Assembly: GCA_937863685.1 (NCBI GenBank)
Contig: CALMGM010000005.1
Span: forward strand, 682,001-746,000
DNA: 64,000 bases
DNA from: an uncultured bacterium
GTDB taxonomy: Bacteria; Edwardsbacteria; AC1; EtOH8
Direction of reading: 5' to 3'
Shown: in pieces, positions 1-64,000 of the stretch
Position numbering within the stretch: position 1 is the stretch's first letter
How the letters are laid out: every line of letters begins with the position of its first letter
Notes under the pieces: model-generated
Database searches by the model: none
The model's input: the letters and a program-made list of their open reading frames with translations, nothing else
Told to the model about the DNA's origin: nothing
Program-made: the position numbers and the translations under genes

Positions 1-88
1 CTGGCAGAGGCAGACGGCAGGGCTGGGGATACCTATTCAATTCTCACTAAACAAAAGAATATCAACCATATTATATCGTGAATGAAAT

Positions 89-1972
89 TTATTCACCACC
101 CGAAGAAGTCTTATATATTTCGCCATTTGAACCGCTTATAAAGCCTATTGACCCATTAGTGGGAAAACATACTTCACCCAAATCAGAAGTTGTAGGTGAT
201 ACAAGCACAAACCACGTTTGCCCACCATCAATAGTTTTTATAATCTTACCAAATTCACCCACAGCATATCCTGTTGTTCCATTATCAAAAATAAACAAAC
301 CCCCAAAGTTTCCAGAAATACCTGTGTTTTGTTTAAACCATGTTGAACCGCTATTTGTTGTTTTTAAAACGGTGCCATTATTACCGCTAGCATAACCAGT
401 ATTTAAATTCGGGAAATCCAGATGATAAATTGGATCAGTATAACCTGTGTTCGTACCAACCCAGTTTATTCCGCCATCGGTCGTTTTATAAATATATACA
501 TAACCATCCGTAGACGATGGACACCCACCAATAAATCCTGTTGCATTAGATACAAAACTTAAACCAACAAACCAAATTTCTGAAAGACTGCTAATAACAG
601 ACCAATCAGCCCCACCATTTACCGTTTTAAATATATGTCCGCAGAAACCTACAGCATATCCCAAATTAACATCTGAAGGAAATTGAATATCATATAAATC
701 AATATTCTCATACCCCGATGGTAAGTACTGTTTAGCCCATGTTGATCCACCATTGGTTGTTTTAAAAAGGTTGCCATTGTAACCACATGTATATCCGATA
801 TTATTATCTGTTGGAAACGACACTCCTGACAAACAACCATCTGCATCAATTGTTTTGCTTATCCAATTCAACCCACCATCAGTTGTTTTAAGTAAAACAC
901 CGGTATTCCCAAATTGTTCACCACCTACTGCATACCCAACTATAGTATCGTGTGGAAAATCAACAAAAAGTCCCACACTAACACCCGTATATTGCTGCGT
1001 CCAAATGCTTAATGTGCTTGTAATAAAGGACCATACACTCGACCAGTTCGATGTGCCGGTGCTATTTGTAGCTCGCACTCGCCAGTAATATTTAATACCG
1101 GCAGAAAGCCCACTTATGGTCTGGCTTATTGCGGTTAGTCCGCTTTGGTTGTAAATAAAACTACCAAATAAGCTGTCCATGGAAACCTGCAAGGCATAGC
1201 TGGTTGCCCCGCTACTGGCGTTCCAAGTTAGGGTTGGGTTGAGGTTAATGCCGGTAGAATCGTTGGCAGGCAAAGATAGTATTGGCGCAGCAGGTACCGT
1301 AATAAATATTCCATCGTTACCATAGCTTGCCCCGCCGAGATTGGTGGCTGCAACACGGTAATGGTAAGTTGTCCCAGCCGTCAAACTGCCAATAACGGCA
1401 TTTACCGCCACTGCGCTGGTTCCTGTCCCGGCATTCTGCGTTGCAGTATTAGTGCCGTAACTTGTGGTGGTCCCATACTGGAAATAATACGTAGTGGCAA
1501 TATTATTTGGGTTTACCGTTCCATTTAACTGGGCTGTAGTTTGGGTTATGCTTGTGGCAGGGGTAGTTACAACAATAGGCGCCGTGGCTGATTTTGTTTT
1601 AAACTGCCAAACGCTTGTCCATGCGGAGGAAATATCTTTTTTATCGGCCCTCACCCTCCAATAATAAGAGGTGGAATACGATAATCCTGTAACAGTGTCG
1701 CTGGTTGAGACAATGCCGCTTTGGTTATATACAAAACTTGTGCAAGCACTATTGTTAGAAATCTGCAGCGTATAGCTGGTGGCACCTTCGCTGTCATTCC
1801 ATGTTAAAACAGGATTAATATCTATGCCGGTTGAATTTTGAACTGGTGAGGATAGGGTGGTTGCCTCGGGTGGTATTTTGGGATCCACCGGGTTTGACCA
1901 CTCACGCTTGGTATTACAACCCAGACAAAAAAGGCTGAATATACAAACGCCGGCAAAAATCATGTTTTTCAT
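89..1972 (-). CDS. Lipoprotein with fibronectin type III-like domains and Ycf48/BNR-like propeller repeats
   Basis: N-terminal lipobox-like signal (FSLFCLGC); two near-duplicate YYWRVRA FnIII-like units; repeated K(T)TDGGxxW motifs. Confidence 0.75.
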   Translation of the reverse strand: MKNMIFAGVCIFSLFCLGCNTKREWSNPVDPKIPPEATTLSSPVQNSTGIDINPVLTWNDSEGATSYTLQISNNSACTSFVYNQSGIVSTSDTVTGLSYSTSYYWRVRADKKDISSAWTSVWQFKTKSATAPIVVTTPATSITQTTAQLNGTVNPNNIATTYYFQYGTTTSYGTNTATQNAGTGTSAVAVNAVIGSLTAGTTYHYRVAATNLGGASYGNDGIFITVPAAPILSLPANDSTGINLNPTLTWNASSGATSYALQVSMDSLFGSFIYNQSGLTAISQTISGLSAGIKYYWRVRATNSTGTSNWSSVWSFITSTLSIWTQQYTGVSVGLFVDFPHDTIVGYAVGGEQFGNTGVLLKTTDGGLNWISKTIDADGCLSGVSFPTDNNIGYTCGYNGNLFKTTNGGSTWAKQYLPSGYENIDLYDIQFPSDVNLGYAVGFCGHIFKTVNGGADWSVISSLSEIWFVGLSFVSNATGFIGGCPSSTDGYVYIYKTTDGGINWVGTNTGYTDPIYHLDFPNLNTGYASGNNGTVLKTTNSGSTWFKQNTGISGNFGGLFIFDNGTTGYAVGEFGKIIKTIDGGQTWFVLVSPTTSDLGEVCFPTNGSIGFISGSNGEIYKTSSGGE

Positions 1973-1974
1973 GA

Positions 1975-3102
1975 TTAAAACCTCCAGGTAAGGTTAACCC
2001 CACCCAGTCCCTCCCCTCGAGGGGAGGGATTTAGGGAGAGGTTAAGTTCCGGTGCCAACGATGACTGTTTAGACAGTTCCGGATGCATCTTGGTCCTTAT
2101 AAACAACGAAGCAGCGTATGTGGCAACAAACCCGATTAAAACATATGAGGTTTTTGCCGCCAGCTTATCATTTTTATCGGTATCATCTCTATATTTCGCC
2201 GCGTCCTCCGGAGTTGTAGCATTAAGATACAAATTGTAATTGGATTCTGCCTCCAAGTGGAAATAATAGGAAGTCAAAGCTGTCAACAAACTACCTGAAA
2301 GAGCACCATAGGTAAGGACCGGATATTTAATTTTTGTTCTATTGGCTTCCCAGGCGATACTGTCAGCAACTTCCTGTTTTCTTTGTTTTTCCAACATAGC
2401 TTGCCGCTGGGCCTCTATTTCAGCCTGCCTTTTGGCGTAGGCCACCCTATCCAAGCTGTCCCTGGTTGCTTTTTCTGCCGCCAGTCTTTTCTGTTCCGCT
2501 TGACGTTTTACTACCGCTTCAGCTGCTATTCGTGCTTGCACTATCCTGGCTTGAGCAATGCTGTCGGCCACCGCTTTTTGCCTCATAGCCTCAAGCTGTT
2601 CAGCGGTGGGACCAGCGGCCTGAACTATTTCTTGGGCAATTTCTCTCATGTATGACAACAATTGGTCTATTTCGCCTTTGTAGTATTTTGTGCAGGACTT
2701 ATCCACCTTGCCGGTTTTTACGTCTAATAAACGAATGTTCACAGTCCAGGTGCCGCCCAGTTTTCCAACGCTGCCGCCGATCATCTTTTGCACGCCTAGC
2801 AATTGCCCGGCTTCAACTATGCAAGCGCTGGCATCACAAGCTCCACTTTGCTGAAAGCCCTGCTCCCGCAATATCTCGTCCCGTTTGGACAGCTCAACAA
2901 TTTCAAACACATTTGCGTTTACCAGCTCCGTAAGCAGGGCGCCGGTTAAAATGGCCCCATCGCTTTGGGAAACACCTGTCGGCGTAAGATCCATTAAAGA
3001 CAACGTAGTCTTGCGAAGCCCTTGGGCGAATGTAATATTTGCCACAAGTCCAGTTAACAGTAAAGACAGGTATATTTTTCTAGCTAGTAGAACTTTACTC
3101 AT
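1975..3102 (-). CDS. Exported CsgG/LpoB-like protein with Ala/Gln-rich coiled region and C-terminal hydrophobic segment
   Basis: Signal peptide; LTGALLTELVNANVFEIVELSKRDEILREQGFQQSG resembles CsgG/curli-type assembly proteins; C-terminus contains repeat-derived NLSLNPSPRGEGLGG. Confidence 0.6.
   Translation of the reverse strand: MSKVLLARKIYLSLLLTGLVANITFAQGLRKTTLSLMDLTPTGVSQSDGAILTGALLTELVNANVFEIVELSKRDEILREQGFQQSGACDASACIVEAGQLLGVQKMIGGSVGKLGGTWTVNIRLLDVKTGKVDKSCTKYYKGEIDQLLSYMREIAQEIVQAAGPTAEQLEAMRQKAVADSIAQARIVQARIAAEAVVKRQAEQKRLAAEKATRDSLDRVAYAKRQAEIEAQRQAMLEKQRKQEVADSIAWEANRTKIKYPVLTYGALSGSLLTALTSYYFHLEAESNYNLYLNATTPEDAAKYRDDTDKNDKLAAKTSYVLIGFVATYAASLFIRTKMHPELSKQSSLAPELNLSLNPSPRGEGLGGVNLTWRF
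2008..2029. repeat. 22-bp perfect palindrome inside coding sequence
   Basis: TCCCTCCCCTCGAGGGGAGGGA. Confidence 0.9.
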
Positions 3103-3204
3103 TTATAGACTCCCTTTATATTAGGTAAACGCTCAAGATATCCATGTGGGTAACTATACTATTTTACCATTATAAAATCAAGCACAAAAATACTGGTTAG
3201 CAAT

Positions 3205-4326
3205 TTAAGTTAGTTGTGCTTTCTTTTTTAATTTAAGAAATAATACCAGCCCGGCCAACAGGGCCAGCACCACCAGCAGGGCAATTATATTGTGGGCTAT
3301 CATGGAAACGATTATGGTGATTGCAGAAAGCGTCAGCGCTATGGGAAAGGCGATCAATCCTGTTACGAACCGGCCGGCCGAACCCAGGAAAGGAAGCACG
3401 TCCAGCACGGTATTCAAAGGACCGCTTAACATCATCAACCCGATCCACATCATCAGGAATCCGATGATTCGGCCGATCCAACCGGCTACCTTATATTCCG
3501 TTTTAAGCTTGGCGATGGCCTCGTCCCTGCTGCCCAGAAAAGCCCGGTAGAAGCTTTTCTCACCATTATAAAAATACGGGTCCAGCATACCTCCGGACAG
3601 CTTGCCGAAGACCGTGGCCCTCCGGCCGGACGACAGGGCATGGAACGACAGCCGGGTATCTCCGATCTGGGGGTCGGCTAAAGAACCCTGCCCTTGGAAC
3701 AGGTATTCTTCGGTGACGGTGTATCCCTTGGTTTTTTCCAATAGGATCTTTCCGCCCCCCAGGCCCAGAGGCTCGGTCGAGGGCAAGCTTATGCGTTCCA
3801 TATCCAATTCAAAGACCCCGACTTGAGCCTGTCTGGCCGAAAAGGTCTGGGAACGGATAGCCGGCGGTGGGTTGGCATGTCCCTCCGGTTGCTTGAAATC
3901 AGCCGAGTTCTCGGGGTTTTCGGTCCACCCCTTCTCGTAGCTGTAGGTCTTGGTGGTGGTCTCGCTGCCGCCGGTGTTCTTCTGGGTCTTGGTGCTCACC
4001 CGCTCCCTCCAGGCGAACATCTCGGCCCGACGGGTCAGGATCAGATACTTTCCCGGCCTGATGAAATCGGGGTCGCCCACCAGGTCGACGGTCTCCAGCG
4101 GCGCGGTGACCGACACTAACTGCCCCTGGGCATTCTGGTCGATGGCCGACTGGGAGGCAATGACGGCCTTCTGCGCCAACTTGGCGAAATCGGTCCGGCC
4201 CTCGGTCTTCCACAGCACCACAAAGGAGATGATGAAAAGGACCAGGCCCACCAGCACTCCGACAAACGAGTTCAGGATCCTTTTGCCCCAGCCGGTGGTG
4301 GCCACTTCGGTCAATTGATCGGTCAT
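3205..4326 (-). CDS. TMEM43 family membrane protein
   Basis: N-terminal TM, long periplasmic domain, C-terminal TM cluster; TMEM43-like sequence pattern. Confidence 0.7.
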   Translation of the reverse strand: MTDQLTEVATTGWGKRILNSFVGVLVGLVLFIISFVVLWKTEGRTDFAKLAQKAVIASQSAIDQNAQGQLVSVTAPLETVDLVGDPDFIRPGKYLILTRRAEMFAWRERVSTKTQKNTGGSETTTKTYSYEKGWTENPENSADFKQPEGHANPPPAIRSQTFSARQAQVGVFELDMERISLPSTEPLGLGGGKILLEKTKGYTVTEEYLFQGQGSLADPQIGDTRLSFHALSSGRRATVFGKLSGGMLDPYFYNGEKSFYRAFLGSRDEAIAKLKTEYKVAGWIGRIIGFLMMWIGLMMLSGPLNTVLDVLPFLGSAGRFVTGLIAFPIALTLSAITIIVSMIAHNIIALLVVLALLAGLVLFLKLKKKAQLT

Positions 4327-4461
4327 TTATTTTCCTCCTATTGTTTTATGGCCCGTTGTTCAAAAGGCATTTGAAAGCTATTATCGGACAGCTTTAGGGA
4401 TAAGTCAAGCGGTTTTTACCGCCAGCCGGAGCACCACGGGTTCTTTTTCGGTATTTTTCTC

Positions 4462-4489
4462 TTGCAATCGTAAATCTGTATGGTAAAAT
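4462..4489 (+). promoter_or_regulatory. Candidate sigma70-type promoter for rbfA
   Basis: TTGCAA-16 bp-TAAAAT upstream of rbfA RBS. Confidence 0.5.
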
Positions 4490-4516
4490 GTTAAATTGTA
4501 TCAGGAGGCTAAATTC

Positions 4517-4882
4517 ATGCATTTCAAACGCTCTTCCCAGGTGGCCGAGGTGATCAAGCGAGAGATGTCGGACATCCTCTCCCATCATATCAAGGATCCC
4601 CGCCTGGGGTTCATCACCGTAACCGGGGTCGATCTTTCCGACGACCTGCGCTACGCCAAGGTTTTTGTTAGCATTTTCGGGGAGAAGGACAAACAACAGG
4701 AATCGCTTGATGGGTTGGCCAGTGCCAAGGGGTTCATCCGTAAGGAGATCGGCAGCCGCCTGCGGCTGCGCTATTGCCCCGATTTCTCATTCAAGGTGGA
4801 CGAATCCATCGCCTACGGCGACAAAATAGACCGCCTGCTTAACCAGATATCAAAGGAAGATAAGCCCGATGACAGCCAGTGA
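4517..4882 (+). CDS. rbfA: 30S ribosome-binding factor A
   Basis: KRSSQVAEVIKREMSDILSHHIKDPRLGFITVTGVDLSDDLRYAKVFVSIFG; AGGAGG upstream of ATG 4517. Confidence 0.93.
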   Translation: MHFKRSSQVAEVIKREMSDILSHHIKDPRLGFITVTGVDLSDDLRYAKVFVSIFGEKDKQQESLDGLASAKGFIRKEIGSRLRLRYCPDFSFKVDESIAYGDKIDRLLNQISKEDKPDDSQ

Positions 4883-5825
4883 GATCGCCCAGGCCCTGGA
4901 AAAGCACCGCCGGATAATGATCACCAGCCACGTCAACCCCGATGGGGACAACATCTCCAGCCAGCTGACCCTGGCCTCGGTGCTTAAAACCCTGGGCAAA
5001 GAAGTAACGATAATAAACCAGGATCCGGTGCCGGAACGGTACCGTTTTTTGCCCGGCTGGGAGACCATCTCCAACAAAATGGAGTCGCCCAATGTCACCG
5101 CCGTCTGCGTGGTGGACTGCGCCAATCCCGAGCGCATAGGAAAAGCGGCTGATCTTATCACTCCGGCCACCATGGAACTGATCGTGATAGATCACCATGT
5201 CTCCAACGACGGCTTCGGGCACATCCAGTATATAGACACCCAGGCCTCCTCCACCTGCGAGCTGATATACCGGATATCGCAGAAACTGGGCGTCAAGCTG
5301 AGCGCCGAGCAGGCTACCATTCTTTTGTCCGGCATCATGACCGACTCCGGCGGTTTTCGCTATTCCAACACCTCCCCGGCCACCCTGCGGAACGCCGCCC
5401 TGCTGATGGAGGCAGGGGCCGAGCTGGCCTGGATATCGGAACAGCTTTATTTCCAGCAGCCGCTGAGGCACCTGAAGGTGCTGGGGCAGCTGTTCTCCGA
5501 CCTGAAGACCGCCGGAAACGGGAAAATATCCTGGGTAGTGCTTACCCAGGAGATGGCCCGGAAGCATGGCTTTGACATCAACGACAGCGAGGAATTTGTC
5601 AGCCATGTGCTGTCGGTCAAAGGAGCCGAGGTGGGCCTGCTGTTCAAGGAGCAGGGCAACGGGATCGTGCGGGTATCATTCCGCTCCAAGGGTCGGGTGG
5701 ACGTAAACAGATTGGCGGCCCGGTTCGGGGGCGGCGGGCACATCCAGGCCGCCGGGGCCAGGGTCAAGGGCACGGTTGCTGAAGTGACCAAAAAGGTGAT
5801 CGAGACGGTGGAGCGGGAGATTTGA
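4869..5825 (+). CDS. nrnA: DHH/DHHA1 bifunctional oligoribonuclease/PAP phosphatase NrnA-like
   Basis: SHVNPDGDNISSQ, IDHHVSN, FGGGGHIQAAGA motifs; overlaps rbfA end. Confidence 0.9.
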   Translation: MTASEIAQALEKHRRIMITSHVNPDGDNISSQLTLASVLKTLGKEVTIINQDPVPERYRFLPGWETISNKMESPNVTAVCVVDCANPERIGKAADLITPATMELIVIDHHVSNDGFGHIQYIDTQASSTCELIYRISQKLGVKLSAEQATILLSGIMTDSGGFRYSNTSPATLRNAALLMEAGAELAWISEQLYFQQPLRHLKVLGQLFSDLKTAGNGKISWVVLTQEMARKHGFDINDSEEFVSHVLSVKGAEVGLLFKEQGNGIVRVSFRSKGRVDVNRLAARFGGGGHIQAAGARVKGTVAEVTKKVIETVEREI

Positions 5826-5828
5826 TCC

Positions 5829-6020
5829 ATGGAATTCAAATATAAGTGCACCTGCGGGTGCGAGGATTTTCTAGTTGTCGCCGAAAAGGACTACAACGCC
5901 CGGGTGGACGCCGAAGGCACCCTGGTGTGCCTGCCCCAAACCGAACATATACTGTCCGTCGCCTGCGTAAAATGTAATAAGATTTACAAACAGAAAGATT
6001 TCAAAAGTATAGAATATTAA
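5829..6020 (+). CDS. Small Cys-rich (zinc-ribbon-like) protein
   Basis: 63 aa, CTCGC...CVKC spacing, between nrnA and nadK. Confidence 0.6.
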   Translation: MEFKYKCTCGCEDFLVVAEKDYNARVDAEGTLVCLPQTEHILSVACVKCNKIYKQKDFKSIEY

Positions 6021-6029
6021 CTTCTGTTC

Positions 6030-6053
6030 CCTCTCCAAAAGCATTTGGAGAGG
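6030..6053. repeat. Intergenic inverted repeat upstream of nadK
   Basis: CCTCTCCAAA-AGCA-TTTGGAGAGG. Confidence 0.85.
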
Positions 6054-6076
6054 AGTGAGATCAAAAGGAAACTATC

Positions 6077-6916
6077 ATGAAAACCTACGGATTGATCTAC
6101 AACAAGAACCGGCCCGGCGCCGAGCGCGTGGTGCGCCAAGTGGCAGGATGGCTCAAGGACCACGGCATCAAGGTCCTGGCCGAAAGGGGCTTTGATATCA
6201 GCCAGGCCGAGATGGCCGATGAGATCGAAGTGGCCGCCCGCTGCGATATGCTGCTGGTATTGGGCGGCGACGGCACCCTGTTGAGGGCCGTCAGGCTGAT
6301 GGGCAACGGACAAAAGCCTGTTTTGGGGATCAACCTGGGATCGCTGGGTTTTTTGACCGAGATCTCACAGGACAATATCCAGCAAAGCATGGAGCAGGTG
6401 ATCCGGGGCCAGTATCAGATAGAGGAACGGGCCATCATCAAGGCCCAATGCGGCGATGCGGAATTTTTTGCCCTGAACGATTTCGACATCCGGGTGCCCA
6501 CCCGCCTGGTGGAGCTGACGGTGTCCATCGGCGATGAACTGGTCAGCCGCTATTACGCAGACGGAATGCTGATCGCCACCCCCACCGGCTCCACCGCCTA
6601 TTCCCTCTCGGCCGGCGGTCCGATAGTGGAGCCCGATATGGACGCTTTCGTGATCACCCCCATCTGCCCCCATACCCTGAGTCTGCGGCCCATGATCGTT
6701 TCCCTGAATAAGACCATCACGGTGGTGGTCCACGGCAAGAACGAGGAGGCGGTGATGGTGGCCGACGGCCAGATCGTGGCCCGGCTGAAAAACGACCAAA
6801 AACTGGTCATCACCAAGGCCGATCGGAAGGCACTATTGGCAAGACCCGAGGCCTCGTCGTTCTATAATATCCTGCGGACCAAGCTAAAATGGGGCGCCCG
6901 GGGAGAGAATTGTTAG
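6077..6916 (+). CDS. nadK: NAD(+)/NADH kinase
   Basis: LGGDGTLLRAVR, GINLGSLGFLTE, PTGSTAYSLSAGGPI motifs. Confidence 0.95.
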   Translation: MKTYGLIYNKNRPGAERVVRQVAGWLKDHGIKVLAERGFDISQAEMADEIEVAARCDMLLVLGGDGTLLRAVRLMGNGQKPVLGINLGSLGFLTEISQDNIQQSMEQVIRGQYQIEERAIIKAQCGDAEFFALNDFDIRVPTRLVELTVSIGDELVSRYYADGMLIATPTGSTAYSLSAGGPIVEPDMDAFVITPICPHTLSLRPMIVSLNKTITVVVHGKNEEAVMVADGQIVARLKNDQKLVITKADRKALLARPEASSFYNILRTKLKWGARGENC

Positions 6917-6942
6917 GAAATTCTATTTTTAGGAGAAGAAAG

Positions 6943-8832
6943 ATGAAAAAAATCGTTACTTCTGTTTTATCCGCTTTGCTTTTTATCACCATCCAACAGG
7001 GCTGCGGAAAAGATCCTATAGAACCGCCCCCTCCGACCCCGGTTGCGCCAAAGGTCACCGCCATTTACCCATCAAGCAACAGCGGCAGCCTTCCCCGGAA
7101 TTCCTTGATATATCTGACATTCAGCGTGACCATGAAACAGACCGAGACCCAGAACGCCCTGATAATCACCGGCATGACCGGACGGAAATGGTGGTGGAAC
7201 GGCAGATTGATATTCCAGGCGGATTCCCTTTACGGGGCCAATGATACCGTTAAAATAACCCTGACCACCGCCGCCCAGAGTGCGGCCGGGGTCGCGCTGG
7301 CTGTTGCCTATAATTCTTCCTTTGTTTGCGGCAACGATTCGGATGTAACCAGACCCGCGGTGATCTCCACCAACCCGGCCAGCGGCCAGACCGGGGTCGG
7401 CGCCACGGCCAGCGTTTCGGCAATTTTTTCGGAAAAATTGGCACCCTGGTCGGTCTCGGCTTTCTCCATGACCGGCGTTACCACAATCTTGGGAACGACA
7501 ACACTGCAGAGCGACTCCATAATAAGTTTTTCACCCTCTTCGCTTCTGTGTTATGGCACGACCTTTACCGCCATCGTCGACACCGGCGTCAGCGATCTCT
7601 GCGGAAATCATCTTTTACCGCAGTATTCCTGGACTTTCCAGACCATCGCCGACACCGTCAAGCCCAAGGTGTTGTCGCTTGACCCAGCCAATAACGATAC
7701 TTTGGCCTCGGTGAATAAATCCGTGATCGTCAGGTTCTCCGAAGTGATGGATACCGCCTCGGCCCGGGCCGCCTTTTCCATCACTCCTTCCGTTTCCGGG
7801 AATTTCACCTGGAGCGGAGATTCCATCATGACCTTCGCCCCGGCCGAGACCCTGGCCTTCCGCCGGCAATTCCAGGTGGCTATCGGCTCCGGCGCCCAGG
7901 ATCTGGCCGGGAACCCCCTGGCCACGGCCTGGAATTCCAACTTCACCACCGTCCGGGGGATCTATGTCTGCTGCAACACCTCCAATGAGATTTATCTGTT
8001 CCAGCAGAACGATCTTAAGCCGGAAGGATCCCTGCCGTTTTACACCAAGGCCAGCCAGATAAGAATTTCCGCCGATGACAGTATGGGTTATGTTCTTACC
8101 CAGAACACTCTTGCCTTTATACAACTCAAGAATCACAATTTACAAAATTTTGCCACCTTCGATTTGCCATCCACCTGTTACGGGTTGGCACTCTCCCCAA
8201 ATGGGACCCGCCTAGCGGTAACCGACACCCTCAATAAATGGCTCTACTTGATTGATGCTGTTAACGCCATCAAGCTTGATTCGGTCCAGACCGGTGCCGC
8301 CTTCCCCAAGGGGGTCTGTTTCAACCAGGGCAGCAGCCAGATCTGCGTGCTGTGCTGGGGACAGGTGGAGATATTCAGCGTCAGCAATCTTCACGCCGCC
8401 CCCTCCACTGTCGTCATCCCCAATAACGGAGAGGAGGCCGTCAAGGGCGCCTCCGGCGACACGCTGTATATCTCCTCCGGCACCGGTATTTCGGCCATAA
8501 AATTTTCCGACGCCACCGAGGCCTTCCGGATAACCGGCATCAGCAACCACCCCTTCGGGCTGGCGGTTTCGCCTGACCAGGCTCACGTAGCCCTGGCCTG
8601 TTATGATGAGAATGCCGTAAAGATATACACCACCTCCGGAATATATGTCACCACCGTTTTGACCGGCACCTGGCCCAAGGGCTTGGTCTACAGCCCTGAC
8701 GGCAGATATCTGTATGTTTCCAACTCCGGCAGCACCAATATCACGGTAATCAGCCGGAGCAGTAATACCTATACCGCAGGATCTTCAGCGACGGTGGGGG
8801 CCGGGCCCTGGGGCATAGCGGTAACGCCGTAA
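6943..8832 (+). CDS. Lipoprotein with SbsA-type Ig-like (Big_5) domains and YVTN-like beta-propeller
   Basis: ATG with AGGAG RBS; lipobox IQQGCG; repeated VRFSEVMD...NP Ig motifs; YSPDGRYLYVSNSGSTNITVI. Confidence 0.8.
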   Translation: MKKIVTSVLSALLFITIQQGCGKDPIEPPPPTPVAPKVTAIYPSSNSGSLPRNSLIYLTFSVTMKQTETQNALIITGMTGRKWWWNGRLIFQADSLYGANDTVKITLTTAAQSAAGVALAVAYNSSFVCGNDSDVTRPAVISTNPASGQTGVGATASVSAIFSEKLAPWSVSAFSMTGVTTILGTTTLQSDSIISFSPSSLLCYGTTFTAIVDTGVSDLCGNHLLPQYSWTFQTIADTVKPKVLSLDPANNDTLASVNKSVIVRFSEVMDTASARAAFSITPSVSGNFTWSGDSIMTFAPAETLAFRRQFQVAIGSGAQDLAGNPLATAWNSNFTTVRGIYVCCNTSNEIYLFQQNDLKPEGSLPFYTKASQIRISADDSMGYVLTQNTLAFIQLKNHNLQNFATFDLPSTCYGLALSPNGTRLAVTDTLNKWLYLIDAVNAIKLDSVQTGAAFPKGVCFNQGSSQICVLCWGQVEIFSVSNLHAAPSTVVIPNNGEEAVKGASGDTLYISSGTGISAIKFSDATEAFRITGISNHPFGLAVSPDQAHVALACYDENAVKIYTTSGIYVTTVLTGTWPKGLVYSPDGRYLYVSNSGSTNITVISRSSNTYTAGSSATVGAGPWGIAVTP

Positions 8833-8852
8833 ATATTCGGCCCCCACCAGGC

Positions 8853-9932
8853 ATGAACAAACTGCCGCCATCGTCCCGGACAAGGCGTTCCTGTTATCAC
8901 AGGGAAAAGCTATGGTTTTTCGGCGGGGCCGGTTTTTATCCCCATGACGTTCTGCTCCGCAAAAACGAGATCCTTGGTTTGACCGGGCAATGGGACCAGG
9001 CCGAAGAAATAACCCAAAAATGTCTTGCGCAGGCAGAATCTTCGGATGACCGGTTCGCTTTGTCCGAATGCATCATGGGGCGGGCGGCTCTTTTATATGT
9101 GCAGGGGCATTATCCGGAAACCTTGGAATTGTATCAAAGAGCCCGAAAGCTCTATGACGAAACAGGCCGGAGAGAACAGTTGGACAGGATGCGTTTAAGC
9201 CTGGGTTCGCTGTACGTGCGGATGGCCCGTTTCGACCAGGCCCGGGAGTGTTACCGGGAAGCCCTAGCCTCGGCCCCCAATGACAAAAGGCTGGAGATGG
9301 GAGTGCGGCTCAACCTGGGCCTGTTGCACATTCAACTGGAGGAATTCCCTGAGGCATACCGGGAATGCCGCCGGGCACTGGAACTGGCTCAGGAATTAGG
9401 CGATCCCAAGGAGATCTACAAGGTCCGGATCAATCTGTGCATAGCCGCCCGGGAGACCGGCCGGCTGGACGAGGCCATGGAGTGCGCCGAGCACACCATC
9501 GCCTTCGCCCAAAAGATAAATGAAAAGCGCGGTTGCGGCATGGGTTACAACAACGCCGCCCTGATCTGGCAGAAGCGCGGTAATCTGGATCAAGCGGTTG
9601 AATATTTTAAGAGGTACCTGAACCTGGCCGAATCGATGAGCGATATGAACAACCAGGCCATAGCCTCCAACAATCTGGCCGGGGCCCTGCTGGAGCAGGG
9701 CGAGTTGGCCGAAGCCGAGAAATATTTTTCCCTGGCCCATGATATCATGAAGAGTTTCGGGAACCGGCTTTACCAGGCCGATTCCCTGTACAACCTGGCC
9801 CGGGCACGTCGGGCCGCCCTCGACCTGCCGGGAGCAAGGGATTTCCTGAACCAGGCCCTGGAGATAGCGGAGACCATTCCCGGCAACCCCTATATGGGAA
9901 AATATCTTGACTTGCGAAAAGAACTGGCTTGA
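8853..9932 (+). CDS. Tetratricopeptide repeat protein (cytosolic)
   Basis: Repeated TPR helices; no signal peptide. Confidence 0.8.
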   Translation: MNKLPPSSRTRRSCYHREKLWFFGGAGFYPHDVLLRKNEILGLTGQWDQAEEITQKCLAQAESSDDRFALSECIMGRAALLYVQGHYPETLELYQRARKLYDETGRREQLDRMRLSLGSLYVRMARFDQARECYREALASAPNDKRLEMGVRLNLGLLHIQLEEFPEAYRECRRALELAQELGDPKEIYKVRINLCIAARETGRLDEAMECAEHTIAFAQKINEKRGCGMGYNNAALIWQKRGNLDQAVEYFKRYLNLAESMSDMNNQAIASNNLAGALLEQGELAEAEKYFSLAHDIMKSFGNRLYQADSLYNLARARRAALDLPGARDFLNQALEIAETIPGNPYMGKYLDLRKELA

Positions 9933-9982
9933 AATACCTTGATTTCATTACCATGATTTTTTCATAAATATCCAACTGTATC

Positions 9983-11689
9983 ATGCTTAAAAAACTCACC
10001 GTAAAAGATTACGCCCTGATAGACTCCCTGGAGGTCGAGTTCTCCCCGGGCCTCAACATCCTCACCGGAGAGACCGGGGCCGGCAAATCCATCCTGATCG
10101 GCGCCCTGGGCCTGGTGTTGGGCGAGCGGGCCGACACCGACAGCGTCCGCAGCGGCGCCAAGACCGCCATGGTGGAGGCCGAATTTTATATCAAAGGTCT
10201 TGACGCCGTAAAGAAGATCTTCGGCGTATTGGACCTCGACTGGTCCGATGAACTGCTGATCCGCCGTGAGATGTCCTCCTCCGGCAAGAGCCGGGCCTTT
10301 GTCAACGACAGCCCTGTCCCCCTGGCCAGCCTGAAGCGGATCGGCGATGCCGTGCTGGATATGCACGGCCAGCATGAGCATCAGTCACTGCTTTACGAAG
10401 ATCGGCATCTGGATTATCTGGACGGCTTTGCCAAGACCTGGCCGGAACGAACGGCTGTTGGCGAACTTTTCCAGCAATACCAGAAGATCAAGGCTGAACT
10501 GGAATCCTTACGAAACAAGGAGCAATTGACCAGGGAAAAATTAGATCTGTATAATTTCCAGATCAAAGAGATCGAATCAGCCTTGCTGGCCGAAGGCGAA
10601 GAAGAAGATCTGGAAAGCCAGCGGACAATTTTGGAGAATTCTGAAAAGCTTTTCTCTCTTTCTTCCCAGAGCTACCAGCTTTTATACCAGCAGGACGGTT
10701 CCATCACCGAGCAGTTCAGCGCTTTGGAGCGGTCGGTCGAGGAGATCGCCGGGATCGATTCCCGCATGGAGCCGGCATTGAGATCGATCTCATCGGTCAA
10801 TGACCAGATCGAGGAGGTCGCCCGGGATTTACGGAAATACCGGGACGGCATCTCTTTTGATCCCCAACGATTGGAGGAGATCCGCAACCGCCTTGACCTG
10901 ATAAGGACCCTCAAGAAAAAATACTCAGGCCGGGAGAACTCCATACCCGCCGTTTTGGACCATTACAAAAAGATCAAGGCCGAAGTGGATTCGGTGGAGC
11001 ACGGCGAGGAGAATATTAAAAAACTGGAGAACGACCTGGAAGCCAAACGGCAGGAGCTGGAAAAATCCTGTCTGGGACTATCGCAAAAGCGGCAGGCCGC
11101 CGCCAAAAAGATGGCCAAGGATGTGGTGACCCAGCTGAAGGACCTGGGAATGGAGAAGGCCGCCTTCAAGGTGGACGTGTCGCAGGATGAGAATGAGGCG
11201 GGAATAGTATACTCAAATAAAAAGAAATATAGGACCGAAAGCTCGGGGATTGATATCGTGAGGTTTTTGATATCCCCCAATCCCGGGGAGGATCTCAAGC
11301 CCCTGGCCAAGATCGCCTCCGGCGGCGAGATCTCCCGGGTGATGTTGGCGGTCAAGACCATTCTTTCGGAGGCCGATGCCGTCCCGGTGCTGGTGTTCGA
11401 CGAGATCGACGCCGGGATCGGCGGACGGATCGCCGAGGCGGTGGGAGTAAAACTCAAGGAGATCTCCTCGGCCCGGCAGGTGCTGTGCATCACCCATCTG
11501 CCGCAGATAGCCTCGCTGGCCAAAAGCCATTACCAGGTGAGCAAGGATGAGAAGAATGGCCGGACCACCACCTCGGTGAACGCCTTAAGCGAAAAAGAGA
11601 AGATCGAGGAGATCGCCCGGATGCTGGGCGGCAGCAAGATCACCGAGACCACGCTGAAGCATGCCCGGGAGATGATAGAGAAGGATTAG
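9983..11689 (+). CDS. recN: DNA repair protein RecN
   Basis: Walker A GETGAGKSILIGAL, LDMHGQHEHQSLL, ASGGEISRVMLAVK, VFDEIDAGIGG. Confidence 0.95.
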   Translation: MLKKLTVKDYALIDSLEVEFSPGLNILTGETGAGKSILIGALGLVLGERADTDSVRSGAKTAMVEAEFYIKGLDAVKKIFGVLDLDWSDELLIRREMSSSGKSRAFVNDSPVPLASLKRIGDAVLDMHGQHEHQSLLYEDRHLDYLDGFAKTWPERTAVGELFQQYQKIKAELESLRNKEQLTREKLDLYNFQIKEIESALLAEGEEEDLESQRTILENSEKLFSLSSQSYQLLYQQDGSITEQFSALERSVEEIAGIDSRMEPALRSISSVNDQIEEVARDLRKYRDGISFDPQRLEEIRNRLDLIRTLKKKYSGRENSIPAVLDHYKKIKAEVDSVEHGEENIKKLENDLEAKRQELEKSCLGLSQKRQAAAKKMAKDVVTQLKDLGMEKAAFKVDVSQDENEAGIVYSNKKKYRTESSGIDIVRFLISPNPGEDLKPLAKIASGGEISRVMLAVKTILSEADAVPVLVFDEIDAGIGGRIAEAVGVKLKEISSARQVLCITHLPQIASLAKSHYQVSKDEKNGRTTTSVNALSEKEKIEEIARMLGGSKITETTLKHAREMIEKD

Positions 11690-11698
11690 CCGCTTTAA

Positions 11699-11740
11699 GG
11701 TCGCAATTTGCGACCTCAAATGGAAATCACAAAATGTGAT
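11699..11740. repeat. Two consecutive palindromes after recN
   Basis: GGTCGCAA-T-TTGCGACC then ATCACA-AAA-TGTGAT. Confidence 0.85.
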
Positions 11741-11765
11741 AACCAAACATTTATTATTTTATTAC

Positions 11766-12233
11766 ATGGTTCATAAAAGACAAGATTTTAATTGTTTCGG
11801 CTGTTCAATACAAAACGGCGAGCACAAGTTTCCCGGGGGCTTTCTTTACAGCGGCAGGTATTTTAACATCGTCCAGGACCCCTGCATCCCCATCCCCGGC
11901 TTCCTGGTGGTCAATGCTAAAAGGCATATCGCCAGCATCGCTCAATTCACACCATCCGAGACCAAGGAATTTACGCAAATTGTTTATATTGCCCGAAAGG
12001 CCATGCTTGAAGCCCTGGGACTAAAAACCGCTTATCTGGTGCAGGAGGAAAGGTCATGTCACTTTCATCTGTGGATCCTTCCGGAATATGAATGGATGAA
12101 AAAATTCAAACCCGGCATTTCCTCCGCCAGAAAGATCATGAGATATGCAACGGAGCATCTGATAACCAAAAGAGATCAGGGCAACCTGGCAAAATCGATC
12201 CGTAAATTAAAGAAATATTTTAAGGACATATAA
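11766..12233 (+). CDS. HIT-like family protein
   Basis: CHFHLWILPEYEW and upstream YFNIVQDPCIPIPGFLVVNAKRHIAS pattern; upstream GTG 11736 is an alternative start. Confidence 0.65.
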   Translation: MVHKRQDFNCFGCSIQNGEHKFPGGFLYSGRYFNIVQDPCIPIPGFLVVNAKRHIASIAQFTPSETKEFTQIVYIARKAMLEALGLKTAYLVQEERSCHFHLWILPEYEWMKKFKPGISSARKIMRYATEHLITKRDQGNLAKSIRKLKKYFKDI

Positions 12234-12761
12234 ATGCTGCCCGAAAGGCTTTCCCGGGAAATAATATATCAGAGCAAATGGGTGAACCTTTACCGGGACC
12301 AGGTGCGGTTTCCCGACGGGCGCATCATTGACCAGCACCATGTCGTCAGTTTCAATACCGGCGCGGTCGGCGTGATCGTGGCCAATGATAATGATGAGCT
12401 CCTGCTGATAGAATCCTACCGCTATATCAGTCAGTCGATAGGCTGGGAGATACCGGCCGGCGGTATGGAAGAGGATGAGACGATAATGGATGCGGCGCTG
12501 CGCGAGGTCATGGAAGAAACCGGCCATAAGATCGAGGATGTCAGCAAGATATGTTCCTACCACCCATCCAACGGAAGCACTGACCAGGTTTTTAACATTG
12601 TCAAAGCCAGGGCCGTCGGGCATTCCCAGGGATTTGATGCCAACGAAGTAAAAAGCATCAAATGGTTTCCCAAGGCCGTTGTCCGCGAAATGATAAAGAA
12701 CAACGAGATCGCTGACGGAATGTCATTGACCGGTCTGCTCCTTTATTTTTTCAATGAATGA
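12234..12761 (+). CDS. NUDIX hydrolase (ADP-ribose pyrophosphatase-like)
   Basis: Nudix box GGMEEDETIMDAALREVMEETGH. Confidence 0.88.
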   Translation: MLPERLSREIIYQSKWVNLYRDQVRFPDGRIIDQHHVVSFNTGAVGVIVANDNDELLLIESYRYISQSIGWEIPAGGMEEDETIMDAALREVMEETGHKIEDVSKICSYHPSNGSTDQVFNIVKARAVGHSQGFDANEVKSIKWFPKAVVREMIKNNEIADGMSLTGLLLYFFNE

Positions 12762-13698
12762 GAATATCATGACCAGCGTCAAACCAGAGGTCACTCAGGA
12801 AAAAATATCAGCGCTGTTGAAAGAGACCTTCAATCAGCCGGTCCGGGAACTGACCCCGGTCCAGGGCGGGCTGGTCGCCCAGACGCTGTCGTTCAAGGCC
12901 GGGGATGGCACATACATCCTGCGGTTCATGTCCGGCAGCATGGAAGCCAGCTACCAGAAGGAAGCCTTCATATACCGGAACTTCGCATCCCCCGAGATCC
13001 CCATTCCTCCGGTCATCAAGACCGGAAAGTTAGATGACCTGTTCTATTGCATCTCCCGCAAGATGCCCGGCCGCGGATTGAAGTCAATGACCAATGACGA
13101 ATACCAACAGATCCTGCCCGGCCTGACCCAAACCCTGCACGCCATTCATAAATCCGACGTCGGCCGCTGGACGGGATACGGCTGGATCGGCGATGACGGC
13201 GCCGGGTTGTTCCCGTCCTGGAAGAGGTTCATCGTCCATGCCAACGAAGAGGAGCGCCCGGACGGATTCTTCGGCAAGTGGCATGTGCTTTTCGAGACCT
13301 CCTTCCTGGAGCGCGCCCGGTTCGATGAATACTACGGCCGGATGCTGCCATTGCTGGAAGCCTGCCCGGAGGACCGTTACCTGCTTCACGGCGGGTATGG
13401 GTATGATAACGTGCTGGCCCAGGACGGCAGGGTGACGGCGGTGCTGGACTGGGAGGCCATGTACGGCGATTTCGCCTATGACATCGCCTGGATAGATTTC
13501 TGGCCGCGCGGCATCGATCATGTTGAACTATTCCGCCGGCATTACGCCGAGAAGGGTATGCCCCTTGAAAACTACCGAGAACGGATAGCTTGCTACAAGC
13601 ATTACATGGGGCTGGACGCCATGAGGTTCTTTGCCAAGACCAACAACCGGGAGGCATACGATTACGTCTGCCAGATCCTGCAAAAACTGAAACCCTGA
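12754..13698 (+). CDS. Phosphotransferase of the APH fold
   Basis: LLHGGYGYDNVLAQDGRVTAVLDWEAMYGDFAYDIAW. Confidence 0.85.
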   Translation: MNENIMTSVKPEVTQEKISALLKETFNQPVRELTPVQGGLVAQTLSFKAGDGTYILRFMSGSMEASYQKEAFIYRNFASPEIPIPPVIKTGKLDDLFYCISRKMPGRGLKSMTNDEYQQILPGLTQTLHAIHKSDVGRWTGYGWIGDDGAGLFPSWKRFIVHANEEERPDGFFGKWHVLFETSFLERARFDEYYGRMLPLLEACPEDRYLLHGGYGYDNVLAQDGRVTAVLDWEAMYGDFAYDIAWIDFWPRGIDHVELFRRHYAEKGMPLENYRERIACYKHYMGLDAMRFFAKTNNREAYDYVCQILQKLKP

Positions 13699-13715
13699 AC
13701 CACCCGGATGCTGGA

Positions 13716-14729
13716 ATGAATGAATTGAAGATAAGAAAAATCAACTTGACCGGAAACGTGACCCACAATCTTTGTTTTCTTTCCCGGGATTTTGACCTGT
13801 CGTTTTATGTAAAATTCAGCTCCTTCACCGGAGAGGCGGGATTGCTTTTTAGGGCGGCTGACCAGAACCATGGACAAGCCATAAAGATCAGCAGGGACAG
13901 CATAACCTTTGTCGAGCATTTTTCGCCCAGCGGCGCCTCGGAACATAAAGAACAGGTGATAAAAAGCAATCTTCAGGTGAATCAGCGTTACAATATCCGG
14001 GTCCTGTTCGTCGGGTCCGAACTGAAAATATCCGTAGATAACCGGATATTATTCAGCAGTACGGTTTCGTCAAGCACCATAGGAAATATATATATATTTG
14101 GCGACCTGGCCGGAAAGGTAAATATTTACCAGATATCCATTTCCTCGCTAGACAAGCAGGCGGATATGGGAGACGCCGTCTTTGTCGACAAGTTCCAGGA
14201 TATCGGCAATTGGGAAATACTCAACGGCCGCTGGCAGGGCAGTTCCAACTGCCTGCGGGGAACTGCAGAGGGGAAAAACATCTATCTGCGGTTAAAGGAA
14301 AAAGTCCCCCAGTCCGGCGGCATATCTTTTTATCTAAAAAACGAAAATGATCTGCGGATGAACTATGGCTCCGGCATTCTGCTGCGATTTTCCCCCGAAA
14401 CCCAAAAAGGCGTTGCCGTCCATTGCTTCCCCAGCCACGGATATATCAGCCTTTACCCCGACTTTGATCTTTCGGTCTATAATGCCAGGACCGAGAGCTG
14501 TTATCCCGGCCTGGAGTTAAAGCACCATCTGCTGTTAAAGCCTAATAGCTGGCATTGCCTTCAGATAAAATTCACCAAAACCCAGTTCTGGACTTATTTT
14601 GACGATGTTTTGATCCACCAGAGCAACAACATCCCGTATCACGACGGCCAGCTTTTTTTGTGCGTCGGCGAACGAAACACCGCACAGTTCAGCGATTTCA
14701 GGCTCTACCGATCGGAAGAAACAGAATGA
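13716..14729 (+). CDS. Protein with two LamG/concanavalin-like beta-sandwich domains
   Basis: Start ATG 13716 after upstream stop; repeated FSGEAGLLFRA..., DVLIHQSNNIPYHDGQLFLCVG patterns. Confidence 0.5.
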   Translation: MNELKIRKINLTGNVTHNLCFLSRDFDLSFYVKFSSFTGEAGLLFRAADQNHGQAIKISRDSITFVEHFSPSGASEHKEQVIKSNLQVNQRYNIRVLFVGSELKISVDNRILFSSTVSSSTIGNIYIFGDLAGKVNIYQISISSLDKQADMGDAVFVDKFQDIGNWEILNGRWQGSSNCLRGTAEGKNIYLRLKEKVPQSGGISFYLKNENDLRMNYGSGILLRFSPETQKGVAVHCFPSHGYISLYPDFDLSVYNARTESCYPGLELKHHLLLKPNSWHCLQIKFTKTQFWTYFDDVLIHQSNNIPYHDGQLFLCVGERNTAQFSDFRLYRSEETE

Positions 14730-15244
14730 ATCTTCCCAACATCCTTTCCCTGTTGCGCATAGCCCTGATGCCGGCGGTACTGTTCTGCCTCAGGGAAGAA
14801 AAAACGATTCCGTTGCTGATACTGATGCTCCTGGCGGTGGCCACCGATTATTTTGACGGATTTTTGGCCCGGAAGCTGGGCAAGATATCGGAGCTGGGAA
14901 AGATTATTGATCCCCTGGCCGACAAGATCTGCCTGGACTCGATGGTCTTGGCCCTTTCCCTGTGGCGGGGTTTCCCCTGGTGGGCCACCGGACTGATAAT
15001 ATTGCGCGATGTCCTGATCCTGGCCGGCGGCCTGTTGGTGATCAAAAGGATGAAACAGATCCCGGTCTCCAACTGGCCGGGGAAATTTGCGGTCACTTTT
15101 CTTTCGGCCGCCATATTTTTCTATGTACTTAATTGGCAGCCATGGGGCCTGTATCTGCTGTATGTTTCTCTCTTGCTGATCCTGGTATCGGGGATTACGT
15201 ACCTCCAAACAATGCTCGAACATTCCAAAAAACATATCCTTTGA
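14726..15244 (+). CDS. pgsA: CDP-alcohol phosphatidyltransferase (PgsA-like)
   Basis: NLPNILSLLRIALMPAV and AVATDYFDGFLARKLGKISELGKIIDPLADK motif; ATGA overlap with upstream gene. Confidence 0.9.
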   Translation: MNLPNILSLLRIALMPAVLFCLREEKTIPLLILMLLAVATDYFDGFLARKLGKISELGKIIDPLADKICLDSMVLALSLWRGFPWWATGLIILRDVLILAGGLLVIKRMKQIPVSNWPGKFAVTFLSAAIFFYVLNWQPWGLYLLYVSLLLILVSGITYLQTMLEHSKKHIL

Positions 15245-15251
15245 TTTGTTC

Positions 15252-15327
15252 GTCATTCCCGCGAATGCGGGAATCCAGGAAATATTCTATAGATCAAAAC
15301 ATGGATTCCCATTTGCATGGGAATGAC
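15252..15327. repeat. Doublet of ATTCCC..GGGAAT palindromes in inverted orientation
   Basis: GTCATTCCCGC-GAAT-GCGGGAATCC and GGATTCCCAT-TTGC-ATGGGAATGAC. Confidence 0.9.
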
Positions 15328-15346
15328 AAAGGGAAAGGAACACCTT

Positions 15347-16450
15347 ATGCCCAGCAAAGTATACTTCGCCAATTTCCGGGAGACTGCCGAACGGAACATG
15401 TTTGACAAGATCGATCTCCTGCTGGACCAGCTGCCGCTGTCCTCGGCCTTCCAAAAGGGCGACCTGGTGGCGGTCAAGGTGCATTTCGGCGAGCGGGGCA
15501 ACACCGCCTTCATCCCCTCCTACTACGTCCGCCGGGTGGTAGACAAGATCAAGGAGTTTGGCGGCAAGCCATTCGTCACCGATGCCAACACCCTGTATGT
15601 AGGCACCCGCTCCAACTCGGTCGATCACCTGGAGACCGCCGCCATCCACGGCTTCACCCGCGACACCCTGGGCTGTCCGGTGCTGATAGCCGACGGCCTG
15701 CGGGGCGGCTCCTACGTGGAGGTCGAGGTGGACGGCAGACATTTCAAGAAGGTAAAGCTGGCCCACGATCTGGTCAAGGCCGACTCCATAATCTGCGTTA
15801 CCCATTTCAAGGGACACGAGCTGGCTGGCTTCGGCGGTTCGATCAAGAACCTGGGGATGGGCGGAGGGGCCCGGGGCGGCAAGCTGGCCATGCATTCCGA
15901 TGTGGCCCCCATCATCAAGGCCGAAAAGTGCATCGCCTGCGGCAAGTGCGCCGCCAATTGCCCGTCCGACGCCATCACAATAGACAAGTTCGCGGCTATT
16001 GACCCAAAAAAATGCATCGGCTGCGGCTCCTGCATCGTGGTCTGCCCCACCCACGCCTGCCGCAACGGCTGGGACAGCGGGGCCCAGAAGATGCAGGAGA
16101 AAATGGTGGAGCATCTGGCCGGGTTTGTGAAGCACAAAAAGGACCGGATCGCCTATCTTAATTTCATCATGAATGTCTCTCCGGCCTGCGACTGCTACGG
16201 CCACGCCGATCACGCCATAGTGCCGGACATCGGCATCTGCGCCTCGCTGGATCCGGTGGCCATTGACGCCGCCAGCAATGCCTTGGTGATGGCCGCGCCC
16301 GGGCATAGGGATTCGGAGCTGAAGAAGGCCCTGGAGCCAGGCAGCGATAAGTTCCGTGACATATATCCCGGCACGGACTGGAATGTGCAACTGGATCATG
16401 CTGAAAAAATGGGGCTGGGCAGCAAGAAATATGAGTTGGTGGCGATTTAA
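15347..16450 (+). CDS. DUF362 domain protein with 4Fe-4S ferredoxin domain
   Basis: VAVKVHFGERGNTAFIPSYYVRRVV; CIACGKCAANCP and CIGCGSCIVVCP clusters. Confidence 0.9.
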   Translation: MPSKVYFANFRETAERNMFDKIDLLLDQLPLSSAFQKGDLVAVKVHFGERGNTAFIPSYYVRRVVDKIKEFGGKPFVTDANTLYVGTRSNSVDHLETAAIHGFTRDTLGCPVLIADGLRGGSYVEVEVDGRHFKKVKLAHDLVKADSIICVTHFKGHELAGFGGSIKNLGMGGGARGGKLAMHSDVAPIIKAEKCIACGKCAANCPSDAITIDKFAAIDPKKCIGCGSCIVVCPTHACRNGWDSGAQKMQEKMVEHLAGFVKHKKDRIAYLNFIMNVSPACDCYGHADHAIVPDIGICASLDPVAIDAASNALVMAAPGHRDSELKKALEPGSDKFRDIYPGTDWNVQLDHAEKMGLGSKKYELVAI

Positions 16451-16495
16451 TAGTATCTATTGTTAACGATTTATACCAAAGGTTAGATTCTTCTC

Positions 16496-16907
16496 TGCCA
16501 TTTCTGTCCGGGCAGAAATGGCAAAAGACCCGCCGGGGGCGCAGGGCTTAACATTTATTTCACGGCTTATGTATCTAACGATGTTTTGGCGAGGATAGCA
16601 CACGCTACGAAGCATTTATTGATTTTGTATTGTTTTCGGCTGTCACTCGCACCGCGCCCCCGGACCCCATTTTGGGACGTGGAGTCCGCTTAGCTTAACC
16701 TGTAAATATTTACAGGTTAAGCTGGGTCTTAGGGGACGGCTACGGTCAGCGTTGCTGGTACATTAGCCGTAGTAATAATAAGAATGGCGGGTGAAAATTT
16801 TGCTATCCTTATTTATGCTAGTTTGCCGTCTCCTAAAACTTCTCTTTGGAGCTTTCTCTTAGTTATAAGAGAAAGCGGGAAGCCCTCATCCCGGTAAATT
16901 ATAATTT
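16496..16907. other. Highly structured non-coding region (candidate structured RNA or decayed structured element)
   Basis: At least eight inverted repeats, several nested; no plausible protein-coding ORF. Confidence 0.6.
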
Positions 16908-16931
16908 GAGTTATAAATCGCAGTAATTAAA

Positions 16932-17456
16932 GTGCAGTCCCGCATTCCCATACTAAAAACCGCCGGATTAATTCTGCGCACTCCCCGGCCCGAAGAGATG
17001 CTCTATATTAAAAAACTCTGGGCCGACCCTTTGACCATGGCCGAGGTGGGCGGACCCATTCATCTCACCGACGAACAGGCCCATAAATGGTACGCCCGGA
17101 TGGTCTCCCCAGGAAGCGAGACGGATAGGTATTTTCTAATATTCAATAATGATGACCAGCCGATGGGCGAGATCAGCTTTCATCGCTATGAGCAATCTAC
17201 TGGCACCGCCGAGTTCAACATCAAAATCGAACATTGCTATCGCGGCCAGGGCTATGCCAGCAAGGCCATTCCCCTGCTGCTCAGATATTTCTTCTTCGAT
17301 TTCGGGGGGAAAGTAATGTGCGACCCGGTGGCGTTGGACAACCGGCCCGGCCAGAAGGCCCTTGTCAAACTCGGCTTCAAAAAGGATGCTTCCCGCCGGA
17401 ATGTCTGCCTTTTAAGGATGACCAAAGAGGAATTCATTGATATCTACGGAGAATAA
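16932..17456 (+). CDS. GNAT family N-acetyltransferase (RimJ/RimL type)
   Basis: LILRTPRPEEM, EHCYRGQGYASKAIPLLLRYFF, DNRPGQKALVKLGFKK; GTG start uncertain. Confidence 0.85.
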   Translation: MQSRIPILKTAGLILRTPRPEEMLYIKKLWADPLTMAEVGGPIHLTDEQAHKWYARMVSPGSETDRYFLIFNNDDQPMGEISFHRYEQSTGTAEFNIKIEHCYRGQGYASKAIPLLLRYFFFDFGGKVMCDPVALDNRPGQKALVKLGFKKDASRRNVCLLRMTKEEFIDIYGE

Positions 17457-17475
17457 TTAATTCAAAGGAGCGATT

Positions 17476-18270
17476 ATGAAAAAAATCATTTTGCTGACCC
17501 TGCTTTTTGCCGCCGGCACTTCCCTGGCCCAACCCGGCTTCGATGAAGCCAAAGATCTCTGGGTCGACCGGGGAAACCCCGCCTCGCTGGAAAAGGCCAT
17601 TGCCGTCTACGAAAAGGCCTATCAGGCGGAGCCATCCTATCAGCTGGCGGAACGCCTGTCATACGCCTATTATTTCCTGGCCGATGCCTTCAAGGAAGGC
17701 GATGCCAAGGCGGATAATTATTACCAAGGCCATGAATGGGGCCTGATATCGCTCAAATACAACGGCGAATTCAAGAAACTGACCGAGGTGGACAAAAGAT
17801 CCATGGGCGACGCCGTCACGGTGCTGGGCAAGGAGTATGCCGGCGGGATATTCTGGACCGCCACCTGCATCGGAAAATGGGGAAAGATGAAGGGGATCTT
17901 CAAGACCGTCAAATCATCCAAGCAGGCCCGCAAGATGGTGGAGCATCTCTACACCCTGGACAAGACCTATTATTACGGCGGGCCGGCCCGCTGGCTGGGG
18001 GCCTATTTCGCTTTGGCGCCCGGCATGTTCGGCGGCGACATGAAGAAATCCAAGCAGATGTACGACGAGGCCCTGCAAATGGCGCCGGATTATTTCGCCA
18101 CCAGCGTGCTGATGGCCGAGAACTACGCCAGCAAGATCAAGGACCGCCAGCTGTACGACCAGCTGCTGGACAAGGTCCTATCCAGCCCGGCCGGCATCAT
18201 CCCTGAGATCGTTCCTGAGCAGACGGTGGAGCAGAAGAAGGCCCAAAAACTCAAGGAAGAGAAATTTTGA
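17476..18270 (+). CDS. TRAP transporter TatT component family protein
   Basis: Signal peptide; WTATCIGKWGKMKG, YYYGGPARWLGAYFALAPGMFGGDMKKSKQMYDEAL. Confidence 0.75.
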   Translation: MKKIILLTLLFAAGTSLAQPGFDEAKDLWVDRGNPASLEKAIAVYEKAYQAEPSYQLAERLSYAYYFLADAFKEGDAKADNYYQGHEWGLISLKYNGEFKKLTEVDKRSMGDAVTVLGKEYAGGIFWTATCIGKWGKMKGIFKTVKSSKQARKMVEHLYTLDKTYYYGGPARWLGAYFALAPGMFGGDMKKSKQMYDEALQMAPDYFATSVLMAENYASKIKDRQLYDQLLDKVLSSPAGIIPEIVPEQTVEQKKAQKLKEEKF

Positions 18271-19088
18271 TGGACGAAAAAGAGATCTTGGCCTGGGCCG
18301 AGGCCTCCGGGATTTCGGTGGAGCAGGCCAGGGAATACCTGAAGAAGCTGGAGCCGCTGGATAAAAAGGAAGATGACATCCTGCGGGAAGTTTTCTCCGG
18401 AGTGAACCGACCGGTATTGGAGCTCAGCGCCGGGCGCGGAGAGTTCACCCGCCAGCTGCTGGAGAAATACCTCAAGCCCGAAGGCAAGTTGTACACCACC
18501 GAAAGGCTGCCGGAGGTGGCCGAAAAGCTTGCCCAGGCGATACCCGATAAAAGGCTGGAAGTACTGGTCAGCGATTCCTCCACCCTTCCCCTGCCCGACG
18601 GCTCGGCCGGGCTGGTGATCTCCCGGGCCGCCCTGCACGATTTTGTCAGCGACGACGGCGACGTGGTCAAGGCCCTTGAGGATTGCGTCCGGGTGCTGGT
18701 TCCCGGCGGGACATTCGTGATATACGACAAGATCAAGGACGGCTACCAGGACGTTGAAACCGAATCGGCCGAGGGCCGGATGGAAAGAATGAACGTTGAA
18801 CTGGCTGCCTTGGAGGGCAAGGTCTGCTGGGGCCTGCATTTTCTGAAGGATTATGTTCGGCTGATGGAAGAAATGGGTTTTTCCGATATAAAGACGACTG
18901 TTCTGGAGATGCCGGACCAGCCGGGATACGTCAGATACATGACCGGCAACCTGAATGAGCGAAGGCCGGCCTATGTCAAGCGCTGGGGGGAAAAGGTAAA
19001 TGCTGTCCTTGACAGCCTGGCAGCCGATTTCCAGAAGACCCCGCCCAGGGCCCTTTCCATGGCCTTTGTCTGGGGAAAGAAGCTGTAA
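18270..19088 (+). CDS. Class I SAM-dependent methyltransferase
   Basis: VLELSAGRGEFTRQLLEKYL, LPLPDGSAGLVISRAALHDF. Confidence 0.75.
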   Translation: MDEKEILAWAEASGISVEQAREYLKKLEPLDKKEDDILREVFSGVNRPVLELSAGRGEFTRQLLEKYLKPEGKLYTTERLPEVAEKLAQAIPDKRLEVLVSDSSTLPLPDGSAGLVISRAALHDFVSDDGDVVKALEDCVRVLVPGGTFVIYDKIKDGYQDVETESAEGRMERMNVELAALEGKVCWGLHFLKDYVRLMEEMGFSDIKTTVLEMPDQPGYVRYMTGNLNERRPAYVKRWGEKVNAVLDSLAADFQKTPPRALSMAFVWGKKL

Positions 19089-19103
19089 GACACGGAGGAA
19101 TAA

Positions 19104-19385
19104 ATGTCCGAAATAAAGATATCCCATCCCTCTAAGGAAGATCTGGACAAGCTGGGGATCGACAACTGGTCCTCATGGGAATGCAATCCCTCGGAGTTCG
19201 ATTGGCACTACCCCGACCGGGAGACGGCCTATGTTTTCAAGGGCAAGGTGATGGTTACCACCAATGACGGAAAGAAGGTCGAGATCGGCCGAGGCGACCT
19301 GGTGGTGTTTCCCAAAGGCCTTAAATGTCACTGGCGGGTGTTAGAGCGGATCGAGAAGGTTTACAAGATGGGAAATTTATCCTGA
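19104..19385 (+). CDS. Cupin domain protein
   Basis: YPDRETAYVFKGKVMVTTNDGKKVEIGRGDLVVFPKGLKCHWRV. Confidence 0.8.
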   Translation: MSEIKISHPSKEDLDKLGIDNWSSWECNPSEFDWHYPDRETAYVFKGKVMVTTNDGKKVEIGRGDLVVFPKGLKCHWRVLERIEKVYKMGNLS

Positions 19386-19391
19386 CGGCGA

Positions 19392-19437
19392 ACCACCCCC
19401 GCCCCCTCCTTGATCAAGGAGGGGATCAAGGGGTGGT
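19392..19437. repeat. Nested palindromic repeat
   Basis: ACCACCCC[CCCCTCCTTGATCAAGGAGGGG]GGGGTGGT. Confidence 0.88.
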
Positions 19438-19504
19438 CTGTTGATGATAGAATATATCCGCAAATAGTTTACTGTTATTTAAAAATCAAACCTACAGGAA
19501 TATT

Positions 19505-20464
19505 ATGTCAAAACTAAAAGTGGGCGTCATCGGCGTGGGCAGCCTGGGCCAGCACCATGCCCGGGTCTATTCCGAGATCAAGGAGGTCGAACTGGTCGGG
19601 GTGGCCGACAGCGATCCCCAACGGGCCGAAGAGATCGCCGCCAAAAACAAGACCAAAACCTTTTCCGATTACCGGGAATTGTTGAAGCAGACCCAGGCGG
19701 TCAGCGTGGTGGTGCCTACCAGCCTGCACTATGCGGTGGCCAAAGAGGTGATCGCATCCGGAAATCACTTGTTGCTGGAAAAGCCCATCACCTCAAAGAT
19801 ATCCGAGGCCGAGGAACTGGTAAAGTTAGCTGAAGAAAAGGCGATCAAATTCCAGGTAGGCCATATTGAGCGGTTCAACCCGGCCATCCGGGCCGCCTCG
19901 GAGCACATCAGCGACCCTAAGTTCATCGAGTGCACCCGCATCGCCCCTTTCGTCTCCAGGGGCACCGATGTTCCGGTGGTGCTGGATCTGATGATCCACG
20001 ATATCGACATTATTCTCTCCTTCGTCCGTTCGCCGCTGAAGACCATCTCGGCCATCGGCTTCAACCTGGTCAGTGAAAAGGAAGACATAGCCAACGCCCG
20101 CCTGGAGTTCGCCAACGGATGCGTGGCCAACGTCACCGCCTCCCGGATCTCGGCCAAGAAGGAGCGCAAGATCCGCTTCTTCCAGCGCAACGCCTATATC
20201 AACGTCGATTACATGAAGCCGGAGGTCAAGGTCTACAAACTCAAAGGAGATCCCAAAGGCATGCTGGACCTGGCCAAGATGGTGGATTACCGGGAACTGA
20301 AGATCGACAAGATCGAACCGCTCAAGGCCGAACTATCCTCCTTTTTGGAGTGTATAATGAAAAACAACGATCCGTTAGTCACCGGACATGACGGCCTGAT
20401 GGCGTTGACGGTTGCTGACGCCATATTGGCAGGAATATCGGAACACAAGAAGCTGGTTGGTTAA
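19505..20464 (+). CDS. Gfo/Idh/MocA family oxidoreductase
   Basis: VGVIGVGSLGQHHARVYSE, LLLEKPITSKISEAEEL, VGHIERFNPA. Confidence 0.9.
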   Translation: MSKLKVGVIGVGSLGQHHARVYSEIKEVELVGVADSDPQRAEEIAAKNKTKTFSDYRELLKQTQAVSVVVPTSLHYAVAKEVIASGNHLLLEKPITSKISEAEELVKLAEEKAIKFQVGHIERFNPAIRAASEHISDPKFIECTRIAPFVSRGTDVPVVLDLMIHDIDIILSFVRSPLKTISAIGFNLVSEKEDIANARLEFANGCVANVTASRISAKKERKIRFFQRNAYINVDYMKPEVKVYKLKGDPKGMLDLAKMVDYRELKIDKIEPLKAELSSFLECIMKNNDPLVTGHDGLMALTVADAILAGISEHKKLVG

Positions 20465-20475
20465 AAATCAACTTG

Positions 20476-22020
20476 ATGACAGAACTGTCTCCGAAAAATA
20501 TAACGATTATCAGGCACTGCGGTCGCGGCGTCCCACCAGACATACCCGATTTGATCTCGATATTACACAGCAAGGCCGAGATACTGCAGCTCACCGGCAT
20601 GAACAATCATGCCCGAGAAGAGCTGCTCAAGGGCCTCTTTCTGTCTAGGAAAACTAATGACCTTCGCTTCGAAGCCGAGTCGCTGCGCAGATTGAGCAGC
20701 GTGGCCACATCGTCCGGAGACTATCAGTCAGCCATTGATTACGGCCAGGGATCCATCAAATGCTTCGAGGAGCTTAAGGATGACAGCGGGATATCAGAAT
20801 GCCTGGATGGCATTGGAGCAGTCAAGCATTACCAAAGCGATTACAAACAGGCTTTGGATTTCTATCAGTCTTCATTGAAAATAAAGGAATCATTGGGTGA
20901 ACGGAAAGCCCTGGCCATAAGCTACAATCATCTCGGCGGCATAAACAGGATGCTGGGCAACTTCCCCACCGCTTTGGACTATTACGGACGCGCCCTGTCC
21001 TTGCATCGCGAGCACAATAACCTTCCCGGCGAATCGATGAGCCTCAACAATATAGGCATAATATACGACACCCAGGGAGATTTCCGGAAAGCCCTGGAAT
21101 ACTACACCCAAGCGCTGCAAATTCAGGAACGCATAGGCGATAGCCAGGCTCAGGCAGCCAGCCTGACCAATATCGGATATGTTTACAACCACCAGGGAAA
21201 CGGCCCCAAAGCCTTAAGCTATTATCAAAAGGCCCTGTCCATACAAAAAGAAACCGATGACCGGCGGGGGCAAGCCTACACTTTGAATCACATGGGTTTG
21301 ATTTACAGCGGACTCGGAGACTACGACCGGGCAATGGATTATTACAACAGGTCGCTTGTTATCAGAGAAAAGCTCGGACAGCGCCAGGGAGTAGCGGTTA
21401 ACCTAAACAATATCGGATTATTGTTATTCCGGCAAGGCAACTATCAAGACGCTCTTGCGCATCTTGAACGATCATATGCCATCCGCCGGGAGACAGGAGA
21501 TCGGCCCGGGCAGGTCTACTGTCTGGCCAATATGGCTTCGGCATACAATGATTTGGGGAAATTTGACGAGGCCAGGATATCGTTGGAAGAGGCTTTGGAT
21601 CTGACCGAATCCATAGCTGACAGCGAAGCGCAACGACGTGTTTATTCGGGTTTAACAGAGCTTTATATTGCCCAAACCCATACCGAAAAGGCCGTTCAAT
21701 ACGCCCAAATGACGCTTAATCTGGCTAAAGAAATCGATAACAAGCCAGGAATGGCAGAAGCTACTTTGTTAATGGCCCGGGTTAAGGCGGACAGATCGCT
21801 TTACGAAGAGTCCCTTTCGATTTTTGAAAAACTGGACCAGCCTTACGGAATCGCCAAGGCTTGTTATTATTTCGGGCAGACGCTTGTCGAAGCAGGAGAA
21901 ATTAAAATGGCTTTGAATTGCCTTGAAAAGGCAAAGGAACTTTTTGGCAAGATAGGAGCCAAGGCTTGGATAGAAAAAATAAACCGAACAATCCAAAAAC
22001 AAATCGGGGAAAGCAAATGA
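20476..22020 (+). CDS. Tetratricopeptide repeat protein (LGN/Rapsyn-like TPR array)
   Basis: Many ~40-aa repeats such as SLNNIGIIYDTQGDFRKALEYYTQALQIQERIGD. Confidence 0.88.
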   Translation: MTELSPKNITIIRHCGRGVPPDIPDLISILHSKAEILQLTGMNNHAREELLKGLFLSRKTNDLRFEAESLRRLSSVATSSGDYQSAIDYGQGSIKCFEELKDDSGISECLDGIGAVKHYQSDYKQALDFYQSSLKIKESLGERKALAISYNHLGGINRMLGNFPTALDYYGRALSLHREHNNLPGESMSLNNIGIIYDTQGDFRKALEYYTQALQIQERIGDSQAQAASLTNIGYVYNHQGNGPKALSYYQKALSIQKETDDRRGQAYTLNHMGLIYSGLGDYDRAMDYYNRSLVIREKLGQRQGVAVNLNNIGLLLFRQGNYQDALAHLERSYAIRRETGDRPGQVYCLANMASAYNDLGKFDEARISLEEALDLTESIADSEAQRRVYSGLTELYIAQTHTEKAVQYAQMTLNLAKEIDNKPGMAEATLLMARVKADRSLYEESLSIFEKLDQPYGIAKACYYFGQTLVEAGEIKMALNCLEKAKELFGKIGAKAWIEKINRTIQKQIGESK

Positions 22021-22577
22021 ATTCTGTCTTTTTCGATAAACCCGGCCCGGCCAACACCGAAGAGACCCTGCGACTGGCTCTCTCCCGGGCCAAAGAGCTG
22101 GGCATAAAGAATATCCTGGTGGCCACCACCTCCGGAGCAACGGCTGTCAGGGCGGCAGCGGTCTTTTCCGAATCCAATCTGGTGGCTGTGACCCACTCCA
22201 CCGGATTTTCCTTTCAGGACGCCCAGGAGCTGAAATCTGAGAACCGTGAGATCCTGGAAGCAAAAGGGGTAAAGATATTGACCTGCCAGCATGCCCTGGG
22301 CGGGGTCAACCGGGCGGTACGCCGAAAGCTGAATACCTATCAGATGGACGAGATCATTGCTTATACCCTGCGGACCATGGGCCAAGGATTCAAGGTCTGT
22401 CTGGAGATGGCCCTGATGGCAGCCGATGCCGGACTAATCTCAGTCAAGCAGGAAGCCATTGCTATCGGGGGGACCAGCAGCGGAGCCGATACCGCCGTAG
22501 TGTTAACCCCGGTCAACGCTCAAGACTTCTTTGACCTCAAGGTTCATGAGATAATCTGCAAACCGCACAATATATAA
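22017..22577 (+). CDS. Stand-alone pyruvate kinase alpha/beta-domain-like protein
   Basis: ATG overlaps upstream stop (ATGA); ILVATTSGATAVRAAAVF, SGADTAVVLTPVNAQDFFDLKVHEIICKP. Confidence 0.75.
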   Translation: MNSVFFDKPGPANTEETLRLALSRAKELGIKNILVATTSGATAVRAAAVFSESNLVAVTHSTGFSFQDAQELKSENREILEAKGVKILTCQHALGGVNRAVRRKLNTYQMDEIIAYTLRTMGQGFKVCLEMALMAADAGLISVKQEAIAIGGTSSGADTAVVLTPVNAQDFFDLKVHEIICKPHNI

Positions 22578-22585
22578 ACTTAAAA

Positions 22586-23302
22586 ATGAATAGACTAAAA
22601 ACATCTTTTCTTTTTCCGGTATCTGGGAAACTATTGATCCCCATCCTGATCGGCTCTTTTGGCCTTTCCTTCTGGCAGATATCCCAGACCTTTTTCAAAA
22701 CCTTTTCCGGAATTAAGGCATTTCTGGGGACCCCGGTTTACCTGATAAGCGGATTGGCGGGCTTTGCCGTTTTGATCGTCATGCCCGGATATTTCGTCAA
22801 GTTAATCAAGCACGCAGAGGAAGCCCAAGAGGGCCGATTTTACTGGCGGGTTTTGACAGATGTTCAAAATGCCGTTTTATTGCCGGCTTTCAAATTCATT
22901 CTGGTGACCTTTTGGTCATTTCTGCCGGTTGAAATGTATCTGGCGTTGCTGGTAAAAAACCACGGATCAATATCGCCCGTGGCGATAATATTGCTTTTAT
23001 TGTTCAGTTTGATATATTTCCCCATGGCCTTAATGATGATGGCGGTTACCGGAAAAACTATGCCGTCATTGCTTCCGTCCAATGTCATCGAGCCGATATT
23101 CAAAACCTTTAAAGCGTATTTTACCGCCTTGCTTTTATTCTGGATTTATTTCCTGCTGCCCTTCTTTGCTTTGTTGCTTTGGCCGATTCCCGTTATCGGA
23201 CCGCTGGTATCCTCTTTCATTCTATTATATTTGTGGACCTGCGGCATGCATTTGTTGGGAGGGTTTTATCATAAGGAAAAGGAGATACTCAACTGGCAAT
23301 GA
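22586..23302 (+). CDS. Multi-pass membrane protein (DUF4013-like)
   Basis: Several hydrophobic helices; family assignment tentative. Confidence 0.5.
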   Translation: MNRLKTSFLFPVSGKLLIPILIGSFGLSFWQISQTFFKTFSGIKAFLGTPVYLISGLAGFAVLIVMPGYFVKLIKHAEEAQEGRFYWRVLTDVQNAVLLPAFKFILVTFWSFLPVEMYLALLVKNHGSISPVAIILLLLFSLIYFPMALMMMAVTGKTMPSLLPSNVIEPIFKTFKAYFTALLLFWIYFLLPFFALLLWPIPVIGPLVSSFILLYLWTCGMHLLGGFYHKEKEILNWQ

Positions 23303-23643
23303 AAATAGACAGCTATTCGTTTGGAAATATCAAAATTGACGGAACCGATTACCGCTCGGATGTTATAATCTATCCCGACCGGGTGGATGACAAGTGGTGG
23401 CGCAAGGAAGGGCATCTGCTGCAGATGGATGATCTAGCCGAGGTCTTTGGCCTGAAACCGGAGACATTGATAGTGGGCCTGGGTCAGCCAGGTTTGATGG
23501 AGGTCGACCCATATCTCGTCGAATACTGCAAGAAGAACGAAGTAGAACTGATCGCCCTGCCTACCGCTGACGCCGTAAGCAAGTATAACCAACTGATAAG
23601 AAAAAAGCCGCTGGTGATAGCGGCTCTGCATCTTACCTGTTAG
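23299..23643 (+). CDS. Mth938-like domain protein
   Basis: DSYSFGNIKIDGTDYRSDVIIYPDRVDDKWWRKEGH; LIVGLGQPGLMEVDP. Confidence 0.8.
   Translation: MKIDSYSFGNIKIDGTDYRSDVIIYPDRVDDKWWRKEGHLLQMDDLAEVFGLKPETLIVGLGQPGLMEVDPYLVEYCKKNEVELIALPTADAVSKYNQLIRKKPLVIAALHLTC
23599..23625 (-). terminator. Rho-independent terminator for mtgA inside the convergent gene
   Basis: Minus strand AGCCGCT-ATCACC-AGCGGCT-TTTTT. Confidence 0.7.
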
Positions 23644-23663
23644 CCCGGAATTTCGGTCGGCGC

Positions 23664-24410
23664 TTAAAAATTCAGCTCCCGGTATTCCTCCTCCGTCAGA
23701 TGCCCGTACTGCAGCATCTTTTGGGCGATCCACTTCCTGCGGTTGACCATTCGTTTGGTGTCGGCAAACGGGTCGTATTTCCTGGGATTGACTATTATCG
23801 AGGCCAGCCGGATGGCCTGTTCGGGACCAAGCTCCGAGGCTGAACAGTCAAAATAAACCCCTGACGCCGCTTGGCAGCCGAAAATGCCGTCACCCCATTC
23901 GATGTAATTGAGATACAGGTCGAATATCCGGGCCTTGCTCAGCTGATCGTCCATCCGCCGGGCCAGCACCGCTTCGGAGATCTTCCGGGTCAGGCTTTTG
24001 GAGGTCGACAGGTAGAGGTTCTTGGCCAGCTGCATGGTGATGGTGGAGCCGCCCCTGGCCCACCGTTTCTTCTTCCAATCGGTTTTGATGGCCTCCCTAA
24101 GTTCATTGTAGTCTATGCCCTGGTGGGAGAAGAAGGCCGCATCCTCGGCCACCAGCACCGCTTTTTTAAGATAAGGAGAAATGGAATTGTAGGGAATATA
24201 CGACCGGCTGATCCGGTAGGGTTTCTTTTTTGCCAGGGCCTCCTTTGTCCGCTGCTCCATCAACGCCGTACTGGCCGGATTCCGTTTTGCCAGGTCGTCG
24301 ATGGAAGGCAGCTGCATCAGGTCTATGACGATGGATCCGGTGAAATAAAAGATCGCCGCCGCCGCCAATATTATGATTAATTTTATTCCGGGGTTCTTTT
24401 TTTTGCTCAT
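23664..24410 (-). CDS. mtgA: Monofunctional peptidoglycan transglycosylase
   Basis: AVLVAEDAAFFSHQGIDYNELREAI, RGGSTITMQLAKNLYLS, KARIFDLYLNYIEWGDGIFG. Confidence 0.9.
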   Translation of the reverse strand: MSKKKNPGIKLIIILAAAAIFYFTGSIVIDLMQLPSIDDLAKRNPASTALMEQRTKEALAKKKPYRISRSYIPYNSISPYLKKAVLVAEDAAFFSHQGIDYNELREAIKTDWKKKRWARGGSTITMQLAKNLYLSTSKSLTRKISEAVLARRMDDQLSKARIFDLYLNYIEWGDGIFGCQAASGVYFDCSASELGPEQAIRLASIIVNPRKYDPFADTKRMVNRRKWIAQKMLQYGHLTEEEYRELNF

Positions 24411-24458
24411 GACCTAAGCATTATCCGCAATAGCGATCAATTTGTCAAGACTTTGAAG

Positions 24459-25337
24459 ATGGATAAAAAGATTTTTAAAAATCCGCTTTTCGTTCTGATT
24501 TCGATTCAGGCCATAATGGGCGGGACCTATCTGATGACCAAACTGGGCCTGCGGGAGTTCTCCCCGCTGGCTCTGGGCGTGCTGCGCTTTGGTTTGACGG
24601 CAGTGGTATTCGCAGTCTTGCTGGGATTAAAAAGGCTGTTTTTTATCCCCGGAAAAGCAGATCGGATCTCATTTCTCTGGCTGGCCCTTTTCTCGGTGCC
24701 ATTCAACCAGGGTCTTTTTCTTTACGGTATGAAATACACCCTGGCCGCCCACGGCGCCCTGCTTTACGCCGCCACTCCGATAATGGTGCTGTGCCTGTCC
24801 TGCATCTGGCTTAAAGAGCGGCCGTCGGCATTGAAGATAACCGGTATCGCCCTGGGATTTGCCGGGGTATTGCTGGTATTGTTCGAAAAGGGACTCGACC
24901 TATCCGGCCAGACCCTCAAGGGGGACATCCTGATATTTTTTGCCGTCCTGACCTGGTCGGTCTATACCATACTCAGCAAGAAGATGCTGCAAAAATACCG
25001 TCCCCTGCAGGTCACCGGATATTCATTGATGCTCGGGGCGGCGCTTTTTCTCCCCATCGGTCTTCTGCCGATACTCCGGCAGGACTACGCGAACATCACC
25101 TGGTCCGGCCTGTCATCGATCCTTTACCTGGCTCTGCTGACATCCGTATTGGGATACCTTACCTGGAACTGGGCCCTGTCCAAGATCGAGGCCAGCAAGG
25201 TGGCGGTGGTGTCCAACCTTCAGCCGGTGTTTGCCGCATTTTTGGCCTGGATGTTTTTGGGGGAGAAGATCACCCATAATTTCATCATCGGGGCGGCGGT
25301 GGTGGCCGCCGGAGTGATCCTGACCGAGAAGGGATAG
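24459..25337 (+). CDS. EamA/DMT family transporter
   Basis: Ten hydrophobic helices; two EamA-like repeats. Confidence 0.88.
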   Translation: MDKKIFKNPLFVLISIQAIMGGTYLMTKLGLREFSPLALGVLRFGLTAVVFAVLLGLKRLFFIPGKADRISFLWLALFSVPFNQGLFLYGMKYTLAAHGALLYAATPIMVLCLSCIWLKERPSALKITGIALGFAGVLLVLFEKGLDLSGQTLKGDILIFFAVLTWSVYTILSKKMLQKYRPLQVTGYSLMLGAALFLPIGLLPILRQDYANITWSGLSSILYLALLTSVLGYLTWNWALSKIEASKVAVVSNLQPVFAAFLAWMFLGEKITHNFIIGAAVVAAGVILTEKG

Positions 25338-25340
25338 AAC

Positions 25341-25366
25341 AAAAGGCCTTCAATAAAGAAGGCCTG
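25341..25366 (-). terminator. Terminator-like hairpin between convergent genes
   Basis: AGGCCTTC-TTTATT-GAAGGCCT-TTTG on the minus strand. Confidence 0.65.
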
Positions 25367-25391
25367 TAATTATAAAAATCTGTCATTCCGT

Positions 25392-25856
25392 TTATAATCC
25401 CACTTTTTTTAACATCATTTCCAATCCTTTCACATCTTCCTCGCCAAAGGAATCCAGCTCCCCGCTGTCCAGGTCCAGCACATAGAGACACTCCCCATTT
25501 TTTTCGAACACCGGCACCACCACCTCGGAGAGGTTTTTGGGATCGCAGACGATATGGTCCCCGCCCAGGGCATGGACATCGGCCACCACCTGGGCCTTCT
25601 TTTCCTTCCAGGCCCTGCCGCAGACCCCGTGCAGGCCGATGGGCGAACAGGCCGGCTTGGGCTGTCGGCACACCAGCAGCATTTCCTTCCTGTCGTCGGT
25701 GATCTTGTAGAAGCCCACCCAAGCCAGACCCTTGTCCTTCATCCCCTGCCAAAGAACATCGGTGACCGTCTCCATCCGCTGCTCTGCCGAATCAATGTCT
25801 TTGATTTTTTCAGCCGCTATTTCGGCCATTTGCCGATAATCTCTATCGTATTTCAT
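25392..25856 (-). CDS. GAF domain protein
   Basis: WVGFYKITDDRKEMLLVCRQPKPACSPIGLHGVCGRAW, SEVVVPVFEKNGECLYVLDLDS. Confidence 0.75.
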   Translation of the reverse strand: MKYDRDYRQMAEIAAEKIKDIDSAEQRMETVTDVLWQGMKDKGLAWVGFYKITDDRKEMLLVCRQPKPACSPIGLHGVCGRAWKEKKAQVVADVHALGGDHIVCDPKNLSEVVVPVFEKNGECLYVLDLDSGELDSFGEEDVKGLEMMLKKVGL

Positions 25857-25872
25857 AATCCTCCGGTGATCA

Positions 25873-26820
25873 CTAGATAAGCCAATTAAAAATATATCCC
25901 ACAATTATTATGCCTATCGTCAAAGTCCCGAAGAACACCGCCAGCAGTTGGGGTTTGAGTACTTTGCGAAGAATCACCATCTCCGGAAAGGAGGCCCCGA
26001 TAACCGACATCATAAAGGCCAGGGCCGTTCCCAGGGCCAGACCTTTGTCCAACAGGGCTTTCACCACCGGCACCATCCCGGCGGCATTGGAGTAAAGCGG
26101 GATGCCTATCAGCACCGCCAGCGGCACCGCAAAAAGATTGCCCTTGCCGGCATAGCGGGCCAAAAAAGCCTGGGGCACAAAGCCGTGGATCACTCCGCCC
26201 ACCCCGATTCCGATCAGCACATAGGGCCATACTTTTTTCAGGATATCCAGCATGTAGTCCCTGGCATAGATGGCCCGGTATTTGAATGTCCATTCCTCTT
26301 CCGGCGCCGCCCCCACTTTGGCCTGATAAACAAAATCCTCCACCCACTTTTCCAGCCTCAGCTTCCCTATGATGTATCCGGCGGTGATGGCGATGACCAG
26401 CCCGCTGCCGATGTATAGCAGGGCGATCTTCCAGCCGAACATGCCCCACAGCATCACCAAAGCGATCTCGTTGATCATGGGCGAGGAGATCAGGAAGGAA
26501 AAGGTGACCCCCAGCGGGACCCCGGCCTCCACCAGCCCGATGAACAGCGGCACCGCCGAGCAGGAACAGAACGGAGTGATGATGCCGAACAGGGCCGCCA
26601 GGACGTTGCCCACCAAAGTCCGCTTGTGGCCCAGGATCTTTCGGGTCTTCTCCGGAGGCAGCCAGGTCCGGACCAATGAGATCAGGAATATTATCACCGA
26701 CAGCAGGAACAATACCTTGACGCTGTCGTAGATGAAAAAATGCAGGGCCTGGGTGAAGTGAGCTTTTGGGGCCATCCCCAGCCATTGAAAAACAAGTTTG
26801 TCGACAAAAGAGAGCCACAT
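25873..26820 (-). CDS. Permease (DUF318/ArsP-like)
   Basis: GIITPFCSCSAVPLFIGLVEAGVPLGVTFSFLISSPMINE, IPLYSNAAGMVPV. Confidence 0.88.
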   Translation of the reverse strand: MWLSFVDKLVFQWLGMAPKAHFTQALHFFIYDSVKVLFLLSVIIFLISLVRTWLPPEKTRKILGHKRTLVGNVLAALFGIITPFCSCSAVPLFIGLVEAGVPLGVTFSFLISSPMINEIALVMLWGMFGWKIALLYIGSGLVIAITAGYIIGKLRLEKWVEDFVYQAKVGAAPEEEWTFKYRAIYARDYMLDILKKVWPYVLIGIGVGGVIHGFVPQAFLARYAGKGNLFAVPLAVLIGIPLYSNAAGMVPVVKALLDKGLALGTALAFMMSVIGASFPEMVILRKVLKPQLLAVFFGTLTIGIIIVGYIFNWLI

Positions 26821-26920
26821 ATGAATTATATTTCCTTTACAATATTAAGGTGAAAACAAAATTATAGTCCGCTTTAAAAAGCTTCGTCTGCTTCATGTCT
26901 TTGTGTGAAAAGAAACACTA

Positions 26921-27613
26921 TTATCTGACCAGCAGATACACTCCGCCCAATATCACCAAAATCCCGCAGACGATCCTGACGATGACCGTGCCTTTTGACC
27001 TTTCCGTCCAGTTGAGATACCGCTGGATGACCTCGGTGAAGGTCCCGGCCAGCACCAGCACCGAGCAGTGCCCCAGGCCGTAGGCCAGTAAAAGACCCGC
27101 CCCGTACAGAGGATTGGTGGAGGCGGTGCGGAAGGCCACCGCCAGCATGGGAGCCAGGTAGGCGAAGGTGCATGGTCCCAGGGCTATCCCGAATATCAGC
27201 CCCAGAACAAAGGCCGCCAGAAGCCCTTTTCGCCTGTAGCCGGCGGCGTTGGCCCCGGCCCAGGGCATGGGGATCAGACCGATCAAATGCAGCCCCACCA
27301 GAAAGAAGATGGCGGCCACGATATAATTCCCCCAACGGCCGATGTCGCCCATCATCCGCCCCAAAGCCGCAGTGACCGCGCCAATGGCTCCGATCGTGAC
27401 CAGTATCCCCACCCCGAACAGCAGGGAGACGGCAAAGGCCCGCTTGGTCGATATCCGGCCTTGTTCGTCCACAAAGCCCACGATCAGCGGGATGGAAGCC
27501 AGGTGGCAGGGGCTGAGAATGATGCTGAGGATGCCCCAAATAAATGAGGCCGCCAAGGCGATCAGCGGGGCTCCCTCCACCGCGTGGGATAATTTTATGA
27601 ACAGCTGTTCCAT
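26921..27613 (-). CDS. Cytochrome c biogenesis/thiol-redox transmembrane protein CcdA-like
   Basis: ILSPCHLASIPLIVGF and ALGPCTFAYLAPML motifs; six TMs. Confidence 0.85.
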   Translation of the reverse strand: MEQLFIKLSHAVEGAPLIALAASFIWGILSIILSPCHLASIPLIVGFVDEQGRISTKRAFAVSLLFGVGILVTIGAIGAVTAALGRMMGDIGRWGNYIVAAIFFLVGLHLIGLIPMPWAGANAAGYRRKGLLAAFVLGLIFGIALGPCTFAYLAPMLAVAFRTASTNPLYGAGLLLAYGLGHCSVLVLAGTFTEVIQRYLNWTERSKGTVIVRIVCGILVILGGVYLLVR

Positions 27614-28101
27614 TACTTCTTGAATTCGTATCCCAGTTCTTTCCACTTGGCCAAAATATCCTCTTTGGCAAAAAATCCCTCGTGCCGGAAAAGTTCTTTA
27701 CCTTTGGGGTCATAAAATACCTGGGTGGGTATCACCCTGATCTTATATTTGCTTCCTTCGTCCGCATTCTTCCAGACATCGATAAAGATAACATCCAGCC
27801 TGTTGGTATACTCTTTTTTAAGTTCCTCCAGGATGGGGGTCATCATTTTGCAGGGGATGCATTTGTCTGCGCCCAGATCCACCAGTTTGGGAAGTTTTTG
27901 ATTTTTAACTTTGGCGCTGTCCGCGTTGGCGGTCGAAACATTGACCGCCAACGGATCGGCCTTAGCCTGCGTTTTCACGGCAACAGTGTCCTTGGTTTGT
28001 GGTGCCGGCTTGGCCCCCATGGCCCACAAAAAACCAGTCAGAAAGAAAAATACCGTAATGACAAGGGCTATTCCATGAGTTTTTTTCATTGTATTCTCCA
28101 T
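27613..28101 (-). CDS. Thioredoxin family protein (TlpA-like, exported)
   Basis: Signal peptide; DLGADKCIPCKMMTPILEELKKEY (CIPC). Confidence 0.85.
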   Translation of the reverse strand: MENTMKKTHGIALVITVFFFLTGFLWAMGAKPAPQTKDTVAVKTQAKADPLAVNVSTANADSAKVKNQKLPKLVDLGADKCIPCKMMTPILEELKKEYTNRLDVIFIDVWKNADEGSKYKIRVIPTQVFYDPKGKELFRHEGFFAKEDILAKWKELGYEFKK

Positions 28102-28151
28102 TTTTTATAATCAGCGGGGATCCGTCAAAATCCGCGTTTATCTGCGTTCCG

Positions 28152-28382
28152 TTAAGATAATAATTTCTTGATCTGTTCCGGCGAAAGCAGGCGACCCGAT
28201 GACTTGACCACGCCATCCATCGCCAGGGCCGGGGTCTGCATCACTCCGAAGGCCATTATCTCCTTGATGTCGGTCACTTTTTCTATCTCGGCGGCGATCC
28301 CGAGTTCATGAATTGCCTTTTCGGCGTTGGACGCCAGCGTTTTACACTTGGGGCAGCCGCTGCCCAATATCTGGATCTTCAT
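28152..28382 (-). CDS. Small TM0996/MTH895-type thioredoxin
   Basis: IQILGSGCPKCKTLASNAEKAI; GVMQTPALAMDGVVKSSGR. Confidence 0.88.
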   Translation of the reverse strand: MKIQILGSGCPKCKTLASNAEKAIHELGIAAEIEKVTDIKEIMAFGVMQTPALAMDGVVKSSGRLLSPEQIKKLLS

Positions 28383-28400
28383 ATCATCTCCTTATCCTTA

Positions 28401-29312
28401 TTATTGGCCGCATCTGTTCTGCTTTTCCGTTATACGACAGTTCAACCCGTTGCACTCGGTGCATTCGAACTGGATGGTGGTGTGCAGAATTCCGAACTTA
28501 TGTTCCATCAGTTCCTGTATCTCTTTTAAAAGGGCATCGCTCTGACTGGTCATCTGATCGTCTATCTGCACATGGGTACTTACGGCGTGGATCCCTGAGG
28601 ACAGGCTCCAAACATGCAGGTGGTGCAGGGCGTTGACACCTTTGATCCCGCTTATGGCCTTTTCTATCTCCGCGCTCTCGATCCCCGCCGGAGCAGCCTC
28701 CAAAAGGATATCCACCGATTCCCTCACCAGGCCGTAAGCCCCTTTCAGGACCATGGCCCCTATCAGAACGCTCAAAATAGGGTCAATCAACAGCCAGCCT
28801 GTGAATCTGATCACCAACCCACCGATGACCACCGCCACCGAGGACAGCAGGTCGCCCACCACGTGCAGGAAGGCTCCCCGCACGTTAAGGTTTTCCTTGC
28901 TGGAGTTCCTGAGAATGAAATACCCGGCCAGATTGACGGCCAGCCCGGTTAGGGCCACCAGGATCATTATTCCGCTCTTGATCTCGGTGGGCGAACCGAA
29001 GCGCTGCCAGGCCTCATAGAAGATGTACCCCGACAAAACTATCAGTGTGACGCCGTTCAACAGGGCCGCCAGGATCTCCAGCCGGTAGAAGCCGTAGGTC
29101 TTTTTGGCATTGGCCGGAGTGGTGGCAAAGCGGATGGCCAGCAATGAAAGACTCAGCGCCAGCACATCGGTCAGCATGTGCCCGGCATCGGAAACCAGGG
29201 CCAGCGAGCCGGACAGCCAGCCGCCGATGAATTCCGCCACCATCAGGACGGCGGTCAGGGTCAGAGTCCACTTTAACCCTTTTAGACTTTCAGTACGGTG
29301 ATTGTGTGACAT
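28401..29312 (-). CDS. Cation diffusion facilitator (CzcD-type)
   Basis: VSDAGHMLTDVLALSLSLLA, HVVGDLLSSVAVVIGG. Confidence 0.9.
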   Translation of the reverse strand: MSHNHRTESLKGLKWTLTLTAVLMVAEFIGGWLSGSLALVSDAGHMLTDVLALSLSLLAIRFATTPANAKKTYGFYRLEILAALLNGVTLIVLSGYIFYEAWQRFGSPTEIKSGIMILVALTGLAVNLAGYFILRNSSKENLNVRGAFLHVVGDLLSSVAVVIGGLVIRFTGWLLIDPILSVLIGAMVLKGAYGLVRESVDILLEAAPAGIESAEIEKAISGIKGVNALHHLHVWSLSSGIHAVSTHVQIDDQMTSQSDALLKEIQELMEHKFGILHTTIQFECTECNGLNCRITEKQNRCGQ

Positions 29313-29335
29313 ATCTTTTTGCTTAATTTAAAACC

Positions 29336-29357
29336 TCTCTCCCATTGGGGGAGAGAC
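29336..29357. repeat. Imperfect CTCTCCC palindrome
   Basis: TCTCTCCCATTGGGGGAGAGA. Confidence 0.7.
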
Positions 29358-29368
29358 CGGGATAGGGG

Positions 29369-29617
29369 TCAGCAACAGCCGGTACTTGCACACCCGCTGT
29401 TGCATGAACATTTTCCGGTTTTCCCGTTCGGAAAGGAGATCGCCCCGGCCGGGCAAGCCGGAATGCAGCACTCCCCGCTGCCGCAGCAGTCCCCGGCATT
29501 TTTAACTGCGGCTTTCCCCTTGATCAGTCCATACACCTTTTTACAGCAGGCCTTGATGCAGGCCCCGCAGCCGTTACAGAGACCCTGATCGATCTTCGGT
29601 CCGTTTTGCTTTTTCAT
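29369..29617 (-). CDS. Small Cys-rich 4Fe-4S ferredoxin-like protein
   Basis: CNGCGACIKAC, CIPACPAG, terminal CSCNSGCASTGCC. Confidence 0.8.
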   Translation of the reverse strand: MKKQNGPKIDQGLCNGCGACIKACCKKVYGLIKGKAAVKNAGDCCGSGECCIPACPAGAISFPNGKTGKCSCNSGCASTGCC

Positions 29618-29687
29618 CTATCCTCTGAAAATATTTTTATTTTTGCCTTCGGTGATATTTCTTTCTAGTTGCGTCGATACTGGGGCC

Positions 29688-31220
29688 TCATTTATCCGAT
29701 AGCATTACAACACCATCTTTCCCAAAATATCGCGGCGTCATCGGCACCTGCCGTAGCAGGGAACCCAGGTCCTGAAGCCCGGGGTGAGAGTCGGCCTGGT
29801 TGAACCAGATCAGCGCCGTGCCTGACCGGCCCAGGAGGGCGGGGGCCGACTCCTTCCTGGTCGGGCTGAGTTGCGAGCTGCGGCCGGCAAGAAAATACAA
29901 AGCGTCGGGCGCGTTACTGTATACCGGTCCGGACGGCGGTTGGCGGCGCAGATAATCAGCCATCTCCGTTTCCTGCCAACCGGCCGAGGAATACCCGCCC
30001 ACGCCGAACCTGCGGGACATCTGGATAGTGGTAATGTCAGGATATAAATGAAGCAGCAGCAGCCAGCCCCCCATCAGCACCGCCGCCCCAAATGATACCG
30101 CACGCCTGATAACCGGCCGCCCAATAAGATCCGGGCCGCGGTCCGCGGCCAGCAGCAGCAGAAACAACAGTGAGGGAAAGACCGGCGATAACAGACGGCT
30201 TTGCAGCAGATTGAACGATACCAGCGAGGCCAGGACAACCACACACGACAGGTACACGCCGGTCCAGACGGCTTGAACGGAGATCGCCGGCCAGACACCC
30301 GGGGCGGACCGCCGTGACCGCCGGGCCGCAAACCACAATATAAGGGCAACCGCTGCTGCCAGCAGAAGGATCATGATCGAACGCAGAGGGAATCCGATCA
30401 CCCGCGGAAAAAACCACAAGGACACCGTATCGAGCAGGCAGCCCAGGTGGCCGATCACCGATACCCTTGCTGACTGGCGCCATCCCGTCATGCTGCCGGC
30501 GGTGACGCGATTTCGGATCAGCCAGACCGCCAGCGGCAAAACCGACGTCGCCGTAAAAATACCCAGCCGCGCCAAACGGCGGCGGAGCGAGATCACGTTG
30601 CTCCCGGACGCCAGTATCGCCCCTGCCAAGATGGCCGCCGCTCCGACATACCTGGTCATGACGGCGGCGCCCGCCACCAGGGAGGCAGCTATCAGGCTGC
30701 GAAGGCGGAGCGTAGGGGACGGGGAAGCGAGGATGCTCAATAAACCCATGACCAACATAAGGAAAAGCGGCTCGCTCAGGATGAATACCGAGACGAACAC
30801 CAGCGGGCGGGCCAGGAGGATCGCCAGCAGGCCGATCACAAAAAGCCCGGTGTTTCTGAGGTGCCGGGCCAGCCATCGGCCATAAAGCAGGACAATGCCT
30901 GCTAAAATAACTGCATGCAAATACCGGGCGGCCTCACGGGTGGTCAGCCCCACCGCCGAGAGGGCTGCCAAAAGCCAGGGATACAGCGGGGGCCAGGAAA
31001 GGAACGGGGTGCCGTCGTAAAGTGTCAATCCGCGTCCGGCCAGCACATTATCGGCCGCCGACAGGTAGGCCACCGAATCAGGATCGGCCCCCAGTCCGTA
31101 TTTTGAAGAGGCTACCAACACCAGGGCGAAGGCAGCGGCCATGGCGCCAGCCACTGTATACCATCGCCCTGCCGGGATCCGAGGCATAGGAGATTCTTCC
31201 GGCCCTTTTTGTTTTTTCAT
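29688..31220 (-). CDS. Multi-pass membrane glycosyltransferase-like protein (GT39/PMT-like)
   Basis: DPDSVAYLSAADNVLAGRGLTLYDGTPFLSWPPLYPWLLA; many TMs. Confidence 0.7.
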   Translation of the reverse strand: MKKQKGPEESPMPRIPAGRWYTVAGAMAAAFALVLVASSKYGLGADPDSVAYLSAADNVLAGRGLTLYDGTPFLSWPPLYPWLLAALSAVGLTTREAARYLHAVILAGIVLLYGRWLARHLRNTGLFVIGLLAILLARPLVFVSVFILSEPLFLMLVMGLLSILASPSPTLRLRSLIAASLVAGAAVMTRYVGAAAILAGAILASGSNVISLRRRLARLGIFTATSVLPLAVWLIRNRVTAGSMTGWRQSARVSVIGHLGCLLDTVSLWFFPRVIGFPLRSIMILLLAAAVALILWFAARRSRRSAPGVWPAISVQAVWTGVYLSCVVVLASLVSFNLLQSRLLSPVFPSLLFLLLLAADRGPDLIGRPVIRRAVSFGAAVLMGGWLLLLHLYPDITTIQMSRRFGVGGYSSAGWQETEMADYLRRQPPSGPVYSNAPDALYFLAGRSSQLSPTRKESAPALLGRSGTALIWFNQADSHPGLQDLGSLLRQVPMTPRYFGKDGVVMLSDK

Positions 31221-31239
31221 TTGCCTCCTGAAAACATAT

Positions 31240-31644
31240 TTATTTGCGCCTCAAGCGGCAGACGCACTGTCCGTGAAGCTCGGCATTTTTATCGACCACC
31301 ATCGGCAGACCGTCCCTCTCCCAGTCCATCATTCCGCCGTTAAGGTTGGCGATATTCTGGAAACCGTCCTTCATCAATGATCCCACTATCTCCTTGCTCC
31401 GCTGACCGGTGGTATCGGCCACGATCAAGGGATCGTCCTTTGGTATCCTTTCCCTGTTCTCCGAAAAACAGTGATAGGGACAATACAGCACCCCGGGCAC
31501 ATCGAATTTCTTGTAATCGGTGTCGTATTCCTCCCGGATATCAAGGAACAGGGCGCCTTTCCTTGCCTCGTCATATGCCTCGCGGGGAGACAGATGGATG
31601 ACGCCCCTTATCAGAAGTCCCTTCCCTTCGAATATGTTTTTCAT
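31240..31644 (-). CDS. Rhodanese-like domain protein
   Basis: GALFLDIREEYDTDYKKFDVPGVLYCPY; putative active-site loop VADTTGQRS lacks the usual Cys. Confidence 0.8.
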   Translation of the reverse strand: MKNIFEGKGLLIRGVIHLSPREAYDEARKGALFLDIREEYDTDYKKFDVPGVLYCPYHCFSENRERIPKDDPLIVADTTGQRSKEIVGSLMKDGFQNIANLNGGMMDWERDGLPMVVDKNAELHGQCVCRLRRK

Positions 31645-31671
31645 GACTTGAACCGCAAATGACTTTTTAAG

Positions 31672-32715
31672 TTAAAAATACTTCCTCCTGAACCACAACG
31701 CCACGTTCACCAGCCCGATCATCACCGGCACCTCCACCAGCGGCCCGATCACTGCGGCGAAGGCCGCCCCGGAGTCGATCCCGAACACCGAAACAGCCAC
31801 GGCTATGGCTAATTCAAAATTGTTGCTGGCCGCGGTAAAGGCCAGAGTTGTCGACTTGCCGTATCCGGCCCCGGCCTTTTTGCCCAGATAGAAGCTGACC
31901 AGGAACATCACCACAAAGTAGATCAGCAGAGGAATGGCGATCCGCACCACATCCAGCGGGATCTTGACGATATACTCGCCCTTCAGGCTGAACATCACCA
32001 CAATGGTGAACAGCAGGGCGATCAGGGTGACGGGACTGATCTTGGGGATGAATTTGGAGTGATACCATTCCTTGGTTTTCAGCTTGATCAGCGCAAAACG
32101 GGTGATGATCCCGGCCATAAAGGGAATTCCCAGATAGATAAGGACGCTTTTGGCGATCTGCCCGATGGTGATATTGACCGCGCTGCCCTGAAGCCCGAAC
32201 AGCGGCGGCAGTTTGGTGATGAAAATAAAGGCGTAGACCGAGAAGAACAGCACCTGGAAGATGCTGTTGAAGGCCACCAGCCCCGCGGCATATTCGGTGT
32301 CTCCCTGGGCCAGATCGTTCCAGACTATCACCATGGCAATGCAGCGGGCCAGGCCGATCAGGATCAGCCCCACCATGTATTCGGGGTAGGCCGGCAGGAA
32401 GATTATGGCCAGAAGGAACATCAGGATGGGGCCCACCACCCAATTTTGGAACAACGACAGCCCCAGCACCTTCCAGTTCTTGAAGACGTCGCCCAGCTCC
32501 TCGTACTTGACCTTGGCCAGGGGCGGGTACATCATCAGTATCAGCCCGATGGCGATAGGGATGTTGGTGGTGCCCAGGCTGAACTTTACGTTGAAGGACT
32601 GCACCGCTCCCGGCCAAAGCCAGCCGATGAACACGCCCATAGCCATAGCGGCGAAGATCCAGGCGGTCAGATAGCGGTCCCAAAAACCCAGCTTGCGGGA
32701 AATTGACTGATTCAT
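31672..32715 (-). CDS. acr3: ACR3 family arsenite efflux transporter
   Basis: [59 protein letters not shown]. Confidence 0.95.
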
Positions 32716-32741
32716 AAAACAATCACCCTGATTTTATTTGC

Positions 32742-33020
32742 TCACCATTTGCTAATGCTGACCAGCTCGTTGAGCAACAATAAGAATTTTCTGTTATCCT
32801 TGCTTTTATGCAGGCGGTAATGGACCCACTTGCCCTGGCGGCGGTCCTCTATCAGTCCGGCCTCCTTTAATATGGACAGGTGCCGGGAGATGCGGGACTG
32901 CCCCATCTTGAGGGCCTCCATCAGCTGGCAGACGCACAGCTCCCCGCCCTCCAGCAGCTTGACGATCCGCAACCTGGTGGGATCACCCAGGGCCTTGAAT
33001 GTTTTTACGGTCTGTTTCAT
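32742..33020 (-). CDS. arsR: ArsR/SmtB family transcriptional regulator
   Basis: ALGDPTRLRIVKLLEGGELCVCQLMEAL (ELCVC metal motif), MGQSRISRHLSILKEAGLIEDRRQGKWVHYRL. Confidence 0.92.
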   Translation of the reverse strand: MKQTVKTFKALGDPTRLRIVKLLEGGELCVCQLMEALKMGQSRISRHLSILKEAGLIEDRRQGKWVHYRLHKSKDNRKFLLLLNELVSISKW

Positions 33021-33056
33021 TTTTATTTGCTTTTTCAATGAATACGCCCATCGTTT

Positions 33057-33084
33057 GTCATGCCCGGGCAGACGGGAATCCAGG
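33057..33084. repeat. ATTCCC..GGGAAT-family repeat in arsR 5' leader
   Basis: GTCATGCCCGGGCAGACGGGAATCCAGG. Confidence 0.75.
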
Positions 33085-33090
33085 AAAAAC

Positions 33091-33110
33091 ATATCAACAT
33101 ATCTTGATAT
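33091..33110 (-). promoter_or_regulatory. Candidate ArsR operator
   Basis: ATATCAA-N6-TTGATAT perfect inverted repeat immediately downstream of the -10. Confidence 0.75.
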
Positions 33111-33111
33111 G

Positions 33112-33140
33112 AATATATCCCAAAGAGCCGGTTTTGTCAA
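33112..33140 (-). promoter_or_regulatory. Candidate sigma70-type promoter of ars cluster
   Basis: Minus strand TTGACA-17 bp-TATATT. Confidence 0.75.
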
Positions 33141-33238
33141 TAGATTTGTATAAATTTGTATTGAAGCAGGGCCTATTAAGTGATATATTTAAACTTACTC
33201 TTCGTAATCATGCCAACCGCAAAAAGAGGATTAAGCCT

Positions 33239-33988
33239 ATGCCCCAGGTCGTCCTGCTGCGCCATGGCGAGAGCGCCTGGAACCAGGAGAACCGCTTTAC
33301 CGGCTGGACCGATGTTGATCTTTCCCCCCAGGGGGTTGCCGAGGCCCACGCCGCCGGGCAGATCCTGAGAAAGGAAGGCTATGCCTTCGACCTGGCCTAC
33401 ACCTCGGTGCTCAAGCGGGCCGTGCGCACCCTGTGGATCGCGCTGGACGAACTGGACCTGATGTGGATCCCGGTGGTCAATTCCTGGCGTCTTAATGAGC
33501 GCCACTACGGCGCCCTGCAGGGCCTGAACAAGGCCGAGACCGCAGCCAAGTACGGCGAAGACCAGGTCAAGATCTGGCGCCGCAGCTATGACGTGCCGCC
33601 GCCGCCGCTGGAGATGACCGACCCGCGTTATCCGGGGAAGGATCCCCGCTACGCCGGCCTGACCCGGAACGAACTGCCGCTGAGCGAATGCCTGAAAGAT
33701 ACCGTCGAGCGCTTTCTGCCCTACTGGCACGGCACCATCGTGCCGGCGGTCCGGGCGGGAAAGAAGGTGGTCATAGCGGCCCATGGCAACAGCCTGCGGG
33801 CCTTGGTCAAATATCTGGACAGTGTTTCCGAAAGCGACATCGTCGAGCTGAATATCCCCACCGGGATCCCTCTGGTATACAGCCTGGATGAAGACCTGAA
33901 ACCCATCAAAAGCTTTTATCTGGGAGACCCCGAAGCGGTAAAAAAGGCCATGGAATCGGTCAAGAACCAGGGCCGGGCAAAAACCTGA
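33239..33988 (+). CDS. gpmA: 2,3-bisphosphoglycerate-dependent phosphoglycerate mutase
   Basis: [69 protein letters not shown]. Confidence 0.95.
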
Positions 33989-34014
33989 AATTCAATCATT
34001 TTGGACGTTAAAAA

Positions 34015-34755
34015 ATGAGATTTTCCAAGTGGTATCTGTGGCTGACCCTGTTGCTGGCCGCCGCCTCGTTATTCTTCTACCTGGCCCAGATGTTAATATT
34101 CCACCGGCCTCATGACACCTTCTTCTACATGCTGCAGGACCTGGCCTTCGTTCCCGTCCAGGTGCTGCTGGTGACGCTGATACTGAACGACCTGATGGCC
34201 CGCCGGGAGAAAAAGGCCCTGCTCAACAAGATGAACATGGTCATCGGAGCCTTCTTCGGAGAGGCGGGCACCGAGCTGATGGTTCATCTGTCCAAATTCG
34301 ACCGGCAGGCCGCCGAATTGAGATCTCTGCTGAAGATCGAGGCCGGCTGGAACGAGGTTCATTTCAAGCAGGCTCGGCAGAAACTGTTGTCGCAGGACCA
34401 TACGATAGACCCCCATTCGGGCGATCTGGAGATATTGAACGAATTCCTCTCTGCCAAGCGGTCCTTTCTGCTGAGCCTGCTGGAGAACCAGAATCTGCTG
34501 GAGCATCAGAGTTTCACCGACCTGCTGTGGGCGGTGTCGCATCTGACCGAGGAACTCAAGCTGCGAAGCAACTTTGATAAATTGCCGGAAAGCGACCTGG
34601 CCCACCTGTCCGGCGACATCAAGCGGGCCTACGTTCTGCTGCTGGCCGAATGGCTGGGATACGTAAAACATCTGAAGACCGCCTATCCATACATCTATTC
34701 CCTGGTGATCCGGTCAAATCCCCTGGACCCGGAAGCCTCAGTGATAGTGAATTAG
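34015..34755 (+). CDS. Membrane-anchored protein of unknown function
   Basis: Two N-terminal TMs then alpha-helical cytosolic region. Confidence 0.55.
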   Translation: MRFSKWYLWLTLLLAAASLFFYLAQMLIFHRPHDTFFYMLQDLAFVPVQVLLVTLILNDLMARREKKALLNKMNMVIGAFFGEAGTELMVHLSKFDRQAAELRSLLKIEAGWNEVHFKQARQKLLSQDHTIDPHSGDLEILNEFLSAKRSFLLSLLENQNLLEHQSFTDLLWAVSHLTEELKLRSNFDKLPESDLAHLSGDIKRAYVLLLAEWLGYVKHLKTAYPYIYSLVIRSNPLDPEASVIVN

Positions 34756-34796
34756 ATCGGGACACCGATGAACTTAACAGCGACTTGCTTTCCGAA

Positions 34797-35873
34797 ATGA
34801 ATTATTCGAACCGGTTCGACCGCAATATATCCGCTTTGTTCTGGAACGGCATCCGGGAAGGGGGGTTGGGCCACGCCCGGCAGCTGGCGAGATTGTGGCT
34901 CGGCCAGCACCGCCAGGCAAGGATAAGACGGCGCAACTCCCCAGCAGCATTGGTGCCGCCCATCCTGATCGCCAGTCTCACCGGACGGTGCAACCTGTCA
35001 TGCGCCAACTGCTATTCCCGGGTGCATCACCGCCAGCCCGATCCCGAAATGACCGCCGACCAGTGGGCCGAAGTCTTCTTCCAGGCAGAGGCGCTGGGGG
35101 TGGCCGTCATCATGCTGGCGGGCGGCGAACCTCTGCTGCGCAGGGACATCATCGACCTTACCCGGCGGCACCGGGATATCGTCTTTCCGGTGTTCACCAA
35201 CGGGTTTTTGATCGATGCCGACCTGATATCGTCTTTCCGCCGCCGTAGCAATTTGATCCCGGTGATCAGCCTGGAAGGGTTTGAGCAGGATACCGATGTG
35301 CGGCGGGGGCGGGGCGTCTTCGAAGTGATCAATGACCGGATGACTCTGCTGGCGGAAAACGGTATTTTCTTCGGGGCCTCGATCACGGTCCGCTCCGATA
35401 CCTTCGATGACGTCACCAGCCCTGATTTCATCAACCGGATGCGGAAGGCCGGCTGCCGGCTGTTAATCTTCGTCGAATTCGTTCCCATCGATGCCGGATC
35501 GGCGGGCCTGGCCCTGACCGTTGAACAGCGCCGGCAGCTGATGACGATCGAGCGGAGTCCCGGAAAAAAGGCGGTGTGCATCGTATTCCCCGGAGACGAA
35601 GAGCAGTACGGCGGGTGCCTGGCGGCCGGACGCGGGTTCGTTCACGTGAATCCCTGGGGCGGACTGGAGCCCTGCCCCTTCGCCCCCTATTCTGACACAA
35701 ACCTGCGCCGCACACCATTGCGGGAGGCGTTGCGCTCCCGGCTGCTGACCGCCATCCGCGACAATCATCACCGCCTTACCGAAACCAGCGGCGGCTGTGC
35801 CTTATGGGCCCAGCGGGAATGGGTGGAAAAACTGGCGGCCGGCGAAAATAATCAGGATAATCTTCTTTCCTAA
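34797..35873 (+). CDS. Radical SAM protein with SPASM-like C-terminal region
   Basis: TGRCNLSCANCYS (CxxxCxxC), MLAGGEPLLRRDI, C-terminal Cys set GGLEPCPFAPYS. Confidence 0.85.
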   Translation: MNYSNRFDRNISALFWNGIREGGLGHARQLARLWLGQHRQARIRRRNSPAALVPPILIASLTGRCNLSCANCYSRVHHRQPDPEMTADQWAEVFFQAEALGVAVIMLAGGEPLLRRDIIDLTRRHRDIVFPVFTNGFLIDADLISSFRRRSNLIPVISLEGFEQDTDVRRGRGVFEVINDRMTLLAENGIFFGASITVRSDTFDDVTSPDFINRMRKAGCRLLIFVEFVPIDAGSAGLALTVEQRRQLMTIERSPGKKAVCIVFPGDEEQYGGCLAAGRGFVHVNPWGGLEPCPFAPYSDTNLRRTPLREALRSRLLTAIRDNHHRLTETSGGCALWAQREWVEKLAAGENNQDNLLS

Positions 35874-35890
35874 ATATAACCAAATGGGTC

Positions 35891-36661
35891 ATGAAATATA
35901 ATTTACTCTCCTGGAACGTCAACGGCCTGCGGGCCGTGTTCAAAAAAGGCTTTGCCCAGTGGGTGAAAAAAGCCAATCCCGACATCCTCTGCCTGCAGGA
36001 GACCAAGGCCAGGCCCGAGCAGGTGGTAAAAGAGTTGGAGGGTATCCGGGGGTATGACGTTCACTTTTCCTCGGCCCAAAAGCCCGGCTACAGCGGGGTG
36101 GCGCTGTTCTCCAGGGAAAAGCCTCTTTCGGTGAAGCAAACCTTCGGAGTATCACGGTTTGACGACGAGGGCCGGAGCCTTCAGGCCGACTACGGGAAAT
36201 TCGTCCTGTTCAACATCTATTTTCCCAATGGGAAGGCCTCGCCGGAGCGGCTTAAATACAAAATGGATTTCTACGAAGCCTTTTTGACCGAGATGAAAAA
36301 ACTGCTGAAAAAGGACAGGAAGATCATCATCTGCGGGGACATCAACACCGCCCATAAGGAGATAGACCTGGCCCGGCCCAGGGAGAACTCCAAAACCTCC
36401 GGCTTCCTGCCCCAGGAGCGGGAATGGATAGACCGCTTTTTGGAGCTGGGCTTCATCGACACCCTGCGGATGTTCGACCCCTCGCCCGGCCGCTATACCT
36501 GGTGGGATGTGATCAGCCGGGCCCGGGACCGCAACGTGGGCTGGCGGATAGATTATTTTTACGCCAGCCAGAATTTAAAGAAAAACCTCAAGGCTGCTTA
36601 TATTCTGCCGGAGGTGATGGGCTCGGACCACTGCCCCATCGGATTGGATATTGAGATATGA
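35891..36661 (+). CDS. xth: Exodeoxyribonuclease III
   Basis: SWNVNGLRAVFKKGF, DILCLQETKA, YSGVALFSR, GDINTAHKEIDLA, SDHCPIGLDI. Confidence 0.95.
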   Translation: MKYNLLSWNVNGLRAVFKKGFAQWVKKANPDILCLQETKARPEQVVKELEGIRGYDVHFSSAQKPGYSGVALFSREKPLSVKQTFGVSRFDDEGRSLQADYGKFVLFNIYFPNGKASPERLKYKMDFYEAFLTEMKKLLKKDRKIIICGDINTAHKEIDLARPRENSKTSGFLPQEREWIDRFLELGFIDTLRMFDPSPGRYTWWDVISRARDRNVGWRIDYFYASQNLKKNLKAAYILPEVMGSDHCPIGLDIEI

Positions 36662-37491
36662 AAAACATTTTCAAAACTCTGTTGTCGGAACAACAAAAGG
36701 ACGGCACCATTCCTCACCATCCTTACAGTAAATGGAAGGGCGCCCACTGGGTTCTGCTGCAGCTGGCCGACCTGGGCTATCCTCCCGGGGGTAGGGAATT
36801 GATCCCTTTGAGAAACCAGGTGTATGAATGGCTGTTGTCGGAGAGTCACCTAAAAAGCGTCAAGATCATAAATGACAAGGCCCGGCGCTGCGGCTCCCAG
36901 GAGGGCAACGCCATCTTCTCCACCCTGACCCTGGGAATATCGGATCAGCGGGTGGAACAGCTGATATCCAACCTTGTAAAATGGCAGTGGCCCGATGGCG
37001 GATGGAACTGCGACAAAAAACCATCGGCCCATACCTCTTCCTTCCATGAGGCCCTGCCGCCTTTCAGGGCCCTGGCCCTGCATGCCAGGATCACCGCCTG
37101 TAAAACCTCCCGCCGGGCCGCGGAAAAAGCCGCCGAGCTGTTCCTGTCTCGGGAAATGTTCCTGCGCAAAAAAGACGGCAAAGTGATGGACCCCGGATTC
37201 AAGAAGCTGGCCTATCCGGCCTACTGGCACTATAATATCCTGGCCGGACTTAAGGCCATGGCCGAGGTCGGTCTCATTAATGACCCCCGCTGCCGTCCGG
37301 CCCTGGACCTGCTGGAGTCGAAGCGCCTGCCGGACGGCGGCTGGCCGGCCGAGGTGAAATATTACCGGGTCTCCGGGGAGGAGGCCAACGGGACAACCCT
37401 GGTTGACTGGGGCGGGGCCAGCAAGATCAAAAGCAATCCCTATGTCACCGCCGATGCCCGGTTGGTGCTGAGATCGGCCGGCCGGATATAA
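36658..37491 (+). CDS. Alpha/alpha-toroid (prenyltransferase/squalene-cyclase-like) protein
   Basis: QQKDGTIPHHP, WQWPDGGWNCDKKP, RLPDGGWPAEVKYY repeats; ATGA overlap with xth. Confidence 0.6.
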   Translation: MKNIFKTLLSEQQKDGTIPHHPYSKWKGAHWVLLQLADLGYPPGGRELIPLRNQVYEWLLSESHLKSVKIINDKARRCGSQEGNAIFSTLTLGISDQRVEQLISNLVKWQWPDGGWNCDKKPSAHTSSFHEALPPFRALALHARITACKTSRRAAEKAAELFLSREMFLRKKDGKVMDPGFKKLAYPAYWHYNILAGLKAMAEVGLINDPRCRPALDLLESKRLPDGGWPAEVKYYRVSGEEANGTTLVDWGGASKIKSNPYVTADARLVLRSAGRI

Positions 37492-37528
37492 AACTATCTT
37501 CGAATCATTTTATTTAGGGGATAATATC

Positions 37529-38476
37529 ATGGAAGATCAGGAAAAATCCAAGGATCAGCTTATCAATGAACTGCGCGCCCTGCGCATCCGCCTGGCCGAG
37601 GCCGAGGTGCAGGACCTGGAGCACGGCCGCACCAGGCAGAAACTGCGGGCCCTGGAACAGCTGGTGGACACCATGTCCCTGGGGGTGACCATCTCGGACA
37701 TCGAGGGCCGCATCCTATATTCCAACCCGGCCGAGGCCCAGATGCACGGCTACCAGGTGAAGGAGCTGATCGGCCGGGAGGTGCGGATCTTCGCCCCCAA
37801 CGGCATCTGGAACCCCATGACCAAGGAGCAGGCCAGAAAGATCAAGCGCCTCAGCCGGGAGGGCCTCAACATCCGCAAGGACGGCAGCATCTTTCCGGTG
37901 CACCTGGCATCGGACGTGGTCAAGAATGCCGCCGGCGAGCCGGTGGCCATCATCACCACCAGCGAGGAGGTGACGGGAAAGAAACAAGCCCGGGCCCTGC
38001 AATCGGCCCTTTACAAGATATCCCAGAAGGCCGCCTCCGCCCCCAGCCTGGAACAGCTGTTCTCCGATATGCACAGCATCCTGGGCGGGCTGATCTATGC
38101 CCGCAATTTCCTGGTGGCCCTGTATGACGAGGATACGCAGATATTGGAATTCCCCTATCACATAGACGAGTTCAGCGCCACTCCGCCCCCGGCCAAATTG
38201 GGCAAAGGGCTGTTCGAGTACGTGATCAAAAGCGGACAGGTGCTGTTCGCCACCTCCGAGACCGTCGCCGAGAAGATGCGGGCCGGGGAGATGGATGAGA
38301 TGAATTCCCCTTTCGTCAACTGGCTGGGCATTCCCCTGAAGAAAGGTGAAAGGACCACCGGCATCATGGTCATCAAGAGCTACACCGAGGAGATCTCCTT
38401 CAGCGAGACCGAGAAGGACCTGCTGATATTCGTGGCCCAGCAGATAGTGGGCGCCATCGACCGGTTGAAAAAATGA
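37529..38476 (+). CDS. PAS-GAF domain protein without recognisable output domain
   Basis: PAS core DIEGRILYSNPAEAQMHGYQVKELIGRE; GAF region ends at C-terminus. Confidence 0.8.
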   Translation: MEDQEKSKDQLINELRALRIRLAEAEVQDLEHGRTRQKLRALEQLVDTMSLGVTISDIEGRILYSNPAEAQMHGYQVKELIGREVRIFAPNGIWNPMTKEQARKIKRLSREGLNIRKDGSIFPVHLASDVVKNAAGEPVAIITTSEEVTGKKQARALQSALYKISQKAASAPSLEQLFSDMHSILGGLIYARNFLVALYDEDTQILEFPYHIDEFSATPPPAKLGKGLFEYVIKSGQVLFATSETVAEKMRAGEMDEMNSPFVNWLGIPLKKGERTTGIMVIKSYTEEISFSETEKDLLIFVAQQIVGAIDRLKK

Positions 38477-38520
38477 TTGCCGCCCGATATTGGGCTTATG
38501 CTATAATTTAACGTTAGCGC

Positions 38521-38547
38521 CTGGATTCCCGCCAGCGCGGGAATGAC
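38521..38547. repeat. ATTCCC..GGGAAT-family repeat
   Basis: CTGGATTCCCGC-CAGC-GCGGGAATGAC. Confidence 0.85.
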
Positions 38548-38575
38548 ATATTACATAAACCATAAAAGAAAAAAT

Positions 38576-39601
38576 ATGGAAAGCCGGATCAAAGAAAGAT
38601 TCAATCAGGATATTTTGAACGGAGCCGCCAAACGCTATGGCGTGGCCCAAGGGGACATCGAGAAACTGGGCGGATTCGAAAGCTTCATCTTTCTGTTCAA
38701 AAAGGCCTCCCGGGAATATGTCCTGCGCCTCAGTCACAGTCTGCGCCGCAGCCAAGAGCTGATCCGGGGCGAGGTGGACTGGATAAACTACCTGGCCGCA
38801 GGCGGCGTCTCGGTGGCCGGGGCAGTGATGTCCCAGAACGGCAAATTGGTGGAATCGATCGACGACGGCCAGGGCGGGCAATTTCTGGCCACCGCCTTCG
38901 ATAAGATCGAGGGCCGCCCGGCCCGGGAGGTGGGCTGGAGCCCTGGGCTTTACCGGACCTACGGCCGCCTGCTGGGCAAGATGCACGCCCTGACCAAGGA
39001 CTATCAGCCCAAGGATCCCTTGGCCAAACGTCCGCAGTGGGAAGACTCCGCCAACACCGAATGCGTAAAGAATCTGCCGGGGTCCGAGGCCCTGGCCCAA
39101 AAAAGATACTGGGAGGTCATGGACCGGGTGGGCGCCCTGCCCCGGGACAGGGATTCCTTCGGCCTGATCCATTACGACGCCCACAGCAGCAACCTGCTGG
39201 TGGACCAGGACGGCAAGCTCTGCCTGTTCGATTTTGACGACAGTCTGTATTCCTGGTTCATCTGCGACATCGCCATTGTTCTGTTCTACATGACCGCCGG
39301 CAAGGAAAAGGACATCGCTTCGGTAAAAGAATTCATGACCCATTTCCTGCAAGGCTACGCCGGGGAGAACAAGCTCGATCCCAAGTGGCTCAAGGAGATC
39401 CCGCACTTTTTGAAGATCCGGGAGATAGACCTCTACGCCGTGATCCACCGCAGCTTCGACGTCGACAATATCACCAATCCCTGGGTGGCCGGTTTCATGA
39501 AGGGCCGGAAGGAGAAGATCGAGCAGGACCGGCCCTTCCTGGATTTCGATTTCGGGGCCTTGTCGGGCCAACTGCAAAGGCCGGACCCTGACAGTAAATA
39601 A
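38576..39601 (+). CDS. APH/SrkA-like phosphotransferase
   Basis: LIHYDAHSSNLLVDQDGKLCLFDFDDSLYSWFICDIAIVLFY. Confidence 0.85.
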   Translation: MESRIKERFNQDILNGAAKRYGVAQGDIEKLGGFESFIFLFKKASREYVLRLSHSLRRSQELIRGEVDWINYLAAGGVSVAGAVMSQNGKLVESIDDGQGGQFLATAFDKIEGRPAREVGWSPGLYRTYGRLLGKMHALTKDYQPKDPLAKRPQWEDSANTECVKNLPGSEALAQKRYWEVMDRVGALPRDRDSFGLIHYDAHSSNLLVDQDGKLCLFDFDDSLYSWFICDIAIVLFYMTAGKEKDIASVKEFMTHFLQGYAGENKLDPKWLKEIPHFLKIREIDLYAVIHRSFDVDNITNPWVAGFMKGRKEKIEQDRPFLDFDFGALSGQLQRPDPDSK

Positions 39602-39631
39602 TACAATCAGCAATAACCACGATCATATTTT

Positions 39632-41992
39632 ATGAAACGGTTCACCTCCGGCCTCTCCATCTACGCTTTGTTCCTTTTTTCCGGAATAAGCGGCCTGGTC
39701 TTTCAGATCGTATGGCTGCGCATGTTTTCCCGGATATTGGGAAGCACGGTTTACGCCGCTTCCATCGTGGTGGCTTCGTTCATGGCCGGCATGGCCATCG
39801 GTAGCTATTATTGGGGCAAACGATCGGCCAAAGCCGGCAACCTGCTTTTGTTGTATTCCGCCCTGGAGGCGGGGGTCGGCCTTTCGGTCCTGGTTTTGTC
39901 GCTGGTCTTCGGCAGAATGCTGCCCCTGTACCGGTTCATTTACGGCCTGGCCGGCGAACAGCGGCTGTTTTTGACGGCCTTTCAGGCGGTCTTGCTTTTT
40001 TTGCTTCTTTTGATCCCGACCGCTCTGATGGGGGGAACCCTGCCGCTGCTGGCTGCCCACACCAGAAAATACGGGACATCCTTTGACTCCAGGCTGGGCC
40101 TGCTTTACGGGGTCAATACTTTAGGCGCCATGCTGGGGGTGTTGGGCAGCGGGTTTTATTCAATAGGTGCCTGGGGCGAGCAGGCCACCATCACGGCGGG
40201 GGTCTCAATAAACCTTGCGGTGGCGGCGGCCGCATTCCTTCTGTCCCGAGCAAGGACAGCGACTGACGGCGGCAGCCGCCGGGCGGCCGTTTATCCGGAT
40301 AAAAGCCCGTCGCTGCCGGGCGCTATCTCGCAATACCCTTCAACGGCCAGAACATTGGTCCTCTGGGCCTATGTCGCAAGCGGTTTTGTGGCCATGGCCT
40401 ACGAGATAGTCTGGGGGCGTTTGTTCCAGATCCAGGTGGGATCCTCGATCTACGCCTTTTCCATCATGCTGGCCGTATACCTGGCCGGGATAACCCTGGG
40501 CAGTTTGCTGGAGAACAGGATATTCGGGGACCGGATCCGGCCCTTGCCGCTCTTCGGATGGCTGCAGTTGTTCATTTCGGTCTATGGCCTTTTCGGCCTG
40601 TATATTTTCACCTGGCTGTCTCCGGTAAACATCATAGAGATGATCGATCTCAAGGTCATGTTCCTGGTGCCGCTTTTAATAGTGTTTCCGGTGACCTTTG
40701 CCCTGGGCCTGCTGTTTCCCGTCGCCTCAAAAATATATGTCCAGTCGGAGGAGACCGTAGGCAGACAGGTCGGCATGGTCTATTCCCTGAACACTCTGGG
40801 CTGCATATTGGGCGCGTTGTTATGCGGCTTTGCTTTGATCCCGCTCTTTGGGATCAGGATCACCGTTCTGCTGCTGGCCGGCCTGAGCCTGCTGCTGGGC
40901 GGTATCACCCTGCTTTCAGGCCCGGGAAAAGCAAAACCGGTCTTGAACAGGCTGGCCGCCGCCGGGCTGGTTTTGGCTGTCCTGGCCGGGGTTGGGGCCG
41001 CGGCCCCCGATCCTTTCATGTCCATGGTCAAAAAAAGGCTCATGAAAAAGCTTAACGGCGACCTCTCCGCGGTAGAATTTTACTACCACAGGGAAAGCGT
41101 TGCGGCCACCACCACGGCCTTCGGCATCAGGGGAAGCCCGCTGTCCAAAAAACTGTGGGTAAACGGCATCGGCATGACCGTGCTGTGCAACGAAACAAAG
41201 ATCATGGCCCATCTGCCCATTCTGCTCCACCGGAAGCCCCAAGATCTCCTGGTGGTCTGCTTCGGCATGGGCACCACCCTTCGCTCGGCCCGGGCTCATA
41301 GATACTTGAACTGCGATGCCGTGGAGCTGATCCCCGAAACCTACCAGTGTTTCAAATATTTTCACAGCGACGGCCCGGAGATCCTGGCCGATCCCAAAGT
41401 CCGCCATTTTGCCGACGACGGCCGGAATTTTTTGCTGATGCGCCCCAAGAAATATGATATCATTACCATGGATCCGGCCCCGCCCCTGTGGAGCGCCGGC
41501 ACCGTCAATCTCTATACCAGGGAATTCTTTGAGCTTTGCCGCCGGCGGCTTAACCGGGACGGCATCATGATGACCTGGCTGCCCGGCGGGAATTTTTCCG
41601 AATGCCGGATGATAATGGCCACCTTCAAGGAGGTCTTTCCCAACAGTTATGTTTTTGGCACTTCGGGATTGTATTTGATAGGGTTTAATGGCGAAGGCGG
41701 CCTGAACACCGAACGCTTTTACCGGGCCGATTCCGATCCGGAGATAATAAAGGACCTGACGGAATATAACCACAACATCCCCCGCCCCTCAAAGATCCTG
41801 GAACAGCTGATTTTGGATCCCGGCCAGCTGTCGGTCTTTGTCTCCGGAGCCCGGATAGTCAGCGACGACCATCCTTACACCGAATTCCCGCTGTGGCGGA
41901 TGCATACCGACCAGGCCTACGGCTGGATGCTGGATGCCAAACACCTGGCTCAATGGAGGGACAATTATTTCGGCCAGAACAATAAACCGTAA
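39632..41992 (+). CDS. Fused MFS/spermidine synthase-like protein
   Basis: Two N-terminal MFS-like TM blocks (FQIVWLRMFSRILGSTVYA); C-terminal Rossmann region with CFGMGTTLRSA and DDGRNFLLMRPKKYDIITMDP. Confidence 0.88.
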   Translation: MKRFTSGLSIYALFLFSGISGLVFQIVWLRMFSRILGSTVYAASIVVASFMAGMAIGSYYWGKRSAKAGNLLLLYSALEAGVGLSVLVLSLVFGRMLPLYRFIYGLAGEQRLFLTAFQAVLLFLLLLIPTALMGGTLPLLAAHTRKYGTSFDSRLGLLYGVNTLGAMLGVLGSGFYSIGAWGEQATITAGVSINLAVAAAAFLLSRARTATDGGSRRAAVYPDKSPSLPGAISQYPSTARTLVLWAYVASGFVAMAYEIVWGRLFQIQVGSSIYAFSIMLAVYLAGITLGSLLENRIFGDRIRPLPLFGWLQLFISVYGLFGLYIFTWLSPVNIIEMIDLKVMFLVPLLIVFPVTFALGLLFPVASKIYVQSEETVGRQVGMVYSLNTLGCILGALLCGFALIPLFGIRITVLLLAGLSLLLGGITLLSGPGKAKPVLNRLAAAGLVLAVLAGVGAAAPDPFMSMVKKRLMKKLNGDLSAVEFYYHRESVAATTTAFGIRGSPLSKKLWVNGIGMTVLCNETKIMAHLPILLHRKPQDLLVVCFGMGTTLRSARAHRYLNCDAVELIPETYQCFKYFHSDGPEILADPKVRHFADDGRNFLLMRPKKYDIITMDPAPPLWSAGTVNLYTREFFELCRRRLNRDGIMMTWLPGGNFSECRMIMATFKEVFPNSYVFGTSGLYLIGFNGEGGLNTERFYRADSDPEIIKDLTEYNHNIPRPSKILEQLILDPGQLSVFVSGARIVSDDHPYTEFPLWRMHTDQAYGWMLDAKHLAQWRDNYFGQNNKP

Positions 41993-42018
41993 TCATTAAT
42001 GGACAATAAGGAATAACC

Positions 42019-43290
42019 ATGCTGGATCTCAAATTCATCCGAGAGAACATCGAACTGGTAAAGGAGGGCCTGGCCAAGAAGGGCGAGAAGGCCGACCTGG
42101 GGCCGTTCCTGGAGCTGGACGCCAGGCGACGGACCGTCCTGCAAGAAGTGGAGACCCTCAAATCGGAACGCAACAAGGTCTCCGAGGAGATCGCCAGGCT
42201 GAAGAAGGAAAAGTCCCCCGAAGCCGATAAGAAGGTTTTGGAGATGCGCCAGGTGGGTGATAAGATTAAGCTTTTGGACGACGAGCTGCGCATAATAGAA
42301 GAGAAGCTGACCGAGATCACCCTGGCCCTGCCCAATCTGCCCGACCCCACCGTCCCGCTGGGCCAGAGCGAGAAGGACAACGTGGTGGAGAAGACCGTGG
42401 GCGACGAGAAGAAGTTCGATTTTGCCCCCCAGCCCCACTGGGAGCTGGGCGAAAAGCTGGATATCATAGACTTCGAGCGCGGGGTCAAGATGTCCGGCAC
42501 CCGCTTCTATCTGCTTAAAGGGGCTGGCGCCAAGTTGCAGCGGGCTCTGATAGCCATGATGCTGGACGTTCACACCAGAAAGCACGGCTACGGCGAGATC
42601 CTTCCGCCCTACATCGTCAATCACCACTGCCTGATCGGCACCGGCCAGCTGCCCAAGTTCTCCGACAACCTGTATCACGACGCCGAGGAGGATTTCTGGC
42701 TGATCCCCACCGCCGAGGTACCGGTGACCAACATGTACCGCGGCGAGATATTGGACGGCAGCCAGCTGCCCCTCTATCATGTGGCCTACACCCCCTGCTT
42801 CCGGCGGGAGAAGATGTCGGCCGGCAAGGATGTTAGGGGCATCAAGCGGGGGCACCAGTTCGACAAGGTGGAGCTGGTCAAGTTCTCTTTGCCGGAGAAT
42901 TCCAACCAGGAACTGCAGAAGCTGCTGGCCGACGCCTGCGCCATCCCGGAACTACTGGGCCTGCGCTACCGCATTGTCCAATTATGCACCGCGGATTTGA
43001 CCTTCTCCTCGGTGAAGACCTACGATGTGGAGGTGTGGGCCCCGGGCTGCAATGAGTGGCTGGAGGTTTCATCCTGCTCCAACTTCGGGGATTTCCAGGC
43101 CCGGCGGGCCAATATAAAATTCCGGCGGGAGCCCAAAGCCAAGCCGGAGTTCGTGCATACTCTGAACGGCTCGGGCCTGGCCCTGCCCCGGACCATGATC
43201 GCGGTGATGGAGAATTACCAGAACGCCGATGGGACAATCACCGTGCCGGAGGTGCTGAGGCCGTTTATGGGGATGGATGTGATAAAGTAA
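42019..43290 (+). CDS. serS: Seryl-tRNA synthetase
   Basis: MLDLKFIRENIELVKEGLAKKG; GTGQLPKF; GSGLALPRTMIAVMENYQ. Confidence 0.96.
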   Translation: MLDLKFIRENIELVKEGLAKKGEKADLGPFLELDARRRTVLQEVETLKSERNKVSEEIARLKKEKSPEADKKVLEMRQVGDKIKLLDDELRIIEEKLTEITLALPNLPDPTVPLGQSEKDNVVEKTVGDEKKFDFAPQPHWELGEKLDIIDFERGVKMSGTRFYLLKGAGAKLQRALIAMMLDVHTRKHGYGEILPPYIVNHHCLIGTGQLPKFSDNLYHDAEEDFWLIPTAEVPVTNMYRGEILDGSQLPLYHVAYTPCFRREKMSAGKDVRGIKRGHQFDKVELVKFSLPENSNQELQKLLADACAIPELLGLRYRIVQLCTADLTFSSVKTYDVEVWAPGCNEWLEVSSCSNFGDFQARRANIKFRREPKAKPEFVHTLNGSGLALPRTMIAVMENYQNADGTITVPEVLRPFMGMDVIK

Positions 43291-43321
43291 TATATTATAT
43301 CGCTTAAACGGAGTTGTTTTT

Positions 43322-44359
43322 ATGGCATACCCACAACCAAGTTTTACTAAGACACAAATTGATAAAGCAGGTAAAACATTATTGGAAAATATTGACCATG
43401 TCCAATCACATTTAGTACTTACAAATTGGCGGGCAAGTCATGGTTACCCTGTAAATACATTTCAGGCAACGCTTAGAAAACGACTTAAATCTATTGACAA
43501 TAAGGCAATTGTCGCTCAAAGAATAAAAAGAACACCGGCGATAATTAGCAAATTGCGCCGTTTTAAATCTATGCGCCTGACACAAATGCAAGATATTGGC
43601 GGTTTGCGGGCTGTTGTAGATTCGGTTAAGCATGTACGCCTATTACAAAATATTTACATATGTCAAAGATTAGACCATGACCTTGTATGGGTTGACGATT
43701 ATTTAAAACAACCCAAGGACGATGGCTATAGAAGCGTTCACATGGTTTATCGGTATAATAATAAATTTGCAACAGCGTACAATGGGTTATTTGTAGAGTT
43801 ACAAATAAGATCCCGTTTACAGCACGCTTGGGCAACTGCTGTTGAAACCATGGGTACATTTCTCGGTAAAGCATTAAAGTCACATGAAGGGGAACAACGT
43901 TGGCTTGATTTTTTCGCTGTTGCTGGTGCAGCGTTTGCCCACATAGAAAAAACAAATTTAGTTCCTGGTTATGAAAAGTTGACAACCATTCAAACTTATA
44001 AAATGGTCGTCGAGGCAGAAAAAGAATTGGGAGTTTTAAGCAAACTACAGGGTTTTGCTATTGCTGCAGAAGCTATTACAAATTCAACAACAAAAGGACA
44101 TTACAACTTAGTAATATTGGATTCTTTAAACAAAAAGGTGTCCGTTTCTTCATTCCCAAAAGATCAGCTCGAAAAAGCAACAGAAGAATACGCTAAAGTT
44201 GAATCTAGGGCAATTAATGGTGATAAAATTGAGGCCGTTCTTGTTTCTGTAGGACCAATTGAGACATTAAGACGTGCATACCCAAATTACTTTCTAGACA
44301 CTAGAGCTTTTATAGGCATTATACAAAGGATAATTACAGAAACCAAGAAATGGAAATAA
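43322..44359 (+). CDS. Solitary RelA/SpoT-synthetase-domain protein
   Basis: MQDIGGLRAVV, DYLKQPKDDGYRSVHMVY, VELQIRSRLQHAWATAVE; no HD hydrolase domain; AT-rich gene. Confidence 0.85.
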   Translation: MAYPQPSFTKTQIDKAGKTLLENIDHVQSHLVLTNWRASHGYPVNTFQATLRKRLKSIDNKAIVAQRIKRTPAIISKLRRFKSMRLTQMQDIGGLRAVVDSVKHVRLLQNIYICQRLDHDLVWVDDYLKQPKDDGYRSVHMVYRYNNKFATAYNGLFVELQIRSRLQHAWATAVETMGTFLGKALKSHEGEQRWLDFFAVAGAAFAHIEKTNLVPGYEKLTTIQTYKMVVEAEKELGVLSKLQGFAIAAEAITNSTTKGHYNLVILDSLNKKVSVSSFPKDQLEKATEEYAKVESRAINGDKIEAVLVSVGPIETLRRAYPNYFLDTRAFIGIIQRIITETKKWK

Positions 44360-44369
44360 TACTTATATT

Positions 44370-44426
44370 ATGCCCCACACCAACCACATCCGCCCATACC
44401 TGCCCACCGACCAAATTATAAATTGA
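44370..44426 (+). pseudogene. Possible truncated GNAT N-terminal remnant
   Basis: ATG...TGA encodes MPHTNHIRPYLPTDQIIN, resembling a GNAT N-terminus (IRPYxPxD). Confidence 0.4.
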
Positions 44427-44434
44427 AAGATTCA

Positions 44435-44974
44435 ATGCAAAACCCAAACCAGCCCCAAATCACCGGAAAGCCCATGCCACCGGGCATGAGACAGGCTTTT
44501 GCCTATATTCTTCTCATCGCTTCCCTCTGTCTGGCCCTGCTCGCCGCCGATAAGATCTTCACCCAGGCCATAATAGCCTCCGGCAAGGCCGAAGCCACTG
44601 CCAAAATTACAGCCAAAGAGGCCACCACCAGCCGCACCGGCAGGGCGTATTACATTGCCTACGAATTCCAGGTGGGAGACCAAAGATACCAAAGAAAAGT
44701 GCTCTTCGGCCTGGTCCCCAAGATGACCCAGGTCCGCCTTCCCGATTACGAGGCCCTGCCCGAAGGCTCGGACATAAACATTGTCTATTCAAAAGTGAAC
44801 CCCTCTTATAACCTGCCGGTGAACGACCCGTATAAGAATGATAAATTATTGTTCATCATCCTGGGGGTCCTTGTTTTCGGGATCATATCTGTCAATGAGT
44901 TCAGAAGCCTTCGCAAAGCCAAAGAGCGTAGCCAAACGGTTACAAAAGGTAACCGTTTGAAGATGCATATTTAA
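44435..44974 (+). CDS. DUF3592-like membrane protein
   Basis: Two TMs flanking YYIAYEFQVGDQRYQRKVLFG...GSDINIVYSKVNPSYNLP. Confidence 0.7.
   Translation: MQNPNQPQITGKPMPPGMRQAFAYILLIASLCLALLAADKIFTQAIIASGKAEATAKITAKEATTSRTGRAYYIAYEFQVGDQRYQRKVLFGLVPKMTQVRLPDYEALPEGSDINIVYSKVNPSYNLPVNDPYKNDKLLFIILGVLVFGIISVNEFRSLRKAKERSQTVTKGNRLKMHI
44933..44959. repeat. 11-bp-arm inverted repeat in 3' end of DUF3592-like gene
   Basis: CAAACGGTTAC-AAAAG-GTAACCGTTTG. Confidence 0.88.
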
Positions 44975-45025
44975 ATTACATACCGCACCTACCAGCCCGT
45001 CGACTCCATCCCGGAGACCAATTAG
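44975..45025 (+). pseudogene. Possible GNAT N-terminal remnant
   Basis: Encodes ITYRTYQPVDSIPETN-stop; matches intact gene at 45570 (LFRPYKPSDPIPEIT) at aa and nt level. Confidence 0.45.
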
Positions 45026-45067
45026 CTCCGGCATGATGTCTTTAAAGATTATTAGGAGACGGTCGAT

Positions 45068-45550
45068 ATGCCTTGGCCCACTCACATTGTTGCCGCCGCA
45101 GGCTATGTCTTTGATAAAAACGATAACATTCTCATTGTAAAAACCGAGCACCGGGGATGGGATTGTACCGGCGGTCAGATAGCCGTTGGCGAAAGCCTCG
45201 AAAACGGGGTCTTGCGTGAAATACTGGAAGAAAGCGGCATAAAAGCTTCCCTCAGATGTTTGGCCGGGGTATATTCCAATGTGGGCCAGGACCTGTTTCA
45301 TGACGGTCTCACCCCAATTCCAACCAAGGTCATGTTCGATTTTATCTGTGACCACATTGAGGGAAAACCTACGCCTTCCAATGAAACCAGCGATGTGATC
45401 TGGGTCCCCAAAAGCACGGTTTTGAAATATGTCACAGCACCCGCGTGTTTGCTAAGGTTCAAAAATATCATTGAGTTTGACGGCCGGGTTAGATATTGTT
45501 CTTATGTCACAAAGCCGGAGTTCCGGGTCTTGTCGTCACGGTTTGTATAA
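45068..45550 (+). CDS. NUDIX hydrolase
   Basis: GGQIAVGESLENGVLREILEESGI. Confidence 0.88.
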   Translation: MPWPTHIVAAAGYVFDKNDNILIVKTEHRGWDCTGGQIAVGESLENGVLREILEESGIKASLRCLAGVYSNVGQDLFHDGLTPIPTKVMFDFICDHIEGKPTPSNETSDVIWVPKSTVLKYVTAPACLLRFKNIIEFDGRVRYCSYVTKPEFRVLSSRFV

Positions 45551-45569
45551 TTCTTTTTGTCATTATACT

Positions 45570-46079
45570 ATGAATGAAGACATCCTCTTTCGCCCCTACA
45601 AACCAAGCGACCCCATCCCGGAGATCACCGCACTCCTGCACCGGGCCTATGCCAAGATGGCCCGGCAGGGCATGCGCTATCTGGCCTCGCACCAGGACGA
45701 CAAGACCACCCAAGAACGCCTTGCCCACGGAACCTCGTTCCTGGCCATAAAAGGCGGCGCCATCGTCGGCACCATCTCGGTCTACGGGCCGTATCCGGGA
45801 TCCGAGGTTCTTTTTTACCGCCGGGAAGGCGTTTACCACTTCGGCCAGTATGCGGTGGACCCAACCCTGCAGGGCACCGGTCTGGGAAAAAGATTGTACC
45901 AGACGGTTGAGGATCATTGCCGCAAGAACAACGTCAAAACCCTGGCCCTGGACACCGCCGAGACGGCTGATCACCTGATCGCCCTCTACCAGCGCTGGGG
46001 ATTCTGCATCGTGGACCGGGTAAAATGGGACGAGGTCAATTATAAAAGCGTTATAATGGCCAAAGAACTGAACGGATAG
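45570..46079 (+). CDS. GNAT family N-acetyltransferase
   Basis: QYAVDPTLQGTGLGKRLYQTVEDHC; ALYQRWGFCIVDRVKW. Confidence 0.9.
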   Translation: MNEDILFRPYKPSDPIPEITALLHRAYAKMARQGMRYLASHQDDKTTQERLAHGTSFLAIKGGAIVGTISVYGPYPGSEVLFYRREGVYHFGQYAVDPTLQGTGLGKRLYQTVEDHCRKNNVKTLALDTAETADHLIALYQRWGFCIVDRVKWDEVNYKSVIMAKELNG

Positions 46080-46082
46080 ACA

Positions 46083-47474
46083 ATGGACCGGAACATCAGA
46101 AGCAATGGCCCGTGCGCCGATCACAAAACGATCATCCGCATCCTGCTCTCCCGGGCTGATACCTTAAGCATGATCGGCCGGTTCCAGAAAAGCCTGGACG
46201 ACACCCGGAAAGCCCTGGCCATCTCCCGGGCGATGAATGACCGGGAGAAAGAGATCGATAGCCTGTTGTGGGAAGGCCATGCTTATCTTAAGCTCAGCGA
46301 TTTTGACGGCACGATAAGTTCCAGCCAGCAGGCCCTGGAATTATCCCTGGCTGAGGAATACCTGGAGGGGCAGACCCAGGCCTTTTACAATCTCGGCAGG
46401 GCCCATATGTCCAAAGGGGATGACACTCTGGCGCTGGAGTACATGGGCCGCACTCAGGAGACCGCCAAGAAGACCGGGAATAACGAGGTGCTGGGGGACA
46501 CCCTTTCTGACATGGGGCTCTTATATAAATCAATGGGCGAATACCCACAGGCGGTGGAATGCCTTGCCCAAGCCCTTGGTTTAAGCCGACAGACTGGTGA
46601 CCGTCACAACCAGGCGGGCTGCCTCAACAACCTGGGATTGATCCAGAGTGCCAGGGGCGACAATGAACAGGCCCGGGAGAACTACGAATCATCCCTGAGC
46701 ATCTGCCGGGAGATCGGGGATGTCTGCGGCCAAGCGTCCGTGCTGAATAACATAGGCGCCATCCTGCATTTAAGGGGAAACCTGGACGGGGCACAGCAAT
46801 ACCTTTTGCAATCCCTCAAGATAAGGGAAAGGACCGGAGACCTGTTCGGCCAGGCAATTATACTGGGGAACCTAGGCTTGCAGGAGCTATCCCGGGGCAA
46901 TTTTCAAAGCTCGTTTGATTTCTTGAATAGAACCCTACTGATCAGGGAAAAGATAGGCGACCGCAAGGGGCAGGCCAGCACCCTCAACAATATAGGCCGG
47001 CTGCTTTTAAAGCAACACCAGCCCGGCCGGGCATCGGGCTATCTGGAACGGGCCCTTGTCTTGGCGCAGGAACTAGGAGACAGAGAGTTAAATTCAAGGA
47101 TCTCCTTAGCCCGGTCTGAACTCCGGCTCGAACAGAAGAACCTGCCGGAAGCATTGAAAGTCCTGGAAGAAACGAGGCAACAGATGGAAATGCTTGGCTG
47201 GAAGCAGGGACAGGCTGACTGCTGGCTGTTATGGGGGAGAGTTTGTACCGCACAACAGGATTGGCACGAAGCCGAAGCTAAGTTCAAGGAAGCCATCGCC
47301 CTGAATGAAATACTGAAAAACGACCGCAGTCTGGCCGAAACCTGCCTGGAATACGGCAGAATGCTGAAGAACTCTGGGGAAGAGCGGCCAGCGGCAGAAT
47401 TGCTGGGCCGGGCTCAAGATCTTTTCCTCCGGCTTAACCTGCCGGAAAGGGCGGAACAAGCCAAAAATATCTAG
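46083..47474 (+). CDS. Tetratricopeptide repeat protein
   Basis: Repeated CLNNLGLIQSARGDNEQARENYESSLSICREIGD units. Confidence 0.88.
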   Translation: MDRNIRSNGPCADHKTIIRILLSRADTLSMIGRFQKSLDDTRKALAISRAMNDREKEIDSLLWEGHAYLKLSDFDGTISSSQQALELSLAEEYLEGQTQAFYNLGRAHMSKGDDTLALEYMGRTQETAKKTGNNEVLGDTLSDMGLLYKSMGEYPQAVECLAQALGLSRQTGDRHNQAGCLNNLGLIQSARGDNEQARENYESSLSICREIGDVCGQASVLNNIGAILHLRGNLDGAQQYLLQSLKIRERTGDLFGQAIILGNLGLQELSRGNFQSSFDFLNRTLLIREKIGDRKGQASTLNNIGRLLLKQHQPGRASGYLERALVLAQELGDRELNSRISLARSELRLEQKNLPEALKVLEETRQQMEMLGWKQGQADCWLLWGRVCTAQQDWHEAEAKFKEAIALNEILKNDRSLAETCLEYGRMLKNSGEERPAAELLGRAQDLFLRLNLPERAEQAKNI

Positions 47475-47479
47475 GGTAT

Positions 47480-47499
47480 GGGCAATTCATGAATTACCC
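47480..47499. repeat. GGGCAATTCATGAATTGCCC-family palindrome (one mismatch)
   Basis: GGGCAATTCATGAATTACCC. Confidence 0.85.
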
Positions 47500-47501
47500 C
47501 C

Positions 47502-47610
47502 AACGGAAATCCCATACCACAAAGACGCAACGGCCGCAAAGAATAAAAACTGTAGTGATCTTGGCGCCTTGGCGGTTCAATAAGGTAAAATAAATTATGC
47601 CAGCCACCGA
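47502..47610. repeat. Copy 1 of ~110-bp MITE-like dispersed repeat
   Basis: AACGGAAATCC..CCGCAAAG..CTTGGCGCCTTGGCGGTTCAATAAGGTAAAATAAATTATGCC; 42-nt identity with copy 2. Confidence 0.85.
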
Positions 47611-47628
47611 CCCTACAAGGAGCAGAAG

Positions 47629-48408
47629 ATGAATTCCATTTTCCTGCTGACCGCCCTTTCCCTGCTGGGCCTCTACGGCGAGCCCCAGCTGACCCTAGAA
47701 TTCGCCGGCCCGGCCGCGGCCGATTCCGCCGGCCAGCGGGTGCTGTTCTTCGCCTTCCTTCAGGTGCACCGCCCGGCCCAAGGCCTGGCGGCCTTTCCCG
47801 ACGGCGGCCGCCCCAAAATCCTCTACAAGAATGTCTCGCTTTATCAGATGGCCCTTCCGGAAGGGGCCTTGAAAAAACTTTACGACTTCGGCCCCCTGCC
47901 GCTGGCCAAAGCTGCCTGGAGTTGCCGGGCCTTCTATGACGGCGATTCGGTGCGGTTTAACCTGGAGCCGCTTAGCGGCTGGCAGCAGAATCTCAAATGG
48001 AAGCGGGTGGATAGGGATTTATACGAAAAATACCACTCCTGGTTTGTCATTGACACCGCCACCGGCCTGGCCTGCCCGACCGATCCGCCCGGCAACGTAC
48101 CAAAAGGCGGCCCCGGCTTTCCCCTAAGCCGGATCAGACAGCTTAGCGAAAATATCGCCTGGAGACAATGGGGGATCGAGCTGGACAGCATCTGCCTGGC
48201 CGGGAAAAAAGAACGGATCGGCCACCTGGCCGGACTGAAGGGGAACCAGAACTACCGGGATGCCCTGATAGAATTGCTGACCGGCCGGCTGGATAAGAAT
48301 GAGGCCCGGAAGATCATTTCCGCCATCCTAAAAGACCGGCCGGGATCGCTGGCGGCCGCAGAGACCGTCGCCAAATTGCGCCAAACCTTTCAGCCGGAGG
48401 ATCAATGA
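47629..48408 (+). CDS. Exported protein of unknown function
   Basis: N-terminal signal-like helix; ATGA overlap with downstream gene (48405). Confidence 0.55.
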   Translation: MNSIFLLTALSLLGLYGEPQLTLEFAGPAAADSAGQRVLFFAFLQVHRPAQGLAAFPDGGRPKILYKNVSLYQMALPEGALKKLYDFGPLPLAKAAWSCRAFYDGDSVRFNLEPLSGWQQNLKWKRVDRDLYEKYHSWFVIDTATGLACPTDPPGNVPKGGPGFPLSRIRQLSENIAWRQWGIELDSICLAGKKERIGHLAGLKGNQNYRDALIELLTGRLDKNEARKIISAILKDRPGSLAAAETVAKLRQTFQPEDQ

Positions 48409-49421
48409 TCATCAGATGGTTCCTGGCCCTCCTGGCCCTGGCGGCCGCAACGGCTGTGGCCCAGGATTGGGAGGAGATAGCCTTAAGCGGGGCAAAAGGC
48501 CAGTATCATAACGCCAGCTCCCAGCTGGGCGCCGTCGAGGGATGGGAGGAGACCGGCCAAAAGTACTCATCGGCAAATCTGGTCGACTGGGACTTCTCCA
48601 CCACCTGGGCCGAGGGCGATCCGGGGGACGGCACCGGCCAAACGGTTTGGCTGGAGATCCCGCCGGACTGCCGGATCTTCAACATTTTTTCCGGCTACGG
48701 CAAAAGCCGGGACCTTTACCTGAAGAACAACCGGCCCAAGAGGATCAAGCTTTCCTGCTATGCCGGGGTCAGCCCGCCGGGCTGGGTCACCGAGATCGCC
48801 CAATGCTTCCGGTCCCGGAAATACCCAGGGGATCTTTATTTTGATCTTAAAGACACCTTCGGCCTGCAGAGCTTTCCTTTTCCGGTGGCCTACCAAGACC
48901 TGGAGGAGCTGCTGCGCAAGGTCCGGGCCGACGACAGCCTGCCGCCGGACCCCTCCTGCCTGATCCTGCGGCTGGACATAGTGGAGGTGTACCGGGGCAC
49001 CAAGTGGAACGATGCCTGCATCTCGGAGGTTTTCTTCGGCAGCATTTACGTGGCGGATGACCGCCGCCACAAATATGCCGGGGCCCAGAATATCCGGGTG
49101 GATCCCAAGAACGAAAGCCGGATCCTGGCCGATCTGCCGGGGAAAAAGAATGTGGTGATCTACAACGACCCCGGCTATGTGCTGGGCCTGGCCGAGATCT
49201 CGCCCAGCCTGCACTGGGCCACCGTCATGCGGATGGATGCCGGGCCCGGAGCGGGCCGCCGGCAGACCGAATGGCTGCTGCTGGACATCCCCAACGGAAA
49301 GGTGGTAAACCCGGAATTTGAAAAGGCCACCGGAATTTCCCTGGACGGTCCCTTCTTCCTGGTGACCAAGGGAGGCCGGCTGATACTGGATGTCTCCTCG
49401 ATCGAGGTAACCCTTTATTGA
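48405..49421 (+). CDS. Exported protein with discoidin/NADase-type glycan-binding-like domain
   Basis: Signal peptide; SSANLVDWDFSTTWAEGDPGDGTGQTVWLEIP...KNNRPKRIKL. Confidence 0.65.
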   Translation: MIIRWFLALLALAAATAVAQDWEEIALSGAKGQYHNASSQLGAVEGWEETGQKYSSANLVDWDFSTTWAEGDPGDGTGQTVWLEIPPDCRIFNIFSGYGKSRDLYLKNNRPKRIKLSCYAGVSPPGWVTEIAQCFRSRKYPGDLYFDLKDTFGLQSFPFPVAYQDLEELLRKVRADDSLPPDPSCLILRLDIVEVYRGTKWNDACISEVFFGSIYVADDRRHKYAGAQNIRVDPKNESRILADLPGKKNVVIYNDPGYVLGLAEISPSLHWATVMRMDAGPGAGRRQTEWLLLDIPNGKVVNPEFEKATGISLDGPFFLVTKGGRLILDVSSIEVTLY

Positions 49422-49449
49422 CCCGCTCCGTTCAAAAGCTTGCTTGTTA

Positions 49450-49564
49450 AACGGAAATCCTTTACCACATAAACGCGAAGTCCGCAAAGCCTAAATTTAA
49501 AAACCCTTGGCGAGCTTGGCGCCTTGGCGGTTCAATAAGGTAAAATAAATTATGCCTGCCACCG
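49450..49564. repeat. Copy 2 of ~110-bp MITE-like dispersed repeat
   Basis: Shares 42-nt identical block (49514-49555) with copy 1. Confidence 0.85.
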
Positions 49565-49983
49565 ATCCCCGCCAGCATTCGGCGGAACATATTCTGACCG
49601 CGGTCTTCGGCCAGCTCTTTAGCGGCAAACTGCTGGACACCCGGTTCAAGGGCACCAAGGTCCGCTGCGACTTTGCGGTCCAAAGCGGCCTGCCCATTGA
49701 CGAGATCATCAAACAAACCGAAGCAACGGCGAATGCTATCATCTGCCAGAACCGAGAAGTGACATTCGAGCAGATGACCGCCGAGGAAGCCGCCCAGTAT
49801 TGCTCCCTGCACCGCCTGCCGGAAGAAACCCAAGATGTCCGGCTGGTGCTCATCGGCCAAGATGTGGTCACACCCTGCAGCGGGCCGCACGTCAAGAATA
49901 CTTCGGAGATCGGAAGACTGCACATCAGGACCTGGAATCTGGTCGAGCCCGGACTGATCCGGCTGACCTTCGTGGTGGTATAA
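49552..49983 (+). CDS. AlaX-like (alanyl/threonyl-tRNA editing, SAD) domain protein
   Basis: RQHSAEHILTAVF and C-terminal CSGPHVKNTSEIG motif. Confidence 0.8.
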   Translation: MPATDPRQHSAEHILTAVFGQLFSGKLLDTRFKGTKVRCDFAVQSGLPIDEIIKQTEATANAIICQNREVTFEQMTAEEAAQYCSLHRLPEETQDVRLVLIGQDVVTPCSGPHVKNTSEIGRLHIRTWNLVEPGLIRLTFVVV

Positions 49984-49994
49984 GCTATCCGTAA

Positions 49995-50014
49995 GGACAC
50001 GGCATGCCGTGTCC
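49995..50014. repeat. GGACACGGCATGCCGTGTCC perfect palindrome
   Basis: Read directly. Confidence 0.92.
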
Positions 50015-50028
50015 CAACCAAAACGTAA

Positions 50029-50048
50029 GGGCAATTCATGAATTGCCC
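50029..50048. repeat. GGGCAATTCATGAATTGCCC perfect palindrome
   Basis: Read directly; second copy of family at 47480. Confidence 0.92.
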
Positions 50049-50067
50049 CGACAGAAGAGATGATCAT

Positions 50068-50547
50068 ATGACCAACAACAAATGCCCCCACTGCGGGGGC
50101 GCCTACGCCGGGCTGATCTGCGACTACTGCGGGGCCCTGGTGGGCAAAACCGACACCGTGGAGCAGCAGCGCCGGGCCCTGGACGAACTGCACCGGCTGA
50201 TCGTCAACAGCCCCTGGGAAAAACAGCTGCTGCTGATCAAGAGCGGCTACCTGCCGGACGACGCCAACCTGCTGATCGACGCCGGGCTCAAGTGCATCTC
50301 CCTGATCAACGACGCCGAGGTCCGGTCCGGCCGCAGCGATGCCGCCCAGGGCCGGCTGGAGGCGGTGATCACCAAGCTCCAGTTGCGCCCCCGGGACCAG
50401 GAGACATCCAAGGCTTTGCAGCTGTTCCGGGAGCGGCTGGACAAAAGCGCCCGCGCCAAGGCTCACGACACCCGCCTGGGCCTGGGCCTGTTCGCCGTGA
50501 TCTTCGTTACTATCATAATTCTGGTTATGTATTTCTCCCGCAAATAG
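50068..50547 (+). CDS. Zinc-ribbon protein with C-terminal TM
   Basis: CPHCGGAYAGLICDYCGA; terminal hydrophobic helix. Confidence 0.7.
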   Translation: MTNNKCPHCGGAYAGLICDYCGALVGKTDTVEQQRRALDELHRLIVNSPWEKQLLLIKSGYLPDDANLLIDAGLKCISLINDAEVRSGRSDAAQGRLEAVITKLQLRPRDQETSKALQLFRERLDKSARAKAHDTRLGLGLFAVIFVTIIILVMYFSRK

Positions 50548-50597
50548 GTCTGGAATCCCCCGCAGCGCCCATTAACTCAAAGAAGAAAGGGATAACC

Positions 50598-51038
50598 ATG
50601 AAAGGCAGGAATGGTATGATACTGGGGATGCTCATTTTTGCCGGATTGCTGCTGTCCGGCTGCGGAGTCAAGACCGATTGCACCACTGCCCAGGAATTCG
50701 TCAAGTCTTATTCCCGGGCCTACCGCAACGGAGACGTAAAGGCTGTCATCAAAATGATGGCCCCGGCGGGTGTCCTGGAGAAATTGGACATCGATCCAGC
50801 GCTAAAGGAAGAGCTTCGTGATTACAACTTGGAAAAAGAGAGGGCGGACCTGGAACAGGGCTTCAAGAATGGCGACATGTGGATAACGGCATGGAAAAAT
50901 ACCGAATATAAAAGTGAACGAGAACACGGGGATCACATTCATGTCGAAGTGTTGGTCAACGGAGTTCTCTCTTCTGTGGTGCTGGTGCGGGAGGGGGAAT
51001 TCCTGAGGATCCATCCCCGGCCCAGCTGGTTCGACTGA
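50598..51038 (+). CDS. Small lipoprotein
   Basis: Lipobox LLLSGC; start ATG 50598. Confidence 0.65.
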   Translation: MKGRNGMILGMLIFAGLLLSGCGVKTDCTTAQEFVKSYSRAYRNGDVKAVIKMMAPAGVLEKLDIDPALKEELRDYNLEKERADLEQGFKNGDMWITAWKNTEYKSEREHGDHIHVEVLVNGVLSSVVLVREGEFLRIHPRPSWFD

Positions 51039-51052
51039 TCAAAAGGGGGATA

Positions 51053-52486
51053 TTGGATCATTGCATGGCCGCCGACCGCCGAAATAAGAAACATCACTGC
51101 AAAGCCCGTCTGCTGTGGATAGCCGGCGGCCCGGGGCGTTTTTATCCCGCCCAGGTGCATCTGGCCGCCATGGAGGTCCGCTTCCGACAGGGACAGTGGG
51201 CCGGGGCCGAGGAGGTCTGCCGCCAGGGGTTCACCGCCTGCCGGGAGCTGGGCGACGAATATCACCGGGGGCTCTTTCTCAACCAGCTGGGCAACATCCT
51301 CTCCTACCGCGGGGTAAGGCAGGAGGCCCTGGACACCATGAAGGAGGCCCAGCTGGTGCTATCCCGATGGCCGGGCGATATCATCATGATCTCGGTCCTT
51401 TACAACATGGGTTATGCCTGCGAACACTTCGGGGACCTGGACGGGGCCCTGGAGAACTACCGGGCCGGCCAGGAGCTGGCCCGCCGGGCCGGGGACCTTC
51501 GGTCCGAGAACCGGGCCAACGGCAATATCGGCATCATCTACGCCATGCGCGGCAACTATAAGACCGCGCTGGAATATTTCCACCGCCTGCTGGAGTCCAC
51601 GGAAAAGCTGGACGATCTGGCCGGGGTGGCCTTGGCCCACGGTAACCTGGGCCTGGCATACCTGTACTCCGGCGCTCCGGAGCAGGCCGAGGTCCATCTC
51701 AGGCAGAAGCAGGAACTGTCCCGCAAGATGGGCGACCGCCTGGGGCTCTGCCAGTCCTTCGGCAGCCTGGGAGACCTGCTGGCGACCCGGGGCGATTACC
51801 CGGGAGCGTTGGCCAGCTATGCCAAAGCCCGGGAACACAGTCAGGCCATGAACAACCTGAATATGACCGCCACCGCCGACGAAAAATCGGGCGAGATCCT
51901 GGTGCTGATGGGGCGCCACGCCGAGGCGGAATCCATCTTTATGGGGGCGGTGGAGCTGGTGGATAAGATGGGATCGCGCCTCTCCCTGCCTTCGCTCTGG
52001 CAGAAGATAGGCGAGTGCCGGCTGGCACTGGGGCGGCCGGGTCCGGCTGAAAAAGCTTTTTATAATTCCATCGAGACAGGCAAGGAAAAGAGCCAGGAGC
52101 CGTTCTATATGGGAGCCCATCGGGGCCTGGCCGCCCTGGAGCTGGGCCGGGGGAACCTTGACACCGCCCGGGAGCACTGTAAAAGATTTCTGGAGCTGGC
52201 CCAAAAATACCAAGATCAGGAATACGTCCTGGACGGCCGGATACTGGAAGCGCGCATCATGGCGGCCGATGCTCCCGGCCCGGCCGCTGAGGAATTGGTG
52301 AAAATAATCGACCAGGCCCTGCCGCCGCCCCGCCGGGCCGAGGTCCTGTTCTGGATATGGAAACTGCGCCGAGGACCAGGGGATAGGCTGGCCGCCCTGG
52401 AGGCCATCAAACAGGCCTCTTTGCTGGCCCCCACCGCCGAAAACCGGGAGCGGATTGACGAACTGGACGGCTCCGGGCCGTCTTAG
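51053..52486 (+). CDS. Tetratricopeptide repeat protein
   Basis: TPR array; shares LW..GG.G.FYP N-terminal motif with the 8853 protein; TTG 51053 or ATG 51065. Confidence 0.85.
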   Translation: MDHCMAADRRNKKHHCKARLLWIAGGPGRFYPAQVHLAAMEVRFRQGQWAGAEEVCRQGFTACRELGDEYHRGLFLNQLGNILSYRGVRQEALDTMKEAQLVLSRWPGDIIMISVLYNMGYACEHFGDLDGALENYRAGQELARRAGDLRSENRANGNIGIIYAMRGNYKTALEYFHRLLESTEKLDDLAGVALAHGNLGLAYLYSGAPEQAEVHLRQKQELSRKMGDRLGLCQSFGSLGDLLATRGDYPGALASYAKAREHSQAMNNLNMTATADEKSGEILVLMGRHAEAESIFMGAVELVDKMGSRLSLPSLWQKIGECRLALGRPGPAEKAFYNSIETGKEKSQEPFYMGAHRGLAALELGRGNLDTAREHCKRFLELAQKYQDQEYVLDGRILEARIMAADAPGPAAEELVKIIDQALPPPRRAEVLFWIWKLRRGPGDRLAALEAIKQASLLAPTAENRERIDELDGSGPS

Positions 52487-52520
52487 ATCCCATATAATCA
52501 ATATCTTTTAGGGAGAGACC

Positions 52521-52823
52521 ATGTTAAAACATCAAAAATATCTCCAGGCCGCCATCCTGTACGTTGGCCTGGCCACCCTGGCCGGCTGCATCCCCGGCGA
52601 CGGCCATAACACCGTTCAGAGGCCGGCCGGTTTCTTCTGGGGCATCTGGCACGGCTGGGTGGCCCCCATCTCGCTGATCATCAGCATCTTCAAAAAGAAC
52701 ATCCGGCTGTACGAGGCCTTCAACAACGGCTGGCTGTATGATTTCGGCTTCTACATCGCGGTCATCAGCGGGTTCGGCGGGCTGTCGCTGTTCCGCCGCC
52801 GGAAATCGTCCTGCTGTAAATAA
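52521..52823 (+). CDS. Small membrane lipoprotein-like protein
   Basis: Signal/lipobox LATLAGC; two hydrophobic segments. Confidence 0.6.
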   Translation: MLKHQKYLQAAILYVGLATLAGCIPGDGHNTVQRPAGFFWGIWHGWVAPISLIISIFKKNIRLYEAFNNGWLYDFGFYIAVISGFGGLSLFRRRKSSCCK

Positions 52824-52827
52824 TAAC

Positions 52828-52855
52828 GTAGGGACATGGCGTGCCATGTCCCTAC
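52828..52855. repeat. GTAGGGACATGGC-GT-GCCATGTCCCTAC inverted repeat
   Basis: Same family as 49995. Confidence 0.92.
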
Positions 52856-52980
52856 AATAAACACCACCCCTCCGTCCCCTCCTTGATCAAGGAGAATTAT
52901 AAAAAGAACCCCTTCCCTCACGGGGAAGGGGCAGGCCTGCCCGCCTATATGGACTGCCTGCTAATGGCGGGGGTTAGGTC

Positions 52981-53012
52981 AAAGAGGCCTGGTTACCCAG
53001 GCCTCTTTTTTT
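52981..53012 (+). terminator. Strong rho-independent terminator
   Basis: AAAGAGGCCTGG-TTAC-CCAGGCCTCTTT followed by T run. Confidence 0.88.
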
Positions 53013-54273
53013 ATCCCAGAAAAGGATTGAAATAATCTATCCTGGTCTTGGGCAATTCCTTCTTGAAAAATTTTATCAGCTCTGCGATCCCGATGGCCCG
53101 GCCTCCGGGCCGGGGGATGGTTCTTATGTACCACCAGGGATCTATGGACAGATTCCTCATCTGGACCATATCCACATTGTACTTGGCGAACAATTCAAGC
53201 AGCCCCTCGGCCTCCCGCTCCCGGTCGGTGTATCCCGGGAAGACCAGCAGGTTGATGCTGACGAAAAGCCCGTTGTCCTTGGCCGTTTTGATGCTTTTCA
53301 GCACATCGGAATATTCATAGTTGACCGGTCGGTAGTAGGCATCGTAGCATTTTTTGATGGAGGAATTCAGGCTGATGCGCACCGAATCCAGCCCGGCGCT
53401 GGTTAGTGCCTTGATCCTCTGGGGGCTGTAGCCGTTGGTGTTCAGGTTGATGGTGCCCCTGGCGGTCTGATTCCGAATAAGTTTGACGGCCTTCCCGACG
53501 GTCTCCGACTGCAGCAGCGGCTCGCCTTCACAGCCCTGGCCGAAGCTGGCGATGGGCGAAGGCGCATTTTTTAAGTGTGGCACGGCGATAGCGGCGATCT
53601 CCTCCGGTGTCGGGACAAATGATAACCGGTCCTGCGAGGCGCAGCAGCCCTCCTTCCCGGCGGGCTGCCAGGACAGGCAGCCCAGGCACCGGGCATTGCA
53701 GGACGGCGAGGTGGGCAGGGGCAGTTCCCAGCGGCGGTAAAAGGTGTTCTTGCCGGCAAAGCAGTGGTATTCCAAAGCACAGCGGGCCAGCTGTTTTAAC
53801 AGCCGGTTGTCCGGCTCCTGCTTCAAACGTTGCTCCACCAGTTTGATCAGCCTTTTGTCCTGCTCCGGGCTGTGCAACTCGGGATCGGCCTTGGGGTTCC
53901 TGGCCACCAGTTTGGCCGCCCCGCAGATTTTTCCCTTATGCCAGGCCACCGCGGTGTAGGACCACAGCGGCAGCAGCGGATCAGGCGACCGCTCCACATA
54001 GGCCGGCATCAGGGTCCGGGTGTAGCCGGCCGGCATGAAGGCCGCCACGGGGTAGACCTTTTTATTGCCTACCCTTTCCAGGTAGACAGGGCTGCCATCC
54101 CGTTGGGCGGCAATAATCCCCTTTTTGATCACGAACAGCTCGCTGCCCTCCGGCAGGGGAACCATCTCGCTGGCCGGAATGGGGACAAGGTCCCCGCCGG
54201 AAAGTCCCAGGGCCTGGTGTTGGACGGAATCGAAGATCCGGCCCTTGGTATCGGCGAAAAGTAGATTTGGCAT
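53011..54273 (-). CDS. Radical SAM protein
   Basis: SPSCNARCLGCLSW, ASFGQGCEGEPLLQ, INLNTNGYSPQRIKAL; start ATG at 54273. Confidence 0.88.
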   Translation of the reverse strand: MPNLLFADTKGRIFDSVQHQALGLSGGDLVPIPASEMVPLPEGSELFVIKKGIIAAQRDGSPVYLERVGNKKVYPVAAFMPAGYTRTLMPAYVERSPDPLLPLWSYTAVAWHKGKICGAAKLVARNPKADPELHSPEQDKRLIKLVEQRLKQEPDNRLLKQLARCALEYHCFAGKNTFYRRWELPLPTSPSCNARCLGCLSWQPAGKEGCCASQDRLSFVPTPEEIAAIAVPHLKNAPSPIASFGQGCEGEPLLQSETVGKAVKLIRNQTARGTINLNTNGYSPQRIKALTSAGLDSVRISLNSSIKKCYDAYYRPVNYEYSDVLKSIKTAKDNGLFVSINLLVFPGYTDREREAEGLLELFAKYNVDMVQMRNLSIDPWWYIRTIPRPGGRAIGIAELIKFFKKELPKTRIDYFNPFLG

Positions 54274-54279
54274 GCCGTG

Positions 54280-54308
54280 ATTATACGGAATATCCCAATA
54301 TTTGTCAA
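54280..54308 (-). promoter_or_regulatory. Consensus promoter of radical SAM gene
   Basis: Minus strand TTGACA-17 bp-TATAAT, six bases before the ATG. Confidence 0.8.
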
Positions 54309-54344
54309 ACCGGCATAACCGGATGAACAATATTAAAATAGTTC

Positions 54345-54371
54345 TTGACAAATATTGTCAGGAGGTATAAT
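54345..54371 (+). promoter_or_regulatory. Candidate promoter of secreted paralogue 1
   Basis: TTGACA-15 bp-TATAAT (or 17 bp to TAATAT). Confidence 0.6.
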
Positions 54372-54413
54372 ATCCATCAAGTAGCATTTTATTCGATTAT
54401 ACCACCATTATAG

Positions 54414-57400
54414 ATGGAGAATACCATGAAAAAAATTCGTTGGCTGTCGGCAATGGTTTTTACTGCCCTTACCGCATCCCTGGCCCTGGCCGCCACCGCG
54501 CCGGGAAAAAGGATCGCCGAGACAAAAATCATGACCCAAAGGGTACTCAATGCCAATGCCTGGGAGATATATACCACCAATTACGGGCCTTTTGTAAAAC
54601 CCCAGACAGGCTGCGGCGGCTTCTGGCCGGCAGGTTCGGGCCGGGGCTATATCTATGGCGCCGGGCTTTGGGTGGGCGCCAAAGCTCCTTCCGGTAATAA
54701 AGCCGTGGCCTGCGGGTACAACCCCAATACCGGCGGATATGACTTCGGGGCAGTAAGCCTGGATAATAGCTATGAAAACTACCTTACCGACCCCCTGGCC
54801 AAGGTATATCTTTCCACCGACCCCACCGATATTTATGATTGGCCGGTGCTGGACAGCGCCGGGAAAAAGGTTGTCAGATCATGCCAGGACAGCTATTGCA
54901 AGTACAGCGACCAAAATCCCGCCTATCCTATCCCCAGGGACACGGCCCTTGGCATTCTGGTGGAGCAATTCAGCTATGCCTGGAATTATGCCGACAATAA
55001 TGACATCATATTTTTCTATTTTAAGGTCACCAATATTTCCGGGGCAGTTCTGGATAGTGTTTATATCGGACCCTGCGCCGATTGCGATATCGGTTCCTGG
55101 CTTGGCGATCGGACCGGCTTTGATTATATCCGCAATTTAGCCATACAATACCAGATAGAAGCCGAGCCCGGATGGCCGGAAACCGGGGTGGTCGGGATTA
55201 GATTTCTTGAAAGTCCTGTCAACAACACTGGAGATACTGTCCATGTAAATGACAATCAGTACCCTCACGATATTGCTCCAGGACAACCTCTCGGTTTGAC
55301 TGTCTTTAAAATGTTAACCCTTGAACAAGATCCCTCCACCGATGCAGAACGCTATTTTATGATGAGTGGCGTCAGCTATTGGGACTCTATTTATGAACCT
55401 TATGATGAATGGGCAACCTATCCGGCTGATTGGCGCTTTATCATGTCCAGCGGGCCGTTTGTGTTAAAACCCGATTCGGCGGTCACCACCTGCATCGGCA
55501 TTATCGGAGCGCTGGACACCGCCTCTCTTAAGTTAATCTCCGACAAGGCCCAGATCATATACGACAATGGCTTTGCCCTGGCCGATCCGCCGTCATCCCC
55601 TTCCTTCGTCTTTACCGCCAGTCCCGGAGACGGCAAAGCCTACCTGAGCTGGAACAAGGCCATCGAAACCACCCCCGATCCCTATTGGGGTCTACTTCCC
55701 GATGTTAAAAGCTGGAACACCTATTTCCCCGGCTCCTGGAGCAAATTACCTTCGTCCAGCCAACTACTGGTTGACAGTTTTGAGGTTAAGGATATATTAT
55801 CCCCGCTCAATCCCTATATCCGGATCGCCCGGGGTGCGGTTCAGCCGGTCAATGGCGGCGATACCGTAAATGCCCTTTATAATCACAAATCGCTTTATGA
55901 GCCGTACGATTTTCAGGGATACCTGGTCTACCGGGCAAACAGCCTGGCCGACCTGGCCGATCCTTCAAAAAGAAGCCCGGTGGGAAGTGTCAATTATGGC
56001 ACCAGCGGGGCCTTTGGTTATTTTTACGACAAGGTCGACGGTTACCAAATAGTTCTGGACGTCGAAACGAATATATACGTCACCCCCGATATGGTATATT
56101 ACCTGCCCAAATACGACACCATCGGCACCGACCGGGGCCTGGCCTATTGTCTGATAGACAGCGGCCTGATGAACGGACAGACCTATTACTATTCCGTGGT
56201 GTCGTATGACTATCAGCCCAATGTATATTTCACCCGCAAATGCCCCACCACCCTGGCCAGCGATCCCCTGGCCAATGCCCGCTCCGTGGTCCCGCAGGCC
56301 GAAGCTCCGGGATATATCCCGCCAAATATCAGCATCCGGGTGGACGGCGGGTCTGACGTCCGGTTCGGCGGGACCACCGATTATTTTTACAACGCCACGG
56401 TGGGAAATCCCTCGGCGGTTCAAAACGACAGCTTCAAGATCCATTGGAATCCCATGAAGAAGGTGGTTTCGGGGATCTACCGAAATCCGCACTATACCGG
56501 GAAATTATACAGCTCCTCCAGTGTGCTGCTGGATTCGGTGGGGATCATTCCCACCTGGGGATTATACGGGTCCATTCCCCATGAAGTATTCCGCGGCTCC
56601 GCCTATGCCCAGTTGCCTTTCGGGGGAATCGCCCTGCAGCCGTATTTTGTCTTCGACATGTTTGACGCAGCGATAGACAGCTTCAATATCGTTGAAAATC
56701 CCGGCGGATTAAGAACCTACTCACCGGACAGCGTAAAGGTAGAATTGATCCCGGCAATATTTAATCCGACAACATGCCTTTGGCAGTGGCGGGGGGCGGA
56801 TTTTGAGATCCGATGGAAGGACACTTTAACCGGGCTTACGGCAGAGGTCTGGGATATGACCAATAACTTACTGGTCCCCCTGGAAACCGGCGTGACCAAA
56901 ACCAACATGACCCAAAGCTCCTGGTGCTTCAACCCGACCACTTCTGTGTCTTCGGCTTGGGTAGCCTCCACCTCCGGCTCCGATGCTTATGGCATGCAGA
57001 TCTGCGGCATTACGGTTTATTTCTGCAAAACATATCATGACTCTATTATCACCGACACTTTGGGCAATAGTGACACTATTACTCTTTTCTATTTACGCAA
57101 GATGGATTGGGCAAACCGGCCGGAAACCGGCGATATCTGGAGAATATACTGTTCCGGTCCCCGCCCGCCCATCGAGGGGGATATTGTCACCATCACCACG
57201 ACAAAGGAATTCGCCGGGGTTGCGGGAATTCCCAGCAACGGTGCTTTAAGCTTCTTCCTTTCCCAGAACGCCCCCAACCCCTTCGGCCGCTCCGGCACCA
57301 ATATCAGCTACCAGGTCGGCGGGAACGACCCCTGCCCGGTCAGCCTGAAGATCTACAATATTACCGGGCAGCTGGTGAAAACCCTGGTCGATGATAATAA

Positions 57401-57533
57401 AACCCCGGGCCGCTACAATGCCGCCTGGGACGGTAGATCCGACAAGGATCAAAAGGTATCGGCCGGCATCTATATCTACCGCCTGCAGGCCGGAGAGAAG
57501 AACATCACCAAAAAGATGGTGCTGGTAAAATAA
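54414..57533 (+). CDS. Large secreted protein with FlgD-like/T9SS-type C-terminal domain (paralogue 1)
   Basis: Signal peptide; C-terminal VSLKIYNITGQLVKTL...GIYIYRLQAGEKNITKKMVLVK; alternative ATG 54426. Confidence 0.85.
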   Translation: MENTMKKIRWLSAMVFTALTASLALAATAPGKRIAETKIMTQRVLNANAWEIYTTNYGPFVKPQTGCGGFWPAGSGRGYIYGAGLWVGAKAPSGNKAVACGYNPNTGGYDFGAVSLDNSYENYLTDPLAKVYLSTDPTDIYDWPVLDSAGKKVVRSCQDSYCKYSDQNPAYPIPRDTALGILVEQFSYAWNYADNNDIIFFYFKVTNISGAVLDSVYIGPCADCDIGSWLGDRTGFDYIRNLAIQYQIEAEPGWPETGVVGIRFLESPVNNTGDTVHVNDNQYPHDIAPGQPLGLTVFKMLTLEQDPSTDAERYFMMSGVSYWDSIYEPYDEWATYPADWRFIMSSGPFVLKPDSAVTTCIGIIGALDTASLKLISDKAQIIYDNGFALADPPSSPSFVFTASPGDGKAYLSWNKAIETTPDPYWGLLPDVKSWNTYFPGSWSKLPSSSQLLVDSFEVKDILSPLNPYIRIARGAVQPVNGGDTVNALYNHKSLYEPYDFQGYLVYRANSLADLADPSKRSPVGSVNYGTSGAFGYFYDKVDGYQIVLDVETNIYVTPDMVYYLPKYDTIGTDRGLAYCLIDSGLMNGQTYYYSVVSYDYQPNVYFTRKCPTTLASDPLANARSVVPQAEAPGYIPPNISIRVDGGSDVRFGGTTDYFYNATVGNPSAVQNDSFKIHWNPMKKVVSGIYRNPHYTGKLYSSSSVLLDSVGIIPTWGLYGSIPHEVFRGSAYAQLPFGGIALQPYFVFDMFDAAIDSFNIVENPGGLRTYSPDSVKVELIPAIFNPTTCLWQWRGADFEIRWKDTLTGLTAEVWDMTNNLLVPLETGVTKTNMTQSSWCFNPTTSVSSAWVASTSGSDAYGMQICGITVYFCKTYHDSIITDTLGNSDTITLFYLRKMDWANRPETGDIWRIYCSGPRPPIEGDIVTITTTKEFAGVAGIPSNGALSFFLSQNAPNPFGRSGTNISYQVGGNDPCPVSLKIYNITGQLVKTLVDDNKTPGRYNAAWDGRSDKDQKVSAGIYIYRLQAGEKNITKKMVLVK

Positions 57534-57559
57534 TGCCTTAATTCTTTACGGAGATCATC

Positions 57560-60454
57560 GTGAAAGAAAAATATTTCTTTTTTGCAGCGGCCATGCTTAT
57601 TTATGCCGGATTGTCTCATGGCGCAAGCAATAAGCCGGCCGATAATGCCAAAAACTGGGACAGCACAATAACAGTACACCATAACCGATGGGAGACATAT
57701 ACCAGCAATTATGGCCCCGTTGTATTGCCCAAAAACAGTCCCGGTGGATTTTGGCGAAAGCCGACGCATAATTATATTTATGGCGCAGGACTTTGGATTG
57801 GTGCCGTTAAAAACTCCAACACCCTGGTCAGCGTTGGTTATAATCCTACAACCACAAACAGTGAATTTACTCCATCTGCAATAACCGGCGACACCATCGA
57901 TGACGTCACGGCCAAATTGTATCTTTCAAGCGAATCTGACTGGCCTTTGCATAAATTTGCTGGCGGAGACAGTATTGTTTCCAGTCTTGACACTTATACC
58001 AAATTTGATGACTGGGATTCCTTGCACCATTCTGATGGCGCCCCACTGAATATCAAGGTTTCTCAAACCAGCTATGCCTGGAACTGGTACGTGAGCAGTT
58101 TGAAGGACGTTGTATTTTTCGTTTACGAAGTGCAAAACGCCAGCGGGGATACTCTGCGTGATATTTATCTTGGTGCATGCTTTGATAACGATGTTGGCTA
58201 TGAAACGGGCGGATATGCTAATGACTTGGTAACCTTCAAGCATGACCGGAATCTCGGGATTCAGTATCAAAGCATTCCCGAGGATGGGTGGGACACTACC
58301 GGAGTGGTGGGGGTGCGGTTCTTCGAAAGCCCGGCTTGCACCAAAGCATCTGTCAGCGTGGTGGATAACGAATATCCGCATACTATCACCCAGGGTGAAC
58401 AGCTGGGCATGACCGCCTTTAAGATATTTAACCTGTATCAGGATCCTCAAACCGATGGAGAGTGCTATCTTGAAATGCAGGGCATCCATTTCTGGAATAT
58501 GATTGCTGATGCATACGATGAGTGGGGAGGAATAACGCCCGGCGACAAACGCTTCATTATGTGCAGCGGTCCGTTTGATATGAAGCCCGATACCATGGTG
58601 CGGCTTGTGGTCGGAATAATAGGCGCAAATGATACCCTTTCGGCAATGGCGGTTTCCGATTATGCACAGGCAATATACGATAACAGTTTTGTAACTCTGC
58701 CGATTATTGTGACCGATCCCAGCACTGCCCAGGTGGTCAATGGAAACACTGATATTTCCTGGAGCTGTGCCGTTTCATGCTCAACTGATATATATTATTC
58801 CAGCGATGAGGGGGAAAACTGGTTTTTACTTGTGAGCAACCAGCCAGGAACGGGTTCATATTCATGGAACACAACAACGGTGTCTGATGGTGTAAAGTAC
58901 AAGATCGGAATATTTGCCCACAATTCAAACTCCTTCGGTTGGGACGAGTCCGATGAAGTGTTTACCATAGATAACACGGCCATCATTGCTCCGCAATTTG
59001 ATATAATGGATTATCCTCAAACATGGTCCGGAACCCGGTATTTAAATTTTATGCACGGTGATGCCGATAATGATCAATTGACCAAAACGCTTTATATACA
59101 GAAACTGGACTGGGACACCACCCGGTGGGATCAGGTGGCCGCTTCGCAGGGCTATTCCCAGCTTTGGTCATTGGACAGCCTGGCATGGAATACCACAACC
59201 TATCCCAATTATTACTACAATATGCTTTTAACGATAAACGACGGAACTGATGCTGTTGCCGAAACGATGAACTACTATAATGCCAACGGCCACGGCTATG
59301 TACTGTTGGAGAACGATTTTCCCTCGACCGACAGCGCCGTTCAAACCAGCGGGACGGCAAAATTCACTAGCCCGACGCCTTATGTGATCTTCCCGGCCCA
59401 GTTGACCGGACACAATTACGAGTACCGCTTCAAGCCGCTGAGCGGCTACTACAGCTCCAGTGCCCTACAGTATTTTTACACACTAAGTTACGATTTTTGG
59501 GATGCTGATGCCAATACACAACTATTGAGTGACTGCCATTTTACCGTGAGGATATTGAACTATGCAGCGCAACAGTTTTATTCGCCCGATCCGGCCGATG
59601 GAATCGTGCCCGAGGTGCGCTGGCAGCAGGGCGTGTTCGGCCAGGGACAGAACTGCGACTCCATAAAGATCACCACCGATGCCGGAAATTTTTCGCTGGA
59701 TACCTTAAAAATATTTGCCGCTGATACCAACCTGTCCCTGACGCCGAAATGGATGTTTCGGGGATGTGATTTTGAAATTCGCTGGCATGTACTGGGAGCC
59801 TACCCAAATGATACGCTGACTGCCGAAGTATGGGATATGGACAACAATGTTCTGGTGCCGGTGGATACTCTTGCCTGGAATAATTTGTCGCAAAGCGCTT
59901 GGTCATTCGGAACAACAGCCACCGGAGCCGGTCGTTCAATAATTACCAATGCCATAACAACCCTGGCCCGTAAATATATTTTTATCTGTGGGGCACGGGT
60001 TATGTTTAACCAAGGAGCCTCTATTCGCAACATGACCTGGGACACCCACCCCGCCGAAGGTGAAATTTGGCGGCTTTACACCCATGGTCCCAAACCACCG
60101 CGGGAAGGCGATATTTACAGATTTAAAGGGGTATCCGGGGTAACGGGCAACCCGGGAAAAAATACATTTAACTATTTCCTGGCCCAGAATGCCCCCAACC
60201 CCTTCGGGCATTCCGGCACCAGCATCAGCTACCAGGTCGGCGGTAGCGGCTCGGTTCCCGTCAGCCTGAAGATCTACAATATCGCCGGGCAGCTGGTGAA
60301 AACCCTGGTCAACGATCATAAAACCCCGGGCCGCTACAATGCCGCCTGGGACGGTAGATCCGACAAGGATCAAAAGGTATCGGCCGGCATCTATATCTAC
60401 CGCCTGCAGGCCGGAGAGAAGAACATCACCAAAAAGATGGTGCTGATAAAATAA
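57560..60454 (+). CDS. Large secreted protein with FlgD-like/T9SS-type C-terminal domain (paralogue 2)
   Basis: As paralogue 1; C-terminal module nearly identical to paralogue 3. Confidence 0.85.
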   Translation: MKEKYFFFAAAMLIYAGLSHGASNKPADNAKNWDSTITVHHNRWETYTSNYGPVVLPKNSPGGFWRKPTHNYIYGAGLWIGAVKNSNTLVSVGYNPTTTNSEFTPSAITGDTIDDVTAKLYLSSESDWPLHKFAGGDSIVSSLDTYTKFDDWDSLHHSDGAPLNIKVSQTSYAWNWYVSSLKDVVFFVYEVQNASGDTLRDIYLGACFDNDVGYETGGYANDLVTFKHDRNLGIQYQSIPEDGWDTTGVVGVRFFESPACTKASVSVVDNEYPHTITQGEQLGMTAFKIFNLYQDPQTDGECYLEMQGIHFWNMIADAYDEWGGITPGDKRFIMCSGPFDMKPDTMVRLVVGIIGANDTLSAMAVSDYAQAIYDNSFVTLPIIVTDPSTAQVVNGNTDISWSCAVSCSTDIYYSSDEGENWFLLVSNQPGTGSYSWNTTTVSDGVKYKIGIFAHNSNSFGWDESDEVFTIDNTAIIAPQFDIMDYPQTWSGTRYLNFMHGDADNDQLTKTLYIQKLDWDTTRWDQVAASQGYSQLWSLDSLAWNTTTYPNYYYNMLLTINDGTDAVAETMNYYNANGHGYVLLENDFPSTDSAVQTSGTAKFTSPTPYVIFPAQLTGHNYEYRFKPLSGYYSSSALQYFYTLSYDFWDADANTQLLSDCHFTVRILNYAAQQFYSPDPADGIVPEVRWQQGVFGQGQNCDSIKITTDAGNFSLDTLKIFAADTNLSLTPKWMFRGCDFEIRWHVLGAYPNDTLTAEVWDMDNNVLVPVDTLAWNNLSQSAWSFGTTATGAGRSIITNAITTLARKYIFICGARVMFNQGASIRNMTWDTHPAEGEIWRLYTHGPKPPREGDIYRFKGVSGVTGNPGKNTFNYFLAQNAPNPFGHSGTSISYQVGGSGSVPVSLKIYNIAGQLVKTLVNDHKTPGRYNAAWDGRSDKDQKVSAGIYIYRLQAGEKNITKKMVLIK

Positions 60455-60475
60455 ATTTCAATTTATGGAGGTCGT

Positions 60476-61954
60476 ATGAAAAAATATTTGTCGTTATTTT
60501 TACTGACTTCTATTTTCTTTACAATCTCCCTGGCCGCCGCGCCGGGGAAAATCCCTCCGGCCAGCAAGCTGATGTCGACAAAAATTCTCAATGCCAACGC
60601 CTGGGAGATCTACACCTCTAATTCCGGTCAATTTGTAAAACCCCAGACAGGCTGCGGCGGCTTTTGGCCGGCAGGTTCGGGGCACGGGTATATTTACGGA
60701 ACTGGCATATTGGTCGGGGCGATAACTGGCGATGGTGATACCGTATTGACTTTCGGCTACGATGGCGCCTCCGGTGGTTCCCAGTTCGGTCCGGTCGATA
60801 CTACCGGCGATTGGACCGATTACCTGACCGATTCCACCGCCCGTGTGTTCCTTTCCACTGACTCGATTGATTTGAGCCAGTGGCAGATCCGGGATGCCAT
60901 GGGCGATCCTGTCGTCAGATCCCATCAGGACAGCTATGCCCGCTATAACGACCTTAACCCGGCTTTCTTTTACGGCGATTCGGGTAACACAAAAATCGAG
61001 ATCATCCAGACCAGTTATGCCTGGGACACCCCGGCCCTGAAAGACATTGTTTTCTTTCATTTTGCAGTCAAAAACATCTCCGGAGGAGTTCTGAACAATG
61101 TTTATATTGGTCCGGGGGCCGATTGCGACATCGGAAACGAAACCGGCTCCAGCGCCAACGACCGGACCACTTTCGATTGCCAGCGCAACCTGGTCATTCA
61201 GTTCCAGACCGAATCCGAATCTGGCTGGGACAGCACCGGGATGGTGGGCTTCCGGTATCTTAAAAGTCCGGCAAACAACACCGGGGACACGGTAACTGTT
61301 ATCGACAACCAGTTCTCGCGCAACATTGCGCCAGGTGACAATCTTGGCATGACGGCCTTCAAGTTATTTACTTTACAGCAGGCCCCCAGTACTGATTACG
61401 AACGTTACCTGCAACTGTCCGGTATAAACTACTGGGATATGGTAATGGATGCCTATGACGAGTGGGGTGCCAATATCCCCGGCGACAAACGTTTTGTCAT
61501 GTCCAGCGGACCTTTTAACCTTGGAGCAAACGAAACGGTAAAGGTATGTGTTGCGGTAATAGCGGCCTACGACACCGTGACCCTCAAGGCCCTTTCCGAC
61601 ACTGCTCAACTATATTTTGACACCAATGCTTTGGGGGCCTTTTCAGACAGCGATGAGGCAAGCCGAACTTTGCACCAGTTATTCCCCAACGCCCCCAACC
61701 CCTTCGGCCGTTCAGGCACTACTATCAGCTACCAGGTCGGCGGCAGCGGCTCGGTTCCCGTCAGCCTGAAGATCTACAATATCGCCGGGCAGCTGGTGAA
61801 AACCCTGGTCAACGATCATAAAACCCCGGGCCGCTACAATGCCGCCTGGGACGGTAGATCCGACAAGGATCAAAAGGTATCGGCCGGCATCTATATCTAC
61901 CGCCTGCAGGCCGGAGAGAAGAACATCACCAAAAAGATGGTGCTGATAAAATAA
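60476..61954 (+). CDS. Secreted protein with FlgD-like/T9SS-type C-terminal domain (paralogue 3, short)
   Basis: Shares NANAWEIYT...FVKPQTGCGGFWPAGSG with paralogue 1 and C-terminal module with paralogue 2. Confidence 0.85.
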   Translation: MKKYLSLFLLTSIFFTISLAAAPGKIPPASKLMSTKILNANAWEIYTSNSGQFVKPQTGCGGFWPAGSGHGYIYGTGILVGAITGDGDTVLTFGYDGASGGSQFGPVDTTGDWTDYLTDSTARVFLSTDSIDLSQWQIRDAMGDPVVRSHQDSYARYNDLNPAFFYGDSGNTKIEIIQTSYAWDTPALKDIVFFHFAVKNISGGVLNNVYIGPGADCDIGNETGSSANDRTTFDCQRNLVIQFQTESESGWDSTGMVGFRYLKSPANNTGDTVTVIDNQFSRNIAPGDNLGMTAFKLFTLQQAPSTDYERYLQLSGINYWDMVMDAYDEWGANIPGDKRFVMSSGPFNLGANETVKVCVAVIAAYDTVTLKALSDTAQLYFDTNALGAFSDSDEASRTLHQLFPNAPNPFGRSGTTISYQVGGSGSVPVSLKIYNIAGQLVKTLVNDHKTPGRYNAAWDGRSDKDQKVSAGIYIYRLQAGEKNITKKMVLIK

Positions 61955-61961
61955 ACGCACA

Positions 61962-61987
61962 CCCTCTCCTAATGCTTTAAGAGAGGG
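61962..61987. repeat. CCCTCTCC-family inverted repeat
   Basis: CCCTCTCCTAA-TGCT-TTAAGAGAGGG, one mismatch in arms. Confidence 0.75.
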
Positions 61988-62000
61988 CAGGGTGAGGTCG

Positions 62001-62026
62001 GCCCCGCCTTCCATGGCGGGGCTTTT
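62001..62026 (+). terminator. Rho-independent terminator after secreted paralogue 3
   Basis: GCCCCGCC-TTCCAT-GGCGGGGC-TTTT. Confidence 0.8.
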
Positions 62027-62092
62027 CATTTGCATTTGGCCGATAAAAGTGGTATCCTTAACATCGTTCAAAAATCAAAGGATTTTCAAATT

Positions 62093-63310
62093 ATGTCTGT
62101 TTTTGATGTCTTAAAAGAACGCGGCTTCATCCAGCAGATGACCCATGAAGATGAGATCCGCCAGCTTCTGGAGAAGGAAAAGGTCACCTTCTACATCGGT
62201 TTCGACCCCACCGCCGACAGCCTGACCGTCGGTCATTTTTTACAACTGATGGTGATGGGCCATATGCAGCGGCATGGCCACCGGCCCATTGCCCTGCTGG
62301 GCGGCGGCACCACCATGGTGGGCGACCCCAGCGGCAAAAGCGATATGCGTAAGATGCTGGGCAAGGAGGACATCGCCCGCAACGCCGAATGTTTCAAGAA
62401 GCAGATGGAGAAGTTCATAGACTTTTCCGACGGCAAGGCCGTCATGGCCAACAACGCCGATTGGTTGCTGAGTTTGAATTACGTGGATTTTTTGCGGGAG
62501 ATCGGCTCCCATTTCTCGGTCAACCGGATGCTGCAGGCCGAGTGTTTTAAGACCAGGATGGAGAGCGGCCTGACCTTCATGGAATTCAATTACATGGTGA
62601 TGCAGGGCTACGATTTCCTCGAATTGTTCCGCAGATTCAACTGCACCCTGCAGCTAGGCGGGGATGACCAGTGGTCCAACATCATCGCCGGGGTGGAACT
62701 GGTGCGCAAGATCGAAGCCAAACCGGTTTTGGGAATGACCTTCACTCTGCTGACCACCAGCGACGGCAAGAAGATGGGCAAGACCGAAAAAGGCGCCGTC
62801 TGGCTGGACCCCCAAAAGACCCCGCCCTACGATTTCTACCAGTACTGGCGCAATGTAGCCGATAGCGAGGTCAAAAGATGCCTGGCTCTGCTGACCTTTT
62901 TGCCCATGACCGAGGTCAACCGTCTGGGGAATCTGAAGGACCAGGAGATAAACCAAGCCAAGAAGATTTTGGCCTTCGAGATGACCAAAATGATCCATGG
63001 GGAAGAGGAGGCCCAAAAGGCCCAGAAGGCCGCCGAGACCCTTTTCGAGGGCGGGGCCGATCTGCAGGATGTTCCCACTTCGCCCATCGGCCAGGGTCTA
63101 CTGGGCCAAGGCATCATCGAAGTCCTTTTTGCCTGTCAGATCATACCCACTAAAAGCGAGGGGCGCCGGCTTATCGCCCAGGGCGGACTGTATGTCAACT
63201 CTGCCAAAGTGGAAAGCATTGACCTGAAGGTCACCGCTGAGCTGTTCAAGGACGGGATGATGATGATCCGAAAAGGAAAGAAAGGATATCACAAGGTGGT
63301 CATTAAATGA
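62093..63310 (+). CDS. tyrS: Tyrosyl-tRNA synthetase
   Basis: [42 protein letters not shown]-terminal S4 domain. Confidence 0.96.
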
Positions 63311-64000
63311 ATCAGACCAAGGCCAGGTTAAACAAATTTCTTTCCATGTGCGGCGCGGCTTCCCGCCGCAAGGCCGACGAGATGATTTCCCGCGGCCAGG
63401 TGCGGGTCAACGGCAAAGTGGCCGACCAGCTGGGCACGGTGATAGACATCTACAACGATATCGTTACCGTCGGCGGGAAAGATATCCGCCTGCCGCAGCG
63501 TTCCAGCTATTTTTTATTAAACAAACCGGCCGGTTATCTTTGTTCCAAGGGCGACCCCGAGGGAAGAAAGACCATTTATGACCTGCTTCCTCAGAATATG
63601 CAAAAACTTAAGTATGTGGGCCGGCTTGACAAGGACACCGAAGGGCTGTTGCTGCTGACCGACGACGGCGACATGATAGAATATCTGACCCATCCCCGCA
63701 ACCAGTTGGCCCGCACCTATCATGCTCTGGTCCGATGGATCCTGCGCGACAGCGACATCGAGCCGCTGAGAAAAGGGGTTGAATATCTGGGGGAATCCTA
63801 CAATCCCGCCCAGGTAAAAATACTGTCTATCGACCGGCCGAAGAACAACACCCTGCTGGAGATAACCATCCGGGAAGGCAAGAAACGGGAAGTACGGATG
63901 ATGCTTCGTTCGCTCAATCTGCATGTGGATAATCTGAAAAGGATATCCTTTGGGCCCTTAAAACTGGATAATACCCCGCCCGGTCAATACCGGTCATGCA
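63307..64000 (+). CDS. RsuA/RluB-type rRNA pseudouridine synthase, truncated by window end
   Basis: Read by eye from 63307: [59 protein letters not shown]. Confidence 0.92.

What the first reader, a model, noticed from the sequence alone, without database searches (positions are those of the whole stretch)
16451..16931. ~480-bp gene-free region built from nested and tandem stems: candidate undescribed structured RNA or decayed structured element
In an otherwise tightly packed region, this gap holds no credible ORF but at least eight inverted repeats: 16496-16506/16513-16523 (11 bp, loop TCCGGG); long-range 16533-16542/16654-16663 (CCGGGGGCGC/GCGCCCCCGG, 10 bp, enclosing ~111 nt); 16661-16665/16684-16688; a 32-bp palindrome at 16692-16723; long-range 16729-16740/16825-16836 (12 bp with one G-U) enclosing two further hairpins (16740-16745/16767-16772 with inner CAGC-GTT-GCTG, and 16777-16782/16808-16813), a layout like a three-way junction; 16851-16861/16866-16876 (11 bp, tetraloop GTTA); and 16876-16880/16889-16893. 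Long-range helices enclosing local hairpins are typical of folded RNAs and not of ordinary spacers. It sits directly upstream of a GNAT gene with no clear RBS, so a cis-regulatory role is also possible. I could not match it to a known RNA class by eye.
Basis: partly seen in the sequence, partly recalled or inferred. Interest (0 to 1): 0.75.

Follow-up and report, generated by a model that had tools for sequence, protein, structure and literature searches.

The report
Modular hairpin-rich mobile DNA repeat
The gene-free stretch is one copy of a previously unnamed family of short, hairpin-packed DNA repeats that has spread between the genes of a little-known bacterial group (Candidatus Edwardsbacteria), so it looks like a mobile repeat in the style of BOX or MITE elements and not a one-off RNA gene.

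Summary
The stretch is not a single-copy RNA gene. Window 16491-16881 is one copy of a dispersed repeat: two more near-full copies and several partial ones in this genome, many in three same-genus genomes, left-end or right-end copies in other genera of the family. It is modular: left hairpin, an inverted-repeat domain around ~98 nt of variable sequence, a palindrome, a second inverted-repeat domain, right hairpin. Modules are gained, lost and swapped. Orthologous sites lack the element; one interior is 104/104 identical at unrelated sites in two species whose genes are ~90-95% identical. Copies are intergenic, in both orientations, also between co-directional genes (pstS-pstC, dnaB-mlaE). Outer stems are conserved with compensatory changes; interiors fold no better than shuffles on either strand, so the three-way junction is not supported. 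No Rfam match. Y1, DDE_3 and TnpB families, the only mobilisers sought, are absent from the host. Most likely a new family of non-autonomous, BOX/MITE-like palindromic repeats, here separating two genes that nearly abut in a relative; mobilising enzyme unknown.

The parts
16491..16881 (+). whole repeat element (best estimate of its limits)
   Evidence: Near-full matches in the same genome cover query 41-431 and 47-428 of 16451-16931; alignments lose similarity outside these limits.
16496..16523 (+). left hairpin H1, 11-bp stem, loop TCCGGG
   Evidence: Present in nearly all left-end copies; stem kept by paired changes (C-G to T-A, C-G to A-T).
16524..16532 (+). conserved linker AAAGACCCG
   Evidence: AAAGA invariant in all 18 aligned A-module copies.
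16533..16548 (+). 5' arm of long-range helix P2 (CCGGGGGCGCAGGGCT)
   Evidence: 98% mean identity between near-full copies (with linker); one position is G-C in 9 and A-U in 7 of 18 copies.
16549..16652 (+). module A interior, variable in sequence, nearly constant in length
   Evidence: Mean identity 67% among ten near-full copies, not alignable to other genera, yet AAAGA..GGACC measures 142-146 nt in the same genus, 142-143 in a second genus and 137-138 in a third, with one exception of 161; folding z scattered around 0.
16653..16666 (+). 3' arm of helix P2
   Evidence: 95% mean identity between near-full copies.
16692..16723 (+). 32-bp palindrome P4
   Evidence: Conserved in all near-full copies; in right-half copies the stem is kept with three pairs changed on both sides.
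16729..16740 (+). 5' arm of long-range helix P5
   Evidence: Kept in copies with module B; whole P5 domain cleanly absent in two copies of a related genome.
16741..16824 (+). module B interior, variable
   Evidence: Module length 120-125 nt in all copies, two variable stretches around a GCGG.TTGA anchor; folding z scattered around 0.
16825..16836 (+). 3' arm of long-range helix P5
16851..16876 (+). right hairpin HR (GCTTTCTCTTA GTTA TAAGAGAAAGC)
   Evidence: Conserved; also found alone elsewhere in the family; in several copies its 5' half is replaced by a CCTCACCC..GGGAGAGG hairpin.
15317..16450 (+). upstream gene, 377-aa protein with two 4Fe-4S ferredoxin-type motifs (family name not tested)
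   Evidence: orthologues in eight related genomes
16932..17456 (+). downstream GNAT-like acetyltransferase gene (name from the finding, not tested)
   Evidence: in genome G002 it follows the upstream gene almost directly, without the element

Best explanation
The region is one copy of a lineage-specific family of non-autonomous, modular, palindrome-rich interspersed repeats (BOX/MITE/BIME-like). It lies between two co-directional genes that are nearly abutting in a related species. Copies spread to intergenic sites in either orientation and swap or lose modules; each module is bounded by an inverted repeat or is a hairpin, which would be the part recognised by a mobilising or recombining enzyme acting in trans. 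When it lies inside a transcription unit it will be transcribed as a hairpin-rich RNA and may alter expression of the downstream gene. Shown: dispersal, modularity, empty sites, stem conservation, orientation independence, lack of conserved interior folding. Inferred: the trans-acting enzyme, its identity, and any effect on GNAT expression.
For: Dispersed copies in own genome, two near-full at 80-81% identity plus partials and in same-genus and same-family genomes. Empty orthologous sites: window site in G002, L024, L029, L017 and L005 sites, pstS-pstC in G002 and G003, where 19 and 18 bp separate the matches. Element in G000 (dnaB-mlaE site) and in G002 (tRNA spacer) has an identical A interior, 104/104, and 201/203 over the A-P4 part, while genes of the two species are about 90-95% identical. 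The same tRNA-Leu/tRNA-Gly spacer carries element parts in opposite orientation in G000 and in G001/G002. Modules lost or replaced. Copies lie between genes, in both orientations, beside unrelated genes.
Against: No target-site duplication could be fixed because spacers are too diverged, so exact ends are unknown. No carrier element or mobilising enzyme was found: no Y1, DDE_3 or TnpB match in the host genome, but other transposase families were not searched. Near-constant interior length despite sequence divergence is not expected for a purely decaying parasite. Some differences at shared sites could be gene conversion or flank deletion and not transposition.
Confidence: 0.78

Rival explanations
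1. It encodes a functional structured RNA (a mobile or multi-copy non-coding RNA), with conserved helices and length-locked loops.
For: Strong folding; + strand folds 24 kcal/mol better; compensatory changes in H1, P2, P4 and P5; module lengths nearly constant.
Against: Interiors fold no better than shuffles on either strand and share no structure. In the four clear helices wobble pairs hardly outnumber A-C mismatches (10 G-U against 8 A-C cells), so there is no clear sign that one strand folds as RNA. Whole domains are dispensable; no fixed orientation to flanking genes. Compensatory changes in palindromes can also arise from template switching or from selection at the DNA level (general knowledge).
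Confidence: 0.1
2. Non-autonomous derivative of an IS200/IS605-type or REP-associated tyrosine transposase (HUH) system that recognises the end hairpins.
For: Hairpin ends, no evident inverted terminal repeats joining left and right ends; Y1 transposase genes exist in same-genus genomes.
Against: No Y1_Tnp match in the host genome or in G005, both of which carry copies. The Y1 loci had no match to the element, and the flanks that could be read carry other, unrelated palindromes. No GTRG head before the hairpin as defined for REPs (PMC2817692; sequence). No TnpB match in ten genomes.
Confidence: 0.08
3. Cis-regulatory leader (riboswitch or attenuator) of the downstream GNAT gene.
For: Lies directly upstream of GNAT with no clear RBS (finding).
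Against: Absent upstream of the GNAT orthologue in G002; other copies lie beside pst, dnaB/mlaE, dxs, tRNA and other unrelated genes in both orientations (gene names by reading the translations); no Rfam hit.
Confidence: 0.02

Closest known systems
BOX elements of Streptococcus pneumoniae / S. suis (PMC3049150)
   Same: Composite of end modules plus optional internal modules, hairpin-rich, intergenic, presumed non-autonomous mobile elements, expected to be co-transcribed.
   Different: Sequence relation to BOX was not tested; different phylum; module sizes differ; low copy number here (about ten per genome); here end hairpins themselves are exchanged and the inverted-repeat domains enclose length-constant variable interiors.
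MITEs, Correia elements, ERIC and similar palindromic interspersed repeats (as described in PMC3049150)
   Same: Short, inverted-repeat-bearing, intergenic, strong folding, insertion polymorphism.
   Different: No target-site duplication or parent transposon identified; several nested inverted-repeat domains in one unit.
REP sequences / BIMEs with RAYT transposases (PMC2817692)
   Same: Dispersed intergenic palindromes combined in mosaics.
   Different: No GTRG head, no Y1/RAYT match in the host genome, copy number about ten and not over a hundred.
Rfam structured RNA families
   Same: Base-paired helices with compensatory changes.
   Different: No family matched at the gathering threshold; best E-value near 1.

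Membership tests
MITE (non-autonomous inverted-repeat transposable element) | short, no coding capacity, several dispersed copies | tested here: met
MITE (non-autonomous inverted-repeat transposable element) | insertion polymorphism at orthologous sites | tested here: met
MITE (non-autonomous inverted-repeat transposable element) | terminal inverted repeats at the two ends of the whole element | tested here: not met
   Left and right ends are two different hairpins; inverted repeats bound the internal modules only.
MITE (non-autonomous inverted-repeat transposable element) | target-site duplication | tested here: inconclusive
   Spacers too diverged to fix the junctions.
MITE (non-autonomous inverted-repeat transposable element) | shared ends with an autonomous transposon in the host | tested here: inconclusive
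   None seen around the copies; only Y1, DDE_3 and TnpB families were searched.
BOX-like composite repeat | modular architecture with optional internal modules between end modules | tested here: met
   module B absent in L024/L029; A-only and P4-B-HR-only copies
BOX-like composite repeat | sequence homology to boxA/boxB/boxC | not tested
   BOX consensus not compared
REP/BIME with RAYT | GT(A/G)G head directly before the palindrome | tested here: not met
   Sequences before H1 are CTCTG-like; definition from PMC2817692.
REP/BIME with RAYT | RAYT/Y1 gene in the genome flanked by the same repeats | tested here: not met
structured non-coding RNA | conserved fold supported by covariation | tested here: inconclusive
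   Met for the outer helices H1, P2, P4, P5; not met for interiors; no strand asymmetry.
structured non-coding RNA | transcribed as a discrete RNA | not testable with these tools
   no expression data
known Rfam family | score above gathering threshold | tested here: not met

The most novel reading that the evidence does not exclude
The length-locked but sequence-variable interiors of modules A and B, each held between strongly conserved inverted arms and differing between copies at the same site, are functional variable segments (for example recognition or guide-like segments, or spacers of fixed length in a nucleoprotein complex) of a new kind of mobile nucleic-acid element.
Probability: 0.06. 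Interest if true: 0.8.

Novelty: new member of a known kind. Interest (0 to 1): 0.38.

Why it matters
It adds a new, apparently undescribed repeat family from an uncultured phylum to the small set of modular interspersed repeats, explains why this spacer looks like an RNA gene to folding-based scans (a warning for ncRNA prediction), and offers a case where module swapping, orientation flips and fixed-length interiors can be followed across four closely related genomes.

Tried and rejected
Rfam match: none. GNAT riboswitch or leader: element absent at the orthologous gene in G002 and other copies beside unrelated genes. Three-way junction: inner hairpins kept only partly, interiors z around 0. 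RAYT/IS200 origin: no Y1 gene in the host and no match of the element at Y1 loci. TnpB/reRNA: none in ten genomes. IS630/Tc1-like (DDE_3): none in the host; this had been prompted by the TA-flanked absence of module B in L024/L029, which may equally be a deletion. Plasmid and phage relatives: none; one weak plasmid hit lies in a Sphingopyxis coding sequence and is taken as chance. Three genome hits outside Edwardsbacteria/UBP2 share only the short search pattern and are taken as chance. Scans of viral contigs returned no answer three times, so viruses other than the phage records were not checked. Integron attC and XerCD dif sites were considered from memory for the palindrome and not pursued.

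Full report
What was checked. There is no credible ORF in the gap. Folded as a single strand, the 481 nt give -185.2 kcal/mol on the + strand and -161.2 on the - strand, z = -8.3 and -8.4 against dinucleotide shuffles. Rfam 15 gives nothing.

It is a repeat. A search of the window's own genome (2.72 Mb, 14 contigs) with the 481 nt finds two further near-full copies at 80-81% identity (C12:83861-84248, C5:602955-603332) and partial ones: left half only (C5:932661, C1:26554), right half only (C5:456122, C5:659452), right hairpin only (C5:456656, C10:145582) and a pair of parts at C2:15918/16239. In 59 relatives, matches occur in all three same-genus genomes and, as left-end or right-end sequence, in other genera of the same family; none outside the family at E <= 0.001 by BLAST. 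A covariance model of the left end confirms this and adds a divergent subfamily in the genus with different hairpin and arms. An exact pattern scan of GTDB genomes places the family in Candidatus Edwardsbacteria / UBP2; the three other hits share only the pattern. Phage and plasmid collections hold no convincing relative. The library holds only 13 papers that mention Edwardsbacteria, none with the word in title or abstract.

Anatomy. Aligning the copies gives this order: left hairpin H1 (16496-16523); AAAGACCCG; helix P2 arms (16533-16548 / 16649-16663) enclosing a variable interior A; a spacer; palindrome P4 (16692-16723); GGGTCTTA; helix P5 arms (16729-16740 / 16825-16836) enclosing variable interior B; AAAACTTC; right hairpin HR (16851-16876) and CGGGAA. 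Among ten near-full copies mean identity is 0.98 and 0.95 in the P2 arms (the first with its linker), 0.93 in P4, but 0.67 in interior A. Module A (AAAGA to GGACC) is 142-146 nt in the window's genus, 142-143 in a second genus and 137-138 in a third, with one 161-nt exception, although interiors cannot be aligned across genera; module B is 120-125 nt. This constancy is unexplained; I did not test it against a neutral indel model.

Modularity. Two copies in genome G001 lack the P5 domain exactly, reading GTCTTA-AAACTT. Left-half copies end after P2 with other sequence; right-half copies begin with a P4-like hairpin whose stem carries changes on both sides. In several copies half of H1 or HR is replaced by another hairpin, CCTCACCC..GGGAGAGG.

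Mobility and recombination. The window's site is empty in G002, where the GNAT gene follows the upstream gene almost directly; G003 has unrelated sequence there. Sites of L024, L029 and L017 are empty in other species, that of L005 in G002 and G003; in the pstS-pstC spacer only 19 and 18 bp separate the flanking matches in G002 and G003, but G000 and G001 hold an element. The extra sequence at occupied sites can exceed the element, so part of the difference may be flank gain or loss. The G000 copy at dnaB-mlaE and the G002 copy in a tRNA spacer have identical A interiors (104/104), whereas genes of the two species are about 90-95% identical: recent copying or conversion between unrelated sites. 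The pst-site copies of G000 and G001, at the same place, share only 54% of interior A although the adjacent pst genes are 83-93% identical. Between the same tRNA-Leu and tRNA-Gly genes the element points one way in G001 and G002 and the other way, as separate B and A parts, in G000.

RNA or DNA? Outer helices show compensatory changes: H1 in three pairs, P2 in two, P4 in three, P5 in one. But the interiors fold no better than shuffled sequence on either strand (about 20 A and 11 B interiors, z scattered around 0), the inner hairpins of the proposed three-way junction are only partly kept, and in the four clear helices G-U and A-C cells are 10 and 8, giving no sign that one strand is selected as RNA. 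Copies lie between genes, next to unrelated ones, sense and antisense (by my count, about eight sites to four where both neighbours point the same way; the ORF caller there is crude). This fits DNA-level palindromes that are tolerated in transcribed spacers.

Mobiliser. Y1 transposases occur in sister genomes but not in the host or G005; the element does not match around them and the flanks that could be read carry other palindromes. DDE_3 is absent from the host and the TnpB C-terminal family from ten genomes. Other families were not searched, so the enzyme stays unknown.

Comparison. It works most like BOX elements, which are composite, hairpin-rich and thought to be non-autonomous mobile repeats (PMC3049150). 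It is not a REP by the GTRG-head and RAYT criteria (PMC2817692). It cannot be filed as a classical MITE because whole-element terminal inverted repeats were not found and a target-site duplication could not be shown. A genome from another phylum or at least another family (G057) holds its own dispersed repeat with a similar start, hairpin then AAAACGCGCTGGGGCCGCAGG; whether that is homologous is open.

Verdict. Ordinary in kind, new as a family; moderately interesting because of module swapping and the fixed-length variable interiors.

Noticed in passing
L119, L129 and further places in genome G057 (outside the window's family): A dispersed repeat (21 BLAST places in one genome) with a similar start: hairpin GGTGCCTTTTG..CAAAAGGCACC followed by AAAACGCGCTGGGGCCGCAGG. 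Possible distant relative of the window element.
   Followed up: partly
L128 and L134 (genome G002), also G000 C2:25621 and C5:1058905: Divergent subfamily in the same genus: hairpin GTTCTTTCTTGGCGCCAAGAAAGAAC and P2 arms CCGGGGGCTTTG/CAAAGCCCCCGG, changed in concert relative to the window copy.
   Followed up: partly
L014, L021, L026, L031 (genome G005): Left-end copies in a third genus lie between outer inverted repeats TTGATTATCTAAACGTTTCAGG / CCTGAGAAGATTAGATAGTCAA, which look like the ends of another small mobile element enclosing them.
   Followed up: no
L018 about 1380-1480, L008 downstream flank: Another apparent repeat family beside the element: GCGACGAGCTTTTTTCTTTTTGGTTCTTTTTC..CAAAAAAGAAAAAGAAC; no match in the window.
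   Followed up: no
L058, L061, L062, L065: Y1 transposase-like genes in sister and family genomes with different palindromic repeats around them (L062 and L065 in tandem arrays), suggesting several REP-like systems in this lineage.
   Followed up: no
window 16467-16475 and 16912-16920: A 9-bp perfect inverted repeat CGATTTATA/TATAAATCG just outside the element on both sides; may be chance or the trace of an outer end.
   Followed up: no
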